Source of the DNA: Modestobacter lapidis
GTDB lineage: Bacteria; Actinomycetota; Actinomycetes; Mycobacteriales; Geodermatophilaceae
Length of the DNA stretch: 64,000 nucleotides
Direction of reading: 5' to 3'
Assembly: GCA_019779905.1 (NCBI GenBank)
Contig: JABAKE010000005.1
Coordinates: 1-64,000, forward strand
Part shown: one piece after another, positions 1-64,000 of the stretch
How positions within the stretch are numbered: position 1 is the stretch's first letter
Layout of the letters: each line of letters starts with the position of its first letter
Notes under the pieces: generated by a model
Told to the model about the DNA's origin: nothing
The model's database searches: none
What the model saw: the letters and a program-made list of their open reading frames with translations, nothing else
Made by a program: the position numbers and the translations under genes

Positions 1-185
1 CGCCAGGTCACCTCGCTGCCGGCGGCGCCGCCACGCACCAGCTCCAGCACGCTGCCCATCACCTGCGGCAGCACCCGGGCCAGCGGCCCGGGGCCGTGGA
101 CGCCGGGCACCGACGTGATGCGCGAGCTCCAGGGCGTCGAAGGGCGGCTGCGGGGCACGTACGCGGAACCGGCCGCACCGCTCAC
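1..185 (-). CDS. Possible partial hypothetical protein (C-terminus outside window)
   Basis: An open frame runs off the left edge on the minus strand from a GTG at 185. It reads through 61 codons without a stop, including a stretch LARVLPQVMGSVLELVRGG that has normal amino-acid composition. It would follow the histidine kinase by about 70 bases in the same direction, so it could be the next gene of that operon. No family is recognised. The opposite strand is also open here, so only the location and coding style support the call. Confidence 0.3.
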   Translation of the reverse strand, partial: MSGAAGSAYVPRSRPSTPWSSRITSVPGVHGPGPLARVLPQVMGSVLELVRGGAAGSEVTW

Positions 186-255
186 GCGGGGCGGCCGGTT
201 CCGCGCTGCACCGCGGCGACGAGCACGGTGCAGGCGATGCGCCGACCGGTACTGC

Positions 256-1671
256 TCACCCCGCCGTGACGTCGGTTCGCCCGGCCGTGTCGGTGGCCGC
301 GGCGGGAAGCCGCACCCGGAGCACCGTCTCGCCCGATCCGGTTTCGATGCTGATGTCGCCGCGGTGCCGGTCGACGATGCGCCGGGAGATGTCCAGACCC
401 AGGCCGGTGCCCTCGCCCACGCCCTTGGTCGTGTAGAAGGGGTCGAAGGCGTGTTCCCTGGTCTCCGGGGACATCCCCGGCCCGGTGTCGGCGATCTCCA
501 CGATCACCGAGCCCCTGCCGAGGCGTGTCGACACGCGCAGCGTCCCGCGGCCGTCCATCGCGTCGAGTGCGTTGGTGATGAGGTTGGTCCAGACCTGGTT
601 GAGCTCCGCGGCGAGGGCCTGGATGCGGGGCACGTCGGCGCCGTGGTCCCGCACCACGGTGACGCCCTTCGGGATCCGGTGCGCCAGCATGACCAGGGTG
701 CTCTCGAGACCTTCCGCCAGGTCGGTGGTCTGCATGGAGGCCCGGTCGAGTTGTGAGTAGGACTTCACCGCCGCGACCAGGTCGGAGATGCGCCGGGTGG
801 ATTCCTTGACCTCGTCCAGCAGGCCGGTCGCCGACAGCGTGTTCGCGACCCAGTCGAGAGCCGCCTCGAGCGGAGCAGCACCCATCGCCGCGGCGACCCG
901 CTCGCACCAGTCGACATCGGCTCCCGCCCCGGCCAGGACCGGAGCGAGCACCCAGTCCCGCGCCACGGCCTTGTCGGACAGCCAGTCCGACAGGGCATCC
1001 TCCCGATCCGCGAGACCCATGGAATCCATGATCGGGGCCCGGGGTCCCAGCTCACGGCGCAAGGTGTCGATCCGGCTGAACTGGTCGGCGCTGATCGGCA
1101 CCGCGGCGAGGCGCTGGAGTGAGGACAGCATCCCCTCGTGCGCGTCGCCGAGGGCGTCGACCGCCCGCGTCGCCGCGGCGGCGGGGTTGTTGAGCTCGTG
1201 GGCCAGCCCGGCCGCCAGGGTGCCGAGGGCGGCGAGCGCCTCCCGCTGTCGGGCCATCGACTCGTAGTTGCGAGCGGACCGTGAGACGCCCTCGATGAGG
1301 TAGAGGCCGAGCGGGAACCGGGCCGCCCACAGCCGTCGCAGGTCCTCGGCGGCCACCCGGAGGATGCGGCCGGCCGTCGCGGCCCGACCGGTCGCGAGGT
1401 AGGCCCCGTGCTCGTCCCACGCGCGGAACCCGCCGGCCCACCGTCCCGGCACGTCCATGACCCCGAGCTGCGTCTCGTCGCGTCCCACATGCCGCAGGAG
1501 GTCGATGCGCCCGTCGAGGAGAACCCACCAGAACCCGGCGCGATGGTTCTCCTGGAACAGGACGTCACCGCACTCGAAGGGCACCTCGGTGCCGGCTTCG
1601 ATCAGGGCCAGCAGTTGGTCGTCGCCGGTGCCGTCGAAGAGCCCGATCCGGCGCAGGTCGTGGAGTTCCAT
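256..1671 (-). CDS. Sensor histidine kinase with N-terminal cNMP-binding-like domain
   Basis: A 471-residue cytosolic kinase with no membrane segments. Residues about 10-115 resemble a CAP_ED/cyclic-nucleotide-binding beta-roll, but the phosphate-binding cassette is poor (GRAATAGR without the usual GE), so it may not bind a nucleotide. A HisKA-like segment with LAHELNNP places the phospho-acceptor at His158. The HATPase domain has an N box (NQVWTNLITNALDAM, about 358-372), a G1 box DTGPGM (395) and GTGLGL (422). The ATG at 1671 shares its A with the TGA of the upstream REC/TrxR gene, so the two are translationally coupled and probably form a signalling pair. A longer upstream frame merely reads through the neighbour. 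Confidence 0.9.
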   Translation of the reverse strand: MELHDLRRIGLFDGTGDDQLLALIEAGTEVPFECGDVLFQENHRAGFWWVLLDGRIDLLRHVGRDETQLGVMDVPGRWAGGFRAWDEHGAYLATGRAATAGRILRVAAEDLRRLWAARFPLGLYLIEGVSRSARNYESMARQREALAALGTLAAGLAHELNNPAAAATRAVDALGDAHEGMLSSLQRLAAVPISADQFSRIDTLRRELGPRAPIMDSMGLADREDALSDWLSDKAVARDWVLAPVLAGAGADVDWCERVAAAMGAAPLEAALDWVANTLSATGLLDEVKESTRRISDLVAAVKSYSQLDRASMQTTDLAEGLESTLVMLAHRIPKGVTVVRDHGADVPRIQALAAELNQVWTNLITNALDAMDGRGTLRVSTRLGRGSVIVEIADTGPGMSPETREHAFDPFYTTKGVGEGTGLGLDISRRIVDRHRGDISIETGSGETVLRVRLPAAATDTAGRTDVTAG

Positions 1672-3323
1672 CACGTCATCGCCAGGTAGCGGTGGACGAG
1701 GTAGACCGACATGGCTCCCTCTCCTACGGCCGAGGCCACCCGTTTCATCGAGTCCAGCCGGACGTCTCCGGCAGCGAAGACCCCGGGGACACTGGTCTCC
1801 AGCGTGAACGGCGGCCGTGCCTCGGCCCATGCAGTGGGGGACAGGCCCAGCAGGTCCTGCCCGGTGAGGATGAACCCTTTGGCGTCCCGGGCCACCTCAC
1901 CGCCCAGCCAGTCGGTGCGTGGTGACGCGCCGATGAAGACGAACAGCCAGTTGACGGCGACGTGCTCGCCCGCGCCGGAGTCGCGGTCGGTGAGCGTGAC
2001 GGCCTCCAGGTGGCCGTCGCCGCGTGCGTCGGTCACCTCGCTGCGCAGCCGTACCTCGATGTTGGCGGTGGCCTGGATCCGCGCTACGAGGTAGAGGGAC
2101 ATGCCTTCCTCGAGCGATGACCCGCGCACCACCAGGACAACGCGCCCGGCGTACTGCGCGAGGTTCAGGGCGGCCTGACCGGCCGAGTTGGCCGCGCCGA
2201 CGATGAGCACGTCGTCGCCCTTGCACTGGACCGCGTCGCTGGCGTTCGCGCCGTAGTAGACGCCGCGTCCGGTGAGCTCGGCCAGTCCCGACGCCTCCAG
2301 GCGACGGTAGGAGACCCCGGTGGACACGACGATCGCGCGCGCCTCCAGCTCGCCGGTGTCGAAGCAGACCGCCCGGACCGGGCCGCGTCGCTGCAGCGAC
2401 ACCACGTCGCGAGCCAGCAGCATCTCGGCGCCGAAGCGGCCCGCCTGCGCGACGGCACGCTGGGTGAGATCGGCGCCGGACAGCCCCCTGGGGAATCCGA
2501 GGTAGTTCTCGATAGAGGCGCTCTGCGCCGCCTGTCCTCCGGGCGCCTCGCGCTCCACCACCACGGTGCGCAACCCCTCCGAGGCGGCATAGACGGCGGC
2601 GGCCAGTCCGGCCGGGCCGGCGCCGACGATGCAGAGGTCGTAGAGGGGCTGGAGGGCACGGGTGCGCAGGCCGAGCGCAGCGGCGAGATCGAGGGTCGAC
2701 GGCGACCGCAGCACCTCCTTGTCGGGGACGAAGACCAGCGGGAGCTCGTCGACCTCCGCCTCGGCCAGTGCCTGCAGCCGATGCCCCTCGGTGTCGCGGT
2801 CGACGTCGACCCACCGATAGGGAACGTAGTTGCGGGTGAGGAAGGTCTTGATCTCGTGGCTCCGGTCCGACCAGCGGTGCCCGACCACCCGCACGTCATC
2901 GGTCTCCCGCGGGTGCGCCCGCTGCCAGTCGGCGAGCAGATCGTCGATGACGGGGTAGAGCCGCTCGGCCGGCGGGTCCCACGGCTTGACCAGGTAGTAG
3001 TCCAGCCCGATGTCGTTGATCGCCTTGATGGCGACGTCCGTGTCGGCGTAGGCGGTCAACAGCAGGAGCTTGGCCTCCGGGGCGTGGCGGCGGGCCTGCT
3101 CGAGCATCTCGGTCCCGGTCATCCCGGGCATCCGCTGGTCGGTCGCGATCAGCGCGACCGGGCGCAGCCGCAGGGCCAGCTCTTCCAGCGCGGCGAGGGC
3201 TTCGGCGCCGGACGACGCGCGGACGATCCGGTAGTCCGATCCGTACCGGGCCCGGAGGTCGCGGGTGATCGCCCGCAGCACCATCGGGTCGTCGTCCACG
3301 GTCACGATGGTCGCCTTGCTCAT
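1671..3323 (-). CDS. Response regulator receiver fused to thioredoxin-reductase-like FAD oxidoreductase
   Basis: A 550-residue fusion. Residues 1-135 are a receiver domain with acidic pocket (VDDD), phospho-acceptor Asp62 in ATDQRMPG and Lys113 in LVKPW. Residues about 140-222 resemble a glutaredoxin/thioredoxin-like spacer. Residues 228-550 are a class II pyridine nucleotide-disulphide oxidoreductase fold with the FAD loop GAGPAG (234), ENYLGFP, an NAD(P) loop GAANSAG (376) and a C-terminal GVFAAGDVR motif. The CxxC redox pair expected after GRGVYYGA is absent (NASDAVQC instead), so it is not an ordinary thioredoxin reductase. The start is set by AGGAGGT nine bases before the ATG. Flavin chemistry is probably controlled by phosphorylation from the coupled downstream kinase (inference). 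Confidence 0.9.
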   Translation of the reverse strand: MSKATIVTVDDDPMVLRAITRDLRARYGSDYRIVRASSGAEALAALEELALRLRPVALIATDQRMPGMTGTEMLEQARRHAPEAKLLLLTAYADTDVAIKAINDIGLDYYLVKPWDPPAERLYPVIDDLLADWQRAHPRETDDVRVVGHRWSDRSHEIKTFLTRNYVPYRWVDVDRDTEGHRLQALAEAEVDELPLVFVPDKEVLRSPSTLDLAAALGLRTRALQPLYDLCIVGAGPAGLAAAVYAASEGLRTVVVEREAPGGQAAQSASIENYLGFPRGLSGADLTQRAVAQAGRFGAEMLLARDVVSLQRRGPVRAVCFDTGELEARAIVVSTGVSYRRLEASGLAELTGRGVYYGANASDAVQCKGDDVLIVGAANSAGQAALNLAQYAGRVVLVVRGSSLEEGMSLYLVARIQATANIEVRLRSEVTDARGDGHLEAVTLTDRDSGAGEHVAVNWLFVFIGASPRTDWLGGEVARDAKGFILTGQDLLGLSPTAWAEARPPFTLETSVPGVFAAGDVRLDSMKRVASAVGEGAMSVYLVHRYLAMT

Positions 3324-3624
3324 GGGGCGGTACCTCCTGGCGGGCGCATGCACTGCAGGGTCAGTGCCGAGGCTCGTCCGCCGAGCCGTCGGTAGGCGCT
3401 ACCCGACGACCTGCTCGATCGCCCGCGCTGGCCGGCGTCATCGCTCTCCGGTAGGAGCCGAGGGATGGTGCCGCCATCCAAGCACGGACAGGACCGCCGG
3501 ATGGGTGCTCAGCGCACCCGGATTCCCTGCACCGACCGGCTGCCCGGGACCCGGGGCGGCGATCTCCCGGCGTGGTTCTACGGGCGGACCCGGAAGACGA
3601 CGCGGGCGCACCGCCCCGACTCGA
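3324..3624. other. Intergenic, no gene seen
   Basis: About 300 bases upstream of the REC/TrxR operon and downstream of the NTF2-like gene. It should hold the promoter of the REC/TrxR-kinase operon, but no convincing -35/-10 pair stands out. The open frames crossing it have no family resemblance. Confidence 0.5.
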
Positions 3625-4089
3625 TCACAGCCCGAGGTCACCCAGCCCTGGGTGGTCATCGGGGCGCCGTCCCAGTGGCCAGTGGTAGAGACGCTCGGCC
3701 TCGGTGATGGGCAGGTCGTTGATGCTGGCGTGGCGCCGGCGCATCAGGCCGTTCTCGTCGAATTCCCAGTTCTCGTTGCCGTAGGAGCGGAACCAGCTCC
3801 CGGAGTCGTCGTGGAACTCATAGGCGAACCGGACGGCGATCCGGTTGCCTTCGAAGGCCCACACTTCTTTGATCAGCCGGTACTCCAGCTCCCGCCGCCA
3901 CTTGCGGGTCAGGAAGGCCACGATCTCGTCCCGCCCGGTGACGAACTCCGCCCGGTTCCGCCATCGCGAGTCGATCGTGTAGGCACCGGCGACCTTCTCG
4001 GGATCGCGCGCGTTCCAGGCGTCCTCGGCGAGGCGCACCTTCTGCACCGCCGTCTCGTGGTCGAACGGGGGCAACGGCGGTCGGGTCAT
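3625..4089 (-). CDS. NTF2-like protein of the DUF1348 family
   Basis: 154 residues covering the whole length typical of DUF1348. Characteristic stretches are [16 protein letters not shown] near residue 27, then [19 protein letters not shown], a YEFHDDSG...[10 protein letters not shown] block and a closing [13 protein letters not shown]. The fold is a cone-shaped SnoaL/NTF2 dimer; no catalytic function is established for the family. GAGAGGAG sits ten bases before the ATG. It stands alone between the TetR gene and the signalling operon on the same strand. Confidence 0.88.
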
Positions 4090-4150
4090 GGCGTGCTCCT
4101 CTCGGTGGGGCGGGCGTCCAGGACGCCCGCAGGGTGTGGCCGCGCTGTGG

Positions 4151-4738
4151 TCAGTCGGCGAGCAGTGCGCACCAGGCGTCGGTCATCAGGTCCAGTGCCT
4201 CGTCGCGGCCGACGTCCCAGCCGCGCCGCATCCATCGCACCGAGGAGAACTCGAGCTGCCCGAAGGCGAGGACCCCGCGGATGCGCCGGGTCGACCCCTC
4301 GAAGCGGTCGGCGCGGTCCAGCCCGTTCTCGATGTCACCGATCGCGCTCTCGAACCACTCGTCGACGGCTTCCCGGATCTCCGCGTCGGACGCTGCGGCC
4401 TCGTGCGCCGCCGTCACGTACGGGCGGATCTCCGGCCATTGGTCGATCTTGCGGGACAGCCAGGTGCGGATCTGCGCGCGATCGCCCGAGGCGATCACCG
4501 CGGCCAGGGGCGGGTCGTCCGCGGTGGTGAGGATGGTGTCGACGACGGCGATCAGTTCCCGGAGCAGCTGCGCCTTCGACGGGAAGTGCAGGTAGAACGT
4601 CGTCCGGGTGGTGCCGGCCGCGGCGGCGATGTCGTCGATCGTGGTGGCCCCGTAGCCCTTGGCCTCGAAGCAGCGGAGTCCTTCCCTGAGCAGCAGCTCA
4701 CGGGTCATGCGCTTCTGGGCCTCGCGGAGACTGCTCAC
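4151..4738 (-). CDS. TetR family transcriptional regulator
   Basis: About 195 residues from a GTG at 4738; the open frame extends to 4819 but that extension has no family character. The N-terminus holds a TetR helix-turn-helix ([25 protein letters not shown]), and the rest is a helical ligand-binding domain. A 17-bp palindrome lies about 54 bases upstream of the start, consistent with autoregulation. It lies just behind the gentisate module in the same direction but is separated from it by a strong terminator, so it probably has its own promoter. Ligand unknown. Confidence 0.85.
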
Positions 4739-4791
4739 CGCACGAGGATAGGTCGACAGCGAGCAGCGGCACCGTTCCGCGCATTCATCTC

Positions 4792-4808
4792 CTTGGCAGT
4801 GTGCCAAG
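4792..4808. promoter_or_regulatory. Palindromic operator candidate upstream of the TetR gene
   Basis: CTTGGCA-GTG-TGCCAAG is a perfect inverted repeat with 7-base arms and a 3-base centre, located between the terminator of the gentisate module and the TetR start. Size and position fit a TetR-family operator. It is not followed by a T-run, and the stronger hairpin next door already serves as terminator. Confidence 0.55.
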
Positions 4809-4844
4809 TGAACGAACACGATGTGGGCCGGTGGCGCGCCGGGG

Positions 4845-4877
4845 CGGACGTCCGCCGAGGACCCCGGCGGACGTCCG
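4845..4877 (-). terminator. Terminator hairpin of the gentisate module
   Basis: A perfect 13-base inverted repeat (CGGACGTCCGCCG / CGGCGGACGTCCG) with a 7-base loop begins three bases after the monooxygenase stop codon. The stem is very GC-rich with no clear U-tract, as is common for actinobacterial terminators. Confidence 0.7.
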
Positions 4878-4879
4878 GC

Positions 4880-6150
<1,271 letters not shown>

Positions 6151-6151
<1 letters not shown>

Positions 6152-7005
6152 CAGTTCCCTCCCAGGGTGACCGGGTCCGCGACGACGGTGTTCTGGCAGC
6201 GGCCCAGGCCGGCGATCTCGGTGCTGAGCTGCTGCCCGACCTCCAGGTAGCGGGCCGGCTTGCGGGCGTGGCCGACCCCGCCCGGGGTGCCGGTGGCGAG
6301 AACGTCACCGGGCCGGAGGGTGCCCATCGTGGAGACGTACTCGACCAGGGCGACCGGGTCGAAGAGCAGGTCGCCGGTGGTGTCCTCCTGCACGGTCTCG
6401 CCGTCGACCTTCGTGCTGATCGCCAGCGCGGGCCGGACCCCGCCGGGCAGCTCGTCGGGGGTGACCAGGTAGGGGCCCAGGGGAGTGGTGGCCTCCCAGC
6501 TCTTGCCCTGCAGCCACTCTCGGGTGCGGAACTGCCAGTCGCGGCAGGTGACGTCGTTGAGCACCGCGAAGCCGGCGATGGCCCGCTCGGCCTCGGCGCC
6601 CCGCGCCCGCCGGACCGGGGCGCCGATGATGACCGCGAGCTCGCACTCCCAGTCGAACTCGCCGGTCTCCGGGGGCTTGACGATCTCGTCGTTGGCGCCG
6701 ACGAGGGAGTCGGCGTACTTGCTGAACAGCGTCGGGTACTCGGGCAGGTCCCGGCCCATCTCCAGGATGTGGTTGCGGTAGTTGAGGCCGACGCAGATGA
6801 CCTTGCCCGGTCGCGGTACGACGGGCGCGAAGGCCGCGCCGCGCACCTCGGCCGCCACCTCGGTCGCGGCCGCGGCCCGCTCCTGCCAGTTCGGGGTGGC
6901 GAGGAAGCTGCCCAGGTCGTCGGCGCCCAGGTCGACGAGGGAGTCCTCGTCCACCCGGACCGCCCGGGTCCGGCCCTCGAGGGTGCGGATGGTCGCCAGC
7001 TTCAT
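6151..7005 (-). CDS. Fumarylacetoacetate hydrolase family protein, likely fumarylpyruvate/maleylpyruvate hydrolase
   Basis: 284 residues with the FAH fold. GKVICVGLNYRNH opens the catalytic domain; metal ligands lie in the EFDWECELAVIIG block and a Lys-containing REWLQGKSWE segment; GDVLATGTPGGVG is the C-terminal family signature. In the gentisate route it would cleave fumarylpyruvate to fumarate and pyruvate, or maleylpyruvate directly. It overlaps the upstream dioxygenase gene by ATGA and the downstream hydroxylase by one base. A longer frame into the dioxygenase gene is read-through. No maleylpyruvate isomerase is present in the window. Confidence 0.88.
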
Positions 7006-8150
7006 CGGGTGCCCTCCTCGACAGCGACGCGGTCGAGGCGCAGGGCCTCGAAGATGGGGGCGTCGCTGAAGCTGAAGAGGTCCAGGGCGCCGGAGTCGGA
7101 GTCGGAGGCGCCGGCCTCCGAGCGGATCGACAGCGGCTGCCAGGACGGGACGACGAAGAGGTCGCCGCGCTCGACCCGCCAGGAGGCGTCGCCGACGGTG
7201 ACCGTGCCGGTGCCGTCGAACACCTGGTGCACCGACGACCCGGCCTGCCGCCGCGGCGCGGTCTCGGTTCCGGTGCGCAGGCGGTGCATCTCGGCGCGGA
7301 TGGTCGGCAGGACGTCGCCGCCGGTGGTCGGGTTGGCGAAGCGGACGGCGGCGTGGCCGGGCTCCACCGTGCCGGGGTGCCCCTCGGCCTCCAGCTCGAG
7401 CTGGTCGGTCAGGGCGGCGTCGGTGTCCGCCCACCGGTAGTTCAGCAACGGGGTGCCCGCCGTCGCGCCCGGCGCCGACACCGGCCGCAGACCGGGGTGC
7501 CCCCACAGCCGCTGGGATCGGGACCGCTCCGGCGTCGTCCGCTCCTCGGCGCTGATCCGGTCGCGGCCGAACTCGAAGAACTGCGACTCGGTGGCGTACT
7601 GGAACGGGATGTCCAGGCCGTCGATCCAGGCCATCGGCCGGTTCGCGGCGTTGTGGTGGGCGTGCCAGTTCCAGCCGGCCTGGGGAAGGAAGTCACCGCG
7701 GTTCATCGGCACCGGGTCGCGGCCCACGACGGTCCACACGCCCTCGCCCTCGACGACGAAGCGGAAGGCGTGCTGGGTGTGCCGGTGCTCGGGGGCGTCC
7801 TCGCCGGGCATCAGGTACTGGATGGCCGCCCACAACGTGGGGGTGGCGTAGGGCTTGCCGCCCAGCGCCGGGTTGGCCAGCGCGATGGCGCGCCGCTCAC
7901 CGCCGCGCCCGACGGGGACGAGGTGACCGGCCTGGTCGGCCAGCCGCAGCAGGTTGCGCCAGCGCCACACGTGCGGCGCGGCCTTGGACCGGGGGTGCGC
8001 CGGCATGAGATCGCCGATCTCGGTCCAGAGTGGGACCAGCAGCTCCTCCTCGAAGCCGCGGTAGAGCTCCTCGAGCGCGGGCGTCGGGGTCGGCTGGTCC
8101 GGGGCGTCCACGGCGGTCAGCGAGACCGGGGACGAGAGCTGCTGGGTCAT
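7002..8150 (-). CDS. Gentisate 1,2-dioxygenase (bicupin)
   Basis: 382 residues, the usual length of gentisate dioxygenase. The first cupin has Fe(II) ligands in EHRHTQHAFRFVVEG and a later His in NWHAHHN; the second, degenerate cupin covers about 270-360 (SSVHQVFDGTGTVTVGD, RGDLFVVPSWQP). It opens gentisate to maleylpyruvate. GGGAGGAA lies nine bases before the ATG. It is the first gene of a three-gene operon with 1-4 base overlaps, transcribed away from an IclR gene that is probably its regulator. 1-Hydroxy-2-naphthoate dioxygenase is an alternative within the same family. Confidence 0.9.
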   Translation of the reverse strand: MTQQLSSPVSLTAVDAPDQPTPTPALEELYRGFEEELLVPLWTEIGDLMPAHPRSKAAPHVWRWRNLLRLADQAGHLVPVGRGGERRAIALANPALGGKPYATPTLWAAIQYLMPGEDAPEHRHTQHAFRFVVEGEGVWTVVGRDPVPMNRGDFLPQAGWNWHAHHNAANRPMAWIDGLDIPFQYATESQFFEFGRDRISAEERTTPERSRSQRLWGHPGLRPVSAPGATAGTPLLNYRWADTDAALTDQLELEAEGHPGTVEPGHAAVRFANPTTGGDVLPTIRAEMHRLRTGTETAPRRQAGSSVHQVFDGTGTVTVGDASWRVERGDLFVVPSWQPLSIRSEAGASDSDSGALDLFSFSDAPIFEALRLDRVAVEEGTR

Positions 8151-8277
8151 GACTGGGGTTCCTCCCGTGCGGCGGGGGCTCAGGGCGAGGAAGGGGCACG
8201 CGTGGCGTTCCGCGCCCCTGGCGGTGGATCACCTCAGCATGGACGCCCTTCTGTTTTGCGGGATAGGCTTTTCTACT
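8151..8277. promoter_or_regulatory. Divergent promoter region, gentisate operon / IclR
   Basis: This 127-base gap separates the divergent dioxygenase and IclR genes. Its right half (about 8247-8277) is locally AT-rich. A -10-like TAGGCT (8264-8269) lies eight bases before the IclR GTG, which would give a leaderless regulator transcript. Repeated TTTT-containing half-sites around 8251-8272 could be IclR operators. No experimental support. Confidence 0.45.
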
Positions 8278-9018
8278 GTGAAGAACAGGCCGCCGTACGC
8301 CATCGCCTCGGTCGACTCGGCGCTGCTGCTGGCGACGCTGCTCCAGCAGGAAGGGCCGCTGCGCGTCACCGATGCCGCGGAACGCCTCGGCGTCTCGGTT
8401 TCCACGGCCCACCGGCTGCTCGGGATGCTCGTCTACCGGGACTTCGCGATGCAGCTGCCCGACCGCCGGTACGGGGCCGGGCAGGTCCTGCGCGGCGCGA
8501 CGGTCCAGCAGACGCCGACGGTCCGGCTGCGTGAGGTCGCGCTCCCGCACCTGCGGCGCCTGGTCGACGCCCTCGGGGAGACGGCCAACGTGATGGTCCT
8601 GGCCGGCACGCAGGTGCGGTTCGTCGCCACGGTCGAGTGCGACCAGATCCTGCGGGTCGGCGACCGCACCGGCCGGACGCTGCCCGCGCACCTGTCCTCG
8701 GGCGGCAAGGCGCTGCTGGCCATGCTCGACGACGAGGCGCTCGCGCCCTGCCTCGCCGCCGTCGACGGCGACACCGCGGCCAGGCTGCACCGGGAGCTGC
8801 GCACGGTCCGGCGCCGTGGGTTCGCGGTCAACGACCAGCAGACCGAGGCCGGGCTGACGGCGATCGGCGTCGCCGTGCCCGACCCGGCACGATCGGTCCG
8901 CGCCGCGGTCTCGGTGGCCGTGCCGACCGCCCGGTACTCGCGCGAGGCGCTCCCGAGGTGTGCCGCCCAGCTGTCGGGCGCAGCCGCCGGCATCGCCCGG
9001 GACCTGGCCCTCGGTTGA
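8278..9018 (+). CDS. IclR family transcriptional regulator
   Basis: 246 residues from GTG 8278, chosen because the typical IclR start (ASVDSALLLATLLQQEG) begins about ten residues later; earlier in-frame ATGs exist. The N-terminal winged HTH contains LRVTDAAERLGVSVSTAHRLLGMLVYRDF. The C-terminal effector domain has RVGDRTGRTLPAHLSSGGKALLA and a closing GLTAIGVAVPDP, both family hallmarks. It is divergent from the gentisate operon, so control of that operon in response to gentisate or 3-hydroxybenzoate is a reasonable inference. Confidence 0.9.
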   Translation: MKNRPPYAIASVDSALLLATLLQQEGPLRVTDAAERLGVSVSTAHRLLGMLVYRDFAMQLPDRRYGAGQVLRGATVQQTPTVRLREVALPHLRRLVDALGETANVMVLAGTQVRFVATVECDQILRVGDRTGRTLPAHLSSGGKALLAMLDDEALAPCLAAVDGDTAARLHRELRTVRRRGFAVNDQQTEAGLTAIGVAVPDPARSVRAAVSVAVPTARYSREALPRCAAQLSGAAAGIARDLALG

Positions 9019-9052
9019 GCCGGGAGCACGGCGCGGGAGCGGGGGACCTCTC

Positions 9053-9739
9053 TCAGTCGTCCTGCCGGCGGCGCACCATCTCGGCGATCCAGACGGGCGC
9101 GAACGGAGACGTGCAGTTCGGCGGAGTGGGGTAGTCCTTGAGCACCTCCAGGCGCTCACCGATGTCGATGGCTCGGGCGCGGTGCTCGGCGTGCTGGATC
9201 CCGATCTGCGCCAGGCAGTCGTTCATCGACCACTGCAGGCGGTCCGGGGCGTTCCGCATCGTCGCCTCGATGACGTCGAGCAGGCCGGCCAGCTCGAGGC
9301 CGGCGGGTCGTTTCGCCACGCGTTCGGTGGTCAGCGCCCAGCCGGCACTCGCCACCACCGGATCCGGGTCGGCCGACCAGGCCACGCGGAGCTCCTCGGC
9401 GTGCGGGCTCTTCTTCACCACGTAGTTCACCAGCCAGTCGTGCACCTTGGGGGCGCGCGACTGGCGCACCATGACGTCCAGCTCGTGCTGCTCGAACGCC
9501 TTCGGGCGGCAGATCAGGATCGCCAGCAGTCTCGCCGCGGTGTCGTCGGTCTCCCAGAGCCGGCGCGCGAGTTCCTGCTGCGTCTTCAGCTGCTTCGCGA
9601 GCGCGCGCAGCCGGCCGAGGTTCACCCCGTGGTCGTCACCGTGCCGCTCGTTCACCGCGCGTGCCCTCGGGTCCTCGAGCGCGGCCAGCTCGGCCAGCAC
9701 CTCGGCCACCGTCGTCCCGGTCACCGTCGTCCTGGCCAC
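9053..9739 (-). CDS. DNA alkylation repair protein, AlkD-like HEAT-repeat glycosylase
   Basis: 228 residues from a GTG at 9739, chosen because AGGAGG lies six bases upstream; the open frame extends further but without RBS or family character. The protein is a row of helical pairs. Family-like segments are LGRLRALAKQLKTQQELARRLW, a WLVNYVVKKSP block, and VVASAGWAL near the third quarter. AlkD-type enzymes remove N3/N7-alkylated purines using a Trp/Asp cleft. It stands alone, convergent with the IclR gene. Confidence 0.75.
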   Translation of the reverse strand: MARTTVTGTTVAEVLAELAALEDPRARAVNERHGDDHGVNLGRLRALAKQLKTQQELARRLWETDDTAARLLAILICRPKAFEQHELDVMVRQSRAPKVHDWLVNYVVKKSPHAEELRVAWSADPDPVVASAGWALTTERVAKRPAGLELAGLLDVIEATMRNAPDRLQWSMNDCLAQIGIQHAEHRARAIDIGERLEVLKDYPTPPNCTSPFAPVWIAEMVRRRQDD

Positions 9740-10111
9740 TTCGGCCTCCTGTCCGTTCCGTGCGGAATGCATCCTGCGAGGCGAGCACGCCAACGACCCG
9801 GCCGGGCAGCGGTGCGGTCCGGCTGCAGGACGCCGTCCAGGCCCCGGAGCGTATCGCCGGCGCATCCAGGGGCGGTGAGCTGCTTCGCTCACCGGGGCGG
9901 AGCCCTGCCCACCCTCCCGGTCGTCCGCCTCCGGCTAGTCGCCTCCGGCTATTCCGCCGTCGCCGTCCGCGTCGTGAACGGCAGCACGAGCCGCGAGAGG
10001 TCGGGGCGCGGGCGACCAGCCCGGGCGTGCCCGGCGCGGGGGAGGACTGACCGCTGAGCGGCTGCGTCCGGGCAGGGTCCCGCGGTCAGCGTGCGGCCCC
10101 CTCTGCCGTGG
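9740..10111. other. Intergenic, no gene seen
   Basis: About 370 bases between the AlkD-like gene and the next minus-strand gene. It holds the AlkD promoter side and a GC-rich stretch with no convincing ORF, repeat or RNA. Confidence 0.5.
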
Positions 10112-10459
10112 TCACCGCCCGGCGGCGTCACCTCGGTCGGGGCCCTGGGTCTCGTTCTCGGATTCCGCTCCCGGGGCCTGCGGGTCCATGCGTTCGAGGC
10201 GCTGCCGGATCGCCGCGACGTTGAGCGTGAGGTCCTCGAGCGCCTCGACGGCGCGCGTGGCCAGCGCGAACGAGAGGTTCTCGCGCTGTCGGCCGGGACT
10301 GGGCTCGCGGCTGCCCAGCGAGGTCTCCGAGTGCTCGCGGGAACGACGCGTCGCGTGGGCCCACGGGTCGTCATCGCTTCGCTGATCGCCGAACATCTCG
10401 CGCAGCAACCGCTGCGCCCGTTCGAGGAACTCGCCCGGGTCAGGCCGGTCGGTGGCCAT
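10112..10459 (-). CDS. Small hydrophilic hypothetical protein with coiled-coil character
   Basis: 115 residues from an ATG at 10459 preceded by GAGAGGGG. Its N-terminus (GEFLERAQRLLREMFGD) and middle (ALATRAVEALEDLTLNVAAIRQRLERM) form heptad-like helices; the C-terminus is polar and probably disordered. No domain is recognised. The charged helices suggest a protein-binding or cell-division-associated role, but that is not established. Confidence 0.6.
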   Translation of the reverse strand: MATDRPDPGEFLERAQRLLREMFGDQRSDDDPWAHATRRSREHSETSLGSREPSPGRQRENLSFALATRAVEALEDLTLNVAAIRQRLERMDPQAPGAESENETQGPDRGDAAGR

Positions 10460-10642
10460 CCGTTCCCCTCTCAGCTCTGGTCGAGCGCGTCGCGCGGACC
10501 GGGGGTGGCCGTTCCGCGGCCACGCGACCAACCTACGACCACGAGCTCCTCCGCAGTAGCCCGCGGCGGCCGATCGACGTCCGGAGTCCGCGGACCCGGT
10601 CTCGGCACGCCACCGCCGATGCGGTACGCCTGCGCTCGTACG

Positions 10643-11098
10643 TCAGGGTGTGTCCGAGGGAGTCGGAAGCAGCCAGAGCCCGCTCGCCACCGCGCCGTAC
10701 AGCAGCGCCGGGCCGGTGTGCGGCAGTCGCTTCCCGGAGGCTGCGCGTGCCTGTCCGTGGCGGAAGGCCGCCCGTTCGGCGACGAGGAGCGAGCCGATCG
10801 ACCCGGCGGAGACGACGGCCACCAACGCGAGGACGGCGGCCTTGCCCCTGGCGGGAAGCGACCTGAAGACCGCCGAGGGTGCGGCGCCGTCGTCGGGCTC
10901 CTGCCCCTCGCGTGCGGTGGCCCATGCCGCGCGAAGCTCCGGCACGGATGCGGCGAAGGTGACGGCCGTGAGCCCTGCCTTCGCCCAGCCGCGCGCCGTG
11001 CGCGAGGACATGAAGTCGGGCGTGGCGTAGTACCCGGTGGTCCCGACTCCGGTGACCACGGCTGCGACTGCCCGGAACGGTGGTGGTGTGGTGCTCAT
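10643..11098 (-). CDS. Small integral membrane protein, unknown function
   Basis: 151 residues from an ATG at 11098. Hydrophobic segments occur at about residues 7-22, 40-57, 84-108 and 125-145, so three to four membrane helices are likely. Polar loops contain an acidic PDDGAAP stretch. No family is recognised. It is divergent from the AraC regulator gene with about 200 bases between the starts. Confidence 0.6.
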   Translation of the reverse strand: MSTTPPPFRAVAAVVTGVGTTGYYATPDFMSSRTARGWAKAGLTAVTFAASVPELRAAWATAREGQEPDDGAAPSAVFRSLPARGKAAVLALVAVVSAGSIGSLLVAERAAFRHGQARAASGKRLPHTGPALLYGAVASGLWLLPTPSDTP

Positions 11099-11233
11099 GC
11101 CGCGATTGTGTCGTGCGGAAGCTGCCAGCAGCGGCCACCGCAGTTGCCAGGCCGGCGACAGGAGAACCTCCATGGGACCCAGCGGCCCTGGGGTCCTGCG
11201 TGGTCGGACTGGCTCATCGCCGGCTATCGCCGC

Positions 11234-11263
11234 TTGACGGCCGTGTGGTTCGCAACACATATT
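11234..11263 (+). promoter_or_regulatory. Sigma70-like promoter of the AraC gene
   Basis: TTGACG (11234-11239) and CATATT (11258-11263) are separated by 18 bases, a close match to a primary sigma factor promoter in otherwise GC-rich DNA. The AraC start with its GGAGG lies about 35 bases downstream. Confidence 0.5.
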
Positions 11264-11297
11264 CGCCCAACTGCCGGGTGGAGTGGAGGCGTGCCGC

Positions 11298-12257
11298 GTG
11301 ACCCATCTCTTCGATACGCGGCGGGTCGACATGTCCGACCGCAGGGACTACTGGCTGCAGACCGTCTGCCGGAACATCTTTCCTGTTGACTTCGATCCCC
11401 GGCTCGACGTCCAGCCCCAGGCCGCCATGGCGTGCACGAGCGTGGGGGCCTTGTCGATGCGCGAGGTGGTCGGCGGGAACCACGTCTACGTCCGGGACGA
11501 GGACCACGTACGCCGGTCGGACCCGGAGAGCTTCCAGGTCGGCATTCCGACGAGGGGCTCCTCCATGCTCATCCAGGACGGCCGCGAGGCCCAGCTCGAC
11601 CCCGGCGACATGGTGCTGTGGGACAGCTCGCGTCCCTACACGCTGGTCATGGCCGAGCGTTTCCGTTGGCACGTCTTCCTGCTGCCGAAGCAGGACCTTC
11701 GCCGGTCTGCTGCCGAGCTGCGCTGCCTCACGGCGCGGCCCATCCGCGCCGGCACGGGCGGGGTGCCGGACGTGGTGTCGCACTTCCTGCTCGACCTGGC
11801 GGCACGCGGGCGTCAGCTCGAGGGAGATCCGTCTGCCGCGGTGCTCGGTGAGGCCGCCGGCGACCTGATCGGAACCCTGATCCGGTCCGAGTTCGGAATG
11901 CCGTGGCAGGTCGGCAAACCCGAGGACGTACTGCGCAACCGGGCGCGCCACTTCATCGCCGAGCACCATCACGACCCGGCGCTCAGCCCGACCCTGATCG
12001 CCGCGGCCGTGGGCGTATCGGTGCGAAGCCTGCACCAGCTCTTCCTGGGTTCCGACGAGACGGTCATGGACTGCGTCCGCGGCACCCGGCTCGCCGCGAT
12101 CCACGCGGATCTCGCCGACCCCAGGCTCGCCCACCGCTCCATCGGGCGGATCGCGGCCATGCACGGGCTGCCCAACGCGACGGTGTTCGCCCGCATGTTC
12201 AAGAACGAGTACGACGTGACCCCGCGCGAGTTCCGGGTCGCCGCAGCCCTGAGCTGA
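11298..12257 (+). CDS. AraC family transcriptional regulator
   Basis: 319 residues from GTG 11298, which has GGAGG eight bases upstream; a GTG 15 bases earlier lacks one. Residues about 1-190 are an AraC_binding_2-type sensing domain (MVLWDSSRPYTLVMAERFRW is typical). Residues about 205-319 are the double HTH, with LIAAAVGVSVRSLHQLF and SIGRIAAMHGLPNATVFARMFK ending in DVTPREFR. Regulators of this subfamily control aromatic and solvent catabolism. Placement directly upstream of the carboxylase operon suggests it is its activator. Confidence 0.9.
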   Translation: MTHLFDTRRVDMSDRRDYWLQTVCRNIFPVDFDPRLDVQPQAAMACTSVGALSMREVVGGNHVYVRDEDHVRRSDPESFQVGIPTRGSSMLIQDGREAQLDPGDMVLWDSSRPYTLVMAERFRWHVFLLPKQDLRRSAAELRCLTARPIRAGTGGVPDVVSHFLLDLAARGRQLEGDPSAAVLGEAAGDLIGTLIRSEFGMPWQVGKPEDVLRNRARHFIAEHHHDPALSPTLIAAAVGVSVRSLHQLFLGSDETVMDCVRGTRLAAIHADLADPRLAHRSIGRIAAMHGLPNATVFARMFKNEYDVTPREFRVAAALS

Positions 12258-12269
12258 GCACGCGCGATC

Positions 12270-12309
12270 GCTGGAGTCGACCCAGAGCGCAGGGTTCTCG
12301 ACTCCCAGC
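12270..12309 (+). terminator. Stem-loop behind the AraC gene
   Basis: GCTGGAGTCGA (12270-12280) pairs with TCGACTCCCAGC (12298-12309) with a single bulged base and a 17-base loop, 12 bases after the AraC stop. It could be a weak terminator separating the regulator from the carboxylase operon. Confidence 0.4.
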
Positions 12310-12397
12310 GCGGGCTTGCCCTTCCGTCGTTGTCCTCGACGTGGCGGCCGTCACAGGCTGGGGCTCGACCCGCCTTCCTGTGGCGCGGATCGCGTCA

Positions 12398-12414
12398 GGA
12401 GGACCTGGTCCTCC
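12398..12414. promoter_or_regulatory. Perfect palindrome upstream of the carboxylase operon
   Basis: GGAGGACC-T-GGTCCTCC is an inverted repeat with 8-base arms and a 1-base centre, 25 bases before the first carboxylase gene. It may be an operator or a 5'-leader hairpin; the close centre favours protein binding to DNA over an RNA loop. Confidence 0.5.
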
Positions 12415-12439
12415 GACCTACCGACGGGAGTTCCCCGCG

Positions 12440-14335
12440 ATGTACAAGGTCGACATCGACACCGGCGGCACGATGACCGACGCCCTGGTCAGCGGCGAAG
12501 GCCGGGTGGCGTCGCTCAAGGTGGAAACCACCCCGCACGACGTCACCATCGCCTTCGTCAGCATCCTCGAGGCCGCGACCTCGGAGCTCGGTTTCGACAG
12601 CCTCCGCTCCTTCCTCGAACACGTGGAGGTGATCCGCTGGTCGTCGACGATCACCTCGAACGTGCTGGCGCAGCGGGTCGGCCCGAAGCTGGGCCTGCTG
12701 GTCACCGCAGGGCACGAGACCGACCTCTACGACGCCGCCGCAGCGAGCACCGTGATCGGGACCCTGGTAGAGGCCGACGACATCACCGGCATCGAGACCG
12801 ACGCCTCGGAGCAGCAGGTGCGGCTGGCGGTGAAGTCGTTGCTGGACCGCGGCATCCGCCGCATCAACATCAGTCTTGCGGGGGCCTTCCCGGATGGCGC
12901 GGCCGAGGCCCGGATCGTCGAGATGATCGGGAAGGACTACCCCGACCACTTCCTCGGCTCCATCCCGGCGCTGGCCGGCACCGAGGTGATGCTGCGGCCG
13001 GACGACAGCACGCGCACGATCGCGTCCCTGATGAACGCCTATGTGCACCCCTCGCTGGCGTCGACGCTCTACCGCGCTGAGGAGATCGTTCGCGATCAGC
13101 ACGGCTGGCAGGGCAACGTGCTGATCGGTCACATCAACGGCGGTATGGCGCGGATCGGGAAGACCAGGGCTTTCGACACGATCGAGTCGGGGCCCCTGTT
13201 CGGGACCTACGCCTCGGCGGCCGCCGCCGAGGAGTTCGGTGACGGCAAGGTCATCGCCATCGACGTGGGTGGCACCACGGCGAAGGCCAGCGCCGTCGAC
13301 AACGGTCGCGTCGTGCTCAAGGCCGAGGGCGACCTGTTCGACATCCCGCTCAAGTTCGACTTCCCGCTGTTGCGGTCGATCGCGCTGGGCGGCGGATCGG
13401 TCGCCCGCGTGTCCGACGGGAGAGTCACGCTGGGGCCCGACAGCATGGGCGCGGCCCCGGGCCCTGCGGCGTACGGACTGGGCGGCCGGAACGCGACCAT
13501 CACCGACGCTTTCGTCGTGTGTGGCCTGTTGAACCCGACCGAGTTCCTGGGCGGCAGGCGTCAACTCGATGCCGGGCGCGCACGCAAGGCCCTGGACAGG
13601 CACATCGGTGGACCGCTGGAGCTGACCACCGAGCAGGCCGGGCTGGCCGTCGTCGAGGCCGCCTGGGACACCGTGGCGCAGCTCGCCCGGGAGACGGCCG
13701 AGGAGGTCGGCTGGGACCCGTCGGCGTGCGTCGTCTACGCATACGGCGGCAACGGGCCGTTGTTCGCAACCGCCGTCGCCGACCGGCTCGGCGCCCGGAC
13801 CGCCCGGTTCTTCGGATACGGCGCCGTCTACTCGGCGTTGGGCTCGGCCATCTCGGATGTGGTCCACGTGTACGAATCGGCGCTGACCGGAGCCGACCAC
13901 CTCGCGAGCGCCGGTGCGGCCCTGGCCGCCGAAGCAGCTCGCGACCTGCGCGGCGAGGGGTTCGACCCGGACGATGCAGTCCTGGAGTGGGAGCTGCGAT
14001 CCGATACCGCAGCCACCCGCGGCCGCGGTGGCGATCCCCGAGCACTCCTCGACGGTCTCGACGGCAAGCCGACCCTGGTCCGCCTGACCGCCCGCTACCC
14101 CCTGCCGCGGATCGAGCGCCCGGAGATGGTGGGCAACGGCGCCGGACAGACGACCAGCCGGACGACCATCCACGGGGACACCCCGTGCCACAGCCCGACC
14201 GCGGTCGTCGGCCGAGAGCTGTCCGGACCGTTGGTCGTCGACGGATCCAGCTACACCTGGCTCGTCCCGCCGGGGTGGCGTCTCGCAACGGATGCACGCG
14301 GAGATGCGTCTTTGACCCCCGAAGGGATCTCGTGA
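12440..14335 (+). CDS. apcA: Acetophenone carboxylase-type subunit, HyuA-like (ApcA)
   Basis: 631 residues (about 66 kDa) of the hydantoinase A/oxoprolinase ASKHA-like family. KVDIDTGGTMTDALV is the N-terminal phosphate loop, and VIAIDVGGTTAKAS the second nucleotide-binding segment. GGGSVARVSDG and GPDSMGAAPGPAAYGLGG are typical, followed by YAYGGNGPLF. Family members activate substrates with ATP; in acetophenone carboxylase two such subunits handle substrate enolate and carboxyphosphate chemistry. The start follows GGGAG by about ten bases; a long upstream frame is overlap with the AraC gene. It is the first of five genes joined by 1-4 base overlaps. Confidence 0.82.
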   Translation: MYKVDIDTGGTMTDALVSGEGRVASLKVETTPHDVTIAFVSILEAATSELGFDSLRSFLEHVEVIRWSSTITSNVLAQRVGPKLGLLVTAGHETDLYDAAAASTVIGTLVEADDITGIETDASEQQVRLAVKSLLDRGIRRINISLAGAFPDGAAEARIVEMIGKDYPDHFLGSIPALAGTEVMLRPDDSTRTIASLMNAYVHPSLASTLYRAEEIVRDQHGWQGNVLIGHINGGMARIGKTRAFDTIESGPLFGTYASAAAAEEFGDGKVIAIDVGGTTAKASAVDNGRVVLKAEGDLFDIPLKFDFPLLRSIALGGGSVARVSDGRVTLGPDSMGAAPGPAAYGLGGRNATITDAFVVCGLLNPTEFLGGRRQLDAGRARKALDRHIGGPLELTTEQAGLAVVEAAWDTVAQLARETAEEVGWDPSACVVYAYGGNGPLFATAVADRLGARTARFFGYGAVYSALGSAISDVVHVYESALTGADHLASAGAALAAEAARDLRGEGFDPDDAVLEWELRSDTAATRGRGGDPRALLDGLDGKPTLVRLTARYPLPRIERPEMVGNGAGQTTSRTTIHGDTPCHSPTAVVGRELSGPLVVDGSSYTWLVPPGWRLATDARGDASLTPEGIS

Positions 14336-14709
14336 TGGGCACACTGCATTTCGCCGAGTACATCGACGCCAACCTCGACACCGAGCGCTGGTCCTGCCAC
14401 GAATGTGGTCAGGACCTGGGTGACCTTCGCGGCAACTACAAGCGCGGCCTGCTCGTCGCCGAGCGGGACCCACGTGAGATCCACGAACCCGTGCTCGAGG
14501 GCGAGTACACGTTCGCCCCGAAGAGCGACTGGATCCGGATCATCGAGTTCTACTGCCCCAGGTGCGGCCGGCAGGTGGAAACCCAGTACCTGCCGCCCGG
14601 TCACCCCCTCACCCAGGACACGGAACTGGACGTGGATGCGGTCAAGCAGCGCATCGCGGCCGGCGTGGTGCGCATCAACGACGACGGAAAGCTGGAGGCT
14701 GCCCGATGA
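14335..14709 (+). CDS. apcB: Small zinc-ribbon carboxylase subunit (ApcB-like)
   Basis: 124 residues with two cysteine pairs, CHEC (about residues 21-24) and CPRC (about 71-74), spaced as a zinc ribbon. The ATG shares its A with the TGA of the preceding subunit. Its size (about 14 kDa) and position between two HyuA-like subunits match the small subunit of acetophenone carboxylase. A similar small gamma subunit with Cys pairs is found in acetone carboxylases. The role is probably structural or metal binding rather than catalytic (inference). Confidence 0.78.
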   Translation: MGTLHFAEYIDANLDTERWSCHECGQDLGDLRGNYKRGLLVAERDPREIHEPVLEGEYTFAPKSDWIRIIEFYCPRCGRQVETQYLPPGHPLTQDTELDVDAVKQRIAAGVVRINDDGKLEAAR

Positions 14710-16871
14710 AGGCCATCGACATCGACGTGGGTGGCACCTTCACCGACCTGGTGCTGACCTGGGACGACCAGCGGTACGTCGCCAAGTCGCCGACCACGCC
14801 CTACGACCTCTCGGTCTGCTTCCTCAACGTGCTCAACGCCGGCGTGGGCCAGCTCGGACGCACCCTCGACGAGGTGCTGCCCGAGGTCGAGGTGGTCCGC
14901 TACTCGACGACGGTCGCCATGAACCGGCTCATCGAGCGCAAGGGGCCCCGGCTCGGACTCATCACCACCGAGGGGCACGAGGACGCGATCCTCATCGGAC
15001 GGGGCTCCCAGTGGACGGACGGCACCCGGCTTGCCGAACGCCGCAATCTCGCGGTGCAGTTCAAGCCGAAGCCGCTGGTGGAGCGGGACATGATCGTCGG
15101 TATCACCGAAAGGGTCGACTCGGCCGGGAGCGTGGTGCGCGAACTCGACGAGGACGACGTCCGTACCAAGCTGCGCGAGCTGGTCGACAAGGGCGCCCGA
15201 GCGATCGCGGTATCGCTGCTGTGGTCCTTCGTGAATCCCGAGCACGAACTGCGGATCCGCAAGATCATCCGCGAGGAGTACAAGGGCTACCACGTCGGCT
15301 ACCTGCCGGTCGTGCTCAGCCACGAGGTGGTCGGCAAGGTCGGTGAGTACGAGCGCACCATGACCGCGATCCTCGACGCGTACCTGCAGACCAGCATCAA
15401 GTTCGAGCTGGAGACCACCTGGGACGAGTTGCGCAAGCACGGCTACACCGGCACGTTCCTGCTCACGCACAACACCGGTGGCAGCGCAGAGATCTTCAAG
15501 ACCACCGCCAGCCGAACGTTCAACGGTGGCCCGGTCGCCGGTCTGATGGGCTGCTACCACATCGGTCAGGCGCTCGGGTTCCGGAACGTCATCGCATCGG
15601 ATGTCGGAGGTACCAGTTTCGACACCGGCATGGTCGTCGATGCCTCGGTGCGAAGCTACGAGTTCCGGCCGATCATCGACCGGTGGATGGTCGGCATCTC
15701 GATGCTGCAGACCACCACCATGGGCGCCGGCGGCGGATCGATCGCCTGGATCAACGAGCTGCTCGGCGGACGCCTCGAGGTCGGGCCGAAGTCGGCCGGC
15801 TCCTATCCAGGCCCGGCCTGCTACGACCTGGGCGGCACCGACCCCACCGTGACCGACGCCGACGTGGTCCTGGGCTACATCGCCCCGGACGGCTACTTCG
15901 GCGGCAAGATGCCGCTCGACCGGGACAAGGCGGTCGCCGCGATCCAGACCAGGATCGCCGATCCGCTCGGCGTGTCGGTCGACGAGGCGGCGGCCATGAT
16001 CCGTCGGATCGTGGAGAGCAACATGGCTTCGGCGATCAAGCGTGAGGTCCATCTGCGTGGCTACCACCCGGAGGACTTCGTCCTCTTCGCCTTCGGCGGC
16101 GGTGGTCCCACCCATGTGGCCGGCTATCGATCCGACGTGCCGGCGGCCGTGATCTTCCCGCAGGCGCCGGTGTTCTCGGCGCTCGGCAGCTCGGTCATGG
16201 ACATCATGCACGTCTACGAGCAGAGCGGCCGGATGCAGTTCATGGCCCCGGTCTCCGAGGAGATCGTCGTGGACAGGGCGGCGTTCAACGCCAAGGTGGA
16301 CACGATGATCAACCAGGCGCAGGTCGACCTGGAAGCCGAGGGCCTCGGTGACTCCGACCCGGTGTTCAGCGTGGAGCTCGACATGCTCTACGGCGGTCTG
16401 GTCCAGGTCAAGCGCGTGTCGTGCCCGGTGCTCAGGATCGATTCCGATGACGATGCGCAGCGGCTCTACGACGCGTTCGAGAAGGAGTTCTCCGAGGCGT
16501 TCAGCCCGCACGTGGTGAACAAGCCGGGAGGTGTGTTCATCGACGGCATCGTGCTCAAGGCGACCGTCGTCACCGAGAAGATGTCGCTACCGCTGCACGA
16601 GCTGCAGCCGGCCGATCCTTCGGCCGCCAGGGCCGGCACCAGGTCGGCGTACTGGCCGGAGTACGGCGAGCGACGTGACACCGACATCTACCGGTTCGAC
16701 GACCTGGTTCCCGGAAACGTGCTCGTGGGTCCGGCCATCTCCGAGATGGAGTTCTCCACCATCGTCATACCCCCGGGGCAACAGATGCGGATCGACCAGC
16801 ACGGCCTCGGCATCCTCGAAGACCAGGCGCTGACGGTGACCGCCAACGATGCAGCGGAGGTACGGGCATGA
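14706..16871 (+). CDS. apcC: Acetophenone carboxylase-type subunit, HyuA-like (ApcC)
   Basis: 721 residues, a second hydantoinase A-like subunit, longer than the first as in the Aromatoleum enzyme. KAIDIDVGGTFTDLVLTW is the N-terminal phosphate loop; NTGGSAEIF, TFNGGPVAGLMG and ASDVGGTSFDTGMV are typical HyuA core motifs, followed by GAGGGSIAWI and GPKSAGSYPGPACYDLGG. The ATG overlaps the preceding stop by ATGA. With the first HyuA-like subunit it would form the two ATP-using halves of an acetophenone-type carboxylase core. Confidence 0.85.
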   Translation: MKAIDIDVGGTFTDLVLTWDDQRYVAKSPTTPYDLSVCFLNVLNAGVGQLGRTLDEVLPEVEVVRYSTTVAMNRLIERKGPRLGLITTEGHEDAILIGRGSQWTDGTRLAERRNLAVQFKPKPLVERDMIVGITERVDSAGSVVRELDEDDVRTKLRELVDKGARAIAVSLLWSFVNPEHELRIRKIIREEYKGYHVGYLPVVLSHEVVGKVGEYERTMTAILDAYLQTSIKFELETTWDELRKHGYTGTFLLTHNTGGSAEIFKTTASRTFNGGPVAGLMGCYHIGQALGFRNVIASDVGGTSFDTGMVVDASVRSYEFRPIIDRWMVGISMLQTTTMGAGGGSIAWINELLGGRLEVGPKSAGSYPGPACYDLGGTDPTVTDADVVLGYIAPDGYFGGKMPLDRDKAVAAIQTRIADPLGVSVDEAAAMIRRIVESNMASAIKREVHLRGYHPEDFVLFAFGGGGPTHVAGYRSDVPAAVIFPQAPVFSALGSSVMDIMHVYEQSGRMQFMAPVSEEIVVDRAAFNAKVDTMINQAQVDLEAEGLGDSDPVFSVELDMLYGGLVQVKRVSCPVLRIDSDDDAQRLYDAFEKEFSEAFSPHVVNKPGGVFIDGIVLKATVVTEKMSLPLHELQPADPSAARAGTRSAYWPEYGERRDTDIYRFDDLVPGNVLVGPAISEMEFSTIVIPPGQQMRIDQHGLGILEDQALTVTANDAAEVRA

Positions 16872-18928
16872 GCTACCCCACCAAGGAAGAGAAGCTCGCC
16901 GCGCTGAAGGTGACCGAGCCTTCCGAGTACGAACTCGGGTGCGTCGACCTGGTGAAGCCGGGCGACTACGAGATCGGCGTGCAGCGCACCAACGACATGG
17001 TCGACGAGGGCTACGAAGTGTTCATGCGGAGCTCGCGGTCATCGATGGGCGTCGCGGGTGACTCGATCGTCGCGATCTTCAATGCCCGGGGAGACCTGGT
17101 CAATGCGTCGGCCGGGACCTACCTGCACGCGATCATCCCCCCGATCGTGATCAAGTTCATCCTCAAGCGGTACTCGGAGAACCCCGGCATCAACGACGGC
17201 GACGTCTGGTACACCAACGACGCTCTCTACGGCGGCATCCACAACCCCGACCAGTGCGCGATCATGCCGGTCTTCTTCGACGGCGATCTGGTCGCCTGGA
17301 CGGCCGCGCTGTCGCACACGACCGAGACCGGAGCGATCGAGCCTGGTGGCATGCCGCTGACGGCGACCTCCCGGTTCGAGGAAGGCATGAACCTCCCGCC
17401 GATGCGGGTGGGACAGAACTTCAGGATCAACTCCGACATCCTGGAGATGTTCGCCGCCTTCGGCATCCGGGCCACCGACAACGTGACCGTCGACATGCGC
17501 GCCCGTGCGACCACCTGTGACAGGGTGCGCGTCCGGTTGCTGGAGATGTTCGAGCGCGAGGGCAAGGAATTCGCGATCGGCCTGCTGCGCAAGATGCTGA
17601 TCGAGGCGGAGGAGGGCGCACGCAAGCGAGTGAGCCACTGGTGCGACGGCGTCTACCGGAACGTGACGTTCAGCGATGCCGCGGGCCTGCAGCCGGGCCT
17701 GATCCGGAACTGTGTGATGACCATGACCAAGAAGGGCGACCACCTCGCCTTCGACTTCACCGGGACCAGTCCGGAGAACCCGTCGTCGTACAACGCGCAC
17801 CCGCAGGCTGTGGTCGGCCACATGGCCAACTACATCTACGAGTACGTCTTCCACGATCTCCCGGTCAGCTCGGCCACCTTCCAGGCGGTCGACTTCATCT
17901 TCCCGGAGAACTCGATGCTCTCCCCGGACGCCCGGGCAGCCACCTCCAACTCGGTGATGGCGTGCACGGGGGTGATGAGCTCGGTGGCGAACTGCATCTC
18001 GCGGGCGAGGTTCGCCAGCGACGAGTGGACCCAGGTGGCGGCCAGTCAGGGCAATGGCGGGAACGCCATCGTCATCGCGGGCATCAGCCAGTGGGGGGCC
18101 AACTTCGCCGACATGATCGCCTACCCCATCAATACCGAGGGGCAGGGTGCCCGGGCGACCTCCGACGGCATGGACGCCTACGGCTTCCCGTGGTGCGGTT
18201 TCGGCCGGGCGCCCGACGTGGAGAGCATGGAGAACGAGTTCCCGTTGCTCTTGCCGTTCTCGTCGCACTGGAAGGACTCCGGGGGTGCGGGAAAGCACCG
18301 CGGCGGCGTCGGCACCGCCCAGCTCTGGGTCACCCACAACGTCCCGATGCTGTTCCAGATGGCGATCGCGGACAATTCCTCGATCCAGACGCCGCAGCCC
18401 CTCTTCGGCGGCTACTCCCAGCCCACGGTGCCCGGGATCGTGCTCGACGGCGTCGACGTCAAGGAACTCATGGCGAAGGCGAAGGCGGGGGCCGGCAGCA
18501 TCAGCTTCGAAGGCCTCCTCAGCGGCGACTTCGGGGGACGGGTGGTCACCAGCCAGTACGGCAGCCAGATCCACCCGGTCCTCGACGGCCAGACCGTCAT
18601 CGTGGGCCTGTCCACGGGCGGCACCGGATACGGTGATCCGCTGGATCGCGATCCCGCTGCGGTAGAGGTCGACGTCCGCAAGAACCTGGTGTCCATCGGG
18701 CAGGCGCACAGCCTGTACGGCGTGGTCGTCGACCCCACGAGCGGGCGGGTGGACGACGGGGCGACCACCGCGCGTCGCGCCGACCTGGTGGAGCAGCGTC
18801 TGGCACGAGGGGTGCCGTACGACGAGTTCGAGGCGACGTGGTCCACCAGGCGGCCCGATGAGTCGATCATGCAGTGGTTCGGCTCGTGGCCGGAGGGCAA
18901 CGTGGTGAACCCGGTCATGCGGCCATGA
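16868..18928 (+). CDS. apcD: Acetophenone carboxylase-type subunit, HyuB-like (ApcD)
   Basis: 686 residues of the hydantoinase B/oxoprolinase family. Characteristic stretches are SMGVAGDSIVAIFNARGDLV, GDVWYTNDALYGGIHNPDQ (metal and substrate region), SHTTETGAIEPGG, and the C-terminal GGAGKHRGGVGT. The length fits the roughly 75 kDa fourth subunit of acetophenone carboxylase. It overlaps its neighbours by ATGA at both ends. HyuB subunits carry the carboxylation site in this family. Confidence 0.85.
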   Translation: MSYPTKEEKLAALKVTEPSEYELGCVDLVKPGDYEIGVQRTNDMVDEGYEVFMRSSRSSMGVAGDSIVAIFNARGDLVNASAGTYLHAIIPPIVIKFILKRYSENPGINDGDVWYTNDALYGGIHNPDQCAIMPVFFDGDLVAWTAALSHTTETGAIEPGGMPLTATSRFEEGMNLPPMRVGQNFRINSDILEMFAAFGIRATDNVTVDMRARATTCDRVRVRLLEMFEREGKEFAIGLLRKMLIEAEEGARKRVSHWCDGVYRNVTFSDAAGLQPGLIRNCVMTMTKKGDHLAFDFTGTSPENPSSYNAHPQAVVGHMANYIYEYVFHDLPVSSATFQAVDFIFPENSMLSPDARAATSNSVMACTGVMSSVANCISRARFASDEWTQVAASQGNGGNAIVIAGISQWGANFADMIAYPINTEGQGARATSDGMDAYGFPWCGFGRAPDVESMENEFPLLLPFSSHWKDSGGAGKHRGGVGTAQLWVTHNVPMLFQMAIADNSSIQTPQPLFGGYSQPTVPGIVLDGVDVKELMAKAKAGAGSISFEGLLSGDFGGRVVTSQYGSQIHPVLDGQTVIVGLSTGGTGYGDPLDRDPAAVEVDVRKNLVSIGQAHSLYGVVVDPTSGRVDDGATTARRADLVEQRLARGVPYDEFEATWSTRRPDESIMQWFGSWPEGNVVNPVMRP

Positions 18929-19590
18929 GCAGGGCGGTCGTCCGGTCGTTGCTGGAGGGGGGCGAGGGCACCGTCGCGGTGCCCTTGGCCCTCGCTCCGG
19001 CCGCGCGGATCGCGGAGCGGGACTGGAAAGGGTTCCTGACCGATCCCACCCAGCTGGCCAATGGGTTGCGTGACCTGGTGAACGCGGTGAACCCGGACGG
19101 GGTGCCGCTGACGAGCGACGATGAGTTGCTGCGGGAGGCGACGGCCGGGGCCTGGTCACAGGGGGCGCACCTGCAGGCGGCTCAGGAGGCGGCCCGGAGG
19201 CTCCGGCAGACCCTGGGTGACCGGATGGCGCTGGTCGCGGTGCTGCCGGGTCCGGCTCGGGTTGCCGCGGCGACCGACAACGACCTGCCGGCGGCAGTGG
19301 GCCTGGTGCAGGCCCTGGGGGAGAGCCTGCTGGCTGCCGGTGCCGACGTCCTCCTGGTCCGGGACGAGGGGGAGTCGGACGCCGGGCTGTCGACATTGGC
19401 CAACATCGCCCGGTTCCACCGGGCGCTGGCCCTGGCCGTCGGGCAGCCGACCGGGGGGCTTCCGGAGGTCACCCGGCTACCCCTGCAGGCCCCGACGCCG
19501 GCCGAGGGAGTGGTGGTGACCGACGAGCAGCTACCACGGGACGTCGACTTCACGCTGCTGGAGGACTGGCTCGACGGCGTGCACGGGTAG
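18925..19590 (+). CDS. apcE: Fifth carboxylase-operon protein (ApcE-like, divergent)
   Basis: 221 residues, overlapping the HyuB-like gene by ATGA. No strong domain is recognised. The middle part (LVAVLPGPARVAAATDNDL then GLVQALGESLLAAGADVLLVRDEG) looks like beta-alpha units of a TIM-barrel such as the uroporphyrinogen decarboxylase fold. The acetophenone carboxylase of Aromatoleum has a fifth, non-core subunit of about 34 kDa that is needed for activity. Position makes this the counterpart, but it is clearly shorter, so the symbol rests on context only. Confidence 0.55.
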   Translation: MSRAVVRSLLEGGEGTVAVPLALAPAARIAERDWKGFLTDPTQLANGLRDLVNAVNPDGVPLTSDDELLREATAGAWSQGAHLQAAQEAARRLRQTLGDRMALVAVLPGPARVAAATDNDLPAAVGLVQALGESLLAAGADVLLVRDEGESDAGLSTLANIARFHRALALAVGQPTGGLPEVTRLPLQAPTPAEGVVVTDEQLPRDVDFTLLEDWLDGVHG

Positions 19591-19627
19591 CGCCGGTGCG
19601 CCGAGAGACCTGGGAAGGGCCCCGCTC

Positions 19628-21175
19628 ATGAGTCACGCGACCGGCGAGCTCGTCGCCGACCCACCGCCCACCGTGGTGCACCTGCTCGCCTCGGCCGCGG
19701 AGGAGTCGCCGGGGGCCGAGGCCGTGGTGTTCGGAGAGGTCCGCCTCACCTACGCCGAGTACTACGAGCGGGTGCGCGCCTTCGCCCACGAGCTGCTCGA
19801 ACGCGGCGTGGCAGGCAGGCGCGTGGCGACGGTCCTGGGCAACTCTGCCGACACGTGCATCGCCTTCTTCGCGGTACACCTCGCCGGAGCCCAGCTCGTG
19901 CCGGTCAATCCGCTCTACACAGATCGCGAGCTCCGCCAGATCCTCAGTGACGCGGAGCCGGTGCTCGTGATCGCCGACGAGTCGCTCGGCGCTCGGGTGG
20001 CGCGCCTGGCCGAGGAGCAGGGGGTCGAGGCGCTGCTGGTCGGCAAGGACACCCGGGGGCTTGCCACCGCCCCCGCCGAGCCCCCGGTGTACGACGCGTC
20101 GGAGCTGTCGCTCCCCGAACCCGACGCGCCGGCTCTGCTGCAGTACACCGGCGGGTCGACCGGCACCCCGAAAGGGGTGCAGCTGACCCACCGCGCGATC
20201 GCAACCAACGTGGCGCAACGCGAGGCATTGCTGCCCACCCGCTGCGGCGAGGAGCGGGTGCTCTGCGTGATGCCGCTGTTCCACTCCTATGCACTCTCCA
20301 TGGCCCTGTACCTCTCCGCCCACTCCCACGGCTGCCTCGTCGTGCTGCCGCGCCACCACCCGGAGCACCTGCTGCAGACCATCAGGAAGGAACGGATCAC
20401 CCTCTTCCCGGGCAACCCGACGATCTATTCGGGGCTGCTCAGCCACCCCGCCGCCGCGACCACCGACTGGTCCACCGTGCGCGCCTGCTACTCCGGCTCC
20501 GCGCCGCTCCCGGTGGAGACGCTGCGGCGCTGGGAGGCCCTGGTCGGCGCTCCGGTCGTGGAAGGCTACGGCCAGACCGAGGCCGGCCCGGTGCTCACCT
20601 TCAACCCTGCGGAAGGCACCCGTAAGGCCGGCTCGGTCGGCGTCCCGGTGCCGGGGACGACCGTCCAGGTGGTCGACCTGGCCGCCGCCGATGTCCCGCT
20701 GGGGCCCGGCCAGGTCGGCGAGATCCGTGCCCGAGGTCCGCAGATCATGTCCGGCTACCTCAACCGGCCGGTAGAGACCGCCGAGTCGCTGCGCGACGGA
20801 TGGCTCTACACGAGTGACATCGGGGAGTTCGACGACGACGGCTACCTCTACATCCGCGAGCGGAAGAAGGAGCTGGTCATCGTCGGCGGGTACAACGTCT
20901 ACCCGCGCGAGGTGGAGGAGGTTCTCTTCTCGCACCCCGACGTCATCGATGCCGGTGTCATCGGCGCACCCGACGACTACCGCGGGGAGGGGCTCCAGGC
21001 CTTCGTGGTCCTCGCGACCGGCAGCGCAGCATCCGCCGAGGAACTCCGGGAGCACTGTCGCGGCAGACTCGCCAAGTACAAGGTGCCGACGCTGGTCCGG
21101 CTGGTGCAGCAGCTACCCAAGACCTCCGTCAACAAGACCGACAAGGTCGCCTTGCGGCAGGAAATGACCTCATGA
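19628..21175 (+). CDS. Class I adenylate-forming acyl-CoA ligase, candidate benzoylacetate-CoA ligase
   Basis: 515 residues, full length for an AMP-binding ligase. The P-loop YTGGSTGTPKGV is at 173-184, followed by EGYGQTEAGP (A5), YTSDIGEFDDDGYLYI, RERKKELVIVGGYNVYP (A8 hinge) and a C-terminal catalytic Lys in KTSVNKTDK. It makes an acyl-CoA from acid, ATP and CoA. It lies 37 bases behind the five carboxylase genes, the place held by benzoylacetate-CoA ligase in the acetophenone cluster of Aromatoleum. A hydroxybenzoylacetate or other arylacyl substrate is equally possible. Confidence 0.85.
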   Translation: MSHATGELVADPPPTVVHLLASAAEESPGAEAVVFGEVRLTYAEYYERVRAFAHELLERGVAGRRVATVLGNSADTCIAFFAVHLAGAQLVPVNPLYTDRELRQILSDAEPVLVIADESLGARVARLAEEQGVEALLVGKDTRGLATAPAEPPVYDASELSLPEPDAPALLQYTGGSTGTPKGVQLTHRAIATNVAQREALLPTRCGEERVLCVMPLFHSYALSMALYLSAHSHGCLVVLPRHHPEHLLQTIRKERITLFPGNPTIYSGLLSHPAAATTDWSTVRACYSGSAPLPVETLRRWEALVGAPVVEGYGQTEAGPVLTFNPAEGTRKAGSVGVPVPGTTVQVVDLAAADVPLGPGQVGEIRARGPQIMSGYLNRPVETAESLRDGWLYTSDIGEFDDDGYLYIRERKKELVIVGGYNVYPREVEEVLFSHPDVIDAGVIGAPDDYRGEGLQAFVVLATGSAASAEELREHCRGRLAKYKVPTLVRLVQQLPKTSVNKTDKVALRQEMTS

Positions 21176-21232
21176 GACCGGACCGACCCGCCCAGGCACG
21201 GTGAGACCGGCCCCTGGCCGCGTGCTCCGGTC
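21176..21232. terminator. Nested stem-loop between convergent genes
   Basis: GACCGGA (21176-21182) pairs with TCCGGTC (21226-21232), enclosing GCACG (21196-21200) pairing with CGTGC (21221-21225). It begins right after the ligase stop and faces the convergent hydrolase gene, so it may terminate from both sides. There is no U-tract. Confidence 0.4.
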
Positions 21233-21252
21233 GACCCCCGGGTGATCCGCGG

Positions 21253-21900
21253 CTACGTGGCGGCGGAAGCCGTCACGAGCTGCCGGAACTGCTCCGCGGT
21301 CATCACGTGCGCCGTGGAGAAGGAGAGGATGGACAGCGTGGCGCGGTGGACGTCGTCGGCCGACATGGCGCCCCAGCCGACGTCCGGATAGTCGAAGGTG
21401 CCCGTGGCGTCGGACAGGAAGGCCACCTTGTAGTTGTGGAACATCGCGTCGCGCGCGGTGGCGTGGCAGCAGTTCTCCGTGGTCGTCCCCGAGATCACGA
21501 CCGAGTCGATTCCCCACTCCCGGAGGATCAGGTCCAGGTCCGTGGCGAAGAAGCCGCTGTACCGGTGCTTCTTGATCACGTGCTCGCCGGGCGCCGGAGC
21601 CAACGCCGGGAAGATGTCCGACCCGGGCGTGCCATCGATCAGTGCGGCGCGCTGGTCGATCGGCGGGTAGAGGTCGTCGTACAGCCCCATGTCCGAACCA
21701 TCTCGGCGGTGGACGTGGGCGGTGTAGATGACCCGGATCCCGCTGTCGCGGCAGAAGGTGAGCGTCTGTGCCAGTTCGTCGACCATCGCCAGAGCCTGCT
21801 TGGACTGCAGGGCCGCTCCTTCGGCGACGAAGTCGTTCTGCATGTCGACGACGACCATGGCCGTGCGGGCCGGGTCGATGCGGTCGAAGCTGTAGGGCAC
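21253..21900 (-). CDS. Isochorismatase-like cysteine hydrolase
   Basis: 215 residues from a GTG at 21900 preceded by GGAGG; a longer upstream frame has no family character. The catalytic triad is visible: Asp19 in VVVDMQNDF, Lys110/111 in KKHRYSGFF and Cys144/145 in GTTTENCCHATARDA, preceded by the usual cis-peptide region. Family members hydrolyse isochorismate, nicotinamide, N-carbamoyl compounds or biuret. The substrate cannot be told from sequence. It faces the carboxylase operon and is not part of it. Confidence 0.88.
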   Translation of the reverse strand: MPYSFDRIDPARTAMVVVDMQNDFVAEGAALQSKQALAMVDELAQTLTFCRDSGIRVIYTAHVHRRDGSDMGLYDDLYPPIDQRAALIDGTPGSDIFPALAPAPGEHVIKKHRYSGFFATDLDLILREWGIDSVVISGTTTENCCHATARDAMFHNYKVAFLSDATGTFDYPDVGWGAMSADDVHRATLSILSFSTAHVMTAEQFRQLVTASAAT

Positions 21901-22157
21901 GGGGGCCTCCGGGCGGTGATGGAAGGGGACGCAGCCAACCGGCCGACGAGATCGGCGCGGGTGGTCCCTCGGTGTCGGATCGCCACAGTGTGACAGCGGC
22001 CACTGACGAGGCGCCATCCTCCGTGGTGCTTTCCGGCGGCGCACGACCTGACCCGGCTGACCTGTGCCGTGGACCGGCACCGCTGGAGCGGGGCGGCCCG
22101 GGGTTCCCAGGGCGCCGGCCCGCGGCGCGGCAGTCCGCGGCGAAGACCGGGCAGCCG

Positions 22158-23000
22158 TCAGACCGGGCCCGTGAGGGCCGGCCCGCCGTCGGCGAGGAAC
22201 GCCTGCAGTGTCCGCGCCGGCCGTCCTGTCACGCGCTCGACCGTGTCGGTCACGCCCGTGAAGATGCCGGCCTGCACGCGCTCGAACGTGAGCACGGAGA
22301 GCTCCCGCTCGAAGCCATCGGTACCGGCCACGGCCTCGCCGATCGACACCTCCCGGTGGACCACCGGGTGCCCGGTGGCTCGGGAGAGCAGCTCCGCCGT
22401 GCGCGGCAGCGAGAGGCTCTCCGGCCCGGTGAGCTCGTACACCCGACCGGCGTGTCCCTCGTCGAGCAGGGCACGCTCGGCCACCGCGGCGATGTCCCGG
22501 GCGTCGATCCAGGCCACGCTCGCGCCACCGCTGGCGAACGGCAGCTCGCCGGTGTCCACGAGCTGGTCGCGGTAGAAGCGGGGGTCGGTGAAGACCTGCA
22601 TGAACCAGCTCGGCCGCAGGATCGTCCAGCGCCGGCCGCTGCTGCGTACCGCACGCTCGGCCCGCAGCGCCCACCCGTCGGGCGCCACCTGGCCCGCGTC
22701 GCGTTCGGACAGCAGGACGGCGTGGGTCGGGAGCGGCGTCGCGGCGAGGAATGCGCCGATCAGCTCCGGCGCGTCCGCGCGATCGGGCCGGACGAGGTAC
22801 ACGGCGTCGATGCCGTCGGTCGCCGCGGACCAGCGGGACGGCTGGTCCCACGAGAAGTCGGTCGGCCGCACGCCGTCGATGTCGACCGTGGCCGGACTGC
22901 TGCTGCCGCCGAGCACCGCGACGCCGGGTCGGGCGACGAGCAGCTCCGCCAGGGGGACGCCGGTCTTGCCGCGGACCCCGGTCACCAGGATGCGGGTCAC
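22158..23000 (-). CDS. NmrA-like NAD(P)-binding Rossmann protein
   Basis: 280 residues from a GTG at 23000. The N-terminus RILVTGVRGKTGVPLAELL is the nucleotide loop of atypical short-chain dehydrogenases of the NmrA/azoreductase-like group. It continues with VYLVRPDRADAP, WTILRPSWFMQVF and GRVYELTGPESLS. Many relatives act as NAD(P)-sensing or quinone-reducing proteins; no substrate is implied. It stands alone, with about 250 bases to the hydrolase and no RBS stronger than GAGAG. Confidence 0.82.
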   Translation of the reverse strand: MTRILVTGVRGKTGVPLAELLVARPGVAVLGGSSSPATVDIDGVRPTDFSWDQPSRWSAATDGIDAVYLVRPDRADAPELIGAFLAATPLPTHAVLLSERDAGQVAPDGWALRAERAVRSSGRRWTILRPSWFMQVFTDPRFYRDQLVDTGELPFASGGASVAWIDARDIAAVAERALLDEGHAGRVYELTGPESLSLPRTAELLSRATGHPVVHREVSIGEAVAGTDGFERELSVLTFERVQAGIFTGVTDTVERVTGRPARTLQAFLADGGPALTGPV

Positions 23001-23319
23001 GGCAGCTCTCGGTGCGGACGCGTCACGACGAACCCTCCGGTCGTTCGAGGAACGGGAGCTCCGCAGGCTCATGCCAGCACGGCCGCGCGAGCGGATCGAC
23101 CGAGGCCGGTAGCCCCGTACCGGTCGTCCCTGGTGGCCATCCGACCACGGCCGGGTCCAGCCGGGGAAGTACCCACGGGAAGGACTGCACGAGGCCGCCC
23201 GGACCGGTCAACGGAGACGCCTCGTGGTGCGCACCGCGGCAGGATGCCCCGATCCCCACGGACAACGACCGCGCCGGGTTCATGCCGATGTCCGTGCGGA
23301 AGCCCTACGGTGCGGCGGC

Positions 23320-23724
23320 ATGGTGCACCGATCGACCCTCGTGGCCGTCTCTACGGCCCAACTGGCCGCCCAGGTGGCCGGCCACGTCGTCGCCGTGCGG
23401 CGGCGCAGGCACTTCGACGTCCCGCTCATGACCGGGAGTCCTGAGCACCTGGTCCGCGACTGGCTGTGGTTCGGCACGGCCTACAGCGGACCTCCGTACC
23501 TGCTCGGCCTCCAGCTGTGGGCCATCGCCCGGTTGCTCGGCGGACCGGACGACCGTGCGCGCTGGGTGCTCCGGTGGCTGGGCACTGGTCTGACGCTGGG
23601 CTACCCGAGCGAGCGGTGGAACCGGGTCCGGGTCAGCCGTGGCGGCCTCGACCTGCTCGAGACGCCGATTGTTGCGACTGGGTGGAGCTGCGCGATGGCG
23701 ATGGCCGTCCTCGCCCGCCGCTGA
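23320..23724 (+). CDS. Hypothetical protein, possibly membrane-associated
   Basis: 134 residues from an ATG at 23320; an earlier in-frame GTG would add a Pro/Arg-rich leader that looks non-coding. The protein has moderately hydrophobic stretches (STLVAVSTAQLAAQVAGHVVAV, WLWFGTAYSGPPYLLGLQLWAIARLL, TPIVATGWSCAMAMAVLA) and conserved-looking SGPPYL and GYPSERW elements. No family is recognised. It lies on the opposite strand to both neighbours. Confidence 0.6.
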   Translation: MVHRSTLVAVSTAQLAAQVAGHVVAVRRRRHFDVPLMTGSPEHLVRDWLWFGTAYSGPPYLLGLQLWAIARLLGGPDDRARWVLRWLGTGLTLGYPSERWNRVRVSRGGLDLLETPIVATGWSCAMAMAVLARR

Positions 23725-23846
23725 CGGGGGCCCGGAACCCGCTGCCTCCGATGGGGGCGCCTCCTGTCGTGGGCCCGCCGCGGGGTCCACCTCGATCCGG
23801 GTCGGCGGCTGCGGATCCGCGTCGCCGGCGGGAACGAGGGCTGCTC

Positions 23847-24329
23847 TCAGTCCTCGATGACGTCCCGCCCCTGCGCCCGCAGCACTTCCAGGTTGTCCAG
23901 CATCCCCTTCAGCGCCTCCGGGGCGTGCCCCTCCCAGCTGTCCACCTCGCCGACGACGCGCAGCGGATGGCGGGTGCGGTAGGACCGTGTGGGGTTGCCC
24001 GGGAATCGCTTGTCGGTCACGTTCGGGTCGTCCTCGAAGGGGCCCAGGGGCTCCACGACGTAGATGTGTCCCCGCTCGTCGCTCCCGGCCAGCGCGGTCG
24101 CCAGCTCTGCTCCCCAGGCGGCTGTGTCCACGAGCGCGGTGAAGTAGATGTTGTTCGACACCCGGCCCGCCTGGAAGTTGGAGCCGTGGCCGGGGATCAG
24201 CTCATCGCCGGCCTCGAGCGTGGCCTTCGTCCCGTGGTAGAAGGGGCCCCCGATGTGCGCGCAGCGTTCGTAGGTCACGGCGACGTGGGAGTCGCTGTTC
24301 AGGTCCATGGCCGTCTTCTCTTCAGACAT
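23847..24329 (-). CDS. arr: Rifampin ADP-ribosyltransferase (Arr)
   Basis: 160 residues, close to the usual 140-150 plus a short N-terminal tail. Diagnostic motifs are FYHGTKATLEAGDELIPG, NNIYFTALVDTAAWGAELA, HIYVVEPLGPFEDDPNVTD, KRFPGNPTRSYRT and PLRVVGEVDSWEGH. Arr transfers ADP-ribose from NAD+ to a hydroxyl of rifamycins and so inactivates them. Start is either ATG 24329 or ATG 24308; the family homology begins after both. It is a chromosomal stand-alone gene, as commonly found in actinobacteria. Confidence 0.92.
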   Translation of the reverse strand: MSEEKTAMDLNSDSHVAVTYERCAHIGGPFYHGTKATLEAGDELIPGHGSNFQAGRVSNNIYFTALVDTAAWGAELATALAGSDERGHIYVVEPLGPFEDDPNVTDKRFPGNPTRSYRTRHPLRVVGEVDSWEGHAPEALKGMLDNLEVLRAQGRDVIED

Positions 24330-24485
24330 CGTGGTCAGCCGCTCTGCTCCGGCGTCGGCCAGCACGCTCTGCCGCACGACGGGCGGCGGGCCGTGGGGCA
24401 GACCTCGAGCCGGAGACGAGCGTAGTTGCGTCCAGCAGCGACCGGAGGACCTACGCTCGTCAGCTCGCCAGGAAGGAGACAGCGA

Positions 24486-24815
24486 GTGGCCTACGATGCT
24501 GAGCTCGCAGACCGGGTTCGCGCCCTCGTCTCTCACGAGAAGAACGTTCGTGAGGTGCAGATGTTCGGTGGCCTCGCGTTCATGGTCGACGAGAAGATGG
24601 TGGCCTGCGTATCTGGCGGTGGCGGCGCACTGCTCGTGCGCGTGTCCCGCAGCCGCGATGCCGAGTACCTGGGGGTGGCAGGGGCCCGCCGGGCAGAGAT
24701 GGGCAAGGGCCGGTCGATGGGGGAGGGGTGGATCACCGTCGACGAGGATGCGCTCACGGAAGACAGCGCCCTGCACTTCTGGATCGACGCCGTCCTGGAG
24801 TACAACGCCGAGTAG
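24486..24815 (+). CDS. TfoX N-terminal domain protein
   Basis: 109 residues from GTG 24486, chosen because AAGGAG lies seven bases upstream. The sequence MAYDAELADRVRALV, then VREVQMFGGLAFMVDEKM and a C-terminal FWIDAVLEYNAE, matches the TfoX_N fold, a small alpha/beta domain also found in Sxy competence regulators. Stand-alone versions like this are common in actinobacteria and have no known role in competence. It is divergent from arr. Confidence 0.82.
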   Translation: MAYDAELADRVRALVSHEKNVREVQMFGGLAFMVDEKMVACVSGGGGALLVRVSRSRDAEYLGVAGARRAEMGKGRSMGEGWITVDEDALTEDSALHFWIDAVLEYNAE

Positions 24816-24927
24816 ACAGCAAGGCGTCGAGCGAACGGACTGGGCGCCGCGCCCGAACCATCCGGCAGATCACGCCACGCGAACCCGCACGGACGCTGTC
24901 GGCTGCTGCGGCCTCGGGCTGATGAGG

Positions 24928-26043
24928 CTAACGGGGAACGGGGAAGGACCGGTCGCCGAAGAGGATGCGGCGGGCCGCTGCCCGCCCGGGCGGGGTGCGC
25001 AGCACACCGAACGCCGCCGCCGCGACGGCGGGCGTGCGCACCTGGGCCAGCCCCCGGCGTAGCAGGAGCCGCCCCCGGAACCGGGCGCGCAGGACGGCCC
25101 CGTCGTAGTGGGCCAGCGCGTCGGGGCGCCCGGCGCGCAGGGCGTCGTGCAGGACGTCGGCAGCGAGCTCCGACAACCGCAGACACGGATCGAGTCCGCC
25201 CGCCGTGAGCGGGGAGACCGCTCCGGCCGCATCTCCGACCAGGAGACCGCCGGCGCAGCCGATCCGGCGCAGCAGGCCGCCCACGGGGATCGGGCCCCCG
25301 CGCCGCTCGACGTCGTGCGGGCGTTCGGCGACGGGCAACCCGGGCGCCGAGGTGCCGAACCGCTCCAGGGCCGAGCGCATGCCGCCGGGGAAGCGGTGGG
25401 CGTAGCCGGCGACGCCGACGTGGGCGTGCCGCCCGTCGTTGACCACCCATGCCAGGTAGCCGGGCGCGAGCGAGGGGTCCAGCACGCAGTGGAAGGTCGG
25501 AGGCCTCTCGTGGCCGGAGACCTCGAACACCTCCTCGGCACCGATGAGCAGGTGGTCGTTGCGGTCGAGGGCGAGGTCGCGGGCGACCTTCGAGCGGGCC
25601 CCGTCCGCGCCGACGACGAACCGTGCCCGCACCCGGGTCGGCCCATCCGGCCCGGCCAGGAGGAAGGCGTCGTCCCGCCGGCCGGCGTAGCGGGTGCCCA
25701 GCGCGATCCGGACGCCGGCGTCGGCCGCGGCGCGGGCCGCGGCCACGTAGAGCGGCGCCATGTCGCCCACCCGGTACTCGTCGCGATCACTGACCAGGGT
25801 CACCGGCCGGCGCAACCCCGGCGGGTAGAGCACCACACGCCGGATCGGTGGCCCCAGGCACTCGGCGGGCAGCGGAAAGTCATCGAGCGTCTTCCGGACG
25901 AAGATCCCCGTGGTGCGGATCGCGCCGGTCAGCGACGGCCGCCGCTCGACCAGCAGCACGTCGTGGCCGCCCTGCGCGAGCAGCGTGGCGGTGTGCAGGC
26001 CCGCGAGCCCGGCACCCACGACCAGCACGTCGACGCCGGTCAC
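24928..26043 (-). CDS. FAD-dependent oxidoreductase, geranylgeranyl reductase-like
   Basis: 371 residues from a GTG at 26043 that overlaps the permease stop (GTGA). VDVLVVGAGLAGLHTATLLAQGG is the FAD loop, VVGADGARSKVAR the DG motif, and GGLLVGDAAGAVSPLTAGGLDPCLR the GD motif of the geranylgeranyl-reductase/monooxygenase group. Loss of the ABC genes' reading frame and the distinct start rule out fusion. It is the last gene of a five-gene operon with a DUF2975/HTH pair and an ABC exporter. The substrate is unknown; a lipid, carotenoid or antibiotic-like molecule is possible. Confidence 0.82.
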   Translation of the reverse strand: MTGVDVLVVGAGLAGLHTATLLAQGGHDVLLVERRPSLTGAIRTTGIFVRKTLDDFPLPAECLGPPIRRVVLYPPGLRRPVTLVSDRDEYRVGDMAPLYVAAARAAADAGVRIALGTRYAGRRDDAFLLAGPDGPTRVRARFVVGADGARSKVARDLALDRNDHLLIGAEEVFEVSGHERPPTFHCVLDPSLAPGYLAWVVNDGRHAHVGVAGYAHRFPGGMRSALERFGTSAPGLPVAERPHDVERRGGPIPVGGLLRRIGCAGGLLVGDAAGAVSPLTAGGLDPCLRLSELAADVLHDALRAGRPDALAHYDGAVLRARFRGRLLLRRGLAQVRTPAVAAAAFGVLRTPPGRAAARRILFGDRSFPVPR

Positions 26044-26840
26044 CGGTTCGCGTCGTCCCGGGCCAGCCGCAGCCAGCCCAGCAGCAGGGCTCCGCCCGCC
26101 CAGCCGAGCAGCGAGACGACCGACGAGGTCTCGGTCATGCCCGGTACCTGGCCGAGCAGGAGGAACGCCGCGCCGGATCCGGGCAGGACCTCGGCGAGCG
26201 CGGACATCCACGGGTAGCCGAACTGCGGCAGCAGCAGGGGGAGCACCAGCATTCCGAGGAACACGGTGACGAGAGCGCCGGCCGTGGTGCGCAGCAGGAA
26301 GCCGAGCCCGACGGCGAAGGCGGCGCCGGCCGCGACGACGAACGCGATCGTGCCCAGCGCGTCGAGGCCCTCCCCGACGGGCAGGGTGAGGCTCGGGCGG
26401 GCCGCGGCGAAGGCTGCGAGGGCCGAGCCCGACCCCAGCAGGATCCCGACGCTCGTGGCTCCGCCCACCGCCACGAGCGTGCGGGCGAGGAAAAGGACCC
26501 CTCGCCTGGGCGTCCACTGCAGCGTCGGGACGATCCCGCCGGTGGCGTAGTCGGACGTCACCGCGATCAGGGCCAGCGCGAGGAGCGCGAACTGCGCCGG
26601 CATGGCCGCGACCGGTGCCACCGCCCAGGCCGGGTCGCCCTGGGGCGCAGGCGCCTCGGCAGCCGCCTCGAAGCCGGCGATCGCACCGATCCCCACCATC
26701 GCGACGGCGGCCGCCGCCAGGAATCCCCAGGTGGCCCTGACCGTCCACAGCCGGGTCCATTCGGCGGCGCACGTGCGGATGAGCACCCGCCCGGTGGAGA
26801 CGCCGCCGCGCGGGATGGCAGTGGCCGACGGAGCCGTCAC
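26040..26840 (-). CDS. ABC transporter permease (ABC-2 type)
   Basis: 266 residues with about six hydrophobic segments (about residues 38-58, 80-98, 120-142, 160-180, 190-208, 240-258). A typical ABC-2 element DYATGGIVPTLQWTPRR lies between segments two and three. The GTG start overlaps the ATPase stop. With the ATPase it forms a DrrB/BcrB-like exporter or a membrane-remodelling complex; one ATPase and one permease gene implies homodimeric assembly. Confidence 0.85.
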   Translation of the reverse strand: MTAPSATAIPRGGVSTGRVLIRTCAAEWTRLWTVRATWGFLAAAAVAMVGIGAIAGFEAAAEAPAPQGDPAWAVAPVAAMPAQFALLALALIAVTSDYATGGIVPTLQWTPRRGVLFLARTLVAVGGATSVGILLGSGSALAAFAAARPSLTLPVGEGLDALGTIAFVVAAGAAFAVGLGFLLRTTAGALVTVFLGMLVLPLLLPQFGYPWMSALAEVLPGSGAAFLLLGQVPGMTETSSVVSLLGWAGGALLLGWLRLARDDANR

Positions 26841-27778
26841 CGGGCATCCGCCGTCGTCGCGGGAGCGGCCCCGGCCGCACGGCCGTGGAACTCCACGCTG
26901 TCGCCGGTCAGGTCGAGATAGGCGTGCTCGAGGGACGGGCGGACCTCGGAGAGGTGATGGAGCGGGATGTGGGCGTCATGGGCGACGTCGCCCACGTCAT
27001 GGGCAGTCCCGTCCTCGATCTCCAGTTCGTGGGCATCGATCCGCGCCACCGTGAGGCCGCGCTCGCGCAGCCGGGTGAGGAGTGCGTCGGCCTGCGAACT
27101 GCGGACCCGCACGCGAAGGTTGCCCAGCCCGCGGAGGATCTCCTCCGTGCTCGCGTCGGCGATCAGGCGGCCGCGACCGATGACGACCAGCCGGTCCGCG
27201 GTCTGCTCCATCTCGCTCAGCAGATGGCTGGAGACGAGCACGGTGCGGCCCTCGTCGGCGAGCCGGCGGAGCAGGCCGCGGATCCAGCGGACGCCGTCGA
27301 GGTCCAGGCCGTTGACCGGCTCGTCGAACAGCAGCACCTGCGGGTCCGCGAGCAGCGCAGCCGCGATCCCGAGGCGCTGGCGCATCCCCAGCGAGTAGCC
27401 CTTGATCCGGCGGCGGGCCGCGCGGTCGAGTCCGACCTGCTCGATCACCTCCTGCACCCGGCGCTGCGGGATGCCGTTCGTCCGGGCAGCGACCCGGAGG
27501 TGGTTGCGTCCGGTGCGGCCCACGTGCAGGGAGCCGGGGTCGAGCAGCGCACCGACCTCGCGCAGCGGTTCGCCGAACGCCGCGAACCGCCGCCGGTTGA
27601 CGAGCACCTCTCCCGCGGTGGGCCGGTCGAGGCCGAGCATCATGCGCATCGTCGTGGACTTCCCCGCCCCGTTCGGCCCGAGGAAGCCGGTGACCTTGCC
27701 GGGCTCGACGTCGAAGCTCAGGCCGTCGACGGCCAGGGTGTCGCCGTAGCGCTTGGTCAGGCCACGCACCTCGATCAT
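26837..27778 (-). CDS. ABC transporter ATP-binding protein
   Basis: 313 residues from an ATG at 27778. Walker A GPNGAGKST (about residues 39-47), a Q-loop region, a degenerate signature GYSLGMRQRLGIAAALL, Walker B QVLLFDEPVNGLDLDG and H-loop SSHLLSEMEQ are all present. A C-terminal extension of about 90 residues is typical of BcrA/DrrA-type ATPases. Both ends overlap the adjacent genes by four bases. Confidence 0.92.
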   Translation of the reverse strand: MIEVRGLTKRYGDTLAVDGLSFDVEPGKVTGFLGPNGAGKSTTMRMMLGLDRPTAGEVLVNRRRFAAFGEPLREVGALLDPGSLHVGRTGRNHLRVAARTNGIPQRRVQEVIEQVGLDRAARRRIKGYSLGMRQRLGIAAALLADPQVLLFDEPVNGLDLDGVRWIRGLLRRLADEGRTVLVSSHLLSEMEQTADRLVVIGRGRLIADASTEEILRGLGNLRVRVRSSQADALLTRLRERGLTVARIDAHELEIEDGTAHDVGDVAHDAHIPLHHLSEVRPSLEHAYLDLTGDSVEFHGRAAGAAPATTADAR

Positions 27779-28020
27779 CGGTGGGCCTCGTACGGGGTCT
27801 GCGACGCGCCGTGGTTGTCCTCGACCCACTCGAGCAGGTCTCCGGGCTGGCACTCCAGCACCCGGCACATGGCTTCCAGCGTGCTGAAGCGCACCGCCTT
27901 GGCCCGCCCGTTCTTGAGCACGGCCACGTTGGCCGGGGTCAGCCCGACCCGTTCGGCGAACTCGCCCACGCTCATCTTCCGCTTGGCCAGCTCGACGTCG
28001 ATGCGTACGACGATGGGCAT
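27775..28020 (-). CDS. XRE/YozG-type helix-turn-helix regulator
   Basis: 81 residues. PIVVRIDVELAKRKMSVGEFAERVGLTPANVAVLKNGRA is a Cro/C1-type HTH, followed by FSTLEAMCRVLECQPGDLLEW, the dimerisation part typical of this small family. It starts inside the stop of the DUF2975 gene (TGATG) and overlaps the ATPase gene. DUF2975 membrane proteins and these regulators regularly occur as pairs. It probably represses its own operon at the inverted repeat upstream. Confidence 0.88.
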   Translation of the reverse strand: MPIVVRIDVELAKRKMSVGEFAERVGLTPANVAVLKNGRAKAVRFSTLEAMCRVLECQPGDLLEWVEDNHGASQTPYEAHR

Positions 28021-28514
28021 CAGATCACTGCTTCCATGTCGGACCGCAGGTTCGTGGCCTGCCGGAGCAGCGCGCGCATGATGACCATGAGCAGGCCCAG
28101 GACCGCTCCGACGAGCAGCAACAGCAGCAGCAGCGCCGGGAGCACCGGATCGTCGCTGACCTCGTCGATGATGAAGTAGTAGGCGCAGACGAGGGTGCCG
28201 AGGAGCATCACCCACCCGACGGCGATCGCCCACACGATCGCGTTCACCCACCGCAGCGCGCTCGCGCTGAAGATCCGGTCGTGCGTGACCATGGTCAGCA
28301 GCTTCCAGGTGCACACGATGACGATCTGGATGCACGCCAGCCCCAGCGCCGAGACCGCCAGCATCGCCCACCGCATGAACGACCGCTCCAGGGTCGGCTC
28401 GGCCAGGTCGGGCACCAACGCGGGAACCGCCCAGATCTGGGCGATCACAAGGGCCGCGAGGACGATCGCAAGCAGGATCCGGAGGGGGAGCACCACATGC
28501 CGCAAGTGGGTCAT
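28020..28514 (-). CDS. DUF2975 family membrane protein
   Basis: 164 residues with four predicted membrane segments (about residues 9-31, 48-70, 91-113, 124-146) and the family-like stretch SASALRWVNAIVWAIAVGW. It is the first gene of a five-gene operon and is paired with the HTH gene. The pair may act as a membrane sensor and its regulator for the ABC exporter behind it (inference). Confidence 0.85.
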   Translation of the reverse strand: MTHLRHVVLPLRILLAIVLAALVIAQIWAVPALVPDLAEPTLERSFMRWAMLAVSALGLACIQIVIVCTWKLLTMVTHDRIFSASALRWVNAIVWAIAVGWVMLLGTLVCAYYFIIDEVSDDPVLPALLLLLLLVGAVLGLLMVIMRALLRQATNLRSDMEAVI

Positions 28515-28527
28515 GCGATCGACTTTC

Positions 28528-28555
28528 GTCGATTAGCTATCGAATGTCAATCGAC
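28528..28555 (-). promoter_or_regulatory. Promoter/operator of the DUF2975-HTH-ABC operon
   Basis: An unusually AT-rich patch holds the inverted repeat GTCGATT (28528-28534) / AATCGAC (28549-28555). On the minus strand a consensus -35 TTGACA occupies 28550-28545 inside the right arm; no equally good -10 is seen. Binding of the encoded HTH protein here would block the -35. Start codon is 14 bases from the repeat. Confidence 0.55.
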
Positions 28556-28565
28556 ACGCCCTCGG

Positions 28566-29276
28566 TCATGGTGAACCATGCGCCGGGGCTTCGCGGACCG
28601 GGGGCTCGGGTGACGGGGGAGGGGCAGGTGACAGCCGGGGGACCACCGGCGGGGCGGTGAGCTCCTGGTAGGCGGTCGTGTGGGCGCGCAGGGCGCTGAC
28701 CGCATCGGCGACGTCGGTGGTCACCCGGCCGGCCGCCGGTGCCGCCCGCTCGGCCTCCAGCACCGCTCCGCAGACGTCCGCGACCATGTCGAGGTACCTC
28801 CGGGCATCGGCCTCCAGGTCCGTCCGGCCGGCCGGGTTCGGAGCCAGCGCCCGTTGCCGCAAGAGTTGCTCGAGCCGGTCGCCCTCGGCCTCCAGCGACG
28901 GCAACAGGGCCGGAACGTCGCCGAGGTGCGCACCGGTGGCCTGGGCGGTGGACATCTGGTGGCGCAGTCGATCCCGGGCGCGGGCGATGTCGAGCTGGAG
29001 CTCCGCGGCAGCGCGCCGCGGGCCCGGCGGCAGGCGGCGCGCAGCGACGGCCGTGGCACCCCGTACGCCCAGCTGCCGGGCCCGGGCCACCAGCGGATTG
29101 CGCCGGACCCTTCTGAGCACCAGCCACCCGACGAGCGCGGCGACCACCAGGAGCACCAGGATCACGCCACCGAGGACGGCGATCATCGTGGGATCCAGCG
29201 AGAGCAGCCAGGACAGCTCGTCGTCGGCCCGGACGTCCAGGGCATCGGCGGGGCCGGTCGGCAGCGGGGTGGTCAT
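28566..29276 (-). CDS. Single-pass membrane protein with helical cytosolic domain, unknown function
   Basis: 236 residues. One clear membrane segment (MIAVLGGVILVLLVVAALVGWLVL, about 31-54) follows a short acidic N-terminus. A basic stop-transfer RRVRRN and a long helical domain rich in Ala, Arg and Glu follow, and a Pro-rich tail ends the protein. No family is recognised. It lies downstream of zwf on the same strand with about 135 bases between them. Confidence 0.65.
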   Translation of the reverse strand: MTTPLPTGPADALDVRADDELSWLLSLDPTMIAVLGGVILVLLVVAALVGWLVLRRVRRNPLVARARQLGVRGATAVAARRLPPGPRRAAAELQLDIARARDRLRHQMSTAQATGAHLGDVPALLPSLEAEGDRLEQLLRQRALAPNPAGRTDLEADARRYLDMVADVCGAVLEAERAAPAAGRVTTDVADAVSALRAHTTAYQELTAPPVVPRLSPAPPPSPEPPVREAPAHGSP

Positions 29277-29412
29277 GGGGCTCCTCGTCTCGGGCGGTGG
29301 ACCGTCCGGCAGGGCAACGGTCGCAGTACCTCCGGCGGTTCCCGGGACGTCGCCCGACCGCGGCGCACGGTCGTGCCCCGCGAGGCCGCTGACGGGTGTC
29401 CGGGCGGCGACG

Positions 29413-30909
29413 TCACCGTCGGCTCGAGTGGCGCCACGTCCGGCCGTCCCGAGCGATCAGTGCGCCGGCCTCCGACGGCCCCCACGAGGCTGCCTGGTAC
29501 AGCGGGATGGGCCGCTCGTCGCCGGCCCAGAACCGCATCACCGGATCGACGATGCGCCAGGACCGCGCCACCTCGTCGGCGCGGATGAACAGGGTGGGGT
29601 CGCCGATGAGTGCGTCGAGGATGACCCGTTCGTAGGCGTCGGGGGACTGCTCGTCGAAGCTCTCGTACGAGAAGTCCATGGAGGCCTTCTGCACCCGGAA
29701 GGCGTGCCCGGGCACCTTCGCGCCGAACCGCAGGCTCAGCCCCTCGTCAGGTTGCACGCGCACGACGAGGGCGTCGGGATCGAGCCCCTCGGCCGTGCCG
29801 GGGAACAGCGGGAGCTGAGGAGGGCGGCGGAACTCCATGGCCACCTCGGTGAGCCGCGCCGGTAGCCGCTTGCCGGTGCGCACGTAGATCGGCACGCCGG
29901 TCCAGCGCCAGTTCTGGACCTCCAGTTTCATGGCCACGAAGGTCTCCGTGGCGCTGAGCGGGTCGACGCCGGGCTCGTCCCGGTATCCGGGCATGAGGTC
30001 CTCCCGGGTGCCGCCGCGGGTGTACTGCCCGCGCACCGCGTTCGCGGCGATCTCCGCCTCCGCGTCCAACGGCTGGATCGCACGCAGCAGCTTCACCTTC
30101 TCGTCGCGGATGGCCTCCGCGTGGAACGAGGTGGGCGGTTCCATGAGGAAGAGGGAGAGGACTTGCAGGACGTGGTTCTGGACGATGTCGCGCATCGCGC
30201 CGGTGCTCTCGTAGAACCCGCCTCGCTCGCCGACGCCCAGGGTCTCGGCGACGGTGATCTGCACGTTGTCGACCCAGGTCCGGTTCCAGATCGGCTCGAA
30301 GACGGAGTTGGCGAACCGTAGAGCCAGCAGGTTCTGCACCGTCTCCTTGGCGAGGTAATGGTCGATCCGGAAGATCTGCTCCTCGACGAACGCGGACGAC
30401 AGGTCCGCGTAGAGCTCCCGGGCGCTGATCTCGTCCCAGCCGAACGGCTTCTCGACGACCGCGCGGACGAAGCCCCCGCCGACGGGCGCGGACAGCCCTG
30501 CCTTGCCGAGGCTCATCGCGATCGGCCCGAAGAGGCGCGGAGGTGTTGCGAAGTAGTGGACCCGGTTGCCGGCGGTCCCGTGCCGGTGGTCGCATTCGGC
30601 CAGTACATCCGCCAGGCGCTGATAGGTGGCCGGGTCGTCGTAGTCCCCGGCGACGTACCGGGCGGCAGCCGCGAATTCCTCCCAGCGGTGGTTGTCGTCA
30701 CTGGTCACGCTGCGGCGGCACAGATTCCCGAACTCGGCGTCGGTCATGGGAGTGCGTGCGACGCCGACCAGCGCTACCTCGGGAGGAAGGGCCCCATAGC
30801 CGGCCAGCCGTTCGAGTGCGGGTAGCAGTTTGCGGGCGGTGAGGTCACCGGAGGCGCCGAAGATGACCAGGACGCACGGCGGGGAGCGGCGATCCGCATC
30901 CACGTTCAT
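29413..30909 (-). CDS. zwf: Glucose-6-phosphate 1-dehydrogenase
   Basis: 498 residues, full length. The NADP loop VIFGASGDLTARKLLPAL is at the N-terminus, EKPFGWD and the active-site signature RIDHYLAKE follow, then FANSVFEPIWNR and a YVRTGKRLP substrate segment. It oxidises glucose 6-phosphate to 6-phosphogluconolactone, giving NADPH for the pentose phosphate pathway. No other pentose phosphate gene is next to it, so it may be a second copy rather than the main zwf of the genome. Confidence 0.95.
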   Translation of the reverse strand: MNVDADRRSPPCVLVIFGASGDLTARKLLPALERLAGYGALPPEVALVGVARTPMTDAEFGNLCRRSVTSDDNHRWEEFAAAARYVAGDYDDPATYQRLADVLAECDHRHGTAGNRVHYFATPPRLFGPIAMSLGKAGLSAPVGGGFVRAVVEKPFGWDEISARELYADLSSAFVEEQIFRIDHYLAKETVQNLLALRFANSVFEPIWNRTWVDNVQITVAETLGVGERGGFYESTGAMRDIVQNHVLQVLSLFLMEPPTSFHAEAIRDEKVKLLRAIQPLDAEAEIAANAVRGQYTRGGTREDLMPGYRDEPGVDPLSATETFVAMKLEVQNWRWTGVPIYVRTGKRLPARLTEVAMEFRRPPQLPLFPGTAEGLDPDALVVRVQPDEGLSLRFGAKVPGHAFRVQKASMDFSYESFDEQSPDAYERVILDALIGDPTLFIRADEVARSWRIVDPVMRFWAGDERPIPLYQAASWGPSEAGALIARDGRTWRHSSRR

Positions 30910-31086
30910 GCGCTGTGAGCATGCCCGGATCGGACGAACACCGACAGGCCCTGCGAGCCGGCTCTGCCGCTGCGCCGCGGCGGCGCCTGACAGGAATGTG
31001 GGCGCGGCGGGGTGGACAGCCCTGCCCGGCCGCAGGTGCTGCCCGATCCCCGGTTCTGGCCGGACTGACGGCCGCCGGGCTGCCGA

Positions 31087-32337
31087 TCACTCGGCGTAGA
31101 GCTCGTCGATCACCGCCCTGGCGAGCTCTACGGCCGGGGCGTCGCCATTGGGTGCGGGGGCGGTGGAGGTCCAGGTGACGACGGTGATGTCCCGGACCGG
31201 GTCGTGGCCCATGAAGGAGTTGGTGCCGGGCAGCTCACCGGTGTGCCCGTACACGGCCCCGAAGCTGGCCAGGCCGAGCCCGTAGCCGGGGCTGGCCGGG
31301 TCGGCCGGGTCCAGCGGCTGGACGCTGGCGATCCGCTGCTCCTGCAGCTGCGGGCTGAGCAGGCACCCGTCGACCAGCTCCTCCACGTAGTCGGCGAGGT
31401 CCGGCGCGGTGGAGATCCCGGCGCCCGCGGTCCACGCCCAGGAGGGGTTGGCGTCGGTGACGTCCATCGGCTCGAGGGTGCCGGCGCTGGCTGCGGCCTG
31501 GACCTCCGGTGCGAGCACGAGGCTGTCGATGGTCTCCACGTTCGTGCCGAAGGTGTAGGTCTGCGGGCGCGGTCGCGGGATCGAGGCGTCGGTCAGGGCC
31601 GGGAAGGAGGTCTGGCTCAGCTCGAGCGGGTCGAAGATCCGGTTCTGGAAGGCCTGCTCCACCGGTGACCCGGTGAGCTGTTCGATGATCACGCCCAGCA
31701 GCACGTAGTTGGTGTTGGAGTACAGGAACCCCTCGCCCGGGGGGAAGGCGGGCGGCTCGGCGAGGCCGATCGCGAGCAGTTCCTCCGGGGTCCACACCCG
31801 GCCGGGGTCGCTGTCCATCTGCTCGTTCAGTTCCAGGTCTTCGGTGTAGTTGGCCAGCCCGCTGCTCATGTCCAGCAGCTGGGCGATGGTGATGTTCTCC
31901 CCGTTGGGCACGTCCGGGCGGTACCGCGACACCGGGTCGTCCAGGCCGATCCTGCCCTCGTCGACCAGCTGCACGATCACCGTGGCGGTCCAGGTCTTGG
32001 TGTTGCTGCCGACCCGGACGTGGTCGGCGAGCGTGACCGGCTCGGTGCCGTGCCAGGTCCGGGTGCCCATCGTGGTGGCCCAGTCGCCGAGTTCGGGGGA
32101 CCGCACCAGGACGACGGCGCCGGTGACCGCCAGGTCCCTCATGAGCCGGTCGAGTTCGGGCTGGACCGCCGCGGCGTACGCCGGATCCTCTGACGGCTCC
32201 GCCGCCCTACCCGGCGACGCGTTCGCCGGGGCGGGAGCCACGACCAGCAGGGCGACCGCCGCCGTGGCGATCGAGGCGGCCAGCGAACCGGGTGGCCGGG
32301 AACGACGCGATCCGCACGAGCGCTCTACAGCAGTCAT
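31087..32337 (-). CDS. Secreted serine hydrolase, beta-lactamase/D-alanyl-D-alanine carboxypeptidase family (class C-like)
   Basis: 416 residues from an ATG at 32337 with GAAAGG upstream. A signal peptide (residues 1-40, hydrophobic core then APANA) directs export. The serine nucleophile is Ser111 in SNTK, the tyrosine motif is YSNTNY near residue 205, and a GHTGELPG motif near the C-terminus replaces the KTG box, as in S12-family esterases and R61-type carboxypeptidases. The substrate is unknown; peptidoglycan peptides or esters are likely. Confidence 0.88.
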   Translation of the reverse strand: MTAVERSCGSRRSRPPGSLAASIATAAVALLVVAPAPANASPGRAAEPSEDPAYAAAVQPELDRLMRDLAVTGAVVLVRSPELGDWATTMGTRTWHGTEPVTLADHVRVGSNTKTWTATVIVQLVDEGRIGLDDPVSRYRPDVPNGENITIAQLLDMSSGLANYTEDLELNEQMDSDPGRVWTPEELLAIGLAEPPAFPPGEGFLYSNTNYVLLGVIIEQLTGSPVEQAFQNRIFDPLELSQTSFPALTDASIPRPRPQTYTFGTNVETIDSLVLAPEVQAAASAGTLEPMDVTDANPSWAWTAGAGISTAPDLADYVEELVDGCLLSPQLQEQRIASVQPLDPADPASPGYGLGLASFGAVYGHTGELPGTNSFMGHDPVRDITVVTWTSTAPAPNGDAPAVELARAVIDELYAE

Positions 32338-32422
32338 GGTCGACCTTTCGATGGGTAGCCGGGCAGGGGGTGTCCGTGTGTTCGCACCAGGCCACTCGCC
32401 GGCCGGGTGCATCTCTGGGGAG

Positions 32423-34039
32423 TCACAGCGCCTGTTGGAACGCCGCGGCGACGGCCGCCACGTCTGCGCCGGCGTTCTGCAGACCGGTGGGCAGGTCGGG
32501 GTACGTCGCCCCGCTCATGGACAGCGAGAACACCAGCCGCTCGCCCCGCTCGGTCGTGAGGTAGCCGGCGAGACTCTGCACCTTGTAGTACACCCGGCCC
32601 GTGGTGGGGTCGACGTCGACGCTGGTCCCGGTCTTGGCCGCGACCTTTCCCCTGGCGGGATGGTCCTGACCCGTGCTCGCCAGCGTTCCGCTCACCCCGA
32701 GGACGGGCTGGTCGGCCGCGAGCTCCGCGCCCCAGGGTTGCGTCTGCGCCCACCTCATCCAGGCGACCATCTGATCGGGGGTCGTCGAGGCCGGGTCAGC
32801 GCCCTGCCCGTCGAACAGCACCACGTCCTCAGGAGGGACGCCGGCCCGGTCGAGCTGGTGGTGCACCGCCTGCAGCCCGTCGAGGCAGTCCGGCGAGCCG
32901 CCGTGCGCCGCGAGCAGGCACAGCAGGGCGTTGGCACCGGTGTTGTAGCTGGTCTCCAGGATCATGCGACCGAAGGCCTTCATCGGCGGGGAGGTCAGGG
33001 CAGCCATCCGGTGCTCGGGCGGGTATGAACCGGTGGGCGGCAACCCCGCCTGGTCGTTGGGTCCGACGGCGGAGGAGGTGACCGTGACCCCGGCGCGACC
33101 GAGTGCCTCGATGAACAGGGTTCGTGCCCAGGACGCGGCGTCCGGAACCCGGTAGATGGTGAGCTGGGACGTGCCGGCCGCGATGGTGCCGCCGACCGTG
33201 ATCGAGGTGGGATCGCCGGGAGCGGGGGTGACGGTGAGCGACGTCGGCGTGCCCGCGTCGGTGGTGGTCACCGTCGAGGTCACGGTCACGGCCTGCGTCT
33301 GCGGGCGGAGGTCGAGGACGGCGGGCTGTCCGACCCCGGCCGCCGCCACCGTGATGTCCAGGATGTTGTCGTTGACGTAGATCGACGGTGCAGGTCCCTC
33401 CTGGCCCGCGAACGTGTTCCACAGCCGGGTGTCGATGACGACGTCGCCGGTGATCTCGGTGACGCCTGCGGCGGCCACCTGTCGGGCGAGATCGTCGAGG
33501 CCGGCCAACGGGTCGTCCGGGACGAACGCCGCGTTCGGGGCTAGGTCGCCGTAGACGTGGTCGATCGTGCTGGCGGTGAACGCGTGATCCACGCGGCCGT
33601 CCATGGCGCCGCGGCCGCCCATGGCGAGGTCCCCTGACGCCACCAGCACCAGGTCGCCGGCGAGGACGCCACCGGCCGGCTCGGCCGTCGCGTACACCGG
33701 CGTGGTGAGCGTGGCGTCGGTGCCCAGCGTCGCGTACGTGCTGCCGACGGTGAAGTTCTTCGCAGTAGACGCGGTGAAGACGAATTCCCCGGCACGGCCG
33801 GCCAGGACGACGCGACCCGTCTCCGCCTCGGCGACGGAGTACAGCCACCGGGCCGCCTCGAACTCCGGCTTGGCCATGATGGCGGCGGCCGCGGCGGGGA
33901 GCTCGCCGACCTGCGGCTGGATGCCGGGCGTGTGGCCCGGCAGGGCGGACGACTCGGTCGACGACGTGAACCCGGTGAGCAGGACGGTCGACACGAGCAA
34001 CAGGACCGCGGCTGCTCGGCGCTTCATGTGGGAGACCAT
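32423..34039 (-). CDS. dacB: D-Ala-D-Ala carboxypeptidase/endopeptidase, PBP4 (DacB) type
   Basis: 538 residues with a signal peptide (hydrophobic 9-24). The three penicillin-binding motifs are present: Ser91 in STAK, SYN in SYNTGANALL and KTG in AAKTGTSVD. The large insertion between the first two motifs is typical of class C low-mass PBPs (peptidase S13). It trims peptidoglycan peptides outside the membrane. Start ATG 34039 or 34027; neither has a good RBS. It lies behind the sensor-kinase divergent promoter and before another penicillin-recognising hydrolase. Confidence 0.9.
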   Translation of the reverse strand: MVSHMKRRAAAVLLLVSTVLLTGFTSSTESSALPGHTPGIQPQVGELPAAAAAIMAKPEFEAARWLYSVAEAETGRVVLAGRAGEFVFTASTAKNFTVGSTYATLGTDATLTTPVYATAEPAGGVLAGDLVLVASGDLAMGGRGAMDGRVDHAFTASTIDHVYGDLAPNAAFVPDDPLAGLDDLARQVAAAGVTEITGDVVIDTRLWNTFAGQEGPAPSIYVNDNILDITVAAAGVGQPAVLDLRPQTQAVTVTSTVTTTDAGTPTSLTVTPAPGDPTSITVGGTIAAGTSQLTIYRVPDAASWARTLFIEALGRAGVTVTSSAVGPNDQAGLPPTGSYPPEHRMAALTSPPMKAFGRMILETSYNTGANALLCLLAAHGGSPDCLDGLQAVHHQLDRAGVPPEDVVLFDGQGADPASTTPDQMVAWMRWAQTQPWGAELAADQPVLGVSGTLASTGQDHPARGKVAAKTGTSVDVDPTTGRVYYKVQSLAGYLTTERGERLVFSLSMSGATYPDLPTGLQNAGADVAAVAAAFQQAL

Positions 34040-34169
34040 GGCGATGTCGTGACCGCCGGACAAGGGACCGGAGTGGCCTGGCCACCTGGACCTGGGTACA
34101 GGGTCCCGCGGGAGTCGTTGCCGCTGCGGGGCTGCCCCGGGCACGCGTCGCCGGTGCCATGCTGCACCG

Positions 34170-35927
34170 GTGGCGCGTCGGCGAGGTGTGCGATCGCCGC
34201 TGGCCCGGGCGCTGATGGTGAGTCTCGCGCTGATCGGCGCGTCCGGTGCCCTCGTCGCCGGCATCGAGATCGCCCTGCTCGCCGACCAGCGCGAGGACCT
34301 CTGGTGGCTGCTCGCCCTGTTCCCCGCCGGGGGGCTGGTCTACCTGGCCGCGGGGCTCGAGGCGTGGCGGCGCCGGCCGAGCAACCGGACCGGCCCGATC
34401 ATGGTCGTCGGGGCTCTGACCTGGTTCGTCGTCGCTCTCGCCAACACCGTGACGCCCGTCCTGGTGGCCGTCGGCGTCGTGCTCGCCACCACCCCGCTCG
34501 CCGTGGTGGTGTGGCTGCTGCACGCCTTCCCGTCCGGCCGCCTCCGCTCGCGCACCTCCCGCCTGACGGTGGTGGGGGGTTTCGTGGTGTCGCTCGTTCT
34601 GCAGGTCCCGGGTTACCTCTTCGACCCGGACGCCAGCCCGGCGGGCATGCTGTTCGTCGCCCATCGGCCGGATCTCCTCGATGCCGGCAGCTGGCTCCAG
34701 CGAGGCGCGGGGATGGTGGTCATGCTGATGACCGCGTACGTGCTCGTCGATCGGTTGTGGGACGCGACGCCCGGCCAACGTCGAGTCCTGCTACCGCTGT
34801 ACGCCTACGGGACCCTGGCTGTTCTCGCCACGCCGCTCGGACCTCTCCTCGGCCCGTCCGCCGGGCTCTCGGTCGCGCAGGTGGTCGGGCTGCAGATCGT
34901 CCTGCTGGCCGGGGTGCCCGTCGCGTTCGCGGCGGCGATGCTGCGCGGGGGGTTCGCGAGGACGGCGGAGATCCAGGAGCTGAGTGCCTGGCTCTCGTCG
35001 TCCGCCGCCACCCCGGAGCTGCTCGCCGCTGCCCTCGGGCGCACCCTCGGGGACGCGTCGCTGCAGGTCGTGTACGCGTCGCGGGACGGGCGCGCCTTCG
35101 TGGACGGCGACGGCGCCTCGTTCGACACGTCGGCGCTGGGCGAGCACCGCGACCTGGTCGACATCGAGCTCGGGTCGAGACGGATCGGCGCCATCGTCTA
35201 CGACGCGACGGTCATCGACGACGCCGAGTTGGTCCGCGGGGCGGGTCAGGTGGCCGCCCTCGCCATCGACCACGACCGGTTGACGGCCGAGCTGCGGGCC
35301 AGCCATGCCGACCTGCAGCAGTCGCGCGCCCGCCTCGTCGAGGCAGGCGACCGGGCCCGGCAGCGCATCGCCCAGGACCTGCACGACGGTCTGCAGGTGG
35401 AGCTCGTCCTACTGGCGCTCGAAGCGCAGCAACTGGCTCGCATCGACGGGGCCGCCGACCTCCCCGGCGCGGCGACGCGCCTCCGCGTCGGCATCGACGG
35501 GGCCGCCCGGCACCTCCGGGGGATCGTCCACACCCTGATGCCGGCCGCCCTCGTCGAGCGGGGTCTGACCGCGGCCATCGAGGACCTGGTCGACCGCATG
35601 CCGCTGCCCACCCGGCTGGCGGTGGCCGAGGTCGACGGGCGCCTGCCGGCGACGGTGGAGCGGACGGCCTACTTCGTGGTCGCGGAGGCGCTGACCAACG
35701 CGGTCAAGCACGCCGCGGCCGACACGTTGACCGTGACGCTCGAGCACACGCCGACGCGGCTCGTCATCGGCGTGACCGACGACGGCGTCGGCGGTGCGAC
35801 CCAGGAGGCTGGTGTGGGGCTGCACGGGCTCGCCGATCGTGTCGATGCCCTCGGTGGCCGGTTCACCATCGAGAGCCCGGCCGGCGGAGGCACCCATCTG
35901 CTGGTGGAGCTGCCGTGCGGGTCGTGA
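34170..35927 (+). CDS. Membrane sensor histidine kinase, NarL/DesK type (HisKA_3)
   Basis: 585 residues. Seven or so hydrophobic segments fill residues 1-270. A GAF-like or linker region follows. The dimerisation helix has RQRIAQDLHDGLQVELVLLALE, with the His in DLHDG as phospho-acceptor. The HATPase domain shows AEALTNAVKHAAA (N box), DDGVGG and GLHGLADRVDALGG. It overlaps the LuxR-type regulator gene by 13 bases, so the two form a pair. The cue is unknown; divergent position from dacB hints at the cell envelope. Confidence 0.9.
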   Translation: MARRRGVRSPLARALMVSLALIGASGALVAGIEIALLADQREDLWWLLALFPAGGLVYLAAGLEAWRRRPSNRTGPIMVVGALTWFVVALANTVTPVLVAVGVVLATTPLAVVVWLLHAFPSGRLRSRTSRLTVVGGFVVSLVLQVPGYLFDPDASPAGMLFVAHRPDLLDAGSWLQRGAGMVVMLMTAYVLVDRLWDATPGQRRVLLPLYAYGTLAVLATPLGPLLGPSAGLSVAQVVGLQIVLLAGVPVAFAAAMLRGGFARTAEIQELSAWLSSSAATPELLAAALGRTLGDASLQVVYASRDGRAFVDGDGASFDTSALGEHRDLVDIELGSRRIGAIVYDATVIDDAELVRGAGQVAALAIDHDRLTAELRASHADLQQSRARLVEAGDRARQRIAQDLHDGLQVELVLLALEAQQLARIDGAADLPGAATRLRVGIDGAARHLRGIVHTLMPAALVERGLTAAIEDLVDRMPLPTRLAVAEVDGRLPATVERTAYFVVAEALTNAVKHAAADTLTVTLEHTPTRLVIGVTDDGVGGATQEAGVGLHGLADRVDALGGRFTIESPAGGGTHLLVELPCGS

Positions 35928-36562
35928 TCGGCGAGGACGAGGCGCTGTTGCGCACCGGGCTCACGCACGTGATGCAGGCGGCCGGGTTCGATGTCGTCGC
36001 CGCGGTCGGAGATGCACACGCGCTGGTCCGCAGCGCGGAGGAACACGTTCCCGACATCGTCGTCACCGACATCCGGATGCCACCCGATCACAAGGACGCG
36101 GGCCTGCGGGCGGCGACGGAGATCCGACGGAAGCATCCCGAGATCGCCGTCCTCGTGCTGTCGCAGCACCTCCAGCGCGCCTACGCCGTCGAGCTGCTGG
36201 GCGATCGCCCGTCGGGCGTCGGGTACCTCCTCAAGCAGCGGATCGCCGACATCGACACGTTCACGGACGATCTCCGCCGGATCGCTGCCGGAGGCACCGT
36301 CCTCGACCCCGAGGTCGTGAGCCTCATGGTCGCCCGCGCCAGGGGGCACCACGATGCGCTCGACCGGCTGACCCCTCGCCAGCAGCAGGTGCTGGTCCTG
36401 ATGTCCGAGGGCCGGACCAACGCGTCGATCGCCAGAACCCTGGCGATCACCGAGCGGGCGGTCGTGCAGCACACGTCCCACATCTACGACCAGCTCGACC
36501 TGGCGCCCAGCGATGACGACCATCGCCGAGTACTGGCGGTGATCCGCTACCTCTCGTCATGA
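35915..36562 (+). CDS. LuxR/NarL-type response regulator
   Basis: 215 residues from a GTG inside the kinase gene. The receiver domain has the acidic pair in GEDEALLRTG, phospho-acceptor Asp in VVTDIRMPP and Lys in GYLLKQR. The C-terminal HTH is LTPRQQQVLVLMSEGRTNASIARTLAITERAVVQHTSHI. A slightly unusual insertion, PPDHKDAG, follows the phospho-acceptor and is typical of the MalT-like branch paired with this kind of kinase. Confidence 0.92.
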   Translation: MRVVIGEDEALLRTGLTHVMQAAGFDVVAAVGDAHALVRSAEEHVPDIVVTDIRMPPDHKDAGLRAATEIRRKHPEIAVLVLSQHLQRAYAVELLGDRPSGVGYLLKQRIADIDTFTDDLRRIAAGGTVLDPEVVSLMVARARGHHDALDRLTPRQQQVLVLMSEGRTNASIARTLAITERAVVQHTSHIYDQLDLAPSDDDHRRVLAVIRYLSS

Positions 36563-36784
36563 GCGGCTCACCCGGCCGGCCCAGCGCGGCCGTGGCCGAC
36601 ACTTCCGGCGACGCTCCACCAGCCCTCTCGGCGTCAGCGGGCCTGACCGCCACTCGGCCGACTCGACACGCTGAGATCGGGCAGCGTCGACCGGCCGCGC
36701 CAGCCCAGCCCGTTGCGGTCCAGTGCCGCAGAAGCGTCGCCCGTTGGTGCCACGCGGTATGAGACGTCGGCCAACGGGATCCCG

Positions 36785-36797
36785 AGGTGCAGCACCT
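36785..36797. promoter_or_regulatory. Palindrome upstream of the first vapBC pair
   Basis: AGGTGC-A-GCACCT is a perfect inverted repeat 26 bases before the antitoxin start, with a further AGGTGC half-site at 36805-36810. Antitoxin-toxin complexes usually bind such repeats to repress their own promoter. Confidence 0.5.
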
Positions 36798-36823
36798 GAA
36801 CGCTAGGTGCCACACTTGCCTGC

Positions 36824-37087
36824 GTGCCCACCACACGTCCGCGGATCATGGTGACCGAGACCGATGAACTCGCTGCAGCTCTGGACTCCGCGGCCTCCCG
36901 GTATCCCGGGCTGAGCCGCGCGCAGTTGCTCGTTCGCCTCGCGCTGGAAGGCCAGCAGGTCGCCCAGCGCGCGCAGGAAGACCGGCGACGTCGACGGCTC
37001 GACGCGCTACGGGAACACAGTGGTGCCCTCACCGGCGCCTACGGTGCGAACTATCTGGAGCAGTTGCGCCAGGAGTGGCCGGCGTGA
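36824..37087 (+). CDS. VapB-type antitoxin
   Basis: 87 residues from a GTG. The N-terminal half (RPRIMVTETDELAAALDSAASRYPG then LSRAQLLVRLALEG) looks like a ribbon-helix-helix DNA-binding fold; the C-terminal part is a helical, charged toxin-binding tail. It overlaps the PIN-domain toxin by GTGA, which is the normal order of antitoxin before toxin. Confidence 0.78.
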   Translation: MPTTRPRIMVTETDELAAALDSAASRYPGLSRAQLLVRLALEGQQVAQRAQEDRRRRRLDALREHSGALTGAYGANYLEQLRQEWPA

Positions 37088-37470
37088 TCGTGCTGGACGC
37101 CAGCGTGCTCATCGCCTACCTCGATGCCGAGAACGCCCAGCATCACCAGGCCGAGTCGCTGCTCGCCCGGGAGATCGACGACGAGTTCGCCGCCAACCCG
37201 CTCACGCTCGCGGAGGTGCTCGTCGGCCCGTCGCGAACCGGCCGCCTCGACGCCGCGCGTTCGGCGTTACGGGAGCTGGAGGTCGGGGAACAGCCGTTTC
37301 CGGCCGACACCGCTGTTCGGCTGGCCCGGTTGCGCGCCGACACGGGTTTGCGGATGCCGGATTGCTGTGCCCTGCTGGCCGCCCACGATGCGGCCGCGCG
37401 AGTCGCCGCGTTCGATGACCGGCTCATCCGTGCGGCCGAGGAGCTGGGGCTGGCCGCACTGCGCTCGTAG
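37084..37470 (+). CDS. VapC-type PIN-domain ribonuclease toxin
   Basis: 128 residues from a GTG that overlaps the antitoxin stop. The first acidic residue is in VLDASVLIAYLD, the second in NPLTLAEVLVGP, the third in GLRMPDCCALLAAH and the last in VAAFDDRLIRAAEELG, the standard PIN metal cluster. VapC toxins cleave tRNA or rRNA. A dispersed repeat copy begins 21 bases after the stop. Confidence 0.88.
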   Translation: MIVLDASVLIAYLDAENAQHHQAESLLAREIDDEFAANPLTLAEVLVGPSRTGRLDAARSALRELEVGEQPFPADTAVRLARLRADTGLRMPDCCALLAAHDAAARVAAFDDRLIRAAEELGLAALRS

Positions 37471-37490
37471 CCACCCGCTCGAGCTGGCGG

Positions 37491-37518
37491 GTGTGCATCA
37501 GCTGGTGTCCGAGGGGCG
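37491..37518 (+). repeat. Dispersed repeat, copy A (5' half only)
   Basis: GTGTGC followed by AGCTGGTGTCCGAGGGGCG matches the left part of the ~48-base repeat seen at 49568 and 58887. The right part (the GACAC arm and GCACAC end) is missing or diverged. It starts 21 bases after the vapC stop codon. Confidence 0.7.
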
Positions 37519-37681
37519 GGAGCCCACTCCTCCGGGCAGCAGCGGCCGGTCGTGATGTCGGCCACGGAATGTCCGCGCACAGCCGATCCACCACGACGGA
37601 GAAGGCCTGCGCCGATCGGTGGAGGCAGCTCCAGCCGGTCGATGGACGTCGCGGCGGGTTGGGCGTTGCCAGGGTCGTGCC

Positions 37682-38620
37682 ATGCCACTGATCGAGGTCC
37701 GCGCCCTCCGCAAGACGTACCGCTCCACCGTGGCCGTCGAGCACGTCGACCTCGACGTGCACGAGGGCGAGATCATCGGAGTGCTCGGTCCCAACGGCGC
37801 CGGCAAGACCACCACGGTCGAGTGCATGGCGGGGCTGACCCGCCCCGACCGCGGCACCGTCCGCCTCGCCGGGCACGTCCCCTGGCGGGATCGCCGTCAG
37901 GTCACCGGACTCCTCGGCGTGCAGCTGCAGAGCTCGGGCCTGCAGGCCAAGCTGACCGCCCGCGAGGCCGTCGCCATGGTCGCGGCCTTCCACGACGCCC
38001 CGGCCGACCCGGACGAGCTCATCGAACGCCTCGGCCTGGGGCGGGTCGCCGGCACCCGCTACGCCAAGCTCTCCGGCGGCCAGCAGCAACGGCTGGCGAT
38101 CGCCACCGCGCTGGTGGGCCGACCCCGGGTGGTGATCCTCGACGAGCTGACCACCGGCCTGGACCCGGAGGCCCGCCGGGAGACCTGGGAGCTGATCCGG
38201 AACGTCCGGGGGAGCGGCACCACGGTCGTCCTCGTGACCCACCTGATGGAGGAGGCCCAGCAGCTCTGCGACCGGATCACCGTGCTGGCCGGCGGCCGGG
38301 TGGTCGCCGAGGGCACGCCGGACGACGTGGTCGCCCGCTCGGCGAGCTCGACGGTCATGTCCTTCACCGCTCCCGCCGCGGTCCTCCCGGCGGACGTGCT
38401 CGCCGGGCTGCCCGGCGTCCGGCAGGTCGAGCGGCGAGGGGCCCGGCTCGAGGTGGCCGGGACCGACGACGGCGTCCTCGCGGTGCTGCGCGTCCTACAG
38501 GAGCGCCAGGTGGAGCCGGCCGGGCTGCGCGTCTCCGCCACCACCCTCGACGAGGCCTACCTCGCCCTCGTCCGCCGCCCCGACACCGACACCGCCCCCG
38601 CCATGGAGGAGATCTCGTGA
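37682..38620 (+). CDS. ABC transporter ATP-binding protein, DrrA-like
   Basis: 312 residues from an ATG at 37682. Walker A GPNGAGKTT, signature LSGGQQQRLAIATAL, Walker B RVVILDELTTGLDPEARRE and H-loop VTHLMEEAQ are all present. The Walker B glutamate is retained within DEL. A C-terminal extension of about 80 residues is typical of daunorubicin-exporter-like ATPases. It overlaps the permease gene by four bases and lies before a two-component system. Confidence 0.92.
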   Translation: MPLIEVRALRKTYRSTVAVEHVDLDVHEGEIIGVLGPNGAGKTTTVECMAGLTRPDRGTVRLAGHVPWRDRRQVTGLLGVQLQSSGLQAKLTAREAVAMVAAFHDAPADPDELIERLGLGRVAGTRYAKLSGGQQQRLAIATALVGRPRVVILDELTTGLDPEARRETWELIRNVRGSGTTVVLVTHLMEEAQQLCDRITVLAGGRVVAEGTPDDVVARSASSTVMSFTAPAAVLPADVLAGLPGVRQVERRGARLEVAGTDDGVLAVLRVLQERQVEPAGLRVSATTLDEAYLALVRRPDTDTAPAMEEIS

Positions 38621-39399
38621 CCGTTCCCCGTACCGCATCGCCGGTCGCGGACCGCCGGGCCCGCCCCGGACGGGCCGTCCTCGCCGCGGAGACGCGGCTC
38701 TTCCTCCGCGAACCGGGGTCGCTGTTCTGGATCGTCGCGTTCCCCACGATCCTGCTCGTCGTCCTCGCGTTCGTCCCCGGATTCGACGAGCCGTCGGCGG
38801 ACTACGGCGGCAGGAGCTTCCTGGACGCCTACGTGCCGACCTCCTGCCTGCTGGCGGCGATCATGGGCGGGATCCTGGCGATGCCGACGGTGATCAGCGC
38901 GTACCGGGAGCAGCACGTGCTCCGCCGGATCGCCACCACCCCGGCCCGGGCAGGGCACGTGCTCGGCGTGCAGGTCGCCCTGCACGCGGCCGCCGTCCTG
39001 CTGTCGATGGTGCTCGTCCTCGCCGTGAGCCGGCTCGCCTTCGGCGTCGCGCTGCCCGACACCCTGCCCGCCTGGCTGCTCGCCTACGTGCTCGCCGTCG
39101 TCGCGGTGCTCGGCGTCGGCGCCCTGATCTCGGGGACGGCGCCGTCGGTCCGGGCCTCCTCGACCCTGGGGATCGTGGCGTTCCTCCCGCTCATGTTCAC
39201 CGCCGGTGTCTGGTACCCGGTCAGCGCGATGGGCGGCCTCCTCCGCGACATCGTCGCGGCCACCCCGACCGGCGCTGCGGCGCTCGCCATGGACCGGGCC
39301 CAGGCCGGGGACTGGCCCTCCCTGCTGCAGGTCTCCGTCGTGGCCGGCTGGGCCGTCCTGCTCGCCGTCCTGGCGGTGCGATGCTTCCGCTGGCAGTGA
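38617..39399 (+). CDS. ABC-2 type transporter permease
   Basis: 260 residues from a GTG overlapping the ATPase stop. Six membrane segments are likely (about residues 40-60, 80-100, 125-148, 155-175, 185-205, 235-255). The EYRE-like MPTVISAYREQHVLRRIATTP element between segments two and three is typical of DrrB-like permeases. The kinase gene follows after about 20 bases, so exporter and regulator probably share a transcript. Confidence 0.9.
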   Translation: MTVPRTASPVADRRARPGRAVLAAETRLFLREPGSLFWIVAFPTILLVVLAFVPGFDEPSADYGGRSFLDAYVPTSCLLAAIMGGILAMPTVISAYREQHVLRRIATTPARAGHVLGVQVALHAAAVLLSMVLVLAVSRLAFGVALPDTLPAWLLAYVLAVVAVLGVGALISGTAPSVRASSTLGIVAFLPLMFTAGVWYPVSAMGGLLRDIVAATPTGAAALAMDRAQAGDWPSLLQVSVVAGWAVLLAVLAVRCFRWQ

Positions 39400-39421
39400 G
39401 CACCACGGAAGGATGGCTCGG

Positions 39422-40678
39422 GTGACCGACCTCGGGACCCCGATCGAGGTCCGGTGGCGCGCCCAGATGCGCCGCGTGCCCTATGCGGTGCTGGGCCTGT
39501 CCTGCGTGCTGGCGGGGTTGACCATGAGCCTGTTCGACCGTGGGCCGGCGGCCCTGGCGACCACCGGGGTGCTGGTCGTGGCCGTCGCCGGCGCGCACGC
39601 CTGGATGGTCGACCGACGGTGGGACCGCCGGGCCAGACCGGACCGGGGCAGCGAGCTCTACCTCCTCGCCCGCACCGGAGCCGCCGCCGTCCTGACCTGG
39701 ATCAACCCCTTCTTCGCCGTCTTCGCCTCCCTCGGCTACTTCGACACGGTCGAGCACGTCCGTCGGCGGCTCGTCACCCCGGTGGTGCTGCTCACCGCTC
39801 TGACCCTGGCGGGTGCGCAGTCCGGCGGCCTGCCGCCCGCCAACGGGGCGCAGGCCACGGCGTTCGTCGGGCTGTTCGCCCTCAACGCGGGGGCGGCGCT
39901 GTTCTTCGTCCGGATGGAGCGGCACGAGCAGGCGGTCGCGGCGAGCCGGGTCGCGACCATCGAGGAGCTGGAGCGGACCAATGCCCGGCTGGCCGAGGCG
40001 CTCGCCGAGAACGCCGCCCTGCACGCGGCGCTGCTCCAGCGCGCTCGAGCGGCGGGCCGGCACGAGGAACGGGAGCGGCTCGCCCTGGAGATCCACGACA
40101 CGATCGCGCAGAGCCTCGTCGGGGTTGTCACCCAGTTGCAGGCAGCCACGGACGACCCCGACCCCGCTGCCGTCGGGCAACGGGTCACGGCCGCGACCGA
40201 GCTGGCCCGCACCGCGCTCATCGACGCCCGACGGTCCGTCGAGGGCCTCATGCCTTCCCAGCTGGACGACGCGGACGCCCCCGCGGCGCTGGATCAGCTG
40301 GTCCGGGACTGGACCGCCCGCACCGGTGCGCGAGCCGAGCTGGTGGTCACCGGCACCGCTCGCCCCCTGCCCGACGACGTCGAGGCGGTCCTCCTGCGCG
40401 TGGCCGGGGAGTCCCTGGCGAACGTGACGCGGCACGCCCGTGCCTCGCGGGTGGGGGTGACCCTCTCGTTCCTCTGCGACGAGGTCCTCCTGGACGTGCG
40501 GGACGACGGGGTGGGCTTCTCCGCAGCCGTGGACGACGGCACCGGGCCGACCGCTCTCCGGTTCGGCCTGCGCGGGATGCGGCAGCGCGCGGAGTGGGTC
40601 GGTGGCGAGGTGGTCGTGGAGTCCGAGCCGGGTAGCGGGACGGCGGTCTCGCTCCGGTTGCCGGGGACCCGTGGCTGA
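39422..40678 (+). CDS. Membrane sensor histidine kinase, DesK/NarL type
   Basis: 418 residues if started at GTG 39422, which has GGAAGG nine bases upstream; ATG 39413 lies right against that RBS. Four to five membrane segments fill the first 160 residues. A coiled coil (about 175-210) leads to the HisKA_3 helix with ERERLALEIHDTIAQSLVGVV. The ATPase domain has AGESLANVTRHARASRVGV, VRDDGVGF and GLRGMRQRAEWVGG. It overlaps the regulator gene by eight bases and probably senses the substrate or stress linked to the ABC exporter before it. Confidence 0.9.
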   Translation: MTDLGTPIEVRWRAQMRRVPYAVLGLSCVLAGLTMSLFDRGPAALATTGVLVVAVAGAHAWMVDRRWDRRARPDRGSELYLLARTGAAAVLTWINPFFAVFASLGYFDTVEHVRRRLVTPVVLLTALTLAGAQSGGLPPANGAQATAFVGLFALNAGAALFFVRMERHEQAVAASRVATIEELERTNARLAEALAENAALHAALLQRARAAGRHEERERLALEIHDTIAQSLVGVVTQLQAATDDPDPAAVGQRVTAATELARTALIDARRSVEGLMPSQLDDADAPAALDQLVRDWTARTGARAELVVTGTARPLPDDVEAVLLRVAGESLANVTRHARASRVGVTLSFLCDEVLLDVRDDGVGFSAAVDDGTGPTALRFGLRGMRQRAEWVGGEVVVESEPGSGTAVSLRLPGTRG

Positions 40679-41303
40679 GCGGCGCACCGTCCGGGTGGTC
40701 CTGGCCGACGACCACCCGGTGGTGCGCGACGGGTTGCGCGGCATGCTCGGTGCGGTGCCGGACGTCGAGGTCGTCGGCGAGGCCGGGGACGGCGTGGAGG
40801 CGGTGGCCGTGGTGCGGGCCACCCGGCCCGACGTCCTGCTCCTGGATCTACGGATGCCCCGGGGTGACGGGCTGGCCGCGATCGAGGCGCTGCGCGGCGA
40901 CCCGGTGCGGGTGCTGATCCTGTCCACCTTCGCCACCGCCCGGGACGTGCGCGAGGCACTCGAGGCCGGGGCCACCGGCTACGTCCTGAAGGACACACCC
41001 CGGGACCAGCTGGTGACGGCTCTCCACGCGGCGGCGGGCGGAGAGTCGGTGCTGTCGCCGGCGGTGGCCACCCAGGTGGTCTCGCGACTGCGGCGCGGGA
41101 CCTCGGGAGAACTGACCGACCGGGAGCTCGCGGTGCTGCGCCTGGTTGCCCAGGGCACGCCGAACCGGGCGATCGCAACGACCCTGTTCGTCAGCGAGGC
41201 CACGGTGAAGACGCACCTGGTGCACGTGTTCGCCAAGCTCGACGTCACCGATCGGGCGGCCGCCGTCGCCACCGCCTACGAGCGCGGCATCCTGCCCGGC
41301 TGA
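40671..41303 (+). CDS. LuxR/NarL-type response regulator
   Basis: 210 residues from a GTG inside the kinase gene. The receiver has VVLADDHPVVRDGLRGML, phospho-acceptor in LLLDLRMPRGDG and GYVLKDTPRDQ. The HTH is LTDRELAVLRLVAQGTPNRAIATTLFVSEATVKTHLVHVFAKL. It is the last gene of the exporter/two-component cluster and would control the ABC genes. Confidence 0.93.
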   Translation: MAERRTVRVVLADDHPVVRDGLRGMLGAVPDVEVVGEAGDGVEAVAVVRATRPDVLLLDLRMPRGDGLAAIEALRGDPVRVLILSTFATARDVREALEAGATGYVLKDTPRDQLVTALHAAAGGESVLSPAVATQVVSRLRRGTSGELTDRELAVLRLVAQGTPNRAIATTLFVSEATVKTHLVHVFAKLDVTDRAAAVATAYERGILPG

Positions 41304-41376
41304 CGCGTGGCACGTCGGAGGGCGAGTGGCGGCGGTGTCGAGCGGCAGGGGCGGGTCCTTCAGGGGGCGTCGCCCG

Positions 41377-43062
41377 TCAGTGCGAATCTCGTCGGCCCTC
41401 GGGGTCGGCTCGCGGTGGGTCCGCGTGCCGCTGCCGGTCGTCCGAGAGGTAGCCAGTGACGACTTGCTCGGCGGTGGAGGAGGTCGCGGAGAAGCCGGTG
41501 ATCGCCGACACGAACTGGTCCCCGCTGAGGGTGGCGAGTTCGGTGTCCTCGACGGCACGGACGGTTGCCGTCCGCGGGACCGCACGAAGCAGCGCGATCT
41601 CGCCGAAGGCGTCGCCGGGGCCCAGCCGGCGGATCTCGTGCCCGTCGTCGATCACGGCCACGCGTCCGGATTCGACGACGAAGAACCCGTCGGCCGGATC
41701 ACCCTTCCGGAACACATCGCGCTGCGCCGGCACACGCAACCTGCCCAGGCGCAGCGCCAGGCCCTCGATGGCCGGGACGGGCAGCAGGCGGAACATGCCG
41801 ACCCGGCGCAGTAGCACGATCCGGTCGCGCCGCACGCCGATGTCCGCGTCGATCGCCCGCAGCGCCGCCCAGCGAGCGGTGACCGCCACCGGCAGGCTGC
41901 CGCCGGTGGCGATGAGGGTGCCTGTGTCGCCCAGCGTGGAGAGGACGAGCGGGATCGCCAGCGAGCCCAGTGCCAGCGCCAGCGAGAACACCGCCTCGGT
42001 CAGGGCGAGCACACGCGCCAGCGTCTGGTCGGGGACGAGTCGCTGCAGCAGCGTGAACCCGCTGACGTCGACGAGCGCGTTGGCGGCGCCGATGACGACG
42101 AACGCGCCGACCGCCACGGGACTGCCCGTCAGCAAGCCGATGAGGACGATCGGCACGCCCCACATCGCGATCCCGGCACCGAACAACGTGCCGAGTCGGG
42201 CGCTGCCCGCCGCGCCGATCGAGGCCATGGCCGCGACGAAGCCGCCGACCCCGAACGCCGCCCAGAGGACCCCGACCCCCGGGCGACCCAGGTCGGTGAC
42301 CTCCACGGCGACCACCACCACCAGCACGGTCAGCGCGCCGCGGACCAGGCACTGCGCGCCGCCCAGGACGATCACGTCCAGCGCCCGTGGGCGTCGTCGC
42401 AGTTCGCGCAGCCCCTCGACCACGTCGGAGACCGCCCCCACCCGGTCGGCCGGCCTGTCGGCTGCGGCAGGGCGCGGCGATTCGTAGCGCAGTCGGGCAG
42501 CCAGCGCGCCGGCAGCACCGGAGAGCAGGGCGACCGCGGCGAACGCGGCTGCCGCGTCGTACCCCGCGAGCAGCGCGGCCGCGGCCAGGGGACCGATGAG
42601 CGCGGCCGCACCGTCGAGGATGGCCCGGACCGCGTTCACCGCGGTGAGCTCCTCCGGCCTGGTGCACAGCGTGGGGAACAGGGCCGCGAGCACCGGCCGG
42701 TAGGCGGCATGGCAGACCGTCGAGAGCGTCAGCAACGCATACACCACCGCCGGCTGATCGACGGCCACCGCGGCCCCCGCCGCGGTGACCGCTCGGAGCG
42801 CGCACGCGATCACGAGCAGCTGCCGGCGCGAGACCCGGTCGGCCAGCGCGCCCAACCAGGGGAGCGCGAGCGTCGCCGGCAGCACCCGGAGGAACCCGAC
42901 CAGGCCCACGCCCGCCGCGCCGCCCTGGTCGAACGCGTACACCGTCATCGCGGACAGGAACAGGAACTCGCCGGTCCAGGCCGACAGCGACGACACCTGC
43001 GCGAGCCGGAGGTTGCGATTGCGCGCCACCGATGCCCACGCCTCGCGGTAGGACCCCGGCAC
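41377..43062 (-). CDS. MFS transporter with C-terminal cyclic-nucleotide-binding domain
   Basis: 561 residues from a GTG at 43062; the longer frame upstream crosses the divergent promoter. Residues about 15-410 form an MFS domain of 10-12 helices with the loop-2 motif GALADRVSRRQ. Residues about 430-535 are a CAP_ED beta-roll with RKGDPADGFFVVESGRVAVI and a phosphate-binding cassette FGEIALLRAVPRTATVRA, which keeps the Glu and Arg used for cNMP binding. Export or import would thus be gated by cAMP or cGMP (inference). The gene is divergent from a deacetylase that also carries a cNMP domain. Confidence 0.88.
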   Translation of the reverse strand: MPGSYREAWASVARNRNLRLAQVSSLSAWTGEFLFLSAMTVYAFDQGGAAGVGLVGFLRVLPATLALPWLGALADRVSRRQLLVIACALRAVTAAGAAVAVDQPAVVYALLTLSTVCHAAYRPVLAALFPTLCTRPEELTAVNAVRAILDGAAALIGPLAAAALLAGYDAAAAFAAVALLSGAAGALAARLRYESPRPAAADRPADRVGAVSDVVEGLRELRRRPRALDVIVLGGAQCLVRGALTVLVVVVAVEVTDLGRPGVGVLWAAFGVGGFVAAMASIGAAGSARLGTLFGAGIAMWGVPIVLIGLLTGSPVAVGAFVVIGAANALVDVSGFTLLQRLVPDQTLARVLALTEAVFSLALALGSLAIPLVLSTLGDTGTLIATGGSLPVAVTARWAALRAIDADIGVRRDRIVLLRRVGMFRLLPVPAIEGLALRLGRLRVPAQRDVFRKGDPADGFFVVESGRVAVIDDGHEIRRLGPGDAFGEIALLRAVPRTATVRAVEDTELATLSGDQFVSAITGFSATSSTAEQVVTGYLSDDRQRHADPPRADPEGRRDSH

Positions 43063-43256
43063 GGCGCGGACGCTAACAGGGAAGTCGCTACGGGTACGTC
43101 GAGTCGGACGTGGCCTCTGCGGTCGGTGTGCGCGACGGAAATGCTGGCTCGCGCGCTCCGCGGGACGGTACGGTGCGCGCTCGACCGGCCGGCCGGCCCA
43201 CAGGTCCATCCTCAGGTGCCGGCGGCAGCCTCGACGGTGATCGGTGGGCGTACGAC
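43063..43256. promoter_or_regulatory. Divergent promoter between the two cNMP-domain genes
   Basis: On the minus strand TAGCGT (43075-43070) lies seven bases before the GTG of the transporter gene, giving a probable leaderless transcript. The same box precedes the SEC-C gene at 49878. No clear operator palindrome was seen for the deacetylase side, and no CRP consensus (TGTGA-N6-TCACA) is present. Confidence 0.45.
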
Positions 43257-44426
43257 ATGTCTGTGGATCCCGCCGGTCGGAGGGCTCGGCGTCTGTTGGG
43301 GATCTTCGCCCATCCCGACGACGAGACCATCTGCGCCGGCGGCACGCTCGCCAAGTTCGCGGGCTCCGGCGCCGACGTCGGGGTCGTCTCGCTCACCCGC
43401 GGTGGAGCGGGCCAGATCAGGGACGCCGGCGTCGCCACCCGGGCCACCCTGCGGGGGGTGCGGGAGCGGGAACTCGAGGCGGCCGGCAAGGAGCTCGGGC
43501 TCAGCCTGACGAGGTGTCTCGACCACCCGGACGGCGGCCTCTCCGGGGTCGACGGTGCGACCCTGCTCGAGCAGGTGTCGGCGCTCATCACCGAGTTCGA
43601 GCCCGACGTGGTGATCACGTTCGGGCCCGACGGGTTCTCCGGTCACCCCGACCACGTGGCCGTGGGAGCCGCGGTGACCGAGGCCTGCTACCGGCTGCGG
43701 TCGGCCACGTCGCCCCGGCTCTTCCACTGTCACCTGCCGCGCAGTGGGATGCTGCTGCGCGACCGGCTGGCCGCGTGGGTGGTGGAGCTGACGACCCGCT
43801 TCAAGGGGACCAGGGAGTTCGTCCGCGCCCTGTCGGTCTTCTCGCGCGAGACGGCGGCGCTGGGATACGCGGCCGACTTCGTGAACGTCGAGTGGTTCCC
43901 GGCCGGCTCCTACCTCATCGAGCAGGGTGAGGAGGCCACGATGATGCACTTCCTCCTGTCCGGTTCCGTGGAGATCCGACGAGAGGGTGCGGACGGTCGC
44001 GTGCGGGTCGTCGACCGGTCGGGTCCGGGTGAGTTCATCGGGGAGGAAGGCATCGCCACAGGCCGGCCGCGCAACGCGCACGTGGTGGCCCTCGACGACG
44101 TCACGAGCCTGACGTTCCTGGCGTCCGACCGCTTCGTCGCCGACGTGCACGGGGGCCAGGCGCTCCCGATGCTGACGCGGACGCTGCCCTCGGGGGATCG
44201 GGTCGACGCCAGGGTGAGCACGTGCATCGACGTCTCGGATTTCGTCGGCCACAAGATCCGGGCGACTGCTGCACATCGCTCCCAGTACCCGATCGATCCG
44301 ACGATGTTTCCGGACTCGATCCTCCGGGAGATGTTCGGCGTGGAGTACTTCATCCAGGTCCTGCCCGAGCGGGAGCTGGAGCCGTCGCTGTTCGACGACG
44401 ACGCCTCAGCCGGCGGAGGCGAGTGA
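43257..44426 (+). CDS. PIG-L/LmbE-family deacetylase with an inserted cyclic-nucleotide-binding domain
   Basis: 389 residues from ATG 43257. Residues 13-210 are the N-terminal part of a PIG-L deacetylase: zinc motif AHPDDE (18-23), ARG loop LTRGGAGQIRD and the second zinc motif GHPDHV (129-134). Residues about 212-295 are a CAP_ED domain (SYLIEQGEEATMMHFLLSG; cassette IGEEGIATGRPRNAHV). Residues about 323-370 resume the PIG-L fold, with DVSDFVGHKIRATAAHRSQY and FGVEYFIQV. PIG-L enzymes remove N-acetyl groups from GlcNAc-type substrates such as mycothiol precursors. The insertion suggests allosteric control by cNMP. Confidence 0.88.
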   Translation: MSVDPAGRRARRLLGIFAHPDDETICAGGTLAKFAGSGADVGVVSLTRGGAGQIRDAGVATRATLRGVRERELEAAGKELGLSLTRCLDHPDGGLSGVDGATLLEQVSALITEFEPDVVITFGPDGFSGHPDHVAVGAAVTEACYRLRSATSPRLFHCHLPRSGMLLRDRLAAWVVELTTRFKGTREFVRALSVFSRETAALGYAADFVNVEWFPAGSYLIEQGEEATMMHFLLSGSVEIRREGADGRVRVVDRSGPGEFIGEEGIATGRPRNAHVVALDDVTSLTFLASDRFVADVHGGQALPMLTRTLPSGDRVDARVSTCIDVSDFVGHKIRATAAHRSQYPIDPTMFPDSILREMFGVEYFIQVLPERELEPSLFDDDASAGGGE

Positions 44427-45125
44427 CCGTGGGCGTCGGCGGGGGAGGATGTGCGGGAGGCCCCGGCCGACCATGTCGAAGGTGGCGCCGATGCGCAGGA
44501 GCAACGAGGGCTCCGGCGCGGGTGCGAGCGTCGCGGTGATGTCCTGGACGTCGACGTAGAAGGTCTGCACCCGTCCGATGCCCTCGAGGTCCTGCGCGAT
44601 CTCGTGGGCCGTCAGTCCGGCGGAGGTGGCGCCACCGTCGCGGAAGAGGTCGTCGGTGACCAGGAGGTACTCCGGCACCGTCACGGGGTTCTTGAGCAGG
44701 CGGTGGACGTAGATCACGTCCATACCGACGAGCTTCTTCCGGCGCCTGATCGTCTGGGTCGCGACGTCCCCGACGTGCGCCACGAACTTGAGCTTCAGGG
44801 CGCCGGTCTGCGTGCAGCTTCCGCAGGGACACATGTTGAGCTCGATCAGCCGGCGCTGCGCATGGAAGGCGCGGTGCATGGCGACGGCCGCACGGGTGGC
44901 GGCGGACAGCGTCGCGGCGCCGTCCAGCCCGTCGGTGTCGCACGAGAGGAAGGCCGCGTCGCCCTCGATCTCGATCAGCTCGAAGTCCCGTGCGGCGTCG
45001 ACGATCTTGTCGAGCAGGCGTCTCGTGGCCGCCTCCGCGTGCCCCAGCATGCTGCGGTGGAACTGCATGTACTCCGTGTAGCCGCCGATGTCGGCGATCA
45101 GCAGCAACGCACGCCGGGTGGCCAT
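44406..45125 (-). CDS. Class III nucleotidyl cyclase-like protein, DUF2652 type
   Basis: 239 residues. Both metal-binding aspartates of class III cyclases are in place: Asp12 in LIADIGGYTEYM and Asp56 in IEIEGDAAFL. A later block LKFVAHVGDV...GMDVIYVHRLLKN parallels the cyclase core, with a Cys-rich CPCGSC insertion before it. Canonical purine-selecting Lys/Asp and the transition-state Arg cannot be identified, so activity is uncertain. The 3' end overlaps the deacetylase gene by 21 bases on the opposite strand, and two cNMP-binding proteins are adjacent. Confidence 0.78.
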   Translation of the reverse strand: MATRRALLLIADIGGYTEYMQFHRSMLGHAEAATRRLLDKIVDAARDFELIEIEGDAAFLSCDTDGLDGAATLSAATRAAVAMHRAFHAQRRLIELNMCPCGSCTQTGALKLKFVAHVGDVATQTIRRRKKLVGMDVIYVHRLLKNPVTVPEYLLVTDDLFRDGGATSAGLTAHEIAQDLEGIGRVQTFYVDVQDITATLAPAPEPSLLLRIGATFDMVGRGLPHILPRRRPRSLASAG

Positions 45126-45216
45126 GGGCGGGACAGTAGCGCCGGACGGCGGGCCATGGCGGTCATCGCGACGGGGTGCCGAACGTACCCGACCCGGACC
45201 GCGGCCCGACTCAGCG

Positions 45217-45489
45217 TCAGCCGTAGGCGTCGGCGCGGTGCGAGATCCGGACGACGCGGACCAGAACCTCGTCCCCGTGGATGGAGTAGATGACGCGGTA
45301 TTGACCGCGTCGAGCCGACCAGTAGCCCTCGAGCTGGAACCGCAGCGGCTTGCCGACGCGGCGTGGGTTCTCGGCCAGCGGGCCGTAGAGGAAGTCGACG
45401 ACCGCCACTGCCACCGATTCCGGGAGGTCCTGTCCGATCGCTCGCTGGGCGCCGGCGGACAGAACGACGGTGTACCTCCCGTCGCTCAT
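45217..45489 (-). CDS. RelE/ParE-type toxin
   Basis: 90 residues. RYTVVLSAGAQRAIGQDLPESV, then GPLAENPRRVGKPLRFQLEGYWSARRGQYRVIYSI and VLVRVVRISHRADAY are the complete RelE superfamily pattern, with the catalytic-face Arg/Tyr/His residues towards the C-terminus. It would cleave mRNA at the ribosome. Its ATG overlaps the antitoxin stop (ATGA), with the antitoxin upstream. Confidence 0.92.
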   Translation of the reverse strand: MSDGRYTVVLSAGAQRAIGQDLPESVAVAVVDFLYGPLAENPRRVGKPLRFQLEGYWSARRGQYRVIYSIHGDEVLVRVVRISHRADAYG

Positions 45490-45764
45490 GGGCGGCGGCG
45501 GTTGGCGAGCGCCGCCCGTACCTGCTCTTCGCTGTATGCCCGGCCCTGAGCCATCTGCTGTTCGGCCTCGCGAATCTCCGGGACTGCGTGGCGGTCCGAG
45601 AGGATCCCCAGCGTTTCCATCAGTGACTCGTAGTCATCGACGGCGAGGATGACGGCGACCGGACTGCCGTTCTTGGTCACAGTGACGCGTTCATGGGTAC
45701 CGGCGACGTCGTCGATCACCTGGCTGAAGCGAGCCTTGACCGCCGCGAGGGACAGCGTCGTCAT
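45486..45764 (-). CDS. Phd/YefM-type antitoxin
   Basis: 92 residues starting TTLSLAAVKARFSQVIDDV, the Phd/YefM DNA-binding fold, followed by VTVTKNGSPVAVILAVDDYESLMETLGIL and a Gln/Glu-rich toxin-binding tail. It precedes and overlaps the RelE toxin gene. Two inverted repeats near its start could be its own operator. Confidence 0.92.
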   Translation of the reverse strand: MTTLSLAAVKARFSQVIDDVAGTHERVTVTKNGSPVAVILAVDDYESLMETLGILSDRHAVPEIREAEQQMAQGRAYSEEQVRAALANRRRP

Positions 45765-45775
45765 GACTAGAATTG

Positions 45776-45789
45776 TGGTCACGAGACCA
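45776..45789. promoter_or_regulatory. Operator candidate of the RelE/Phd pair
   Basis: TGGTC-ACGA-GACCA is an inverted repeat 12 bases upstream of the antitoxin ATG in a locally AT-rich promoter; TGAC...GTCA arms also bracket 45764-45781. Autorepression by the antitoxin is the expected use. Confidence 0.45.
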
Positions 45790-45887
45790 GGTGCGGTCAA
45801 GCAGTTCCTCGACAGACTGGCGAACGACCCTGCGGGGGTCGAACCTCCCTGCGGAATTCGGTTGCGGCCCCTTCGCAGGATGGGGCC

Positions 45888-47033
45888 ATGGACGGCGACC
45901 GCATGCTGGTGAACTTCTTCTACGCCCAGCCCGTGGGGCACGCCGTCGAGGCGCTTCACTATGCCCACGGGCACGCGGTGGCGGTGCCGGGACGGGAGGT
46001 CTCGCTGGCGCTCAACGCGGCGACGGCAACCGAGCTGGCCGGCTTCTGCCCGTTCGTGTCGGCGACCTACGCCATCCAGCACCCGTTCCTCGAGCCGTGC
46101 CCCGACTCGGCGTCGCGGCTGCGGTCGGTGCCGCGCGACTGGGACTGGATCGTCGACGACACCCGGCGGTACCAGCCACTCCAGTACGAGCTCTTCCCCG
46201 GGATGCGGGACTACTACGCGGCCTCCGATACCCACCTGCGAGCCGGCGTGAGCCGGTCCGTGGTGGGCGCCGAACGCGCCGGGTACCGGCCGCACCAGCC
46301 GCTGCGGCTCGAGCTGCCGGCCACAGCCCGTCGCGCCGCCGTCGACCGGCTGAGCAGCGACCATGCCCCCGCCGCGCGGATCGCGGTGATGCCCGCAGGC
46401 TCCAGCGACGCGTCCCGCTACCCGTCCGCCGGCTCGTGGTCGCAGATCCTCGATGCCCTGGCAGACGCCTTCACCGGTGTACAGGTGGTGCTCCTGGGCC
46501 GGACGGCGCAGGACGAGCGGACCAGCACGGCGCTGAGCGGTGACGACCTGGCCGAGCTCCGGCGCCACCGCTCGGGACCGGTCGACTGCTTCGACGTCCC
46601 GCTGGGGGAGCAGCTCGCCGTCGTCGAGGCCTGCGATGTCTTCCTCGCCCCGCACACCGGGTTCGGTCTGGCGGCGCTCGCCGTGGGCACCCCGTGGCTC
46701 TCGCTGTCTGGCGGCCGGTGGTTCGAGTACTACTTCAACCACGTGCCGTTCCGGTCCGTACTGCCCGATCCCGACCGCTACCCGAGCTTCAGCCAGTTCG
46801 ACCCGGCGCAGATCATCATCGACGGGGAGGAGGGGCCGCGGACACCGAGCATGACCCGCGCCCGCATCCGCGAGGACCTCGACCGCATCGTTGCCGCCGC
46901 GCAGGAGCTCGTGGCCGGGACCCTGCCCTACGAACGGGCGCTGAGCGAGTACTTCGCCGGGCTGAAGGCCGTTCACCGCGGTGACACGTCGGCGATCTGG
47001 TCGATCGACTCGGTGCACCTCGGCTACGTATGA
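45888..47033 (+). CDS. Glycosyltransferase family 9-like protein (GT-B fold)
   Basis: 381 residues. The C-terminal half has RIAVMPAGSSDASRYPSAGSWSQILDAL, VQVVLLGRTAQDER and CDVFLAPHTGFGLAALAVGTPWLSLSGG, the nucleotide-sugar binding elements of ADP-heptose-type GT-B transferases. The N-terminal half is less conserved (ALHYAHGHAVAVPGREV). Start ATG 45888 or 45903. It would transfer a sugar to a cell-surface or lipid acceptor; no partner genes are nearby, so the acceptor is unknown. Confidence 0.72.
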   Translation: MDGDRMLVNFFYAQPVGHAVEALHYAHGHAVAVPGREVSLALNAATATELAGFCPFVSATYAIQHPFLEPCPDSASRLRSVPRDWDWIVDDTRRYQPLQYELFPGMRDYYAASDTHLRAGVSRSVVGAERAGYRPHQPLRLELPATARRAAVDRLSSDHAPAARIAVMPAGSSDASRYPSAGSWSQILDALADAFTGVQVVLLGRTAQDERTSTALSGDDLAELRRHRSGPVDCFDVPLGEQLAVVEACDVFLAPHTGFGLAALAVGTPWLSLSGGRWFEYYFNHVPFRSVLPDPDRYPSFSQFDPAQIIIDGEEGPRTPSMTRARIREDLDRIVAAAQELVAGTLPYERALSEYFAGLKAVHRGDTSAIWSIDSVHLGYV

Positions 47034-47299
47034 CCGGCAGGCCGGCCGTCGGACGGGAGAGTCACTCATGGCAGCCAGGACGTGAGCCCAGTGGCGTGCA
47101 GCTGTCGCCGCGCGCTGGCCAGGGGAGCGCGCTCAGCCGCTTGGAGCCGGTCGGCCCGCCGTTCGAGGCGGGAGGGAAGCGGGACATCCGGGGCGGGCGC
47201 CAGGAGCGCCGCAGGTAGGCCGCCTCCATTCGATCGCCAGCCGAGTACACCGACACGAAGCCGCGCGGCCGCGTCGCGAGCACGATGGCGCGGGTGGCA
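47034..47299. other. Non-coding or heavily decayed stretch
   Basis: Between the glycosyltransferase and the recognisable primase remnant. A minus-strand frame (GATRAIVLATRPRGFVSVYS and beyond) is open through it but matches no family; it may be further decayed sequence of the remnant. Confidence 0.4.
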
Positions 47300-47710
47300 C
47301 CCCGCTCACCGGCGGTCGGGACAGGCACCGGCTCGGTGACACCACCGTCGACCCACGCTGTGACTACTTCCTCGGTCAGCGGCAGGTACTCCCGCTCCGC
47401 GGCCGGGATGCCCGTGCGCCAGCCGCCGCGCACCGCGGACACCCAGCCCGCGCGGGGAAGAGGCTGGCGTAGAAGGCGACCTGTGCGGACGCGGGGGAGC
47501 CGGGTGCGCCGGCCCCGGCTCGCCGTCGAAGACACCGGTCTGGACCGGACCGGGTGGGCGCGCCTGCTGCGGAGTCAACTCCAGCAGTCGCAGCAGCCGG
47601 GCGTTCTCCGCCTGCAGCCGGACAACCTCGTCGCTCAGCGCCGACAGTTCGTCGTCCAGGCCGACGAACGGCGAGGTGCGTTGATCCGCGGACCCGGACG
47701 AGATCGGCAC
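47300..47710 (-). pseudogene. Remnant of a TOTE conflict-system primase/helicase gene
   Basis: Three successive minus-strand frames together spell the N-terminus of an actinobacterial TOTE archaeo-eukaryotic primase protein: first RLQAENARLLRLLELTPQQA and VQTGVFDGEPGP, then, after loss of one base near 47508, GSPASAQVAFYASLFPAR, then, after a deletion of about 20 codons with another frame change near 47460, WVSAVRGGWRTGIPAAERE and YLPLTEEVV. The rest of the roughly 900-residue protein is missing. Full-length relatives belong to a retroelement/conflict system. The family assignment is from memory of the conserved wording, not a search. Confidence 0.6.
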
Positions 47711-48005
47711 GACTCCGTACTGGCGCGAGATCTACGTCGCAAGGCAGAGGTGCGAAGGCGGTATCCCGCAGAGGGGTCAGTGACCGGAGGCGATCGGCTC
47801 CTGGTTGCCGGCCACGGCGCGGTACTTCTGCCGGCCGGCTTTGCCGCTGGTCGCGACCGCCTCGTCGATGCAATCCCACGGGACGCCGGCCTTCCCGGCA
47901 GCGGCAGCGGCCTCACCGAGGTCGCCCAGGGCACACCGCAGAGCAGCGGCTCGCACCGCTGTCTCTTCCCTGGAGACGGACAGCCGGAGGCAGAACCGAC
48001 CACAA
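47711..48005. other. Region before the second PIN module, no gene supported
   Basis: About 295 bases without a convincing gene. A minus-strand frame encoding DLGEAAAAAGKAGVPWDCID looks protein-like but has no family match, RBS or homologous neighbour. Confidence 0.35.
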
Positions 48006-48024
48006 GATATCAAGACATGATATC
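48006..48024. promoter_or_regulatory. Operator/promoter of the second PIN toxin-antitoxin pair
   Basis: GATATCA-AGACA-TGATATC is a perfect 7-base inverted repeat in the most AT-rich spot of the region. It overlaps a TATCCT -10 box (48021-48026). The antitoxin starts at 48061, with GGAGG about ten bases upstream of it. Confidence 0.65.
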
Positions 48025-48060
48025 CTACTCAGTCGACAACTGCAGCGGAGGGGCAAGAGC

Positions 48061-48273
48061 ATGGCCAAGACACTGGTCGACATCCCTGAGGACAAGCTTG
48101 CCCGAGCGCAGGCGCGGCTCGGCACGGCTACGAAGCGGGAGACCGTTGAGCGTGCGCTGGATCTGGTGCTGCACCAGGCCGAGCAGCGCGACCTCATCAT
48201 GGCGGTGGCAGCGGGACAGGTTTCGCCGCACTTCACTCCGGAGGCACTGGCCGAGGTCAGGCCGGGTGCCTGA
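48061..48273 (+). CDS. VapB-type antitoxin (DUF2191-like)
   Basis: 70 residues. AKTLVDIPEDKLARAQARLGTATKRETVERALDLVL is the ribbon-helix-helix of VapB antitoxins, followed by an acidic/aromatic tail (VSPHFTPEALAEV). GGAGG lies ten bases before the ATG. The toxin gene starts eight bases before this gene ends. Confidence 0.88.
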   Translation: MAKTLVDIPEDKLARAQARLGTATKRETVERALDLVLHQAEQRDLIMAVAAGQVSPHFTPEALAEVRPGA

Positions 48274-48694
48274 GGCGATCCTCGACAACTCCGCGTATGC
48301 CCGCCTGGCTCGGCACGCCTCGGTCCGGGAGGCCGTCCTCGACTACCTGAACGGCCCACTCAACAGCCTCCGGTCAGTGCTGGTGCAGCGGTTGGAAATC
48401 TGCACCTCAGTGCGGAACGTGGCGGAGTTCGACGCCGAGATGCAGGCCCTTGCCGCGATGCCGCTGCTGGAGGACGCGCTTCCCGCTGTCGGCGCTGCGG
48501 CGCAGTCACTGCAGCGGGCGCTCGTGCAGCGCGGCACCCACCGTGGGCCGAAGGTGGTGGACTTGCTCATCGCTGCCACCGCACTCGTGCACGATGCGGA
48601 GATCCTCCACTACGACGGCGACTACGACCTGCTTGCTGCCGCCGAGCCGAGGCTGCGGACCCGGTGGATCGTGCCGCGGGGGAGCGTGGCGTAG
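48266..48694 (+). CDS. VapC-type PIN-domain toxin
   Basis: 142 residues from a GTG overlapping the antitoxin. The first acidic residue lies in EAILDNSAYARL, the Glu in LEICTSVRN, and the later acidic residues in PKVVDLLIAATA and HYDGDYDLLAAAEP, matching the PIN cluster. It ends TRWIVPRGSVA, a tail also seen in the third pair (HRWVMPRGTA). Expected activity is endoribonuclease on tRNA or rRNA. Confidence 0.88.
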   Translation: MPEAILDNSAYARLARHASVREAVLDYLNGPLNSLRSVLVQRLEICTSVRNVAEFDAEMQALAAMPLLEDALPAVGAAAQSLQRALVQRGTHRGPKVVDLLIAATALVHDAEILHYDGDYDLLAAAEPRLRTRWIVPRGSVA

Positions 48695-48762
48695 CTGCCG
48701 CGGGCAGCCCGCATGCATCCAGCCGATGGCACGGCTTCGATCGAAGAGGCACACCCACGTCG

Positions 48763-48810
48763 GTGTGCATGAGCCGGTGTCCGAGGGGCGAGATGCTACT
48801 TGCGCACACG
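48763..48810 (+). repeat. Dispersed repeat, copy B (diverged)
   Basis: GTGTGC start, GTGTCCGAGGGGCG core and GCACACG end are kept, but the inner arm has changed from GACACGCTACATAC to AGATGCTACTTGC. It lies 69 bases after the second PIN toxin stop. Confidence 0.75.
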
Positions 48811-48885
48811 ACTTCCAGCCCCGCCCCCGTAGCGATGGGGATGAGCCGCGAGGCCGGAGAGCGCCGATCTGCCTCGAACGTGTAT

Positions 48886-48902
48886 ATGCTGCGCGTTAGC
48901 AT
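48886..48902. promoter_or_regulatory. Operator/promoter of the third PIN pair
   Basis: ATGCT-GCGCGTT-AGCAT is a perfect inverted repeat in an AT-rich patch, flanked by TATA stretches (48883-48887 and 48904-48910) that may include the -10. The antitoxin starts at 48932 with GAGGAGGGG before it. Confidence 0.55.
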
Positions 48903-48931
48903 TGTATATATCCGCGAGGAGGGGTCGCACC

Positions 48932-49138
48932 ATGACGAAGCGCTTGATCGACCTCGACGACGAACTGCTGGCTTCGGCGCAGCGCGAGCTCAACACCACC
49001 GGGGTGTCGGACACGGTCCGCGCTGCGTTGCAGCAGGCGGCGAGTGCCGCTGCTCGCGCGCGGCAGGTGACGTGGCTGCGCGAAGGCGGGGTCGAGACCC
49101 TGGCGGATTCCACCCAGCGAGCTGACGTGTGGCGGTGA
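48932..49138 (+). CDS. VapB-type antitoxin
   Basis: 68 residues. TKRLIDLDDELLASAQRELN and TGVSDTVRAALQQAAS give a ribbon-helix-helix, and the tail (WLREGGVETLADSTQRADVWR) is the toxin-binding part. AGGAGGGG lies upstream of the ATG. It overlaps the following toxin gene. Confidence 0.88.
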   Translation: MTKRLIDLDDELLASAQRELNTTGVSDTVRAALQQAASAAARARQVTWLREGGVETLADSTQRADVWR

Positions 49139-49551
49139 TCGCCCGGTTCCTCATCGACACCAGCGCGGCGGCCAGGATGCGGCTGGCTGCCGTCGCCGAC
49201 CGGTTGGAGCCACTCATCACCGGCGGCCTGGTGGCCACCTGCGCCCCGCTGGATGCCGAGGCGCTCTACAGCGCGCGTAGCCAAGCCGAGTACGAGCAGG
49301 TGCGCGCCGACCGTCGCGAGGCGTACGAGTACCTGCCGACCGACGACGGTCACTGGCAGCGTGCTTTCGACGCGCAGCGCGTCCTCGCCCGCACCGGCCG
49401 GCACCGAGCGGTAGGCATCGCCGACCTGTTGACCGCCGTACTGGCGGCTGAGCACGGGGTGACGATCGTGCACTACGACGCCGACTTCGAGGTCGCTGCC
49501 GAGGTGCTCGACTTCGAGCACCGATGGGTCATGCCGCGCGGAACCGCGTAG
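49129..49551 (+). CDS. VapC-type PIN-domain toxin
   Basis: 140 residues from GTG 49129, or 138 from GTG 49135, which overlaps the antitoxin stop as GTGA. PIN acidic residues are in RFLIDTSAAARM, CAPLDAEALYS, AVGIADLLTAVLAAEHG and VHYDADFEVAAEV. The PRGTA tail resembles the second toxin. A well-preserved repeat copy begins 17 bases after the stop. Confidence 0.9.
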   Translation: MAVIARFLIDTSAAARMRLAAVADRLEPLITGGLVATCAPLDAEALYSARSQAEYEQVRADRREAYEYLPTDDGHWQRAFDAQRVLARTGRHRAVGIADLLTAVLAAEHGVTIVHYDADFEVAAEVLDFEHRWVMPRGTA

Positions 49552-49891
49552 TGGCACCCACCAAGGGGTGTGCCCGAGCTGGTGTCCGAGGGGCGACACG
49601 CTACATACGCACACGCCTGTGCTGACTCGAGTGCCGCTCCTGCGCTGTCGACGGAGAGCCCTGCGGTGAGCCGACCGGTGGCGGCCGTTGGTCGGTGCGA
49701 AAGGGCAGTGTGCACGACCCGCAGGCGCCGGTAGGCGCGATCGACGGGCACGCACCCGGCTGCCTTGCGGTCGAGTAGGCGCGCACCGGAGCCCGTCGGC
49801 GGTTCGCCCTCGTCGCCGTAGCCCTCCGCCCGCACCCCAGCGCCCGCCGCCGCTCCTCCCGGCGAACGATCTGGCGGTAGCGTCGGCTGTC
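49552..49891. other. Intergenic with repeat copy C and a leaderless-type promoter
   Basis: About 340 bases. The left part holds repeat copy C. The right end has TAGCGT (49878-49883) eight bases before the GTG of the SEC-C gene. The Pro/Arg-rich frame between them has no coding character. Confidence 0.5.
49568..49615 (+). repeat. Dispersed repeat, copy C (complete)
   Basis: Complete 48-base copy. Outer arms GTGTGC (49568-49573) and GCACAC (49609-49614) are inverted; an inner hairpin GTGTC-CGAGGGGC-GACAC lies between. The 34 bases from GTGTCC to the end are identical to those of copies D and E. It starts 17 bases after the third PIN toxin. Confidence 0.85.
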
Positions 49892-52438
49892 GTGCGCATC
49901 CCGTCCACACGTTCCGACATCGGCGTCGCGATCCGCGAGATCCTCAGCGACCAGGCAGCCATGTCGAGGGACGACCTGGTCGCGGAGCTACAGCGGCGTG
50001 GCGTCGACCTGGGCACCGACCCGGCGGACGTGCTCGAAGAGCTGCTGGAAATCGACGAGACCGGCGTCGTCATGCCCCTCGCCGCCGGACGGCTGACGTA
50101 CCTGCCTGCGCTGCTCGAGGGGCGCACGTTCATCCACCGACTCACCGACGCCGAGGTGGCACACGGCTTCATCGAGACGACCGCGGACCTGCATCCCATC
50201 GCGATGCTCACCGAGGAGCCCCGCTACCAGCGGCTGCGCGATGGATCTTCGGTCACCGACGTCCTCACCGGCTTCGACGACGAGCTGTTGCGGAACCGCG
50301 GCGTCCCGGACGGTGCGATCCTGGATGCCGCCTGGCTGCTCGCTCCCGACGCGCTGCGGGGATGGGTCGCCGGCGATCTCCTGGGCGTCACCGTACGTCC
50401 GGACGGGTTCGAGCTCGGCACAGCGACGCCCGTGCCGCCACCGGCCAACTTCGCCGAACGCCTGACCACCGCGATCGGGGACGACGTGCCCGCCATGCTC
50501 GACAGCGTCCTGTGGGAGTTGTGCGCCGAGGATCCGACGCTGTTCGCGACCCCGCTCCCGCCGCTCGGCGAACTGCTCGCCGAGCACGGACTCGTGCGGG
50601 AAGGCGACTACCTCGCGCCGCCTGGCTTCGACCTACCCGGCTGGCGGACCGGGCAGCAGATGGAAGACCTGCAGCGCCGCCACGGCATCGACGGGGACGA
50701 GGCGTCCGCCGTCCTCCTGTTGAAACGGCTGCACGGGAACGCCGGCACGCTGCTGGAGCTCGCGTCGGGTTCGCCGGACCTGTCCGCCCCGGCGGAGCAG
50801 GAGCCGGCTGAGCCCCTGAGCGATGTCGACGGGGACGTCGTCCAGGCCACGCTGAGCATCCTGGCCGACCCGGACGTCGCCGAGGCGGTCGCCGTCGAGA
50901 CGATGGGCGCAGGTCGGGCCGGTGCCGCGGCGCTCGGCATGCTGGCCGAGTCGCTCGTCGCTCGGGCGCCGCGCCAGGCGCGTCCGGCGTTGCGCTGGCT
51001 GATGGGCAAGGCTTTCGACCGGCTCGGCAACGTGCTCGAGGCGGAGGACGCCTACTACGGCGCCCTGGAACTGGACCCCGGCTGGGTGCCTGCGCTGTTC
51101 GATCTGGCCCGCATGGCGAGTGACCGCGGCGATGCCGAGCGCGGCCTGTCGCTGCTCCGCCGGGCCGGCGCGCGTCCCGACGACGAGCTGGTCGCGCTGC
51201 TGGAGCACTTCCGCCCGGTCGAGCGGACAGACATCGGCCGCAACGAGCCCTGCTGGTGCGGATCGGGTCGCAAGTACAAGGCCTGCCACCGCAACCGCGA
51301 GCAGCTGCCGCTGGAGGAACGCGCGGCGTGGCTGTACCAGAAGTCGGGAATGTACGTCTCGGACGGCCCGTGGCGTGAGGACGTCATCCGGCTCGCCCGG
51401 ATCCGCAGCCGCCACTGGGCCGGCGGGGCGGCCACGTGGCAGGCGACCCAGGACCCGTGGGTCGTGGATGCGCTGCTGTTCGAGGGCGGTGCCTTCGAAG
51501 CCTTCCTCGCCGAGCGCGGCCCGCTGCTGCCCGACGACGAGCGGCTGCTGGGACAGCAGTGGCTGCTCGCCGAACGCTCGCTGTACGAGATCGAGGACGT
51601 CACGCCCGGCTCGGGCTTCCGGGTCCGGGACCTGCGTACCGGTGATCGACTCGACGTCCGCGAGCGACGCGGGAGCACCGCCGTCCGGAAGCACTTGCTG
51701 GTGTGCGCCCGATTCGTTCCGGCGGGCGAGACGATCCAGTGCTTCGGCGGCATGGAGCCGGTGCAGCTGCATCAGCGCGACGCGCTGCTGAAGCTGCTCG
51801 ACAGTGAACCGGAGCCGGCGGAGCTGGTCGAGGCCCTGTCGGCCCGCTTCGCCCCGCCTGAGCTGCGCAACACCGAGGGTGATCCGATGGTGCAGTGCGA
51901 GGCGACGCTGCGCACTGCCCAGCCGGACGCGCTGGCCGCAGAGCTCGACGAGACCTACGAACGCGACGGCGACGAGCTGCTGTGGCACGAGTTCGTCCAG
52001 ACGGACGGCATGCGGCGCGTCCGGGCGACGGTCACCCTGGACGACGCGCAGCTGACGGTCGAGGCCAACAGCGAGCGCAGGTTCGACCGCATGCTCGCGG
52101 CGCTGCGCCAGCTGGACCCTGATCTGCAGGTGGTGGACGAGTCGCGGCGGCCGGTGGCCGACGTGCTCGATGCGATGGAGCGGCCACCGATGCAACCGGC
52201 CGTGTCGCCGGACCCGTCCGACCCGCGCTTCGCGGCGGCGATCGAGCAGTTCATCCGCCAGCACGAGCAGGCGTGGCTGGACGAGTCGATCCCGGCGCTC
52301 TCCGGTGCCACGCCACGACAGGCGGCGGCCGACCCGAGCCGGCGCGACGACTTGGTCCGGCTGCTGGCCAGCTTCCCGCCGGGCGGTCCCGGGCAGATGG
52401 ATCCCGACCGGTTGCGGGCCGCCCTCGGCCTGGCGTAA
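49892..52438 (+). CDS. Large SEC-C zinc-motif protein with TPR-like middle, unknown function
   Basis: 848 residues from a GTG that fits a leaderless start; the longer frame upstream is not coding-like. Residues about 10-70 look like a winged-helix domain (GVAIREILSDQAAMSRDDLVAEL). Residues about 330-440 have TPR-like helical pairs (LGNVLEAEDAYYGALELDPGW). A SEC-C motif GRNEPCWCGSGRKYKACH lies at about 449-466 and binds zinc. The remaining 380 residues are not recognised. SEC-C tails bind other proteins such as SecB; here the motif is internal, suggesting a larger adaptor or a regulator. Confidence 0.75.
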   Translation: MRIPSTRSDIGVAIREILSDQAAMSRDDLVAELQRRGVDLGTDPADVLEELLEIDETGVVMPLAAGRLTYLPALLEGRTFIHRLTDAEVAHGFIETTADLHPIAMLTEEPRYQRLRDGSSVTDVLTGFDDELLRNRGVPDGAILDAAWLLAPDALRGWVAGDLLGVTVRPDGFELGTATPVPPPANFAERLTTAIGDDVPAMLDSVLWELCAEDPTLFATPLPPLGELLAEHGLVREGDYLAPPGFDLPGWRTGQQMEDLQRRHGIDGDEASAVLLLKRLHGNAGTLLELASGSPDLSAPAEQEPAEPLSDVDGDVVQATLSILADPDVAEAVAVETMGAGRAGAAALGMLAESLVARAPRQARPALRWLMGKAFDRLGNVLEAEDAYYGALELDPGWVPALFDLARMASDRGDAERGLSLLRRAGARPDDELVALLEHFRPVERTDIGRNEPCWCGSGRKYKACHRNREQLPLEERAAWLYQKSGMYVSDGPWREDVIRLARIRSRHWAGGAATWQATQDPWVVDALLFEGGAFEAFLAERGPLLPDDERLLGQQWLLAERSLYEIEDVTPGSGFRVRDLRTGDRLDVRERRGSTAVRKHLLVCARFVPAGETIQCFGGMEPVQLHQRDALLKLLDSEPEPAELVEALSARFAPPELRNTEGDPMVQCEATLRTAQPDALAAELDETYERDGDELLWHEFVQTDGMRRVRATVTLDDAQLTVEANSERRFDRMLAALRQLDPDLQVVDESRRPVADVLDAMERPPMQPAVSPDPSDPRFAAAIEQFIRQHEQAWLDESIPALSGATPRQAAADPSRRDDLVRLLASFPPGGPGQMDPDRLRAALGLA

Positions 52439-52677
52439 AGCCGGCGACAGCTCTGCCCCCGGACGGGATGCGCGTGACCGTTGACGATGCTCGCGGTTGT
52501 CTGGCCGCTATGAGTCGGCATACGAAGCCGCCGGCGCGGTCGGCTATTCGCAGGCATGTAGGCCAGGCCGCGGGCGACAGACTGGCCGCGGTGGGCAAGC
52601 GCCGTCATCGTGTACGCGAGGGCAGCGGGGGAACCGCGACGTCTTCGGTCTCACTCAGGGAAACGGACGGGAGCGAC

Positions 52678-53025
52678 ATGTCGGATGTGAAAGTCCAGCA
52701 GAAGCAGACACTGAGCCGGCAGGAGGCCGCGCGTCTGATCGCGGCGTTGGCCGAGGGGCTGGGTGGCGACGGGAAGGTCACCGTCCAACTGGGCGGCAGC
52801 ACCCTGGAATTGTCGGTGGCCGACCAGGTCGGCTACGAGCTGGAGGTAGAGGTGGACGGCGACCAGATCGAGCTGGAGCTCGAGCTGAAGTGGTCGACGT
52901 CGAGCGCATCCGCCGAGCCGGCAGACGACGACCCGGACGAGGACGACAGGTCCAAGAAGGCCGGGTCGAAGCGGAGCCGGTCGGGAAAGGGCGGGGTGGT
53001 GGGGGAGGAGTCCGAAGACGTCTGA
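52678..53025 (+). CDS. Amphi-Trp domain-containing protein
   Basis: 115 residues. QKQTLSRQEAARLIAALAEGLGGDGKVTVQLGGSTLELSVADQ is the amphi-Trp domain pattern, a small fold found widely in actinobacteria and haloarchaea with unknown role. The C-terminal third is highly charged (DDDPDEDDRSKKAGSKRSR) and probably disordered. GGGAG lies before the ATG. It stands alone about 240 bases behind the SEC-C gene. Confidence 0.8.
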   Translation: MSDVKVQQKQTLSRQEAARLIAALAEGLGGDGKVTVQLGGSTLELSVADQVGYELEVEVDGDQIELELELKWSTSSASAEPADDDPDEDDRSKKAGSKRSRSGKGGVVGEESEDV

Positions 53026-53081
53026 GTGGGAGCCGCCGGTGCAGAGCAGCCGGGCTTTCGCGCACCAGACGTTCGCCTGCC

Positions 53082-53255
53082 TCAGGCGGTCCGGTCCGAC
53101 TCGGCGAAGACGACGGCTTCCTCGCGACTGGTGAAGGGGCCGTCGGTGCGGCCGTCAGCGCGGCACGTCCACCCGTAGCCACCCGGGATCTGCTCGATGA
53201 GGTAGCCGTCCGGGTCGGCGGGGCCGTGGCCCAGGCGTTCGTACGGGTCGGTCAT
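53082..53255 (-). CDS. Small hypothetical protein behind the phosphodiesterase
   Basis: 57 residues. Its ATG overlaps the stop of the glycerophosphodiesterase gene (ATGA), which supports real translation. The sequence PDPDGYLIEQIPGGYGWTCRADGRTDGPFTSREEAVVFAESD is shared in style with short actinobacterial proteins in which a single compact beta-hairpin/helix repeats. No function known. Confidence 0.6.
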   Translation of the reverse strand: MTDPYERLGHGPADPDGYLIEQIPGGYGWTCRADGRTDGPFTSREEAVVFAESDRTA

Positions 53256-54535
53256 GCGAACACCACGTTCTTGAAGCGGACCCCGGCGAACGCGCTGCCG
53301 AGGTGGACGACGGGCACGGGGCGGTAGGTGGCGTCCGCCACGGTCAGGGTCTCGGTGTCGGTGCGTGTGAAGGAGAGTTCCGAGCCGGTGACGGTGATCC
53401 GCAGTCGGACGTAGGTGCCCAGTGTCGGCGCCCTTCCTCCCGTCGAGGACGCCAGCGTGGTGGCGGCACCCTCGACGACCCGATGGATCTCCAGGTCGCC
53501 GTCTCCCCGCAGGAGGAAGAGGTAGCCGTTGGCGCCGGGCGACGAGCCGGACGACGGTCGGTACGGGTGGTCGTCGGTGCTCAGGAAGACGGACCCACGG
53601 CATCGGTGGCTGTCCGCGCAGATCCGGTCCACCCGCACGTCGAGCTGCAGCGTGAACGCCTCCGGGTCCGGCGGTGCGAGGAAACCCATGAGGGTGGAGG
53701 TGACGGTGTCGGAGACGTCGAAACCCCAGGATGAGTCGTCCGGGTAGAACCGGCCGCGGCTGGTGTCCGGCAGCATCCCGGGCAGCCAGCCCTGGCGGGC
53801 GAACAGGTCCGAGGTGCGGCGGCCCGTCTCCCCAGCGATGTAGAGGGGGTCGTCGGAGAAGATCGCGTCCACGCCATCGGCGATGACGGCGTCCCGCTGG
53901 TGTCGGCGGTTCACCGTGTAGCAGGCCACCTCGATTCCGGCCGCATGTGCCGCCCTGCAGACCCTCGGGGTGACGTGGCCCGCCTCCGGGCCGATCCAGC
54001 TGATGCCTTCGGCGGCGGCCCGGGCGACGTCGGTGCTGCCGAGCCAGATGACGGCCCACCCCCGCGAGCGCGCCAGCCGGCAGTCGGCGAGGGCGAAGGA
54101 CTGGAGCAGTACGGACGCCGGGCTGATACCGCGTCGCTCGAGCGCGTCGATCATCGGGCCCATCGCATCGCTGCTCTTGGCCTCGGCGCAGAGGAGGACG
54201 CGGTTGCCGAACTCGGTGAGCACCTCCTCGAACAGCGGAGGGCGCAGCCCGTCGGGCCAGCCTCCGCCGAGGGTGACCGAGGCGTCGATGTCCAGCTGTT
54301 TCCAGGAGACCGACGTGTGATCGGCGACGTTGCCGCTGGAGGTGGTCATGCGGTCCACGGTGCCGTCGTGCATGACGCCGAGACCGCCGTCGGCGAGTGT
54401 CGACACGTCCTGCTCGATGACCGCCAGGCCCTGGGCTACCGCCACCCGATAGCCCTCCATCGTGTGCTCGGGCACCTGCAGGGATCCGCCGCGGTGAGCG
54501 ATGACGAACGGCCGGCTCAGGTCGGCGAAGGACAC
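53252..54535 (-). CDS. Glycerophosphodiester phosphodiesterase with C-terminal beta-sandwich
   Basis: 427 residues from a GTG at 54535. Residues 1-250 are a GDPD TIM barrel: FVIAHRGG with PEHTMEGYR, then VIEQDVSTLADGGLGVMHDGTVDRMT provide the metal-binding Glu/Asp and catalytic His residues. Residues about 275-427 form a beta-rich LamG/concanavalin-like domain (DVRVDRICADSHRCRG, YVRLRITVTGSELSF). No signal peptide is present. It hydrolyses glycerophosphodiesters to glycerol 3-phosphate. A TAGGGT box five bases before the GTG allows a leaderless transcript; otherwise it is read from the protease gene eight bases upstream. Confidence 0.82.
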   Translation of the reverse strand: MSFADLSRPFVIAHRGGSLQVPEHTMEGYRVAVAQGLAVIEQDVSTLADGGLGVMHDGTVDRMTTSSGNVADHTSVSWKQLDIDASVTLGGGWPDGLRPPLFEEVLTEFGNRVLLCAEAKSSDAMGPMIDALERRGISPASVLLQSFALADCRLARSRGWAVIWLGSTDVARAAAEGISWIGPEAGHVTPRVCRAAHAAGIEVACYTVNRRHQRDAVIADGVDAIFSDDPLYIAGETGRRTSDLFARQGWLPGMLPDTSRGRFYPDDSSWGFDVSDTVTSTLMGFLAPPDPEAFTLQLDVRVDRICADSHRCRGSVFLSTDDHPYRPSSGSSPGANGYLFLLRGDGDLEIHRVVEGAATTLASSTGGRAPTLGTYVRLRITVTGSELSFTRTDTETLTVADATYRPVPVVHLGSAFAGVRFKNVVFA

Positions 54536-54543
54536 GGACGACC

Positions 54544-55734
54544 CTAAGGCTGCGCCTCGGGCCCGCGCGCCGCAGGGGTCACGGGCGGCCGGATGCCGAG
54601 GAAGGTCTCGGGGGCAGAGGAACGGCTCGGGCCGAGCAACGATGTCTCTGCCGACCGCCCTGCTGGAGGGCCTGCCGACACCGAGCGGTCCGCCGGCCGA
54701 ACACCGGCCTCGAAGGGCGCCGGGGGAGGAACACCTTCCGGAGATCCGGCTGCACGACCAGCGCGTGCGGCGCTGAGCGAAGGCGACGGGGGCGGTGCGA
54801 GGGAGCTGAGGCCACCGGTTTCTGAGACCTCCTCGTTGTTGCTCAGCGGGCGGCTTCTCCGCGGAAGGCCCGGATGAGCTGGGACGGCGACGGCGACGAC
54901 GGCGGTCAGTAGTGCCACCGCGGTCACCGCGAGGGCGATCGGCTGACCACCGGAGAGCAGTTGGTCGACGAGGCCGTCCTCGCCGTTGGACGAGTTGAAC
55001 ACCGCGTGCAGCACCGCGACGGCCAGCAGGCTGTCGGCGGCGGCCCGGAGCACGACACCGACCATGAGCCGGAAGAGGACGCTGACCGCCAGCAGCAGGC
55101 CGACGCCGAATGCCACTGAGGCCGCCGAGAAGTCGCCGACGAACTCCAGCGGCACGTGGATGGCGGCGAACGGAACGGCGGTGAGCGCGGCCGCGAGCAC
55201 CAGACCGTGCCGCCGTTTCAGCCGGGTCTGCAGGAAGCCGGCCCAGACCATCTCCTCCCACAGGTTGATCAACACCACGGCAACGACCAGCGAGACGACC
55301 TCGCCGGCCAGGACGCCGAGCAGGTCCGAGGTCTGCACCGATCGGCCGGTCGCGACGCCGAGGGCCAGGGTGGTGAGGGGCAACGCGAGCAGCACGACGG
55401 CCCACCGTCCGGCGCCGAAGCGCCAGCGGAACGCACGGTGCAGCAGCTCGCGCACCCCGCTACGCCCGTCGGTCACCGAGGTGACCCACAGCGCGGCGGG
55501 CAGCATCACGAGAAGGACGACGGCCAGGATCCAGATCTCGCCTGGAAGCGCTCCGCCAGGCACGACGCCGTGGTCGGTGAGGGCCGGCAGCGACATGAGC
55601 GGCCAGCCGAGCCCGAAGACCAGGACGAGGAAGGCAGTCAGCGGCCGGCGGATCACCCAGGAGCGGATGCCGGACGAACTTCCTGGACGGGGTGGAGCGG
55701 ACGTGGTGGTGCCGGCTGTCTGTGGGATGGACAT
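54544..55734 (-). CDS. CPBP family intramembrane metalloprotease with disordered tail
   Basis: 396 residues from ATG 55734 with GAGAGAAG upstream. Seven to eight membrane segments fill residues 25-290. The metal motif EExxW appears as WEEMVWAGFLQ, with later His in AIHVPLEF and VAVLHAVFNS, as in CPBP/Abi-type proteases. The last 100 residues are Pro/Ser-rich and disordered. Family members process membrane proteins, for instance in bacteriocin self-immunity. It lies directly before the phosphodiesterase gene, so both may share a transcript. Confidence 0.85.
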   Translation of the reverse strand: MSIPQTAGTTTSAPPRPGSSSGIRSWVIRRPLTAFLVLVFGLGWPLMSLPALTDHGVVPGGALPGEIWILAVVLLVMLPAALWVTSVTDGRSGVRELLHRAFRWRFGAGRWAVVLLALPLTTLALGVATGRSVQTSDLLGVLAGEVVSLVVAVVLINLWEEMVWAGFLQTRLKRRHGLVLAAALTAVPFAAIHVPLEFVGDFSAASVAFGVGLLLAVSVLFRLMVGVVLRAAADSLLAVAVLHAVFNSSNGEDGLVDQLLSGGQPIALAVTAVALLTAVVAVAVPAHPGLPRRSRPLSNNEEVSETGGLSSLAPPPSPSLSAARAGRAAGSPEGVPPPAPFEAGVRPADRSVSAGPPAGRSAETSLLGPSRSSAPETFLGIRPPVTPAARGPEAQP

Positions 55735-55838
55735 GCGGAGACTTCTCTCAGAGTTGGGTGGTCGGGCGGAGGAGCGGGACGCCGACGCGGAACGCCGGAA
55801 GGACCAACGCCGTGGGGAGACGTTCACGAGAGCAGCTG

Positions 55839-55925
55839 CCGGTGAATCGGTTGCATGGCCTCCGCCACACCGAGGCGGTCCGGCTGCTCGCCGACGGGGT
55901 GCCGGTGAAGGTCCTCTCGGAGCTC
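55839..55925 (+). pseudogene. Remnant of a tyrosine recombinase catalytic domain
   Basis: A short plus-strand frame reads VNRLHGLRHTEAVRLLADG followed by VPVKVLSEL, the HxLRH box and following helix of phage-type integrases, where the next residues would be GH. The catalytic Arg and Tyr boxes on either side are missing. About 29 codons remain, so it is inactive. Confidence 0.6.
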
Positions 55926-56054
55926 GAAGGGCAGTGGCTTGCCGACGCGGTGGGGATCCGCCGCGAGCGGTCCCTTAAGGAACTCGACGACCGTGACTGC
56001 AACCGGCTCGGGGAGGTCGAGTTCGATGGCCCGAGCCGGCAGTTGGCCCCCTGA
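55914..56054 (-). pseudogene. Remnant of a RelE-type toxin
   Basis: A minus-strand frame reads DLPEPVAVTVVEFLKGPL followed by AADPHRVGKPLPFEL, closely matching the intact toxin at 45217 (DLPESVAVAVVDFLYGPL, then AENPRRVGKPLRFQL). The N-terminal strand and the catalytic C-terminal part are missing, and no antitoxin is present. It ends where the integrase fragment begins. Confidence 0.65.
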
Positions 56055-56095
56055 TCGGGCGATGAGTTCCGGGGGCGGGTGGGGTCTGCACCACC

Positions 56096-56971
56096 ATGAC
56101 CACGATGATCGCCACCGGCACCCTCGACACGCCTGAGGCATCGCTGGTCTACGACGTCCGCGGTCCGCTGCCGACGGTGGACGGACGGCCGCCGCTGTCC
56201 CTCGTCGGGGCACCGATGGACGCGAGCGGCTTCGGCACGCTCGCGGGGCACTTCGCCGACCGCACAGTGGTCACTTACGACCCGCGCGGCCTGGGCCGCA
56301 GCACGCGGACCGACGGGCGGAGCACGTACACGCCCCAGCAGCACTCCGACGACGTCCACCGCATCATCGAGGCGGTCGGGGGGCCGGTGGAGATGTTCGC
56401 CAGCAGTGGGGGAGCGGTCACGGCGCTGGCCCTGGTCGCGGCGCATCCGGACGACGTGATGACGCTGGTCGCGCACGAGCCCCCGCTGCTGCATGTCCTC
56501 CCGGACGCCGACCGCGCGATCGCCGCCACCCGCGCGGTGCAGGCGGTCTACGAGGCCAAGGGCTGGGGGCACGGCATGGCGGCCTTCATCGCGCTCACCT
56601 CGTGGCAGGGCGAGTTCACCGACGACTTCTCGGCCACCGCCGCCGCCGACCCGGCGGCCTTCGGCCTCCCGGCCGAGGACGACGGATCGCGCGGCGATCC
56701 TCTGCTGTCCCACGACTCCGACGCGATCACCGCCTTCCGGCCCGCCGTCCCGGCGCTGATGGCGGCACCGAGCCGGATCGTCGTCGCTGCCGGCATCGAG
56801 TCGAAGGACGCCCTCACGTGGCGGACCGCGGTCGCGACCGCCCAGGCGCTGGGCCAGGACATCACCGTTTTCCCGAGCAACCACGGTGGGTTCCTCGGCG
56901 GCGAGTTCGGCCAGCACGGCCAGCCGGAGGCGTTCGCCGCACGGCTCCGCGAGGTCCTCGACGCGCGTTGA
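56096..56971 (+). CDS. Alpha/beta hydrolase
   Basis: 291 residues. VVTYDPRGLGRSTRTDG is the strand-loop typical of the fold, the nucleophile is the Ser in MFASSGGAVTALAL, and a late His in FPSNHGGFLGGEFG could complete the triad. It resembles the hydrolases related to esterases and haloperoxidases that occur widely in actinobacteria. The substrate is unknown. No neighbour shares its strand. Confidence 0.82.
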   Translation: MTTMIATGTLDTPEASLVYDVRGPLPTVDGRPPLSLVGAPMDASGFGTLAGHFADRTVVTYDPRGLGRSTRTDGRSTYTPQQHSDDVHRIIEAVGGPVEMFASSGGAVTALALVAAHPDDVMTLVAHEPPLLHVLPDADRAIAATRAVQAVYEAKGWGHGMAAFIALTSWQGEFTDDFSATAAADPAAFGLPAEDDGSRGDPLLSHDSDAITAFRPAVPALMAAPSRIVVAAGIESKDALTWRTAVATAQALGQDITVFPSNHGGFLGGEFGQHGQPEAFAARLREVLDAR

Positions 56972-57558
56972 CGCCGGTCCGACCGCGTTCTGACGGGGTG
57001 ACAGATCGGCGCACATCCCCACTGCGGTCGTGCAGCGGGCACTGTGGGTCAGGAGTTGAGGGCGACCCGGTCCCGGTACTCGATCAGCACCGAGTCATGG
57101 GGCCGTAGTCCCGTGGGCAATCGCCCACAGAGGAGTGTCCGAGGGGCGACACGCTACATACGCACACGGTTCGCGCCGGGCCTGTGACTGCGCGCGCACG
57201 GTGAGAGCCCGGCTTCATTAGATTACGGTCGGGTACTCGGTGAAGTCGGCTCGACTGCGTACGAGGACCATGGCCTTCTCTGGTCGCTGACTACCGAGTG
57301 ACTCAAGCTCCAAGCAGGCGCGACGCCGTTTCGCATCACCCGACAATCGCCGCATTCTCGGGCAGGAGGACTGCTCTACCCGAGGACCGGCGTAGTTGCG
57401 CCGACTCGATCGGTCATCGTCGCTGTGGCTTGGCGGCGGAATGCTGAGGTGCTGGCTGGCCGGTACAACGGGCTCTGGCGCAATCCCGCAGACGGAGGCG
57501 TCGGGGCCGGCGGCCGGGTGGTGCTTCTCCGCTGCCCTCCTCGCTTATGCCTGGACGA
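56972..57558. other. Long intergenic stretch with repeat copy D
   Basis: About 590 bases with locally lower GC around 57210-57330. It holds repeat copy D. A minus-strand fragment MVLVRSRADFTEYPTVI ending at about 57218 might be a decayed toxin or antitoxin tail but is too short to assign. No other gene, RNA or terminator is clear. Confidence 0.5.
57132..57168 (+). repeat. Dispersed repeat, copy D (3' part)
   Basis: The 34 bases from GTGTCC to GCACACG are identical to copies C and E. The left GTGTGC arm and AGCTG are missing, replaced by CACAGAGGA. It lies about 160 bases behind the alpha/beta hydrolase gene. Confidence 0.85.
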
Positions 57559-58569
57559 TCAGAGTTCGACGTCCGCTGTGTAGGCGGCGTGATCGCTTAT
57601 CAGCGTCCCGTCTTCGTAATGCGGCCGGTGGACCGTGGCCTCGCATCGCGCCACCGGCTCGCTGACTGCGAGATGATCGATGGTGGGCGCCTCGGGGTTG
57701 AGGTGCTCGGATCCCTCGGTCAGGGGGCGGAGGCCGAAGCGGTCGAAGGCGGCTCGAAGCCGCTCGATGCCGGCGACAGTGCCTGCGAGGCGGTGGTGCG
57801 CAGCCTTTCGTTCCGAGGTCAGGTTCCGCAGTTCCTGGTTGAAGTCACCGCCCCAGACGATTGGCTCCTGCCTGTCCCAGGCGTCGTCGATCCGGTCTAT
57901 GTGGTGCTCGAGCACGAAGGCTTGCTGGTCGTTTAGGTACTTCTCCGGGAGACCCGGCCACCACTTCCCGGCGCCTCCCCAGGGCAGGACAGAACAGGCG
58001 ACCAACACCGACCTGGACTCCGCTCCCTCCGGCAACTGGACGCGGGCCAAGCACAACGCCTCTTCGGCGGCAGGAGCATCAGTGGGGCCTTCATGGATTG
58101 GCGTAATCGAAAGGTGTGTCTGGATGCCCGCCCAGCGCTTGGTGTCCGGGCTGTCGCCGCGGCGGGGCCCCGACACGCTGACCCACCCGCTGGATGAGTC
58201 CCAGTCGCGGTGCACCTCGGTCAGCAGCCAGATGTCCGCCGAGAGCTTCTCCTGCCACCGGACGATTTCGGCGGCCTTTGCGTAGCCGGGGCTCGGGCAG
58301 TCGCGGAGGTTCCACGTCGCGATGCGGGTGAGGCCGTCCTCTGCTGCTGCGACCTCGGTGTGGGAAGACGCCGCTTCCCAGCCGAGGGACCGCTGGCAGT
58401 GGGAGCAGGCCCACCGCGGTGAGGGGCCTGCCTCCATCAGGCAGCCAGCGAGCACGATCTCGCCACGCTCTGCTGCCTCCAAGGCCTCCGCAGACGGGAG
58501 GCCGTAGACAAGGGGGACCCCCGGCGGCACACCCGGGCAGTCCGGGCAACGTGGGGCGCGACGACTCAT
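57559..58569 (-). CDS. Zinc ribbon fused to an endonuclease/exonuclease/phosphatase (EEP) domain
   Basis: 336 residues from ATG 58569 (a GTG nine bases earlier is in frame). Residues 1-65 form a zinc ribbon with CPDC (8-11) and CSHC (about 55-58), like a widespread stand-alone actinobacterial protein (VYGLPSAEALEAAERGEIVLAGC). Residues 80-336 are an EEP nuclease/phosphatase with IATWNLRD, LTEVHRDW, VWGGDFNQEL and a C-terminal SDHAAY carrying the catalytic Asp-His. It could cleave nucleic acid or a phosphoester. An 18-bp palindrome covers the start codon. Confidence 0.8.
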   Translation of the reverse strand: MSRRAPRCPDCPGVPPGVPLVYGLPSAEALEAAERGEIVLAGCLMEAGPSPRWACSHCQRSLGWEAASSHTEVAAAEDGLTRIATWNLRDCPSPGYAKAAEIVRWQEKLSADIWLLTEVHRDWDSSSGWVSVSGPRRGDSPDTKRWAGIQTHLSITPIHEGPTDAPAAEEALCLARVQLPEGAESRSVLVACSVLPWGGAGKWWPGLPEKYLNDQQAFVLEHHIDRIDDAWDRQEPIVWGGDFNQELRNLTSERKAAHHRLAGTVAGIERLRAAFDRFGLRPLTEGSEHLNPEAPTIDHLAVSEPVARCEATVHRPHYEDGTLISDHAAYTADVEL

Positions 58570-58584
58570 ACCGATCACGGTATG
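58567..58584. promoter_or_regulatory. Perfect palindrome over the start codon of the EEP gene
   Basis: CATACCG-ATCA-CGGTATG has 7-base arms and a 4-base centre, and its first three bases are the reverse complement of the ATG. A protein bound here would cover the start of transcription of a leaderless or short-leader message. No regulator gene is next to it. Confidence 0.6.
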
Positions 58585-58979
58585 GGCGCCTAGCGACGGA
58601 ATCAGCGCGCCTCGCCCGGTCGAGGGAGGCTGATGACAGCGCGCGGGAACGAATGCCCCCTGCAGTCCGGCTTGGCTACCCGTCAGGCCTTGAGCGCCGG
58701 GAAAGTGCAGAGGCGTACTGCCGCGACGGCGACGGCCTGTGCAACGAGGGCTGAGGCAGCTGTCGGCCGGGCGGCCGAAGGGCCGTCACTTCAACCGAAC
58801 CGAGGGCAGTCCCGGACGCGTGAGTGTCCGGGTGGGTGCGTGGCCGTCGGCCGTGGTCGCGAGAGTCCCATCGCGCAACGGGGGGGGTGTGCTTTAGCTG
58901 GTGTCCGAGGGGCGACACGCTACATACGCACACGGCTCGCAGTGCCGGCGCCAGGAGCTTGACCGGCAGTGCAGCCAGG
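58585..58979. other. Intergenic with repeat copy E
   Basis: About 395 bases between the EEP gene and the reductase gene. It contains repeat copy E at 58887; a poly-G run precedes it. No gene is supported. Confidence 0.5.
58887..58934 (+). repeat. Dispersed repeat, copy E (complete)
   Basis: Complete 48-base copy with GTGTGC (58887-58892), inner hairpin GTGTC/GACAC and GCACAC (58928-58933). It differs from copy C only in the spacer after GTGTGC (TTT instead of CCG). It is preceded by a run of G. Unlike copies A-C it lies behind a gene on the opposite strand. Confidence 0.85.
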
Positions 58980-59651
58980 TCACCGGCGGGCGGCGGTGAC
59001 CTCCTTGCCGCGGTCGGAAGCGGGAAACCGGTCGATCATGGCGCGCAGCCGCTCGGCGTCGACGTTGGCGCCGAAGGGCTCGGTGCGGGGTTCGAGGCGC
59101 ACGCCGTGCGCGAGAGGGCCGGCGACGACCCCGTCGAAGCCTAGGTCGTGGACGATCAGGGCAACGGTGTCGAGGTCGGCGACCTCGTCCCCGGCGATCG
59201 CGATCGCTTTCCGGCCGGGATCGCCGACGGGGCGGGTTTCGCCTTCGAGGTCGTGGTAGCCCATGTGGTTGAACGCCTTCACCACCCGGGACTCCGGTAG
59301 AAAAGCCTGCCCGATCTCGCTGGTGGAGGTACGCGGATCGGTGAGGTTGTCGCGGACGCCGTCGACCTCCCACCAGTAGTTCATCGCGTCGATGACCAGC
59401 TTCCCGGCCAGTGCATCGACCGGGAGCGTGCGGTACTTGCCCAGCGGCAGGGCCAGGACGACGACATCACCCTTGAGCGCGGCATCAGCCGCGGTGGTCG
59501 CGGTTGCCCCGGGTGCGAGCACCTCGACGGTCAACGCGATCTTCGCCGGGTCGCCCGAGCCGGCGACGAGCACCTCGTACCCGGCTGCGATCGCAAGCCG
59601 GGCCAGCACGGTGCCCACCTTGCCGGCACCGAGGATGCCCAGCGTGGTCAT
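58980..59651 (-). CDS. NAD(P)-binding protein, F420-dependent NADP reductase-like
   Basis: 223 residues. [32 protein letters not shown] is a Rossmann nucleotide loop of the NADP oxidoreductase coenzyme F420-dependent family. [26 protein letters not shown] and [13 protein letters not shown] also match. It could pass hydride between F420H2 and NADP or act on another cofactor. Its ATG overlaps the stop of the luciferase-like gene (ATGA), and luciferase-like enzymes often use F420 or FMN, which fits. Confidence 0.82.
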
Positions 59652-60738
59652 GCCCGCACCTCCTGCGTGACGGTGTGTACGTCGTCGCCGGCGAGAAGCT
59701 CGCGGACCCGGGGGATGACCTGGCTGCCGTAGAGCTCCATGGCCCGCAGGCGGGCGGCGGCCGGGGTGCTCCCGCTGGTGTAGACCATGTCGAACCGCCC
59801 GACGTCGAGGGTCCGGATCGCCTCGGCCATCCGGGTCGCCACGGTCTCGGACGAGCCGACGTAGAGCGACCCGGAGGCGATCTCGGCCTCGTAGTCCTGC
59901 CGCCGGACCGGCGACCAGCCGCGCTGCGCCCCGATCCGGTCCCGGCTCGCGCGGTAGTGCGGCCACACGGTCTCGACCGCCTCCTCATCAGTGTCGGCGA
60001 CGAAGCCGTGGGAGTGCATGCCGACCGGGTGCGCGGGAGTGCCGAACTGCGCCGCGGCCCGCCGGTAGAGGTCGACGTAGGGCGCGAACCGCTCGGGTGG
60101 CCCGCCGATGATGGCGATCATCAGGGGAAGGCCGTACCGGGCGGCGCGGATCACGGACTGCGGTGAACCACCGACGCCGACCCACGTGTCGAGGCGCCCG
60201 GACTCCGTCTTCGGATAGACGTCCGCGTCCTGCAGCGGCGGGCGGGTGGAGCCCTGCCAGGTGACCGGGCGCTCCCTCAGCAGCCGGGAGAAGAGCTCGA
60301 TCTTCTCCTCGAAGAGCACGTCGTAGTCGGCCAGGTCGTAGCCGAACAGCGGGAAGGACTCGGTGAAGGAGCCGCGGCCGAGGATGACCTGCGCCCTGCC
60401 CCCTGAGAGCGCGTCGACGGTGGCGAAGCGCTGGAAACCCGCACCGGGTCGTCGGAGGACAGCACCGTGACACCGGAGGCCAGCGTGATCCGCTCGGTGC
60501 GGGTGGCGATGCCGGCGAGCACGGTCTCCGGGGTGGAGATCGCGTAGTCGGGCCGGTGGTGCTCCCCCAGGGCGATGACGTCTACGCCGACTCGGTCAGC
60601 CAAAACCGCCTCCTCCACGACCCGGCGGATCGCGTCGGCGTGCGGCAGCAGGTCGCCCGCGTCGTCCACGGGGATGTCGCCGAAGGTGTCGAGTCCGAAC
60701 TCGACTCCTGAGGATGCGCGGGGGGCCTGCGTGGTCAT
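59648..60738 (-). pseudogene. Luciferase-like (LLM class) flavin/F420-dependent oxidoreductase, frameshifted
   Basis: The N-terminal part runs from the ATG at 60738 through GLDTFGDIPVDDAGDLL, ALGEHHRPDYAISTP and GVTVLSSDDPVRV. It then leaves frame near 60437, where one base appears to be missing before FQRFATVDALSGGRAQVILG. The remaining frame (GRGSFTESFPLFGY, then LFEEKIELFSRLLRERPVTW, VGVGGSPQSVIRAARYG and the C-terminal helices) is intact to the stop. Restored length is about 363 residues, normal for the family. It may be a real pseudogene or a sequencing error. It overlaps the reductase gene by four bases. Confidence 0.8.
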
Positions 60739-60841
60739 GGATGAGCCCTCTACCTGACGGCACGAAGTTGAGCGTTCATCTTGGTCTCACGGCTCGACAC
60801 TTCCGATGTTCCAGCCGGCCGCGCGACTGGCACCCGGCCCG

Positions 60842-63310
60842 TCAGGAGCCCGCGAGCCGCCGCGCGAGGTAGGGCGCGGTGGCGCTGCCCGGGACCGTGG
60901 CGATCTCGGACGGGGTGCCGGCGGCGACGATGCGCCCGCCCGCGTCACCGCCGCCCGGGCCCAGGTCGATGACCCAGTCGGCGGAGGCGATCGTGTCGAG
61001 GTCGTGCTCGACCAGGACGACGGTGTTGCCTGCGTCGACGAGCCGGTGCAGCTGCTGGAGCAACAGCCTGATGTCGGCCGGGTGCAGGCCCGCCGTCGGC
61101 TCGTCGAGCAGGTAGAGGGCATGGCCGCGGCGGGCGCGCTGCAGCTCGGTGGCGAGCTTGATGCGCTGGGCCTCACCACCGCTGAGCTCGGTGGCCGGCT
61201 GGCCCAGTCGCAGGTATCCCAGTCCGACGTCCTGGAGCGTCTGCAGGCTGCGTGCCGCGGCCGGGATGTCGGCGAGAAACGTGGCGGCGTCGTCGACCGA
61301 CATGGCCAGGACGCCGGCGATGCTCGTGCCGCGGTGGACCACCTCGAGGGTTTCGGCGTTGTAACGGGCGCCGTGGCAGGTGGGGCACGGCGCGTTGGTG
61401 CCGGGAAGAAAGAGCAGCTCGACGGCGACGAAGCCTTCGCCTTGGCAGGTCTCGCACCGGCCCTCGGGGACGTTGAAGGAGAACCGGCTGGCGGTGTAGC
61501 CCCGGGCCTGTGCCTCCTCCGTCGAGGCGTACAGCCTGCGCACGGCGTCGAACATGCCGGTGTACGTGGCCAGGTTGGACCGGGGCGTGCGGCCGATGGG
61601 CCGCTGGTCGACCAGGACGAGCCGGTCGAACGCCTCGAGCCCGGACGCGTCATGCAGGTCGACGTCGAGGGCTGTGTCCTCCTGGTCCGCGGGCGTCAGG
61701 CCGAGGTGGCGCCTCACGACCTCGGCGAGCACCTGCGTGACCAGCGTCGACTTGCCGGAGCCGGAGACCCCGGTCACCGCCGTCAGCACGCAGAGCGGCA
61801 CGTCGACCGACACGTCGCGCAGGTTGTGGCGGGAGACGCCGCGCAGGTGCAGCCAGCCCTGCGGGGATCGCCCGCGGTGCTCGAACGGTCGCGCGCGCCC
61901 GAAGAGGTACCGACCGGTGGCCGATTCCTCCACCTGCTCGAGGCCGGCGACCGGGCCGCTGTAGAGCACGCGCCCGCCGCCGGCGCCCGCGCCGGGGCCG
62001 ATGTCGACGACCCAGTCGGCCCGGCGGACGACGTCCATGTCGTGCTCGACGACGAAGAGGGAGTTGCCCGACGCCTTGAGCCGGTCGAGCACGTCCAGCA
62101 ACGGCTCCGCGTCCGCGGGGTGCAGGCCCGCGGAGGGCTCGTCGAGGACGTAGACGACGCCGAACAACCCGGACCGCAACTGGGTGGCGATCCGCAGGCG
62201 TTGGGCCTCACCCGGCGACAGGGTGGTCGAGGACCGTCCGAGGCCGAGGTAGCCCAGGCCGAGGTCGAGCAGCACGTCGACCCGGGTGACCAGGTCGGCG
62301 CTGATCCGCACCGCGACCTCGGTCGACTCCCCGGACTGCGCCGTAGGCGTAGCGGCGCCGGGTTCGGCGAGGAGCGCCACGGGTCGCAGCCACGCCGCGA
62401 CCTCGGCGAGCGGCATGGCGTTGACCTCGGCGATCGAGCGGCCGGCGAAGGTCACCGCGAGCGCCTCCGGCCGCAGGCGGCTGCCGTGGCACTCGGGGCA
62501 GGGGATGCTCTGGACGAACCGCAGCGCCCGGTCGCGCATCCGCTGGCTCTGGGAGTTGGCGAGCACGTGCATGACGTGCTTGCGGGCGCTCCAGAACTTC
62601 CCGTAGTAACCGTGGTCGATGCGGCCGGGTTCGGGGGCCACCAGCACGGACGGTTGCTCGTCGGTGAACAGCAGCCAGTCCCGGTCGCGCCGCGCGAGCT
62701 CGCGCCACGGCTTGTCGACGTCGATGCCGAGCCCGGTCACGATGCTGCGCAGGTTGGCGCCCTGCCAGGCGCCCGGCCACGCCGCGATGGCTCCGTCGCG
62801 GATGCTCAGCGACGGGTCTGGCACCAGGAGGTCCTCGGTGACGTCATGCACCACACCGAGCCCCTGGCAGCGAGGGCAGGCGCCCGCTGCGGTGTTGGGG
62901 GAGAACGCGTCGGCGTCCAGGCGCCGGGCTCCCGGCGGATAGGTGCCTGCGCGCGAGTAGAGCATCCGGAGCAGGTTGGACAGCGTGGTCAGGGTGCCCA
63001 CAGTCGACCGTGAGCTCGGGGCTCCGCGACGCTGCTGGAGGGCCACAGCCGGGGGGAGACCGGTGATCTCCCGTACGTGCGGTGAGCCCACCTGCTGCAA
63101 GAGCCGGCGGGCGTAGGGCGCGACCGACTCGAAGTACCGTCGCTGCGCCTCGGCGTAGAGCGTGCCGAACGCGAGCGAGGACTTCCCGGAACCGGAGACG
63201 CCGGTGAAGGCGACCATCGCGTCGCGCGGAATGTCCACGTCGACGTTGCGCAGATTGTGCTCGCTGGCACCGCGGACACGCACGAAGTGATCGGTAGCCG
63301 CGTCTCCCAC
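60842..63310 (-). CDS. Class II UvrA-like ABC excinuclease subunit (UvrA2)
   Basis: 822 residues from a GTG at 63310, against about 950 for UvrA. Two ABC modules each have GVSGSGKS-type Walker A (37-44 and near 545), signatures LSPGEAQRLRIA and LSGGEAQRIKLA, and Walker B VLDEPSAGLH/LLDEPTAGLH. Zinc pairs CPRC, CPEC, CETC and CPTC are retained. The UvrB-binding insertion in the first module is absent, as in UvrA2/DrrC-type proteins. These have been linked to damage tolerance and to resistance to DNA-binding antibiotics. It stands alone. Confidence 0.9.
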   Translation of the reverse strand: MGDAATDHFVRVRGASEHNLRNVDVDIPRDAMVAFTGVSGSGKSSLAFGTLYAEAQRRYFESVAPYARRLLQQVGSPHVREITGLPPAVALQQRRGAPSSRSTVGTLTTLSNLLRMLYSRAGTYPPGARRLDADAFSPNTAAGACPRCQGLGVVHDVTEDLLVPDPSLSIRDGAIAAWPGAWQGANLRSIVTGLGIDVDKPWRELARRDRDWLLFTDEQPSVLVAPEPGRIDHGYYGKFWSARKHVMHVLANSQSQRMRDRALRFVQSIPCPECHGSRLRPEALAVTFAGRSIAEVNAMPLAEVAAWLRPVALLAEPGAATPTAQSGESTEVAVRISADLVTRVDVLLDLGLGYLGLGRSSTTLSPGEAQRLRIATQLRSGLFGVVYVLDEPSAGLHPADAEPLLDVLDRLKASGNSLFVVEHDMDVVRRADWVVDIGPGAGAGGGRVLYSGPVAGLEQVEESATGRYLFGRARPFEHRGRSPQGWLHLRGVSRHNLRDVSVDVPLCVLTAVTGVSGSGKSTLVTQVLAEVVRRHLGLTPADQEDTALDVDLHDASGLEAFDRLVLVDQRPIGRTPRSNLATYTGMFDAVRRLYASTEEAQARGYTASRFSFNVPEGRCETCQGEGFVAVELLFLPGTNAPCPTCHGARYNAETLEVVHRGTSIAGVLAMSVDDAATFLADIPAAARSLQTLQDVGLGYLRLGQPATELSGGEAQRIKLATELQRARRGHALYLLDEPTAGLHPADIRLLLQQLHRLVDAGNTVVLVEHDLDTIASADWVIDLGPGGGDAGGRIVAAGTPSEIATVPGSATAPYLARRLAGS

Positions 63311-63362
63311 CTTCGCAGGCTAGCCACGGTCGGCGACACAGCGCGCCGGCGATGCCCTCGTG

Positions 63363-63635
63363 CTAGGCGTCGATCTTGTCGGTCTCGTCGCGGATCTCCG
63401 CACCGACAGCGGCGAGGGCAGCCTCGTGGTCGCGCCCGTGGTGGGCGCAGAAAATCAGGTCGCTACCGCTCGGCAACACAGCGCGGATGAACGCCTGCGC
63501 ACCGCAAGAGCCACGGTCGGTCCTGCCGTTCGAGCCACCCACCACCGCGGGGGCATCGCAGCGGTCGGCCAGCGTCAAGGGAGCGATGACGCGTGCAGCA
63601 GACCGGACGTCGTGGTCGAGAGTGGAGTTGGACAT
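63363..63635 (-). CDS. Small DUF7455-like protein with interrupted zinc knuckle
   Basis: 90 residues from ATG 63635 with GGAGGAG upstream. The core LTLADRCD, then CGAQAFIRAVLPSG, FCAHHGRDHE and AVGAEIRDETDKI is a common small actinobacterial protein in which the two Cys lie as RCDxCGAQA. Here about 16 extra residues (APAVVGGSNGRTDRGS) separate RCD from CGAQA. The His/Cys of CAHH would be the other zinc ligands. The function of the family is unknown. It lies between the UvrA2 gene and a nitroreductase. Confidence 0.72.
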   Translation of the reverse strand: MSNSTLDHDVRSAARVIAPLTLADRCDAPAVVGGSNGRTDRGSCGAQAFIRAVLPSGSDLIFCAHHGRDHEAALAAVGAEIRDETDKIDA

Positions 63636-63704
63636 CTCTGGCTCCTCCGAATGGTCGCGACCGATTGCTTCGATGGTGGGTGACGCTGACTCGTTCGACG
63701 GGGC

Positions 63705-64000
63705 TCAGTGGATGCTGAGCACATCGTCGAAGGGAAGCCGCGGCAGCCGATCCATCCACGCGTTCTCCGCGGGCTTGCCCATGTTGATGGCGACGAGCAC
63801 GTGGTGTCGGCCATCGGGAAAGAACTCGCGGGCGATCGCGTCGGCGTCGAAGCCGGTCATCGGCCCGGCGGCGAGGCCGGCAGCCCGGATGCCGATGATC
63901 GCGTAGCCCACCTGGAGGCCGGCGTTCAGCTCCGCCGTGCGGGCCCGCGCCTCCTCGTCACCGGCGAACAAGTCCTTCGCGCCGGGGAAGTGCGGAAAGA
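63705..64000 (-). CDS. Nitroreductase family protein, malonic semialdehyde reductase (RutE/HadB)-like, partial
   Basis: The C-terminal 97 codons are in the window; the gene runs off the right edge. FPHFPGAKDLF, then GYAIIGIRAAGLAAGPMTGFDADAI and a C-terminal HHVLVAINMGKPAENAWMDRLPRLPFDDVL match the C-terminus of RutE/HadB-like FMN reductases. The GLAAGPM segment contacts FMN. Family members reduce malonic semialdehyde or nitro-aromatics with NAD(P)H. No other rut gene is present in the window. Confidence 0.82.
   Translation of the reverse strand, partial: FPHFPGAKDLFAGDEEARARTAELNAGLQVGYAIIGIRAAGLAAGPMTGFDADAIAREFFPDGRHHVLVAINMGKPAENAWMDRLPRLPFDDVLSIH

Follow-up and report, generated by a model that had tools for sequence, protein, structure and literature searches.

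In this study, we describe a three-gene locus of Modestobacter lapidis that probably forms a dedicated cyclic-nucleotide signalling module, in which a cyclase of the DUF2652 family would gate an MFS transporter fused to a cyclic-nucleotide (cNMP)-binding domain (MFS-cNMP) and, where present, a PIG-L deacetylase with a cNMP-binding domain of its own (PIG-L-cNMP). Linkage and co-occurrence across public genomes provide good support for a dedicated cyclase/cNMP-effector module. Its core is the DUF2652/MFS-cNMP pair, and the deacetylase is an optional add-on (14 of 46 loci). The genes lie in the window, i.e. the whole stretch of 64,000 nucleotides that was analysed, as follows.

41377..43209, minus strand: MFS transporter carrying a cNMP-binding domain at its C-terminus; translation probably starts at GTG 43077, the open reading frame also having an upstream ATG at 43209
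41503..41736, minus strand: the transporter's cNMP-binding domain, whose phosphate-binding cassette GEIALLRAVPRTATV retains Glu and Arg
43078..43256, no strand: divergent upstream region common to transporter and deacetylase, with starts inferred from ortholog conservation
43257..44426, plus strand: PIG-L-family zinc deacetylase, 389 aa, with an inserted cNMP-binding domain; AHPDDE (residues 18-23) and HPDH (130-133) intact
43890..44117, plus strand: cNMP-binding domain inside the PIG-L fold
44406..45125, minus strand: DUF2652 protein, 239 aa, class III nucleotide cyclase fold; D12/D56 at the metal positions, E52/K131 at the base positions, R142 as transition-state Arg, I138 replacing Asn
44814..44831, minus strand: CxCxxC motif of the DUF2652 protein (C99, C101, C104), kept in all aligned family members
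44406..44426, no strand: 21-bp tail-to-tail overlap of the deacetylase and DUF2652 genes

The sequence-only reading had proposed three adjacent genes with these domains, and Pfam matches confirm them. The frame 41377-43209 (minus) matches MFS_1 (E 8.5e-29) and cNMP_binding (2e-20), the frame 43110-44426 (plus) matches PIG-L (2.7e-32) and cNMP_binding (2e-18), all above the cut-offs, and the frame 44406-45125 (minus) matches DUF2652 (E 2.3e-39). The proposed divergent arrangement of transporter and deacetylase around common upstream DNA was also found and could be refined. Ortholog conservation places the transporter start at about GTG 43077 rather than ATG 43209 and the deacetylase start at ATG 43257, so that about 180 bp of divergent upstream DNA lie between the two genes. 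The overlap that had been noted between the deacetylase and cyclase-like genes measures 21 bp. Only five PF00027 domains were detected in the whole genome (4.78 Mb draft), three of them within the 64-kb window, where two belong to the locus and the third is 40 kb off. With about 8 cNMP genes per 5 Mb, one is expected within 4 kb of a given gene in about 1% of cases; this expectation, the linkage in 45 of 46 loci and the family-wide co-occurrence led us to reject chance clustering.

To follow the locus across public genomes, 84,980 species genomes were scanned with a diverse DUF2652 alignment and the best 80 loci were retained, 46 of which (at least 50% identity) make up the clade set. These 46 come from Geodermatophilaceae, Nocardioidaceae, Kribbellaceae, Microbacteriaceae, Cellulomonadaceae, Propionibacteriaceae, Nocardiaceae, a Frankiales MAG and a Thermoleophilia MAG. 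A cNMP-binding protein is encoded within 3.5 kb of the DUF2652 gene in 45 of the 46 (3.7 kb for the farthest secondary partner), and in the lone exception, L132, the DUF2652 gene starts 149 bases from the locus edge. Among the other 34 DUF2652 loci (mycobacteria, myxobacteria, Thermoleophilia, Burkholderiales and others) no cNMP-binding neighbour was found, and this count of 0/34 holds with a broader cNMP profile that does pick up the weakest of the window's domains. Thermoleophilia proteins with the same E/K base residues that fall outside the clade are likewise without cNMP neighbours, a point against the module. The linked loci and L132 form one clade (support 100/98) that spans about eight actinobacterial families; the linkage thus probably arose a single time and was retained in the different families. 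PF00027 neighbours are listed for the M. tuberculosis DUF2652 member, which is of the K/E type (PMC4886424), so the linkage is not strictly exclusive to the clade.

The partners in the 46 clade loci are MFS-cNMP (42), PIG-L-cNMP (14) and a small cNMP protein (about 5). In the usual core operon the two genes share a strand, with a median of 46 nt between the end of MFS-cNMP and DUF2652, and the protein distances of the two partners co-vary (r 0.70). Apart from this order, transporter then DUF2652, we found at least four others (at least five in all): the deacetylase tail to tail with DUF2652 and the transporter divergent, as in the window; DUF2652 followed by the transporter, overlapping or nearly so; deacetylase and DUF2652 in tandem with the transporter divergent; and deacetylase, a small separate cNMP-domain protein, a PLP-dependent enzyme (PALP) and DUF2652. 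That the same parts have been reassembled repeatedly is good evidence that they are functionally linked.

Co-occurrence was examined in 112 genomes of the family to which M. lapidis belongs, Geodermatophilaceae. DUF2652 is present in 21, MFS-cNMP in 20 and PIG-L-cNMP in 11 of them. The same 20 genomes carry the E52/K131-type DUF2652 protein and MFS-cNMP, and all 11 genomes with PIG-L-cNMP fall within those 20; the 21st DUF2652 genome, the incomplete MAG G037, encodes a K/E-type protein and is without MFS-cNMP. Adjacency is not needed for this pattern, since the deacetylase lies elsewhere in G026 and G525 and a diverged transporter lies elsewhere in G043 and G529. Hypergeometric p values for the co-occurrence are about 3e-21 and 7e-10, both inflated by kinship, which the calculation ignores. 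Within the genus the module is patchy (7 of 23 genomes, our own included), which argues against simple inheritance as the source of the co-occurrence. Among 394 genomes of the class, full-length PIG-L-cNMP was found only in two, both with DUF2652. The search of many actinobacterial genomes that had been suggested as a check thus shows linkage and co-occurrence that are strong in several families, including genomes in which the genes are rearranged or lie apart, and a neighbourhood that is conserved well beyond this strain (45 of 46 clade loci; 20 family genomes).

Of the three proteins, DUF2652 had been called cyclase-like with both metal-binding Asp residues kept, and fold and residues agree with this. 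The protein belongs to PF10851 with 134.5 bits against a gathering threshold of 22.1. Its AF2 model (pLDDT 77.5, pTM 0.78) aligns to CyaC (1wc1) with Z 19.1 and an rmsd of 2.7 over 183 residues, and to the guanylyl cyclase Cya2 with Z 18.4; a search of the PDB with the DUF2652 sequence profile gave no match. In a profile alignment with 28 actinobacterial class III cyclases (E 1.2e-9), the metal ligands correspond to D12 and D56, the transition-state Arg to R142 and the Asn to I138; the base-recognition pair, Lys/Asp in adenylyl cyclases, falls on E52/K131. Virtually all of the best 80 DUF2652 loci, which come from several phyla, retain D12, D56 and R142. The catalytic Asn, typical of class III cyclases without being universal, is Ile138 here and Ile in nearly all of the 80 loci. 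Established cyclases can be without this Asn (PMC4886424), and Ile138 therefore lowers, without excluding, membership of the class. Overall, a divergent class III cyclase fold with its metal Asp residues, together with intact cNMP pockets in the effectors, is supported, and the protein is predicted to be an active cyclase.

The base pair over the best 80 loci is E/K in 50, K/E in 27, and E/N, E/R and G/T in one each; two like charges were found in none of the 80. Such complementarity is compatible with a salt bridge as well as with a change between ATP-like and GTP-like recognition, and an earlier study argued for the change (PMC4886424). Glu52 matches the Glu that guanylyl cyclases have at the Lys position, and we therefore lean, weakly, towards GTP and cGMP over ATP as substrate and messenger; the second position is Lys131, not Cys or a small residue. 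The E52/K131 pair does not favour cAMP as a default messenger. The weak lean towards GTP also draws on a PDB entry (5d0g) that is titled as an adenylyl cyclase triple mutant, KDA to EGY, complexed with GTP. Among the best PDB sequence matches of both cNMP domains are cGMP-dependent kinases, which is no more than suggestive.

In the most probable reading, the soluble DUF2652 protein, as a divergent class III cyclase, converts an NTP to a 3',5'-cyclic nucleotide, and its Glu/Lys base-recognition pair makes cGMP the most likely product. This product would bind to the C-terminal domain of the MFS transporter encoded in the same module, which is probably an exporter, and gate or tune transport. In lineages with PIG-L it would also bind to the inserted domain and switch the zinc deacetylase. 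Whether the messenger is private to the module is a narrower matter: that DUF2652 proteins with swapped base residues make their own cGMP or other non-cAMP signal, which gates the MFS exporter and PIG-L directly and without a kinase or transcription factor in between, is a proposal that we put forward only tentatively.

DUF2652 might instead be a regulator that derives from a cyclase without being catalytic, binds nucleotides or senses redox state or metals, and acts directly on the cNMP proteins, with the cNMP supplied by an ordinary class III cyclase elsewhere. The replacement of Asn by Ile in nearly all DUF2652 proteins speaks for such a role, as do C99, C101, C104 and H117, which are kept in every aligned member; the invariant CxCxxC is absent from ordinary cyclases and hints at extra or different chemistry. 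A possible source of the nucleotide exists as well, since the family genomes examined, our own among them, encode one ordinary class III cyclase (PF00211) each, and no biochemical data or activity were found for any DUF2652 protein in the open-access literature searched. However, a regulator that has lost catalysis would hardly be expected to keep both metal Asp residues and the transition-state Arg in essentially all of the best 80 loci, nor to change its base pair complementarily (E/K or K/E, never E/E or K/K), as if a substrate were being read.

Furthermore, ordinary cyclases fill the same slot beside related transporters. When the 394 class genomes were searched with the widespread transporter form, three close orthologs (72-78% identity) were recovered, all of which adjoin DUF2652. 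About 22 more distant MFS-cNMP relatives (31-58% identity) fall outside the DUF2652 clade, and four of these lie near an ordinary class III cyclase on the same strand (two in G722, one in G683 and one in G564). That kin of the transporter pair with a true cyclase elsewhere makes a cyclase role for DUF2652 more likely, and we regard the non-catalytic regulator as unlikely. For most of the distant relatives, the DNA examined shows no cyclase nearby, which means that the fused domain can also respond to a diffusible cNMP.

Both effectors appear equipped to sense the nucleotide. Their cNMP domains exceed the PF00027 cut-off and keep the cassette Glu and Arg, as had been read from the letters (GEIALL..PRTATV and GEEGIATGRPRNAHV). 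The two residues are present in every MFS-cNMP protein in which the right domain was aligned, and in the PIG-L cNMP domains except for two members (Gln in L114, Ser in L147). The deacetylase has the PF02585 zinc motifs HPDD and HPDH, with H19, D21, D22 and H133 invariant in 16 orthologs. In its model (pLDDT 70.5), residues 8-378 align to MshB (Z 23.2) and residues ~200-298 to CRP/PKG domains (Z ~12), which places the cNMP domain as an insertion in the PIG-L fold. From this domain anatomy, gating of deacetylase and transporter by cNMP is plausible. Against the NCBIfam MshB/Mca/BshB equivalogs the deacetylase reaches at most 102.9 bits, below the cut-offs of 182-277. Among NCBIfam models, the transporter comes closest to proton antiporters and exporters such as EntS and Mef(A), each of them below cut-off, and the export direction is therefore a guess.

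The sequence-only reading had gone further and assumed a signal that coordinates deacetylation and transport of one and the same compound. The genes are indeed adjacent and divergent in several family genomes, and within the family PIG-L-cNMP occurs only together with DUF2652 and MFS-cNMP. However, PIG-L is absent from 32 of the 46 clade loci and can lie elsewhere in the genome, a small separate cNMP protein can join instead, and within 8 kb on either side no further partner gene is conserved beyond the genus-level synteny of Agromyces, nor is any biosynthetic gene common between genera. A single shared metabolite did not hold up in this comparison and seems quite improbable. Weaker still, and very improbable, is a Pycsar-like anti-phage system with an infection-triggered cyclase and cNMP-gated effectors, which would share the layout of cyclase plus cNMP-domain effector, the patchy distribution (20 of 112 family genomes) and weak matches of the cNMP domains to Pycsar models, but these matches cover the cNMP domain only, the PycC cyclase model is not matched, DUF2652 matches no PADLOC model, the effectors are an MFS transporter and a deacetylase instead of TIR or membrane-disrupting proteins, and no close relative was found on phage or plasmid records. 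A mobile-element or phage origin was likewise rejected, with no phage match and only two distant plasmid matches (30% identity).

With a probable second-messenger enzyme beside a transporter and often a deacetylase that each have a cNMP sensor, this chromosomal gene set of soil actinobacteria may serve as a small circuit dedicated to signalling. If so, an orphan family predicted as cyclases in 2016 would gain its first concrete effectors and a testable function, and a secondary transporter and a metabolic deacetylase of bacteria would be under direct second-messenger control. Base specificity could be probed through a natural experiment, the swap between E/K and K/E from one clade to another.

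DUF2652 was described as a cyclase-like family with predicted class III cyclase function (Ramakrishnan et al., 2016; PMC4886424), and the Modestobacter marinus member was classed there as guanylyl-cyclase-like (D,D / E,K / H,R). That study covers the same family without transporter or deacetylase partners, gene co-occurrence, clade-specific linkage or assays. Open-access literature yielded no earlier report of a DUF2652/MFS-cNMP module and, beyond PMC4886424, none on PIG-L/LmbE proteins with a cNMP domain, on Rv2562 activity or on Geodermatophilaceae and cyclic GMP. Thus, the cyclase prediction is prior art, and, judged by that literature, the module, its distribution and its tie to a single DUF2652 clade seem to be new. 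DUF2652 resembles class III cyclases (CyaC, Cya2; PF00211) in fold, the two metal Asp residues, the transition-state Arg and a Glu where adenylyl cyclases have Lys, but differs in Ile for Asn, Lys for the Asp/Cys base residue, the extra CxCxxC and very low identity. M. tuberculosis Rv3239c and Rv3728, which we take to be MFS-cNMP fusion transporters that also carry an esterase domain, share the fusion with the window transporter, which is instead paired with a DUF2652 gene. The deacetylase has the fold and zinc motifs of the PIG-L enzymes MshB, BshB and LnmX, but unlike them it carries a cNMP domain of about 100 residues between the core and the C-terminal part. As in Pycsar, a cyclase gene adjoins the gene of a cNMP-binding effector, whereas the cyclase family and the effectors are different.

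The third match to the cNMP-binding domain (PF00027) in the window is the weak N-terminal domain of a histidine kinase, encoded in the following region:

256-3353, minus strand: histidine kinase whose N-terminal domain weakly resembles cNMP-binding domains, and an adjoining response-regulator/pyridine-nucleotide-disulphide oxidoreductase fusion

At 45200-48700, just downstream of the DUF2652 gene, inspection by eye suggests two probable toxin-antitoxin pairs, one resembling RelBE and the other VapBC; a weak glycosyltransferase-9-like gene lies there too.

In Geodermatophilus aquaeductus (loci L030:9150-10761 and L111), genes for a PALP (PLP-dependent enzyme) and a small cNMP-binding protein are located between the PIG-L-cNMP deacetylase and DUF2652 genes; the small protein was found again in Kribbella (L119, L123) and in a Frankiales MAG (L147). 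Ordinary class III cyclases adjoin genes of MFS-cNMP transporters in L307 (5243-7402 and 15278-16435), L315 and L317, and this pairing occurs twice in a single genome (G722).

In other actinobacterial lineages, some DUF2652 proteins carry long C-terminal extensions (L060, L061, L066, L068, L069), and judged by sequence alone, the proteins of L068 and L069 look like methyltransferase fusions. Across the 80 public loci, the base positions 52/131 of DUF2652 are occupied by E/K or K/E, with complementary and never with like charges, and this swap separates deep clades. A CxCxxC motif (C99, C101, C104; encoded at 44814-44831 in the window) and His117 are invariant across DUF2652 proteins of several phyla, and are not mentioned in the text of the 2016 paper on this family (Ramakrishnan et al., PMC4886424). 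Possibly, these residues form a metal or redox site. The motif and His117 are a feature of DUF2652 that is absent from ordinary class III cyclases.

Follow-up and report, generated by a model that had tools for sequence, protein, structure and literature searches.

The uninterrupted open reading frame at 43257..44426 (+) of the 64-kb window (the whole stretch of DNA analysed) encodes a protein of 389 residues, P0001, which sequence profiles and a predicted structure confirmed to be a single PIG-L deacetylase interrupted by a cyclic-nucleotide-binding (CNB) domain, with the C-terminal ~60 residues belonging to the deacetylase. The gene lies beside a gene for a cyclase-like protein and one for a transporter fused to a sensor of the same kind. 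This arrangement suggests an enzyme that is switched directly by a second messenger.

The ATG start codon of P0001 is the same as in homologues L006-L009. Two Pfam models match the protein well above their cut-offs: PIG-L (PF02585) at residues 16-144 (E 2e-32, 112.7 bits against a cut-off of 28.2) and cNMP_binding (PF00027) at residues 212-287 (E 2e-18, 66.8 bits against 27.5). The N-terminal part of the deacetylase (43287..43754 (+), residues 11-166) contains the zinc/catalytic motifs AHPDDE (43308..43325 (+), residues 18-23) and GHPDH (43641..43655 (+), residues 129-133, or 129-134 as GHPDHV), the roles of whose zinc-site residues we assume to be those known from MshB. The inserted segment (43794..44198 (+), about residues 180-314) comprises a helix, the CNB beta-barrel (43878..44123 (+), residues 208-289) and a weakly conserved linker, and is lacking in uninterrupted relatives; within the barrel, the phosphate-binding cassette (44028..44090 (+), residues 258-278) has both Glu263 and Arg272. 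The C-terminal part of the deacetylase (44199..44375 (+), residues 315-373) includes KIRATAAHRSQY at residues 333-344 and FGVEYFIQV at residues 360-368. The original prediction had named AHPDDE, GHPDHV and these last two motifs, and all four were found in P0001 where it had placed them.

Among solved structures, the front part of P0001 is closest in sequence to MshB, and its middle to cGMP-dependent kinases, CRP-type regulators and the acetyltransferase Pat. P0001 is a member of the PIG-L fold by all sequence and structure features tested, and of the CNB superfamily by its beta-barrel fold and cassette. Judged by its sequence, it does not pass for a housekeeping MshB or Mca: assignment as an MshB, Mca or BshB equivalog was rejected, every NCBIfam cut-off being missed (bits/cut-off: BshB2 103/195, MshB 80/224, BshB1 78/182.5, Mca 69/277). 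Elsewhere the source genome encodes one protein that we take, from its motifs, to be MshB-like and another that we likewise take to be Mca-like.

Because the Pfam PIG-L model ends at residue 144, the C-terminal part of P0001 was tested separately. A plain PIG-L profile was made from 76 uninterrupted homologues found via the N-terminal part of P0001 (81 were found and 5 dropped, one being broken, two cut by contig ends and two longer than 300 residues). This profile matched P0001 twice: profile positions 1-157 align with residues 11-166, and profile positions 177-237 with residues 315-373. Residues 296-389 alone scored 32.2 bits; of 300 shuffles of this piece, 205 scored at all, none above 2.6 bits. 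The equivalent piece of 23 nested proteins scored between 28 and 41 bits. The gap between the two PIG-L parts amounts to 148 residues in P0001 versus 0-30 residues (median 21.5) in the uninterrupted proteins, and alignment with five plain relatives and with the MshB-like protein that the source genome encodes delimited the insert to about residues 180-318.

For structure prediction, AlphaFold2 was given 23 full-length nested sequences only; plain relatives were left out of the alignment so that the answer would not be forced. The resulting model (mean pLDDT 74, pTM 0.71) has both PIG-L parts folding together, as the original prediction had proposed to examine by this means. Its C-terminal strand-helix-helix-strand (residues 322-369) is mostly confident, and weaker at residues 341-350. 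Superposition with VIA-align matched model residues 8-374 to MshB (Z 21.9, 234 residues, rmsd 3.4) and residues 207-298 to CRP-type CNB domains, with matches to the CNB domains of CRP, GlxR and PKA-R (Z ~13). The C-terminal helix (K..A...H.SQ) and strand (EYF), predicted to pack against the PIG-L core as in MshB, were recovered by predicted structure, profile and alignment alike. The end of the Pfam model at residue 144 would also suit a sensor that is simply appended, in which only the first 145 residues were deacetylase and the C-terminal 70 residues were part of the CNB module. We consider this arrangement extremely improbable, as the profile, the structure match, the gap lengths and the alignment all put residues 315-373 in the deacetylase. 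Thus, the plain-profile match and the MshB alignment place the C-terminal 70 residues outside the CNB domain, and the original claim that the sensor is nested rather than appended was borne out by the profile and the MshB structure match.

Full-length nested homologues occur in many genera; hence the architecture is due neither to chance nor to misassembly, and both origins were rejected. A scan of public genomes together with genome searches yielded at least 31 intact nested proteins, at least 22 from Actinomycetota and at least 9 from Chloroflexota. Among the matches listed, the actinobacterial members come from Geodermatophilus, Blastococcus, Kribbella, Mycobacterium and Rhodococcoides, and also from metagenome-assembled genomes. 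The gene was present in 11 of 112 Geodermatophilaceae genomes (E <1e-190), with one further, interrupted copy in G074, in 2 of 396 sampled Actinomycetota genomes (the source genome counted in) and in 9 of 400 sampled Chloroflexota genomes. None of the 84 plasmid records with a match held a relative covering at least 80% of P0001. Zinc-site residues H19, D21, D22, H130, D132 and H133 are identical in all 31 collected nested proteins. A tree of the PIG-L parts of the nested and the 76 plain proteins needs two changes of state as opposed to one, since two plain proteins on very long branches are placed within the nested ones; a single origin of the nested architecture is neither excluded nor proven. 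Two nested homologues, L024 5986-6762 (Mycobacterium gastri) and L096 1268-1992 (the G074 copy), are frame-broken and represent either pseudogenes or sequence errors.

The gene at 41377..43209 (-), divergent from the nested gene, encodes an MFS transporter carrying a CNB domain at its C-terminus (41503-41736), identified by Pfam, by the CNB scan of the genome and by its linkage; its MFS part matches H+ antiporters and the enterobactin exporter EntS, all below cut-off. On the other side, at 44406..45125 (-), lies a gene for a DUF2652 protein (PF10851) whose 3' end overlaps that of the nested gene. Gene order at this locus is therefore MFS(-)/PIG-L(+)/DUF2652(-). Next to the DUF2652 gene, 45217-45489 (-) and 45489-45767 (-) encode a ParE-like toxin and Phd/YefM antitoxin pair; a second toxin-antitoxin pair consists of a VapB-like antitoxin (48001-48270 (+)) followed by a weak PIN-domain match (48257-48691 (+)).

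The linkage was surveyed at 22 actinobacterial loci, with uneven flanks of about 3-9 kb. DUF2652 was found at 16 of them (split over two frames in L016), a full MFS-CNB gene at 14 and a further stand-alone CNB protein at 8. At least one of the three was present at 19 loci, the exceptions being L015, L021 and L175. Gene order varies: two Kribbella loci (L010, L011) have a three-gene tandem of MFS, DUF2652 and PIG-L, and in the tandem of L019 the order is MFS, PIG-L, DUF2652. Further CNB-only proteins are encoded at L011 5474-6052, L012 7672-8751 and L016 2490-3056, in some cases with a cysteine-synthase-like gene in between; a cysteine-synthase-like PLP enzyme adjoins the nested gene in L010, L016, L020 and L022, always scoring below the equivalog cut-offs.

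The association was also examined over whole genomes. Of the 112 Geodermatophilaceae genomes, 21 carry DUF2652, 20 carry MFS-CNB and 11 carry the nested gene. Each of the 20 MFS-CNB genomes belongs to the 21 with DUF2652 (hypergeometric p 3e-21, relatedness ignored), and every nested-gene genome has DUF2652 (11/11; hypergeometric p 7e-10, relatedness again ignored) as well as MFS-CNB (11/11). DUF2652 and the nested gene are at most about 2.2 kb apart in nine of these 11 genomes, and in seven the nested gene adjoins both partners; in L179 and L180, from genomes without the nested gene, DUF2652 and MFS-CNB stand in direct tandem. DUF2652 is otherwise rare, being present in 16 of 392 sampled Actinomycetota genomes. 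It was found in 18 of the 21 nested-gene genomes searched, a set that excludes those of L006 and L013; G251, G517 and G522 gave no match. In G251 (L115) the cassette is intact, yet DUF2652 was not found.

Chloroflexota gave a different result. DUF2652 was present in none of the nine fetched stretches around their nested genes, and linkage at L023 was rejected, the DUF2652 gene of that genome being on another contig. Co-occurrence was not enriched at genome level either (DUF2652 in 2 of 9 nested-gene genomes versus 41 of 400, p 0.23, the two samples of 400 being taken as the same draw). Since DUF2652 shows no association there, the nested enzyme exists in Chloroflexota without the DUF2652 partner.

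Kinship of DUF2652 with class III cyclases was published in 2016 (PMC4886424), and several lines of evidence place the window neighbour in this fold. Its predicted structure, obtained with 8 sequences (pLDDT 76), has a class III cyclase fold and matches CyaC 1wc1 with Z 18.8 (rmsd 2.5, 181 residues). A PDB sequence search with the DUF2652 profile returned no match; comparison with a profile of 21 cyclase domains from related genomes gave E 1e-5 and a probability of 82%. In this profile comparison, E52 and K131 fall on the purine-specifying pair, D12 and D56 on the metal-binding Asp residues, and R142 and I138 take the positions of the transition-state Arg and Asn, respectively; we assume these positions to have the roles that they have in cyclases. 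D12, D56 and Arg142 were present in 19 of 19 DUF2652 proteins, and the purine pair reads E/K in 17 and K/E in 2. The transition-state Asn is missing, with Ile138 in its place in all 19. The roles so assigned agree with PMC4886424, which classes members having E,K with H,R as guanylyl cyclases, a 239-residue protein of Modestobacter marinus included.

The nested enzyme could be controlled by a cyclic nucleotide whose source is the ordinary class III cyclase of the genome, with DUF2652 as an inactive or sensing relative. This would fit the Ile found in 19 of 19 proteins, the single class III cyclase gene (PF00211) that the source genome carries on another contig, and the three genomes (G251 and those of L017 and L022, the latter two metagenome-assembled) in which the nested gene occurs with no DUF2652 match. 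It sits poorly with the invariance of both metal-binding Asp residues and the Arg (19/19), and with the swap of the E/K pair to K/E in the other two proteins, as expected for a working site; moreover, PMC4886424 notes that established cyclases without the Asn exist. On balance, we regard an outside source as unlikely, albeit well short of negligible, and favour DUF2652 as the likelier source of the nucleotide in Actinomycetota.

Conservation of the cassette bears on whether the inserted domain senses a cyclic nucleotide. Among the 31 collected nested proteins, the Glu is kept in 28, the Arg in 24 and both in 24; the pair is present in 21 of 22 actinobacterial members, L016 having Ser at the Arg position despite its linkage to DUF2652 and MFS-CNB. 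The Arg is replaced by His or Gln in 6 of 9 Chloroflexota proteins (L183, L167, L184, L185, L186 and L187), three of which also have Ala for Glu; the zinc site is kept in all six. These losses speak against a sensor role in every member of the family, and the Chloroflexota proteins lacking the Arg possibly reflect a change of ligand or a loss of sensing. DUF2652 was present in two of three Chloroflexota cases with an intact cassette, compared with none of six cases without an intact cassette (p 0.083), numbers too small to use. The canonical C-terminal lid/hinge helices of CNB domains were not seen in P0001, where residues 289-304 have pLDDT <50 in the AlphaFold2 model; after the barrel, the 31 nested proteins have a linker of variable length (19-41 residues) in place of a conserved lid helix.

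Such features might mean that the nested fold is no cyclic-nucleotide switch at all, serving instead to bind some other small ligand or as a dimerisation or partner-docking module. The cassette losses (Arg in 7 of 31 proteins, Glu in 3 of 31) with an unchanged zinc site and the apparent lack of hinge helices are in line with such a role, as is the presence among the structural neighbours of the CNB domain of FNR and NtcA, which have ligands other than cyclic nucleotides. We nevertheless think it rather improbable, though a serious contender, given that 21 of 22 actinobacterial members have both Glu263 and Arg272 and that the gene in this group is next to one for a predicted cyclase and one for a further CNB protein.

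A scan of the source genome revealed five CNB domains above cut-off, three of them inside the window (1324-1584, 41503-41736 and 43890-44117). The third CNB protein of the window, at 259-1830 (-), is a fusion to a histidine-kinase-type ATPase and adjoins a response-regulator/FAD-reductase fusion at 1674-3353 (-).

The following sequence of events could account for these observations. An ancestral PIG-L (LmbE-type) zinc deacetylase would have acquired its CNB domain in a loop of variable length, which connects the helix at residues 167-178 to the strand (residues 322-325) opening the C-terminal part, and the two enzyme halves, by profile match and model, would fold together round the insert. 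Joined to the enzyme at both ends, the CNB domain most likely binds a cyclic nucleotide, and this binding may reshape the catalytic cleft or change how far it opens. Were the domain to act as a switch, its signal would have to travel through the two connections to the enzyme, namely the helices that precede the barrel and the linker that follows it. Direct allosteric control of the deacetylase by the CNB domain is a plausible hypothesis. In Actinomycetota, to go by the gene linkage, the signal would most likely come from the neighbouring DUF2652 protein and might be cGMP. It may also act on the neighbouring MFS-CNB transporter, in which case export and a deacetylation or amide-cleavage reaction would be switched together. 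One economical proposal is that the enzyme cuts a sugar amide, as part of detoxification or of a natural-product pathway, and that the transporter exports what is formed. A CNB-gated nested deacetylase, with the nucleotide supplied by DUF2652 and the MFS-CNB transporter gated together with it, is the best explanation at hand, and we would give it an even chance of being right. Somewhat below that we place the fuller proposal of a self-contained module, in which DUF2652 makes cGMP or another cyclic nucleotide and the gated deacetylase and MFS exporter act together without transcription.

Several known systems share part of this design. MshB, the GlcNAc-Ins deacetylase of the PIG-L family, resembles P0001 in its fold over both halves, its zinc-site motifs and its C-terminal helix and strand, but has no CNB insert. 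The mycobacterial acetyltransferase Pat (CNB-GNAT), to which the CNB part of P0001 shows a sequence match, combines a CNB domain and an enzyme of acyl chemistry in one chain. In Pat the domain, which controls the enzyme of the same chain, is appended at one end of a transferase, whereas in P0001 it is placed inside a hydrolase. Family 2B encapsulins, as described in PMC8346489, have an internal CNB domain with a predicted disordered linker after it, as does P0001 in its arrangement of barrel and linker; their host fold is an HK97 shell protein and no enzyme. As for the DUF2652 cyclase-like family, of which the window neighbour is a member, PMC4886424 already lists the CNB-domain proteins Rv2564 and Rv2565 as neighbours of the M. 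tuberculosis DUF2652 gene Rv2561; its main text makes no mention of PIG-L, LmbE or MFS. No published PIG-L/CNB protein was found in open-access PMC full text, in agreement with the original prediction, whose author knew of no described example.

PIG-L deacetylases take part in the synthesis and breakdown of mycothiol, bacillithiol, GPI anchors and antibiotics, and we know of no zinc sugar-deacetylase-type enzyme under direct cyclic-nucleotide control. If the proposed switch is true, P0001 would be the first such enzyme. A catalytic fold built round a second-messenger sensor would also offer a simple, purifiable system for the control of enzymes by inserted domains. Finally, the linkage would give the DUF2652 cyclase-like family a physiological setting and would tie this family, which is present in M. 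tuberculosis, to named effectors, making its product and purpose directly testable.
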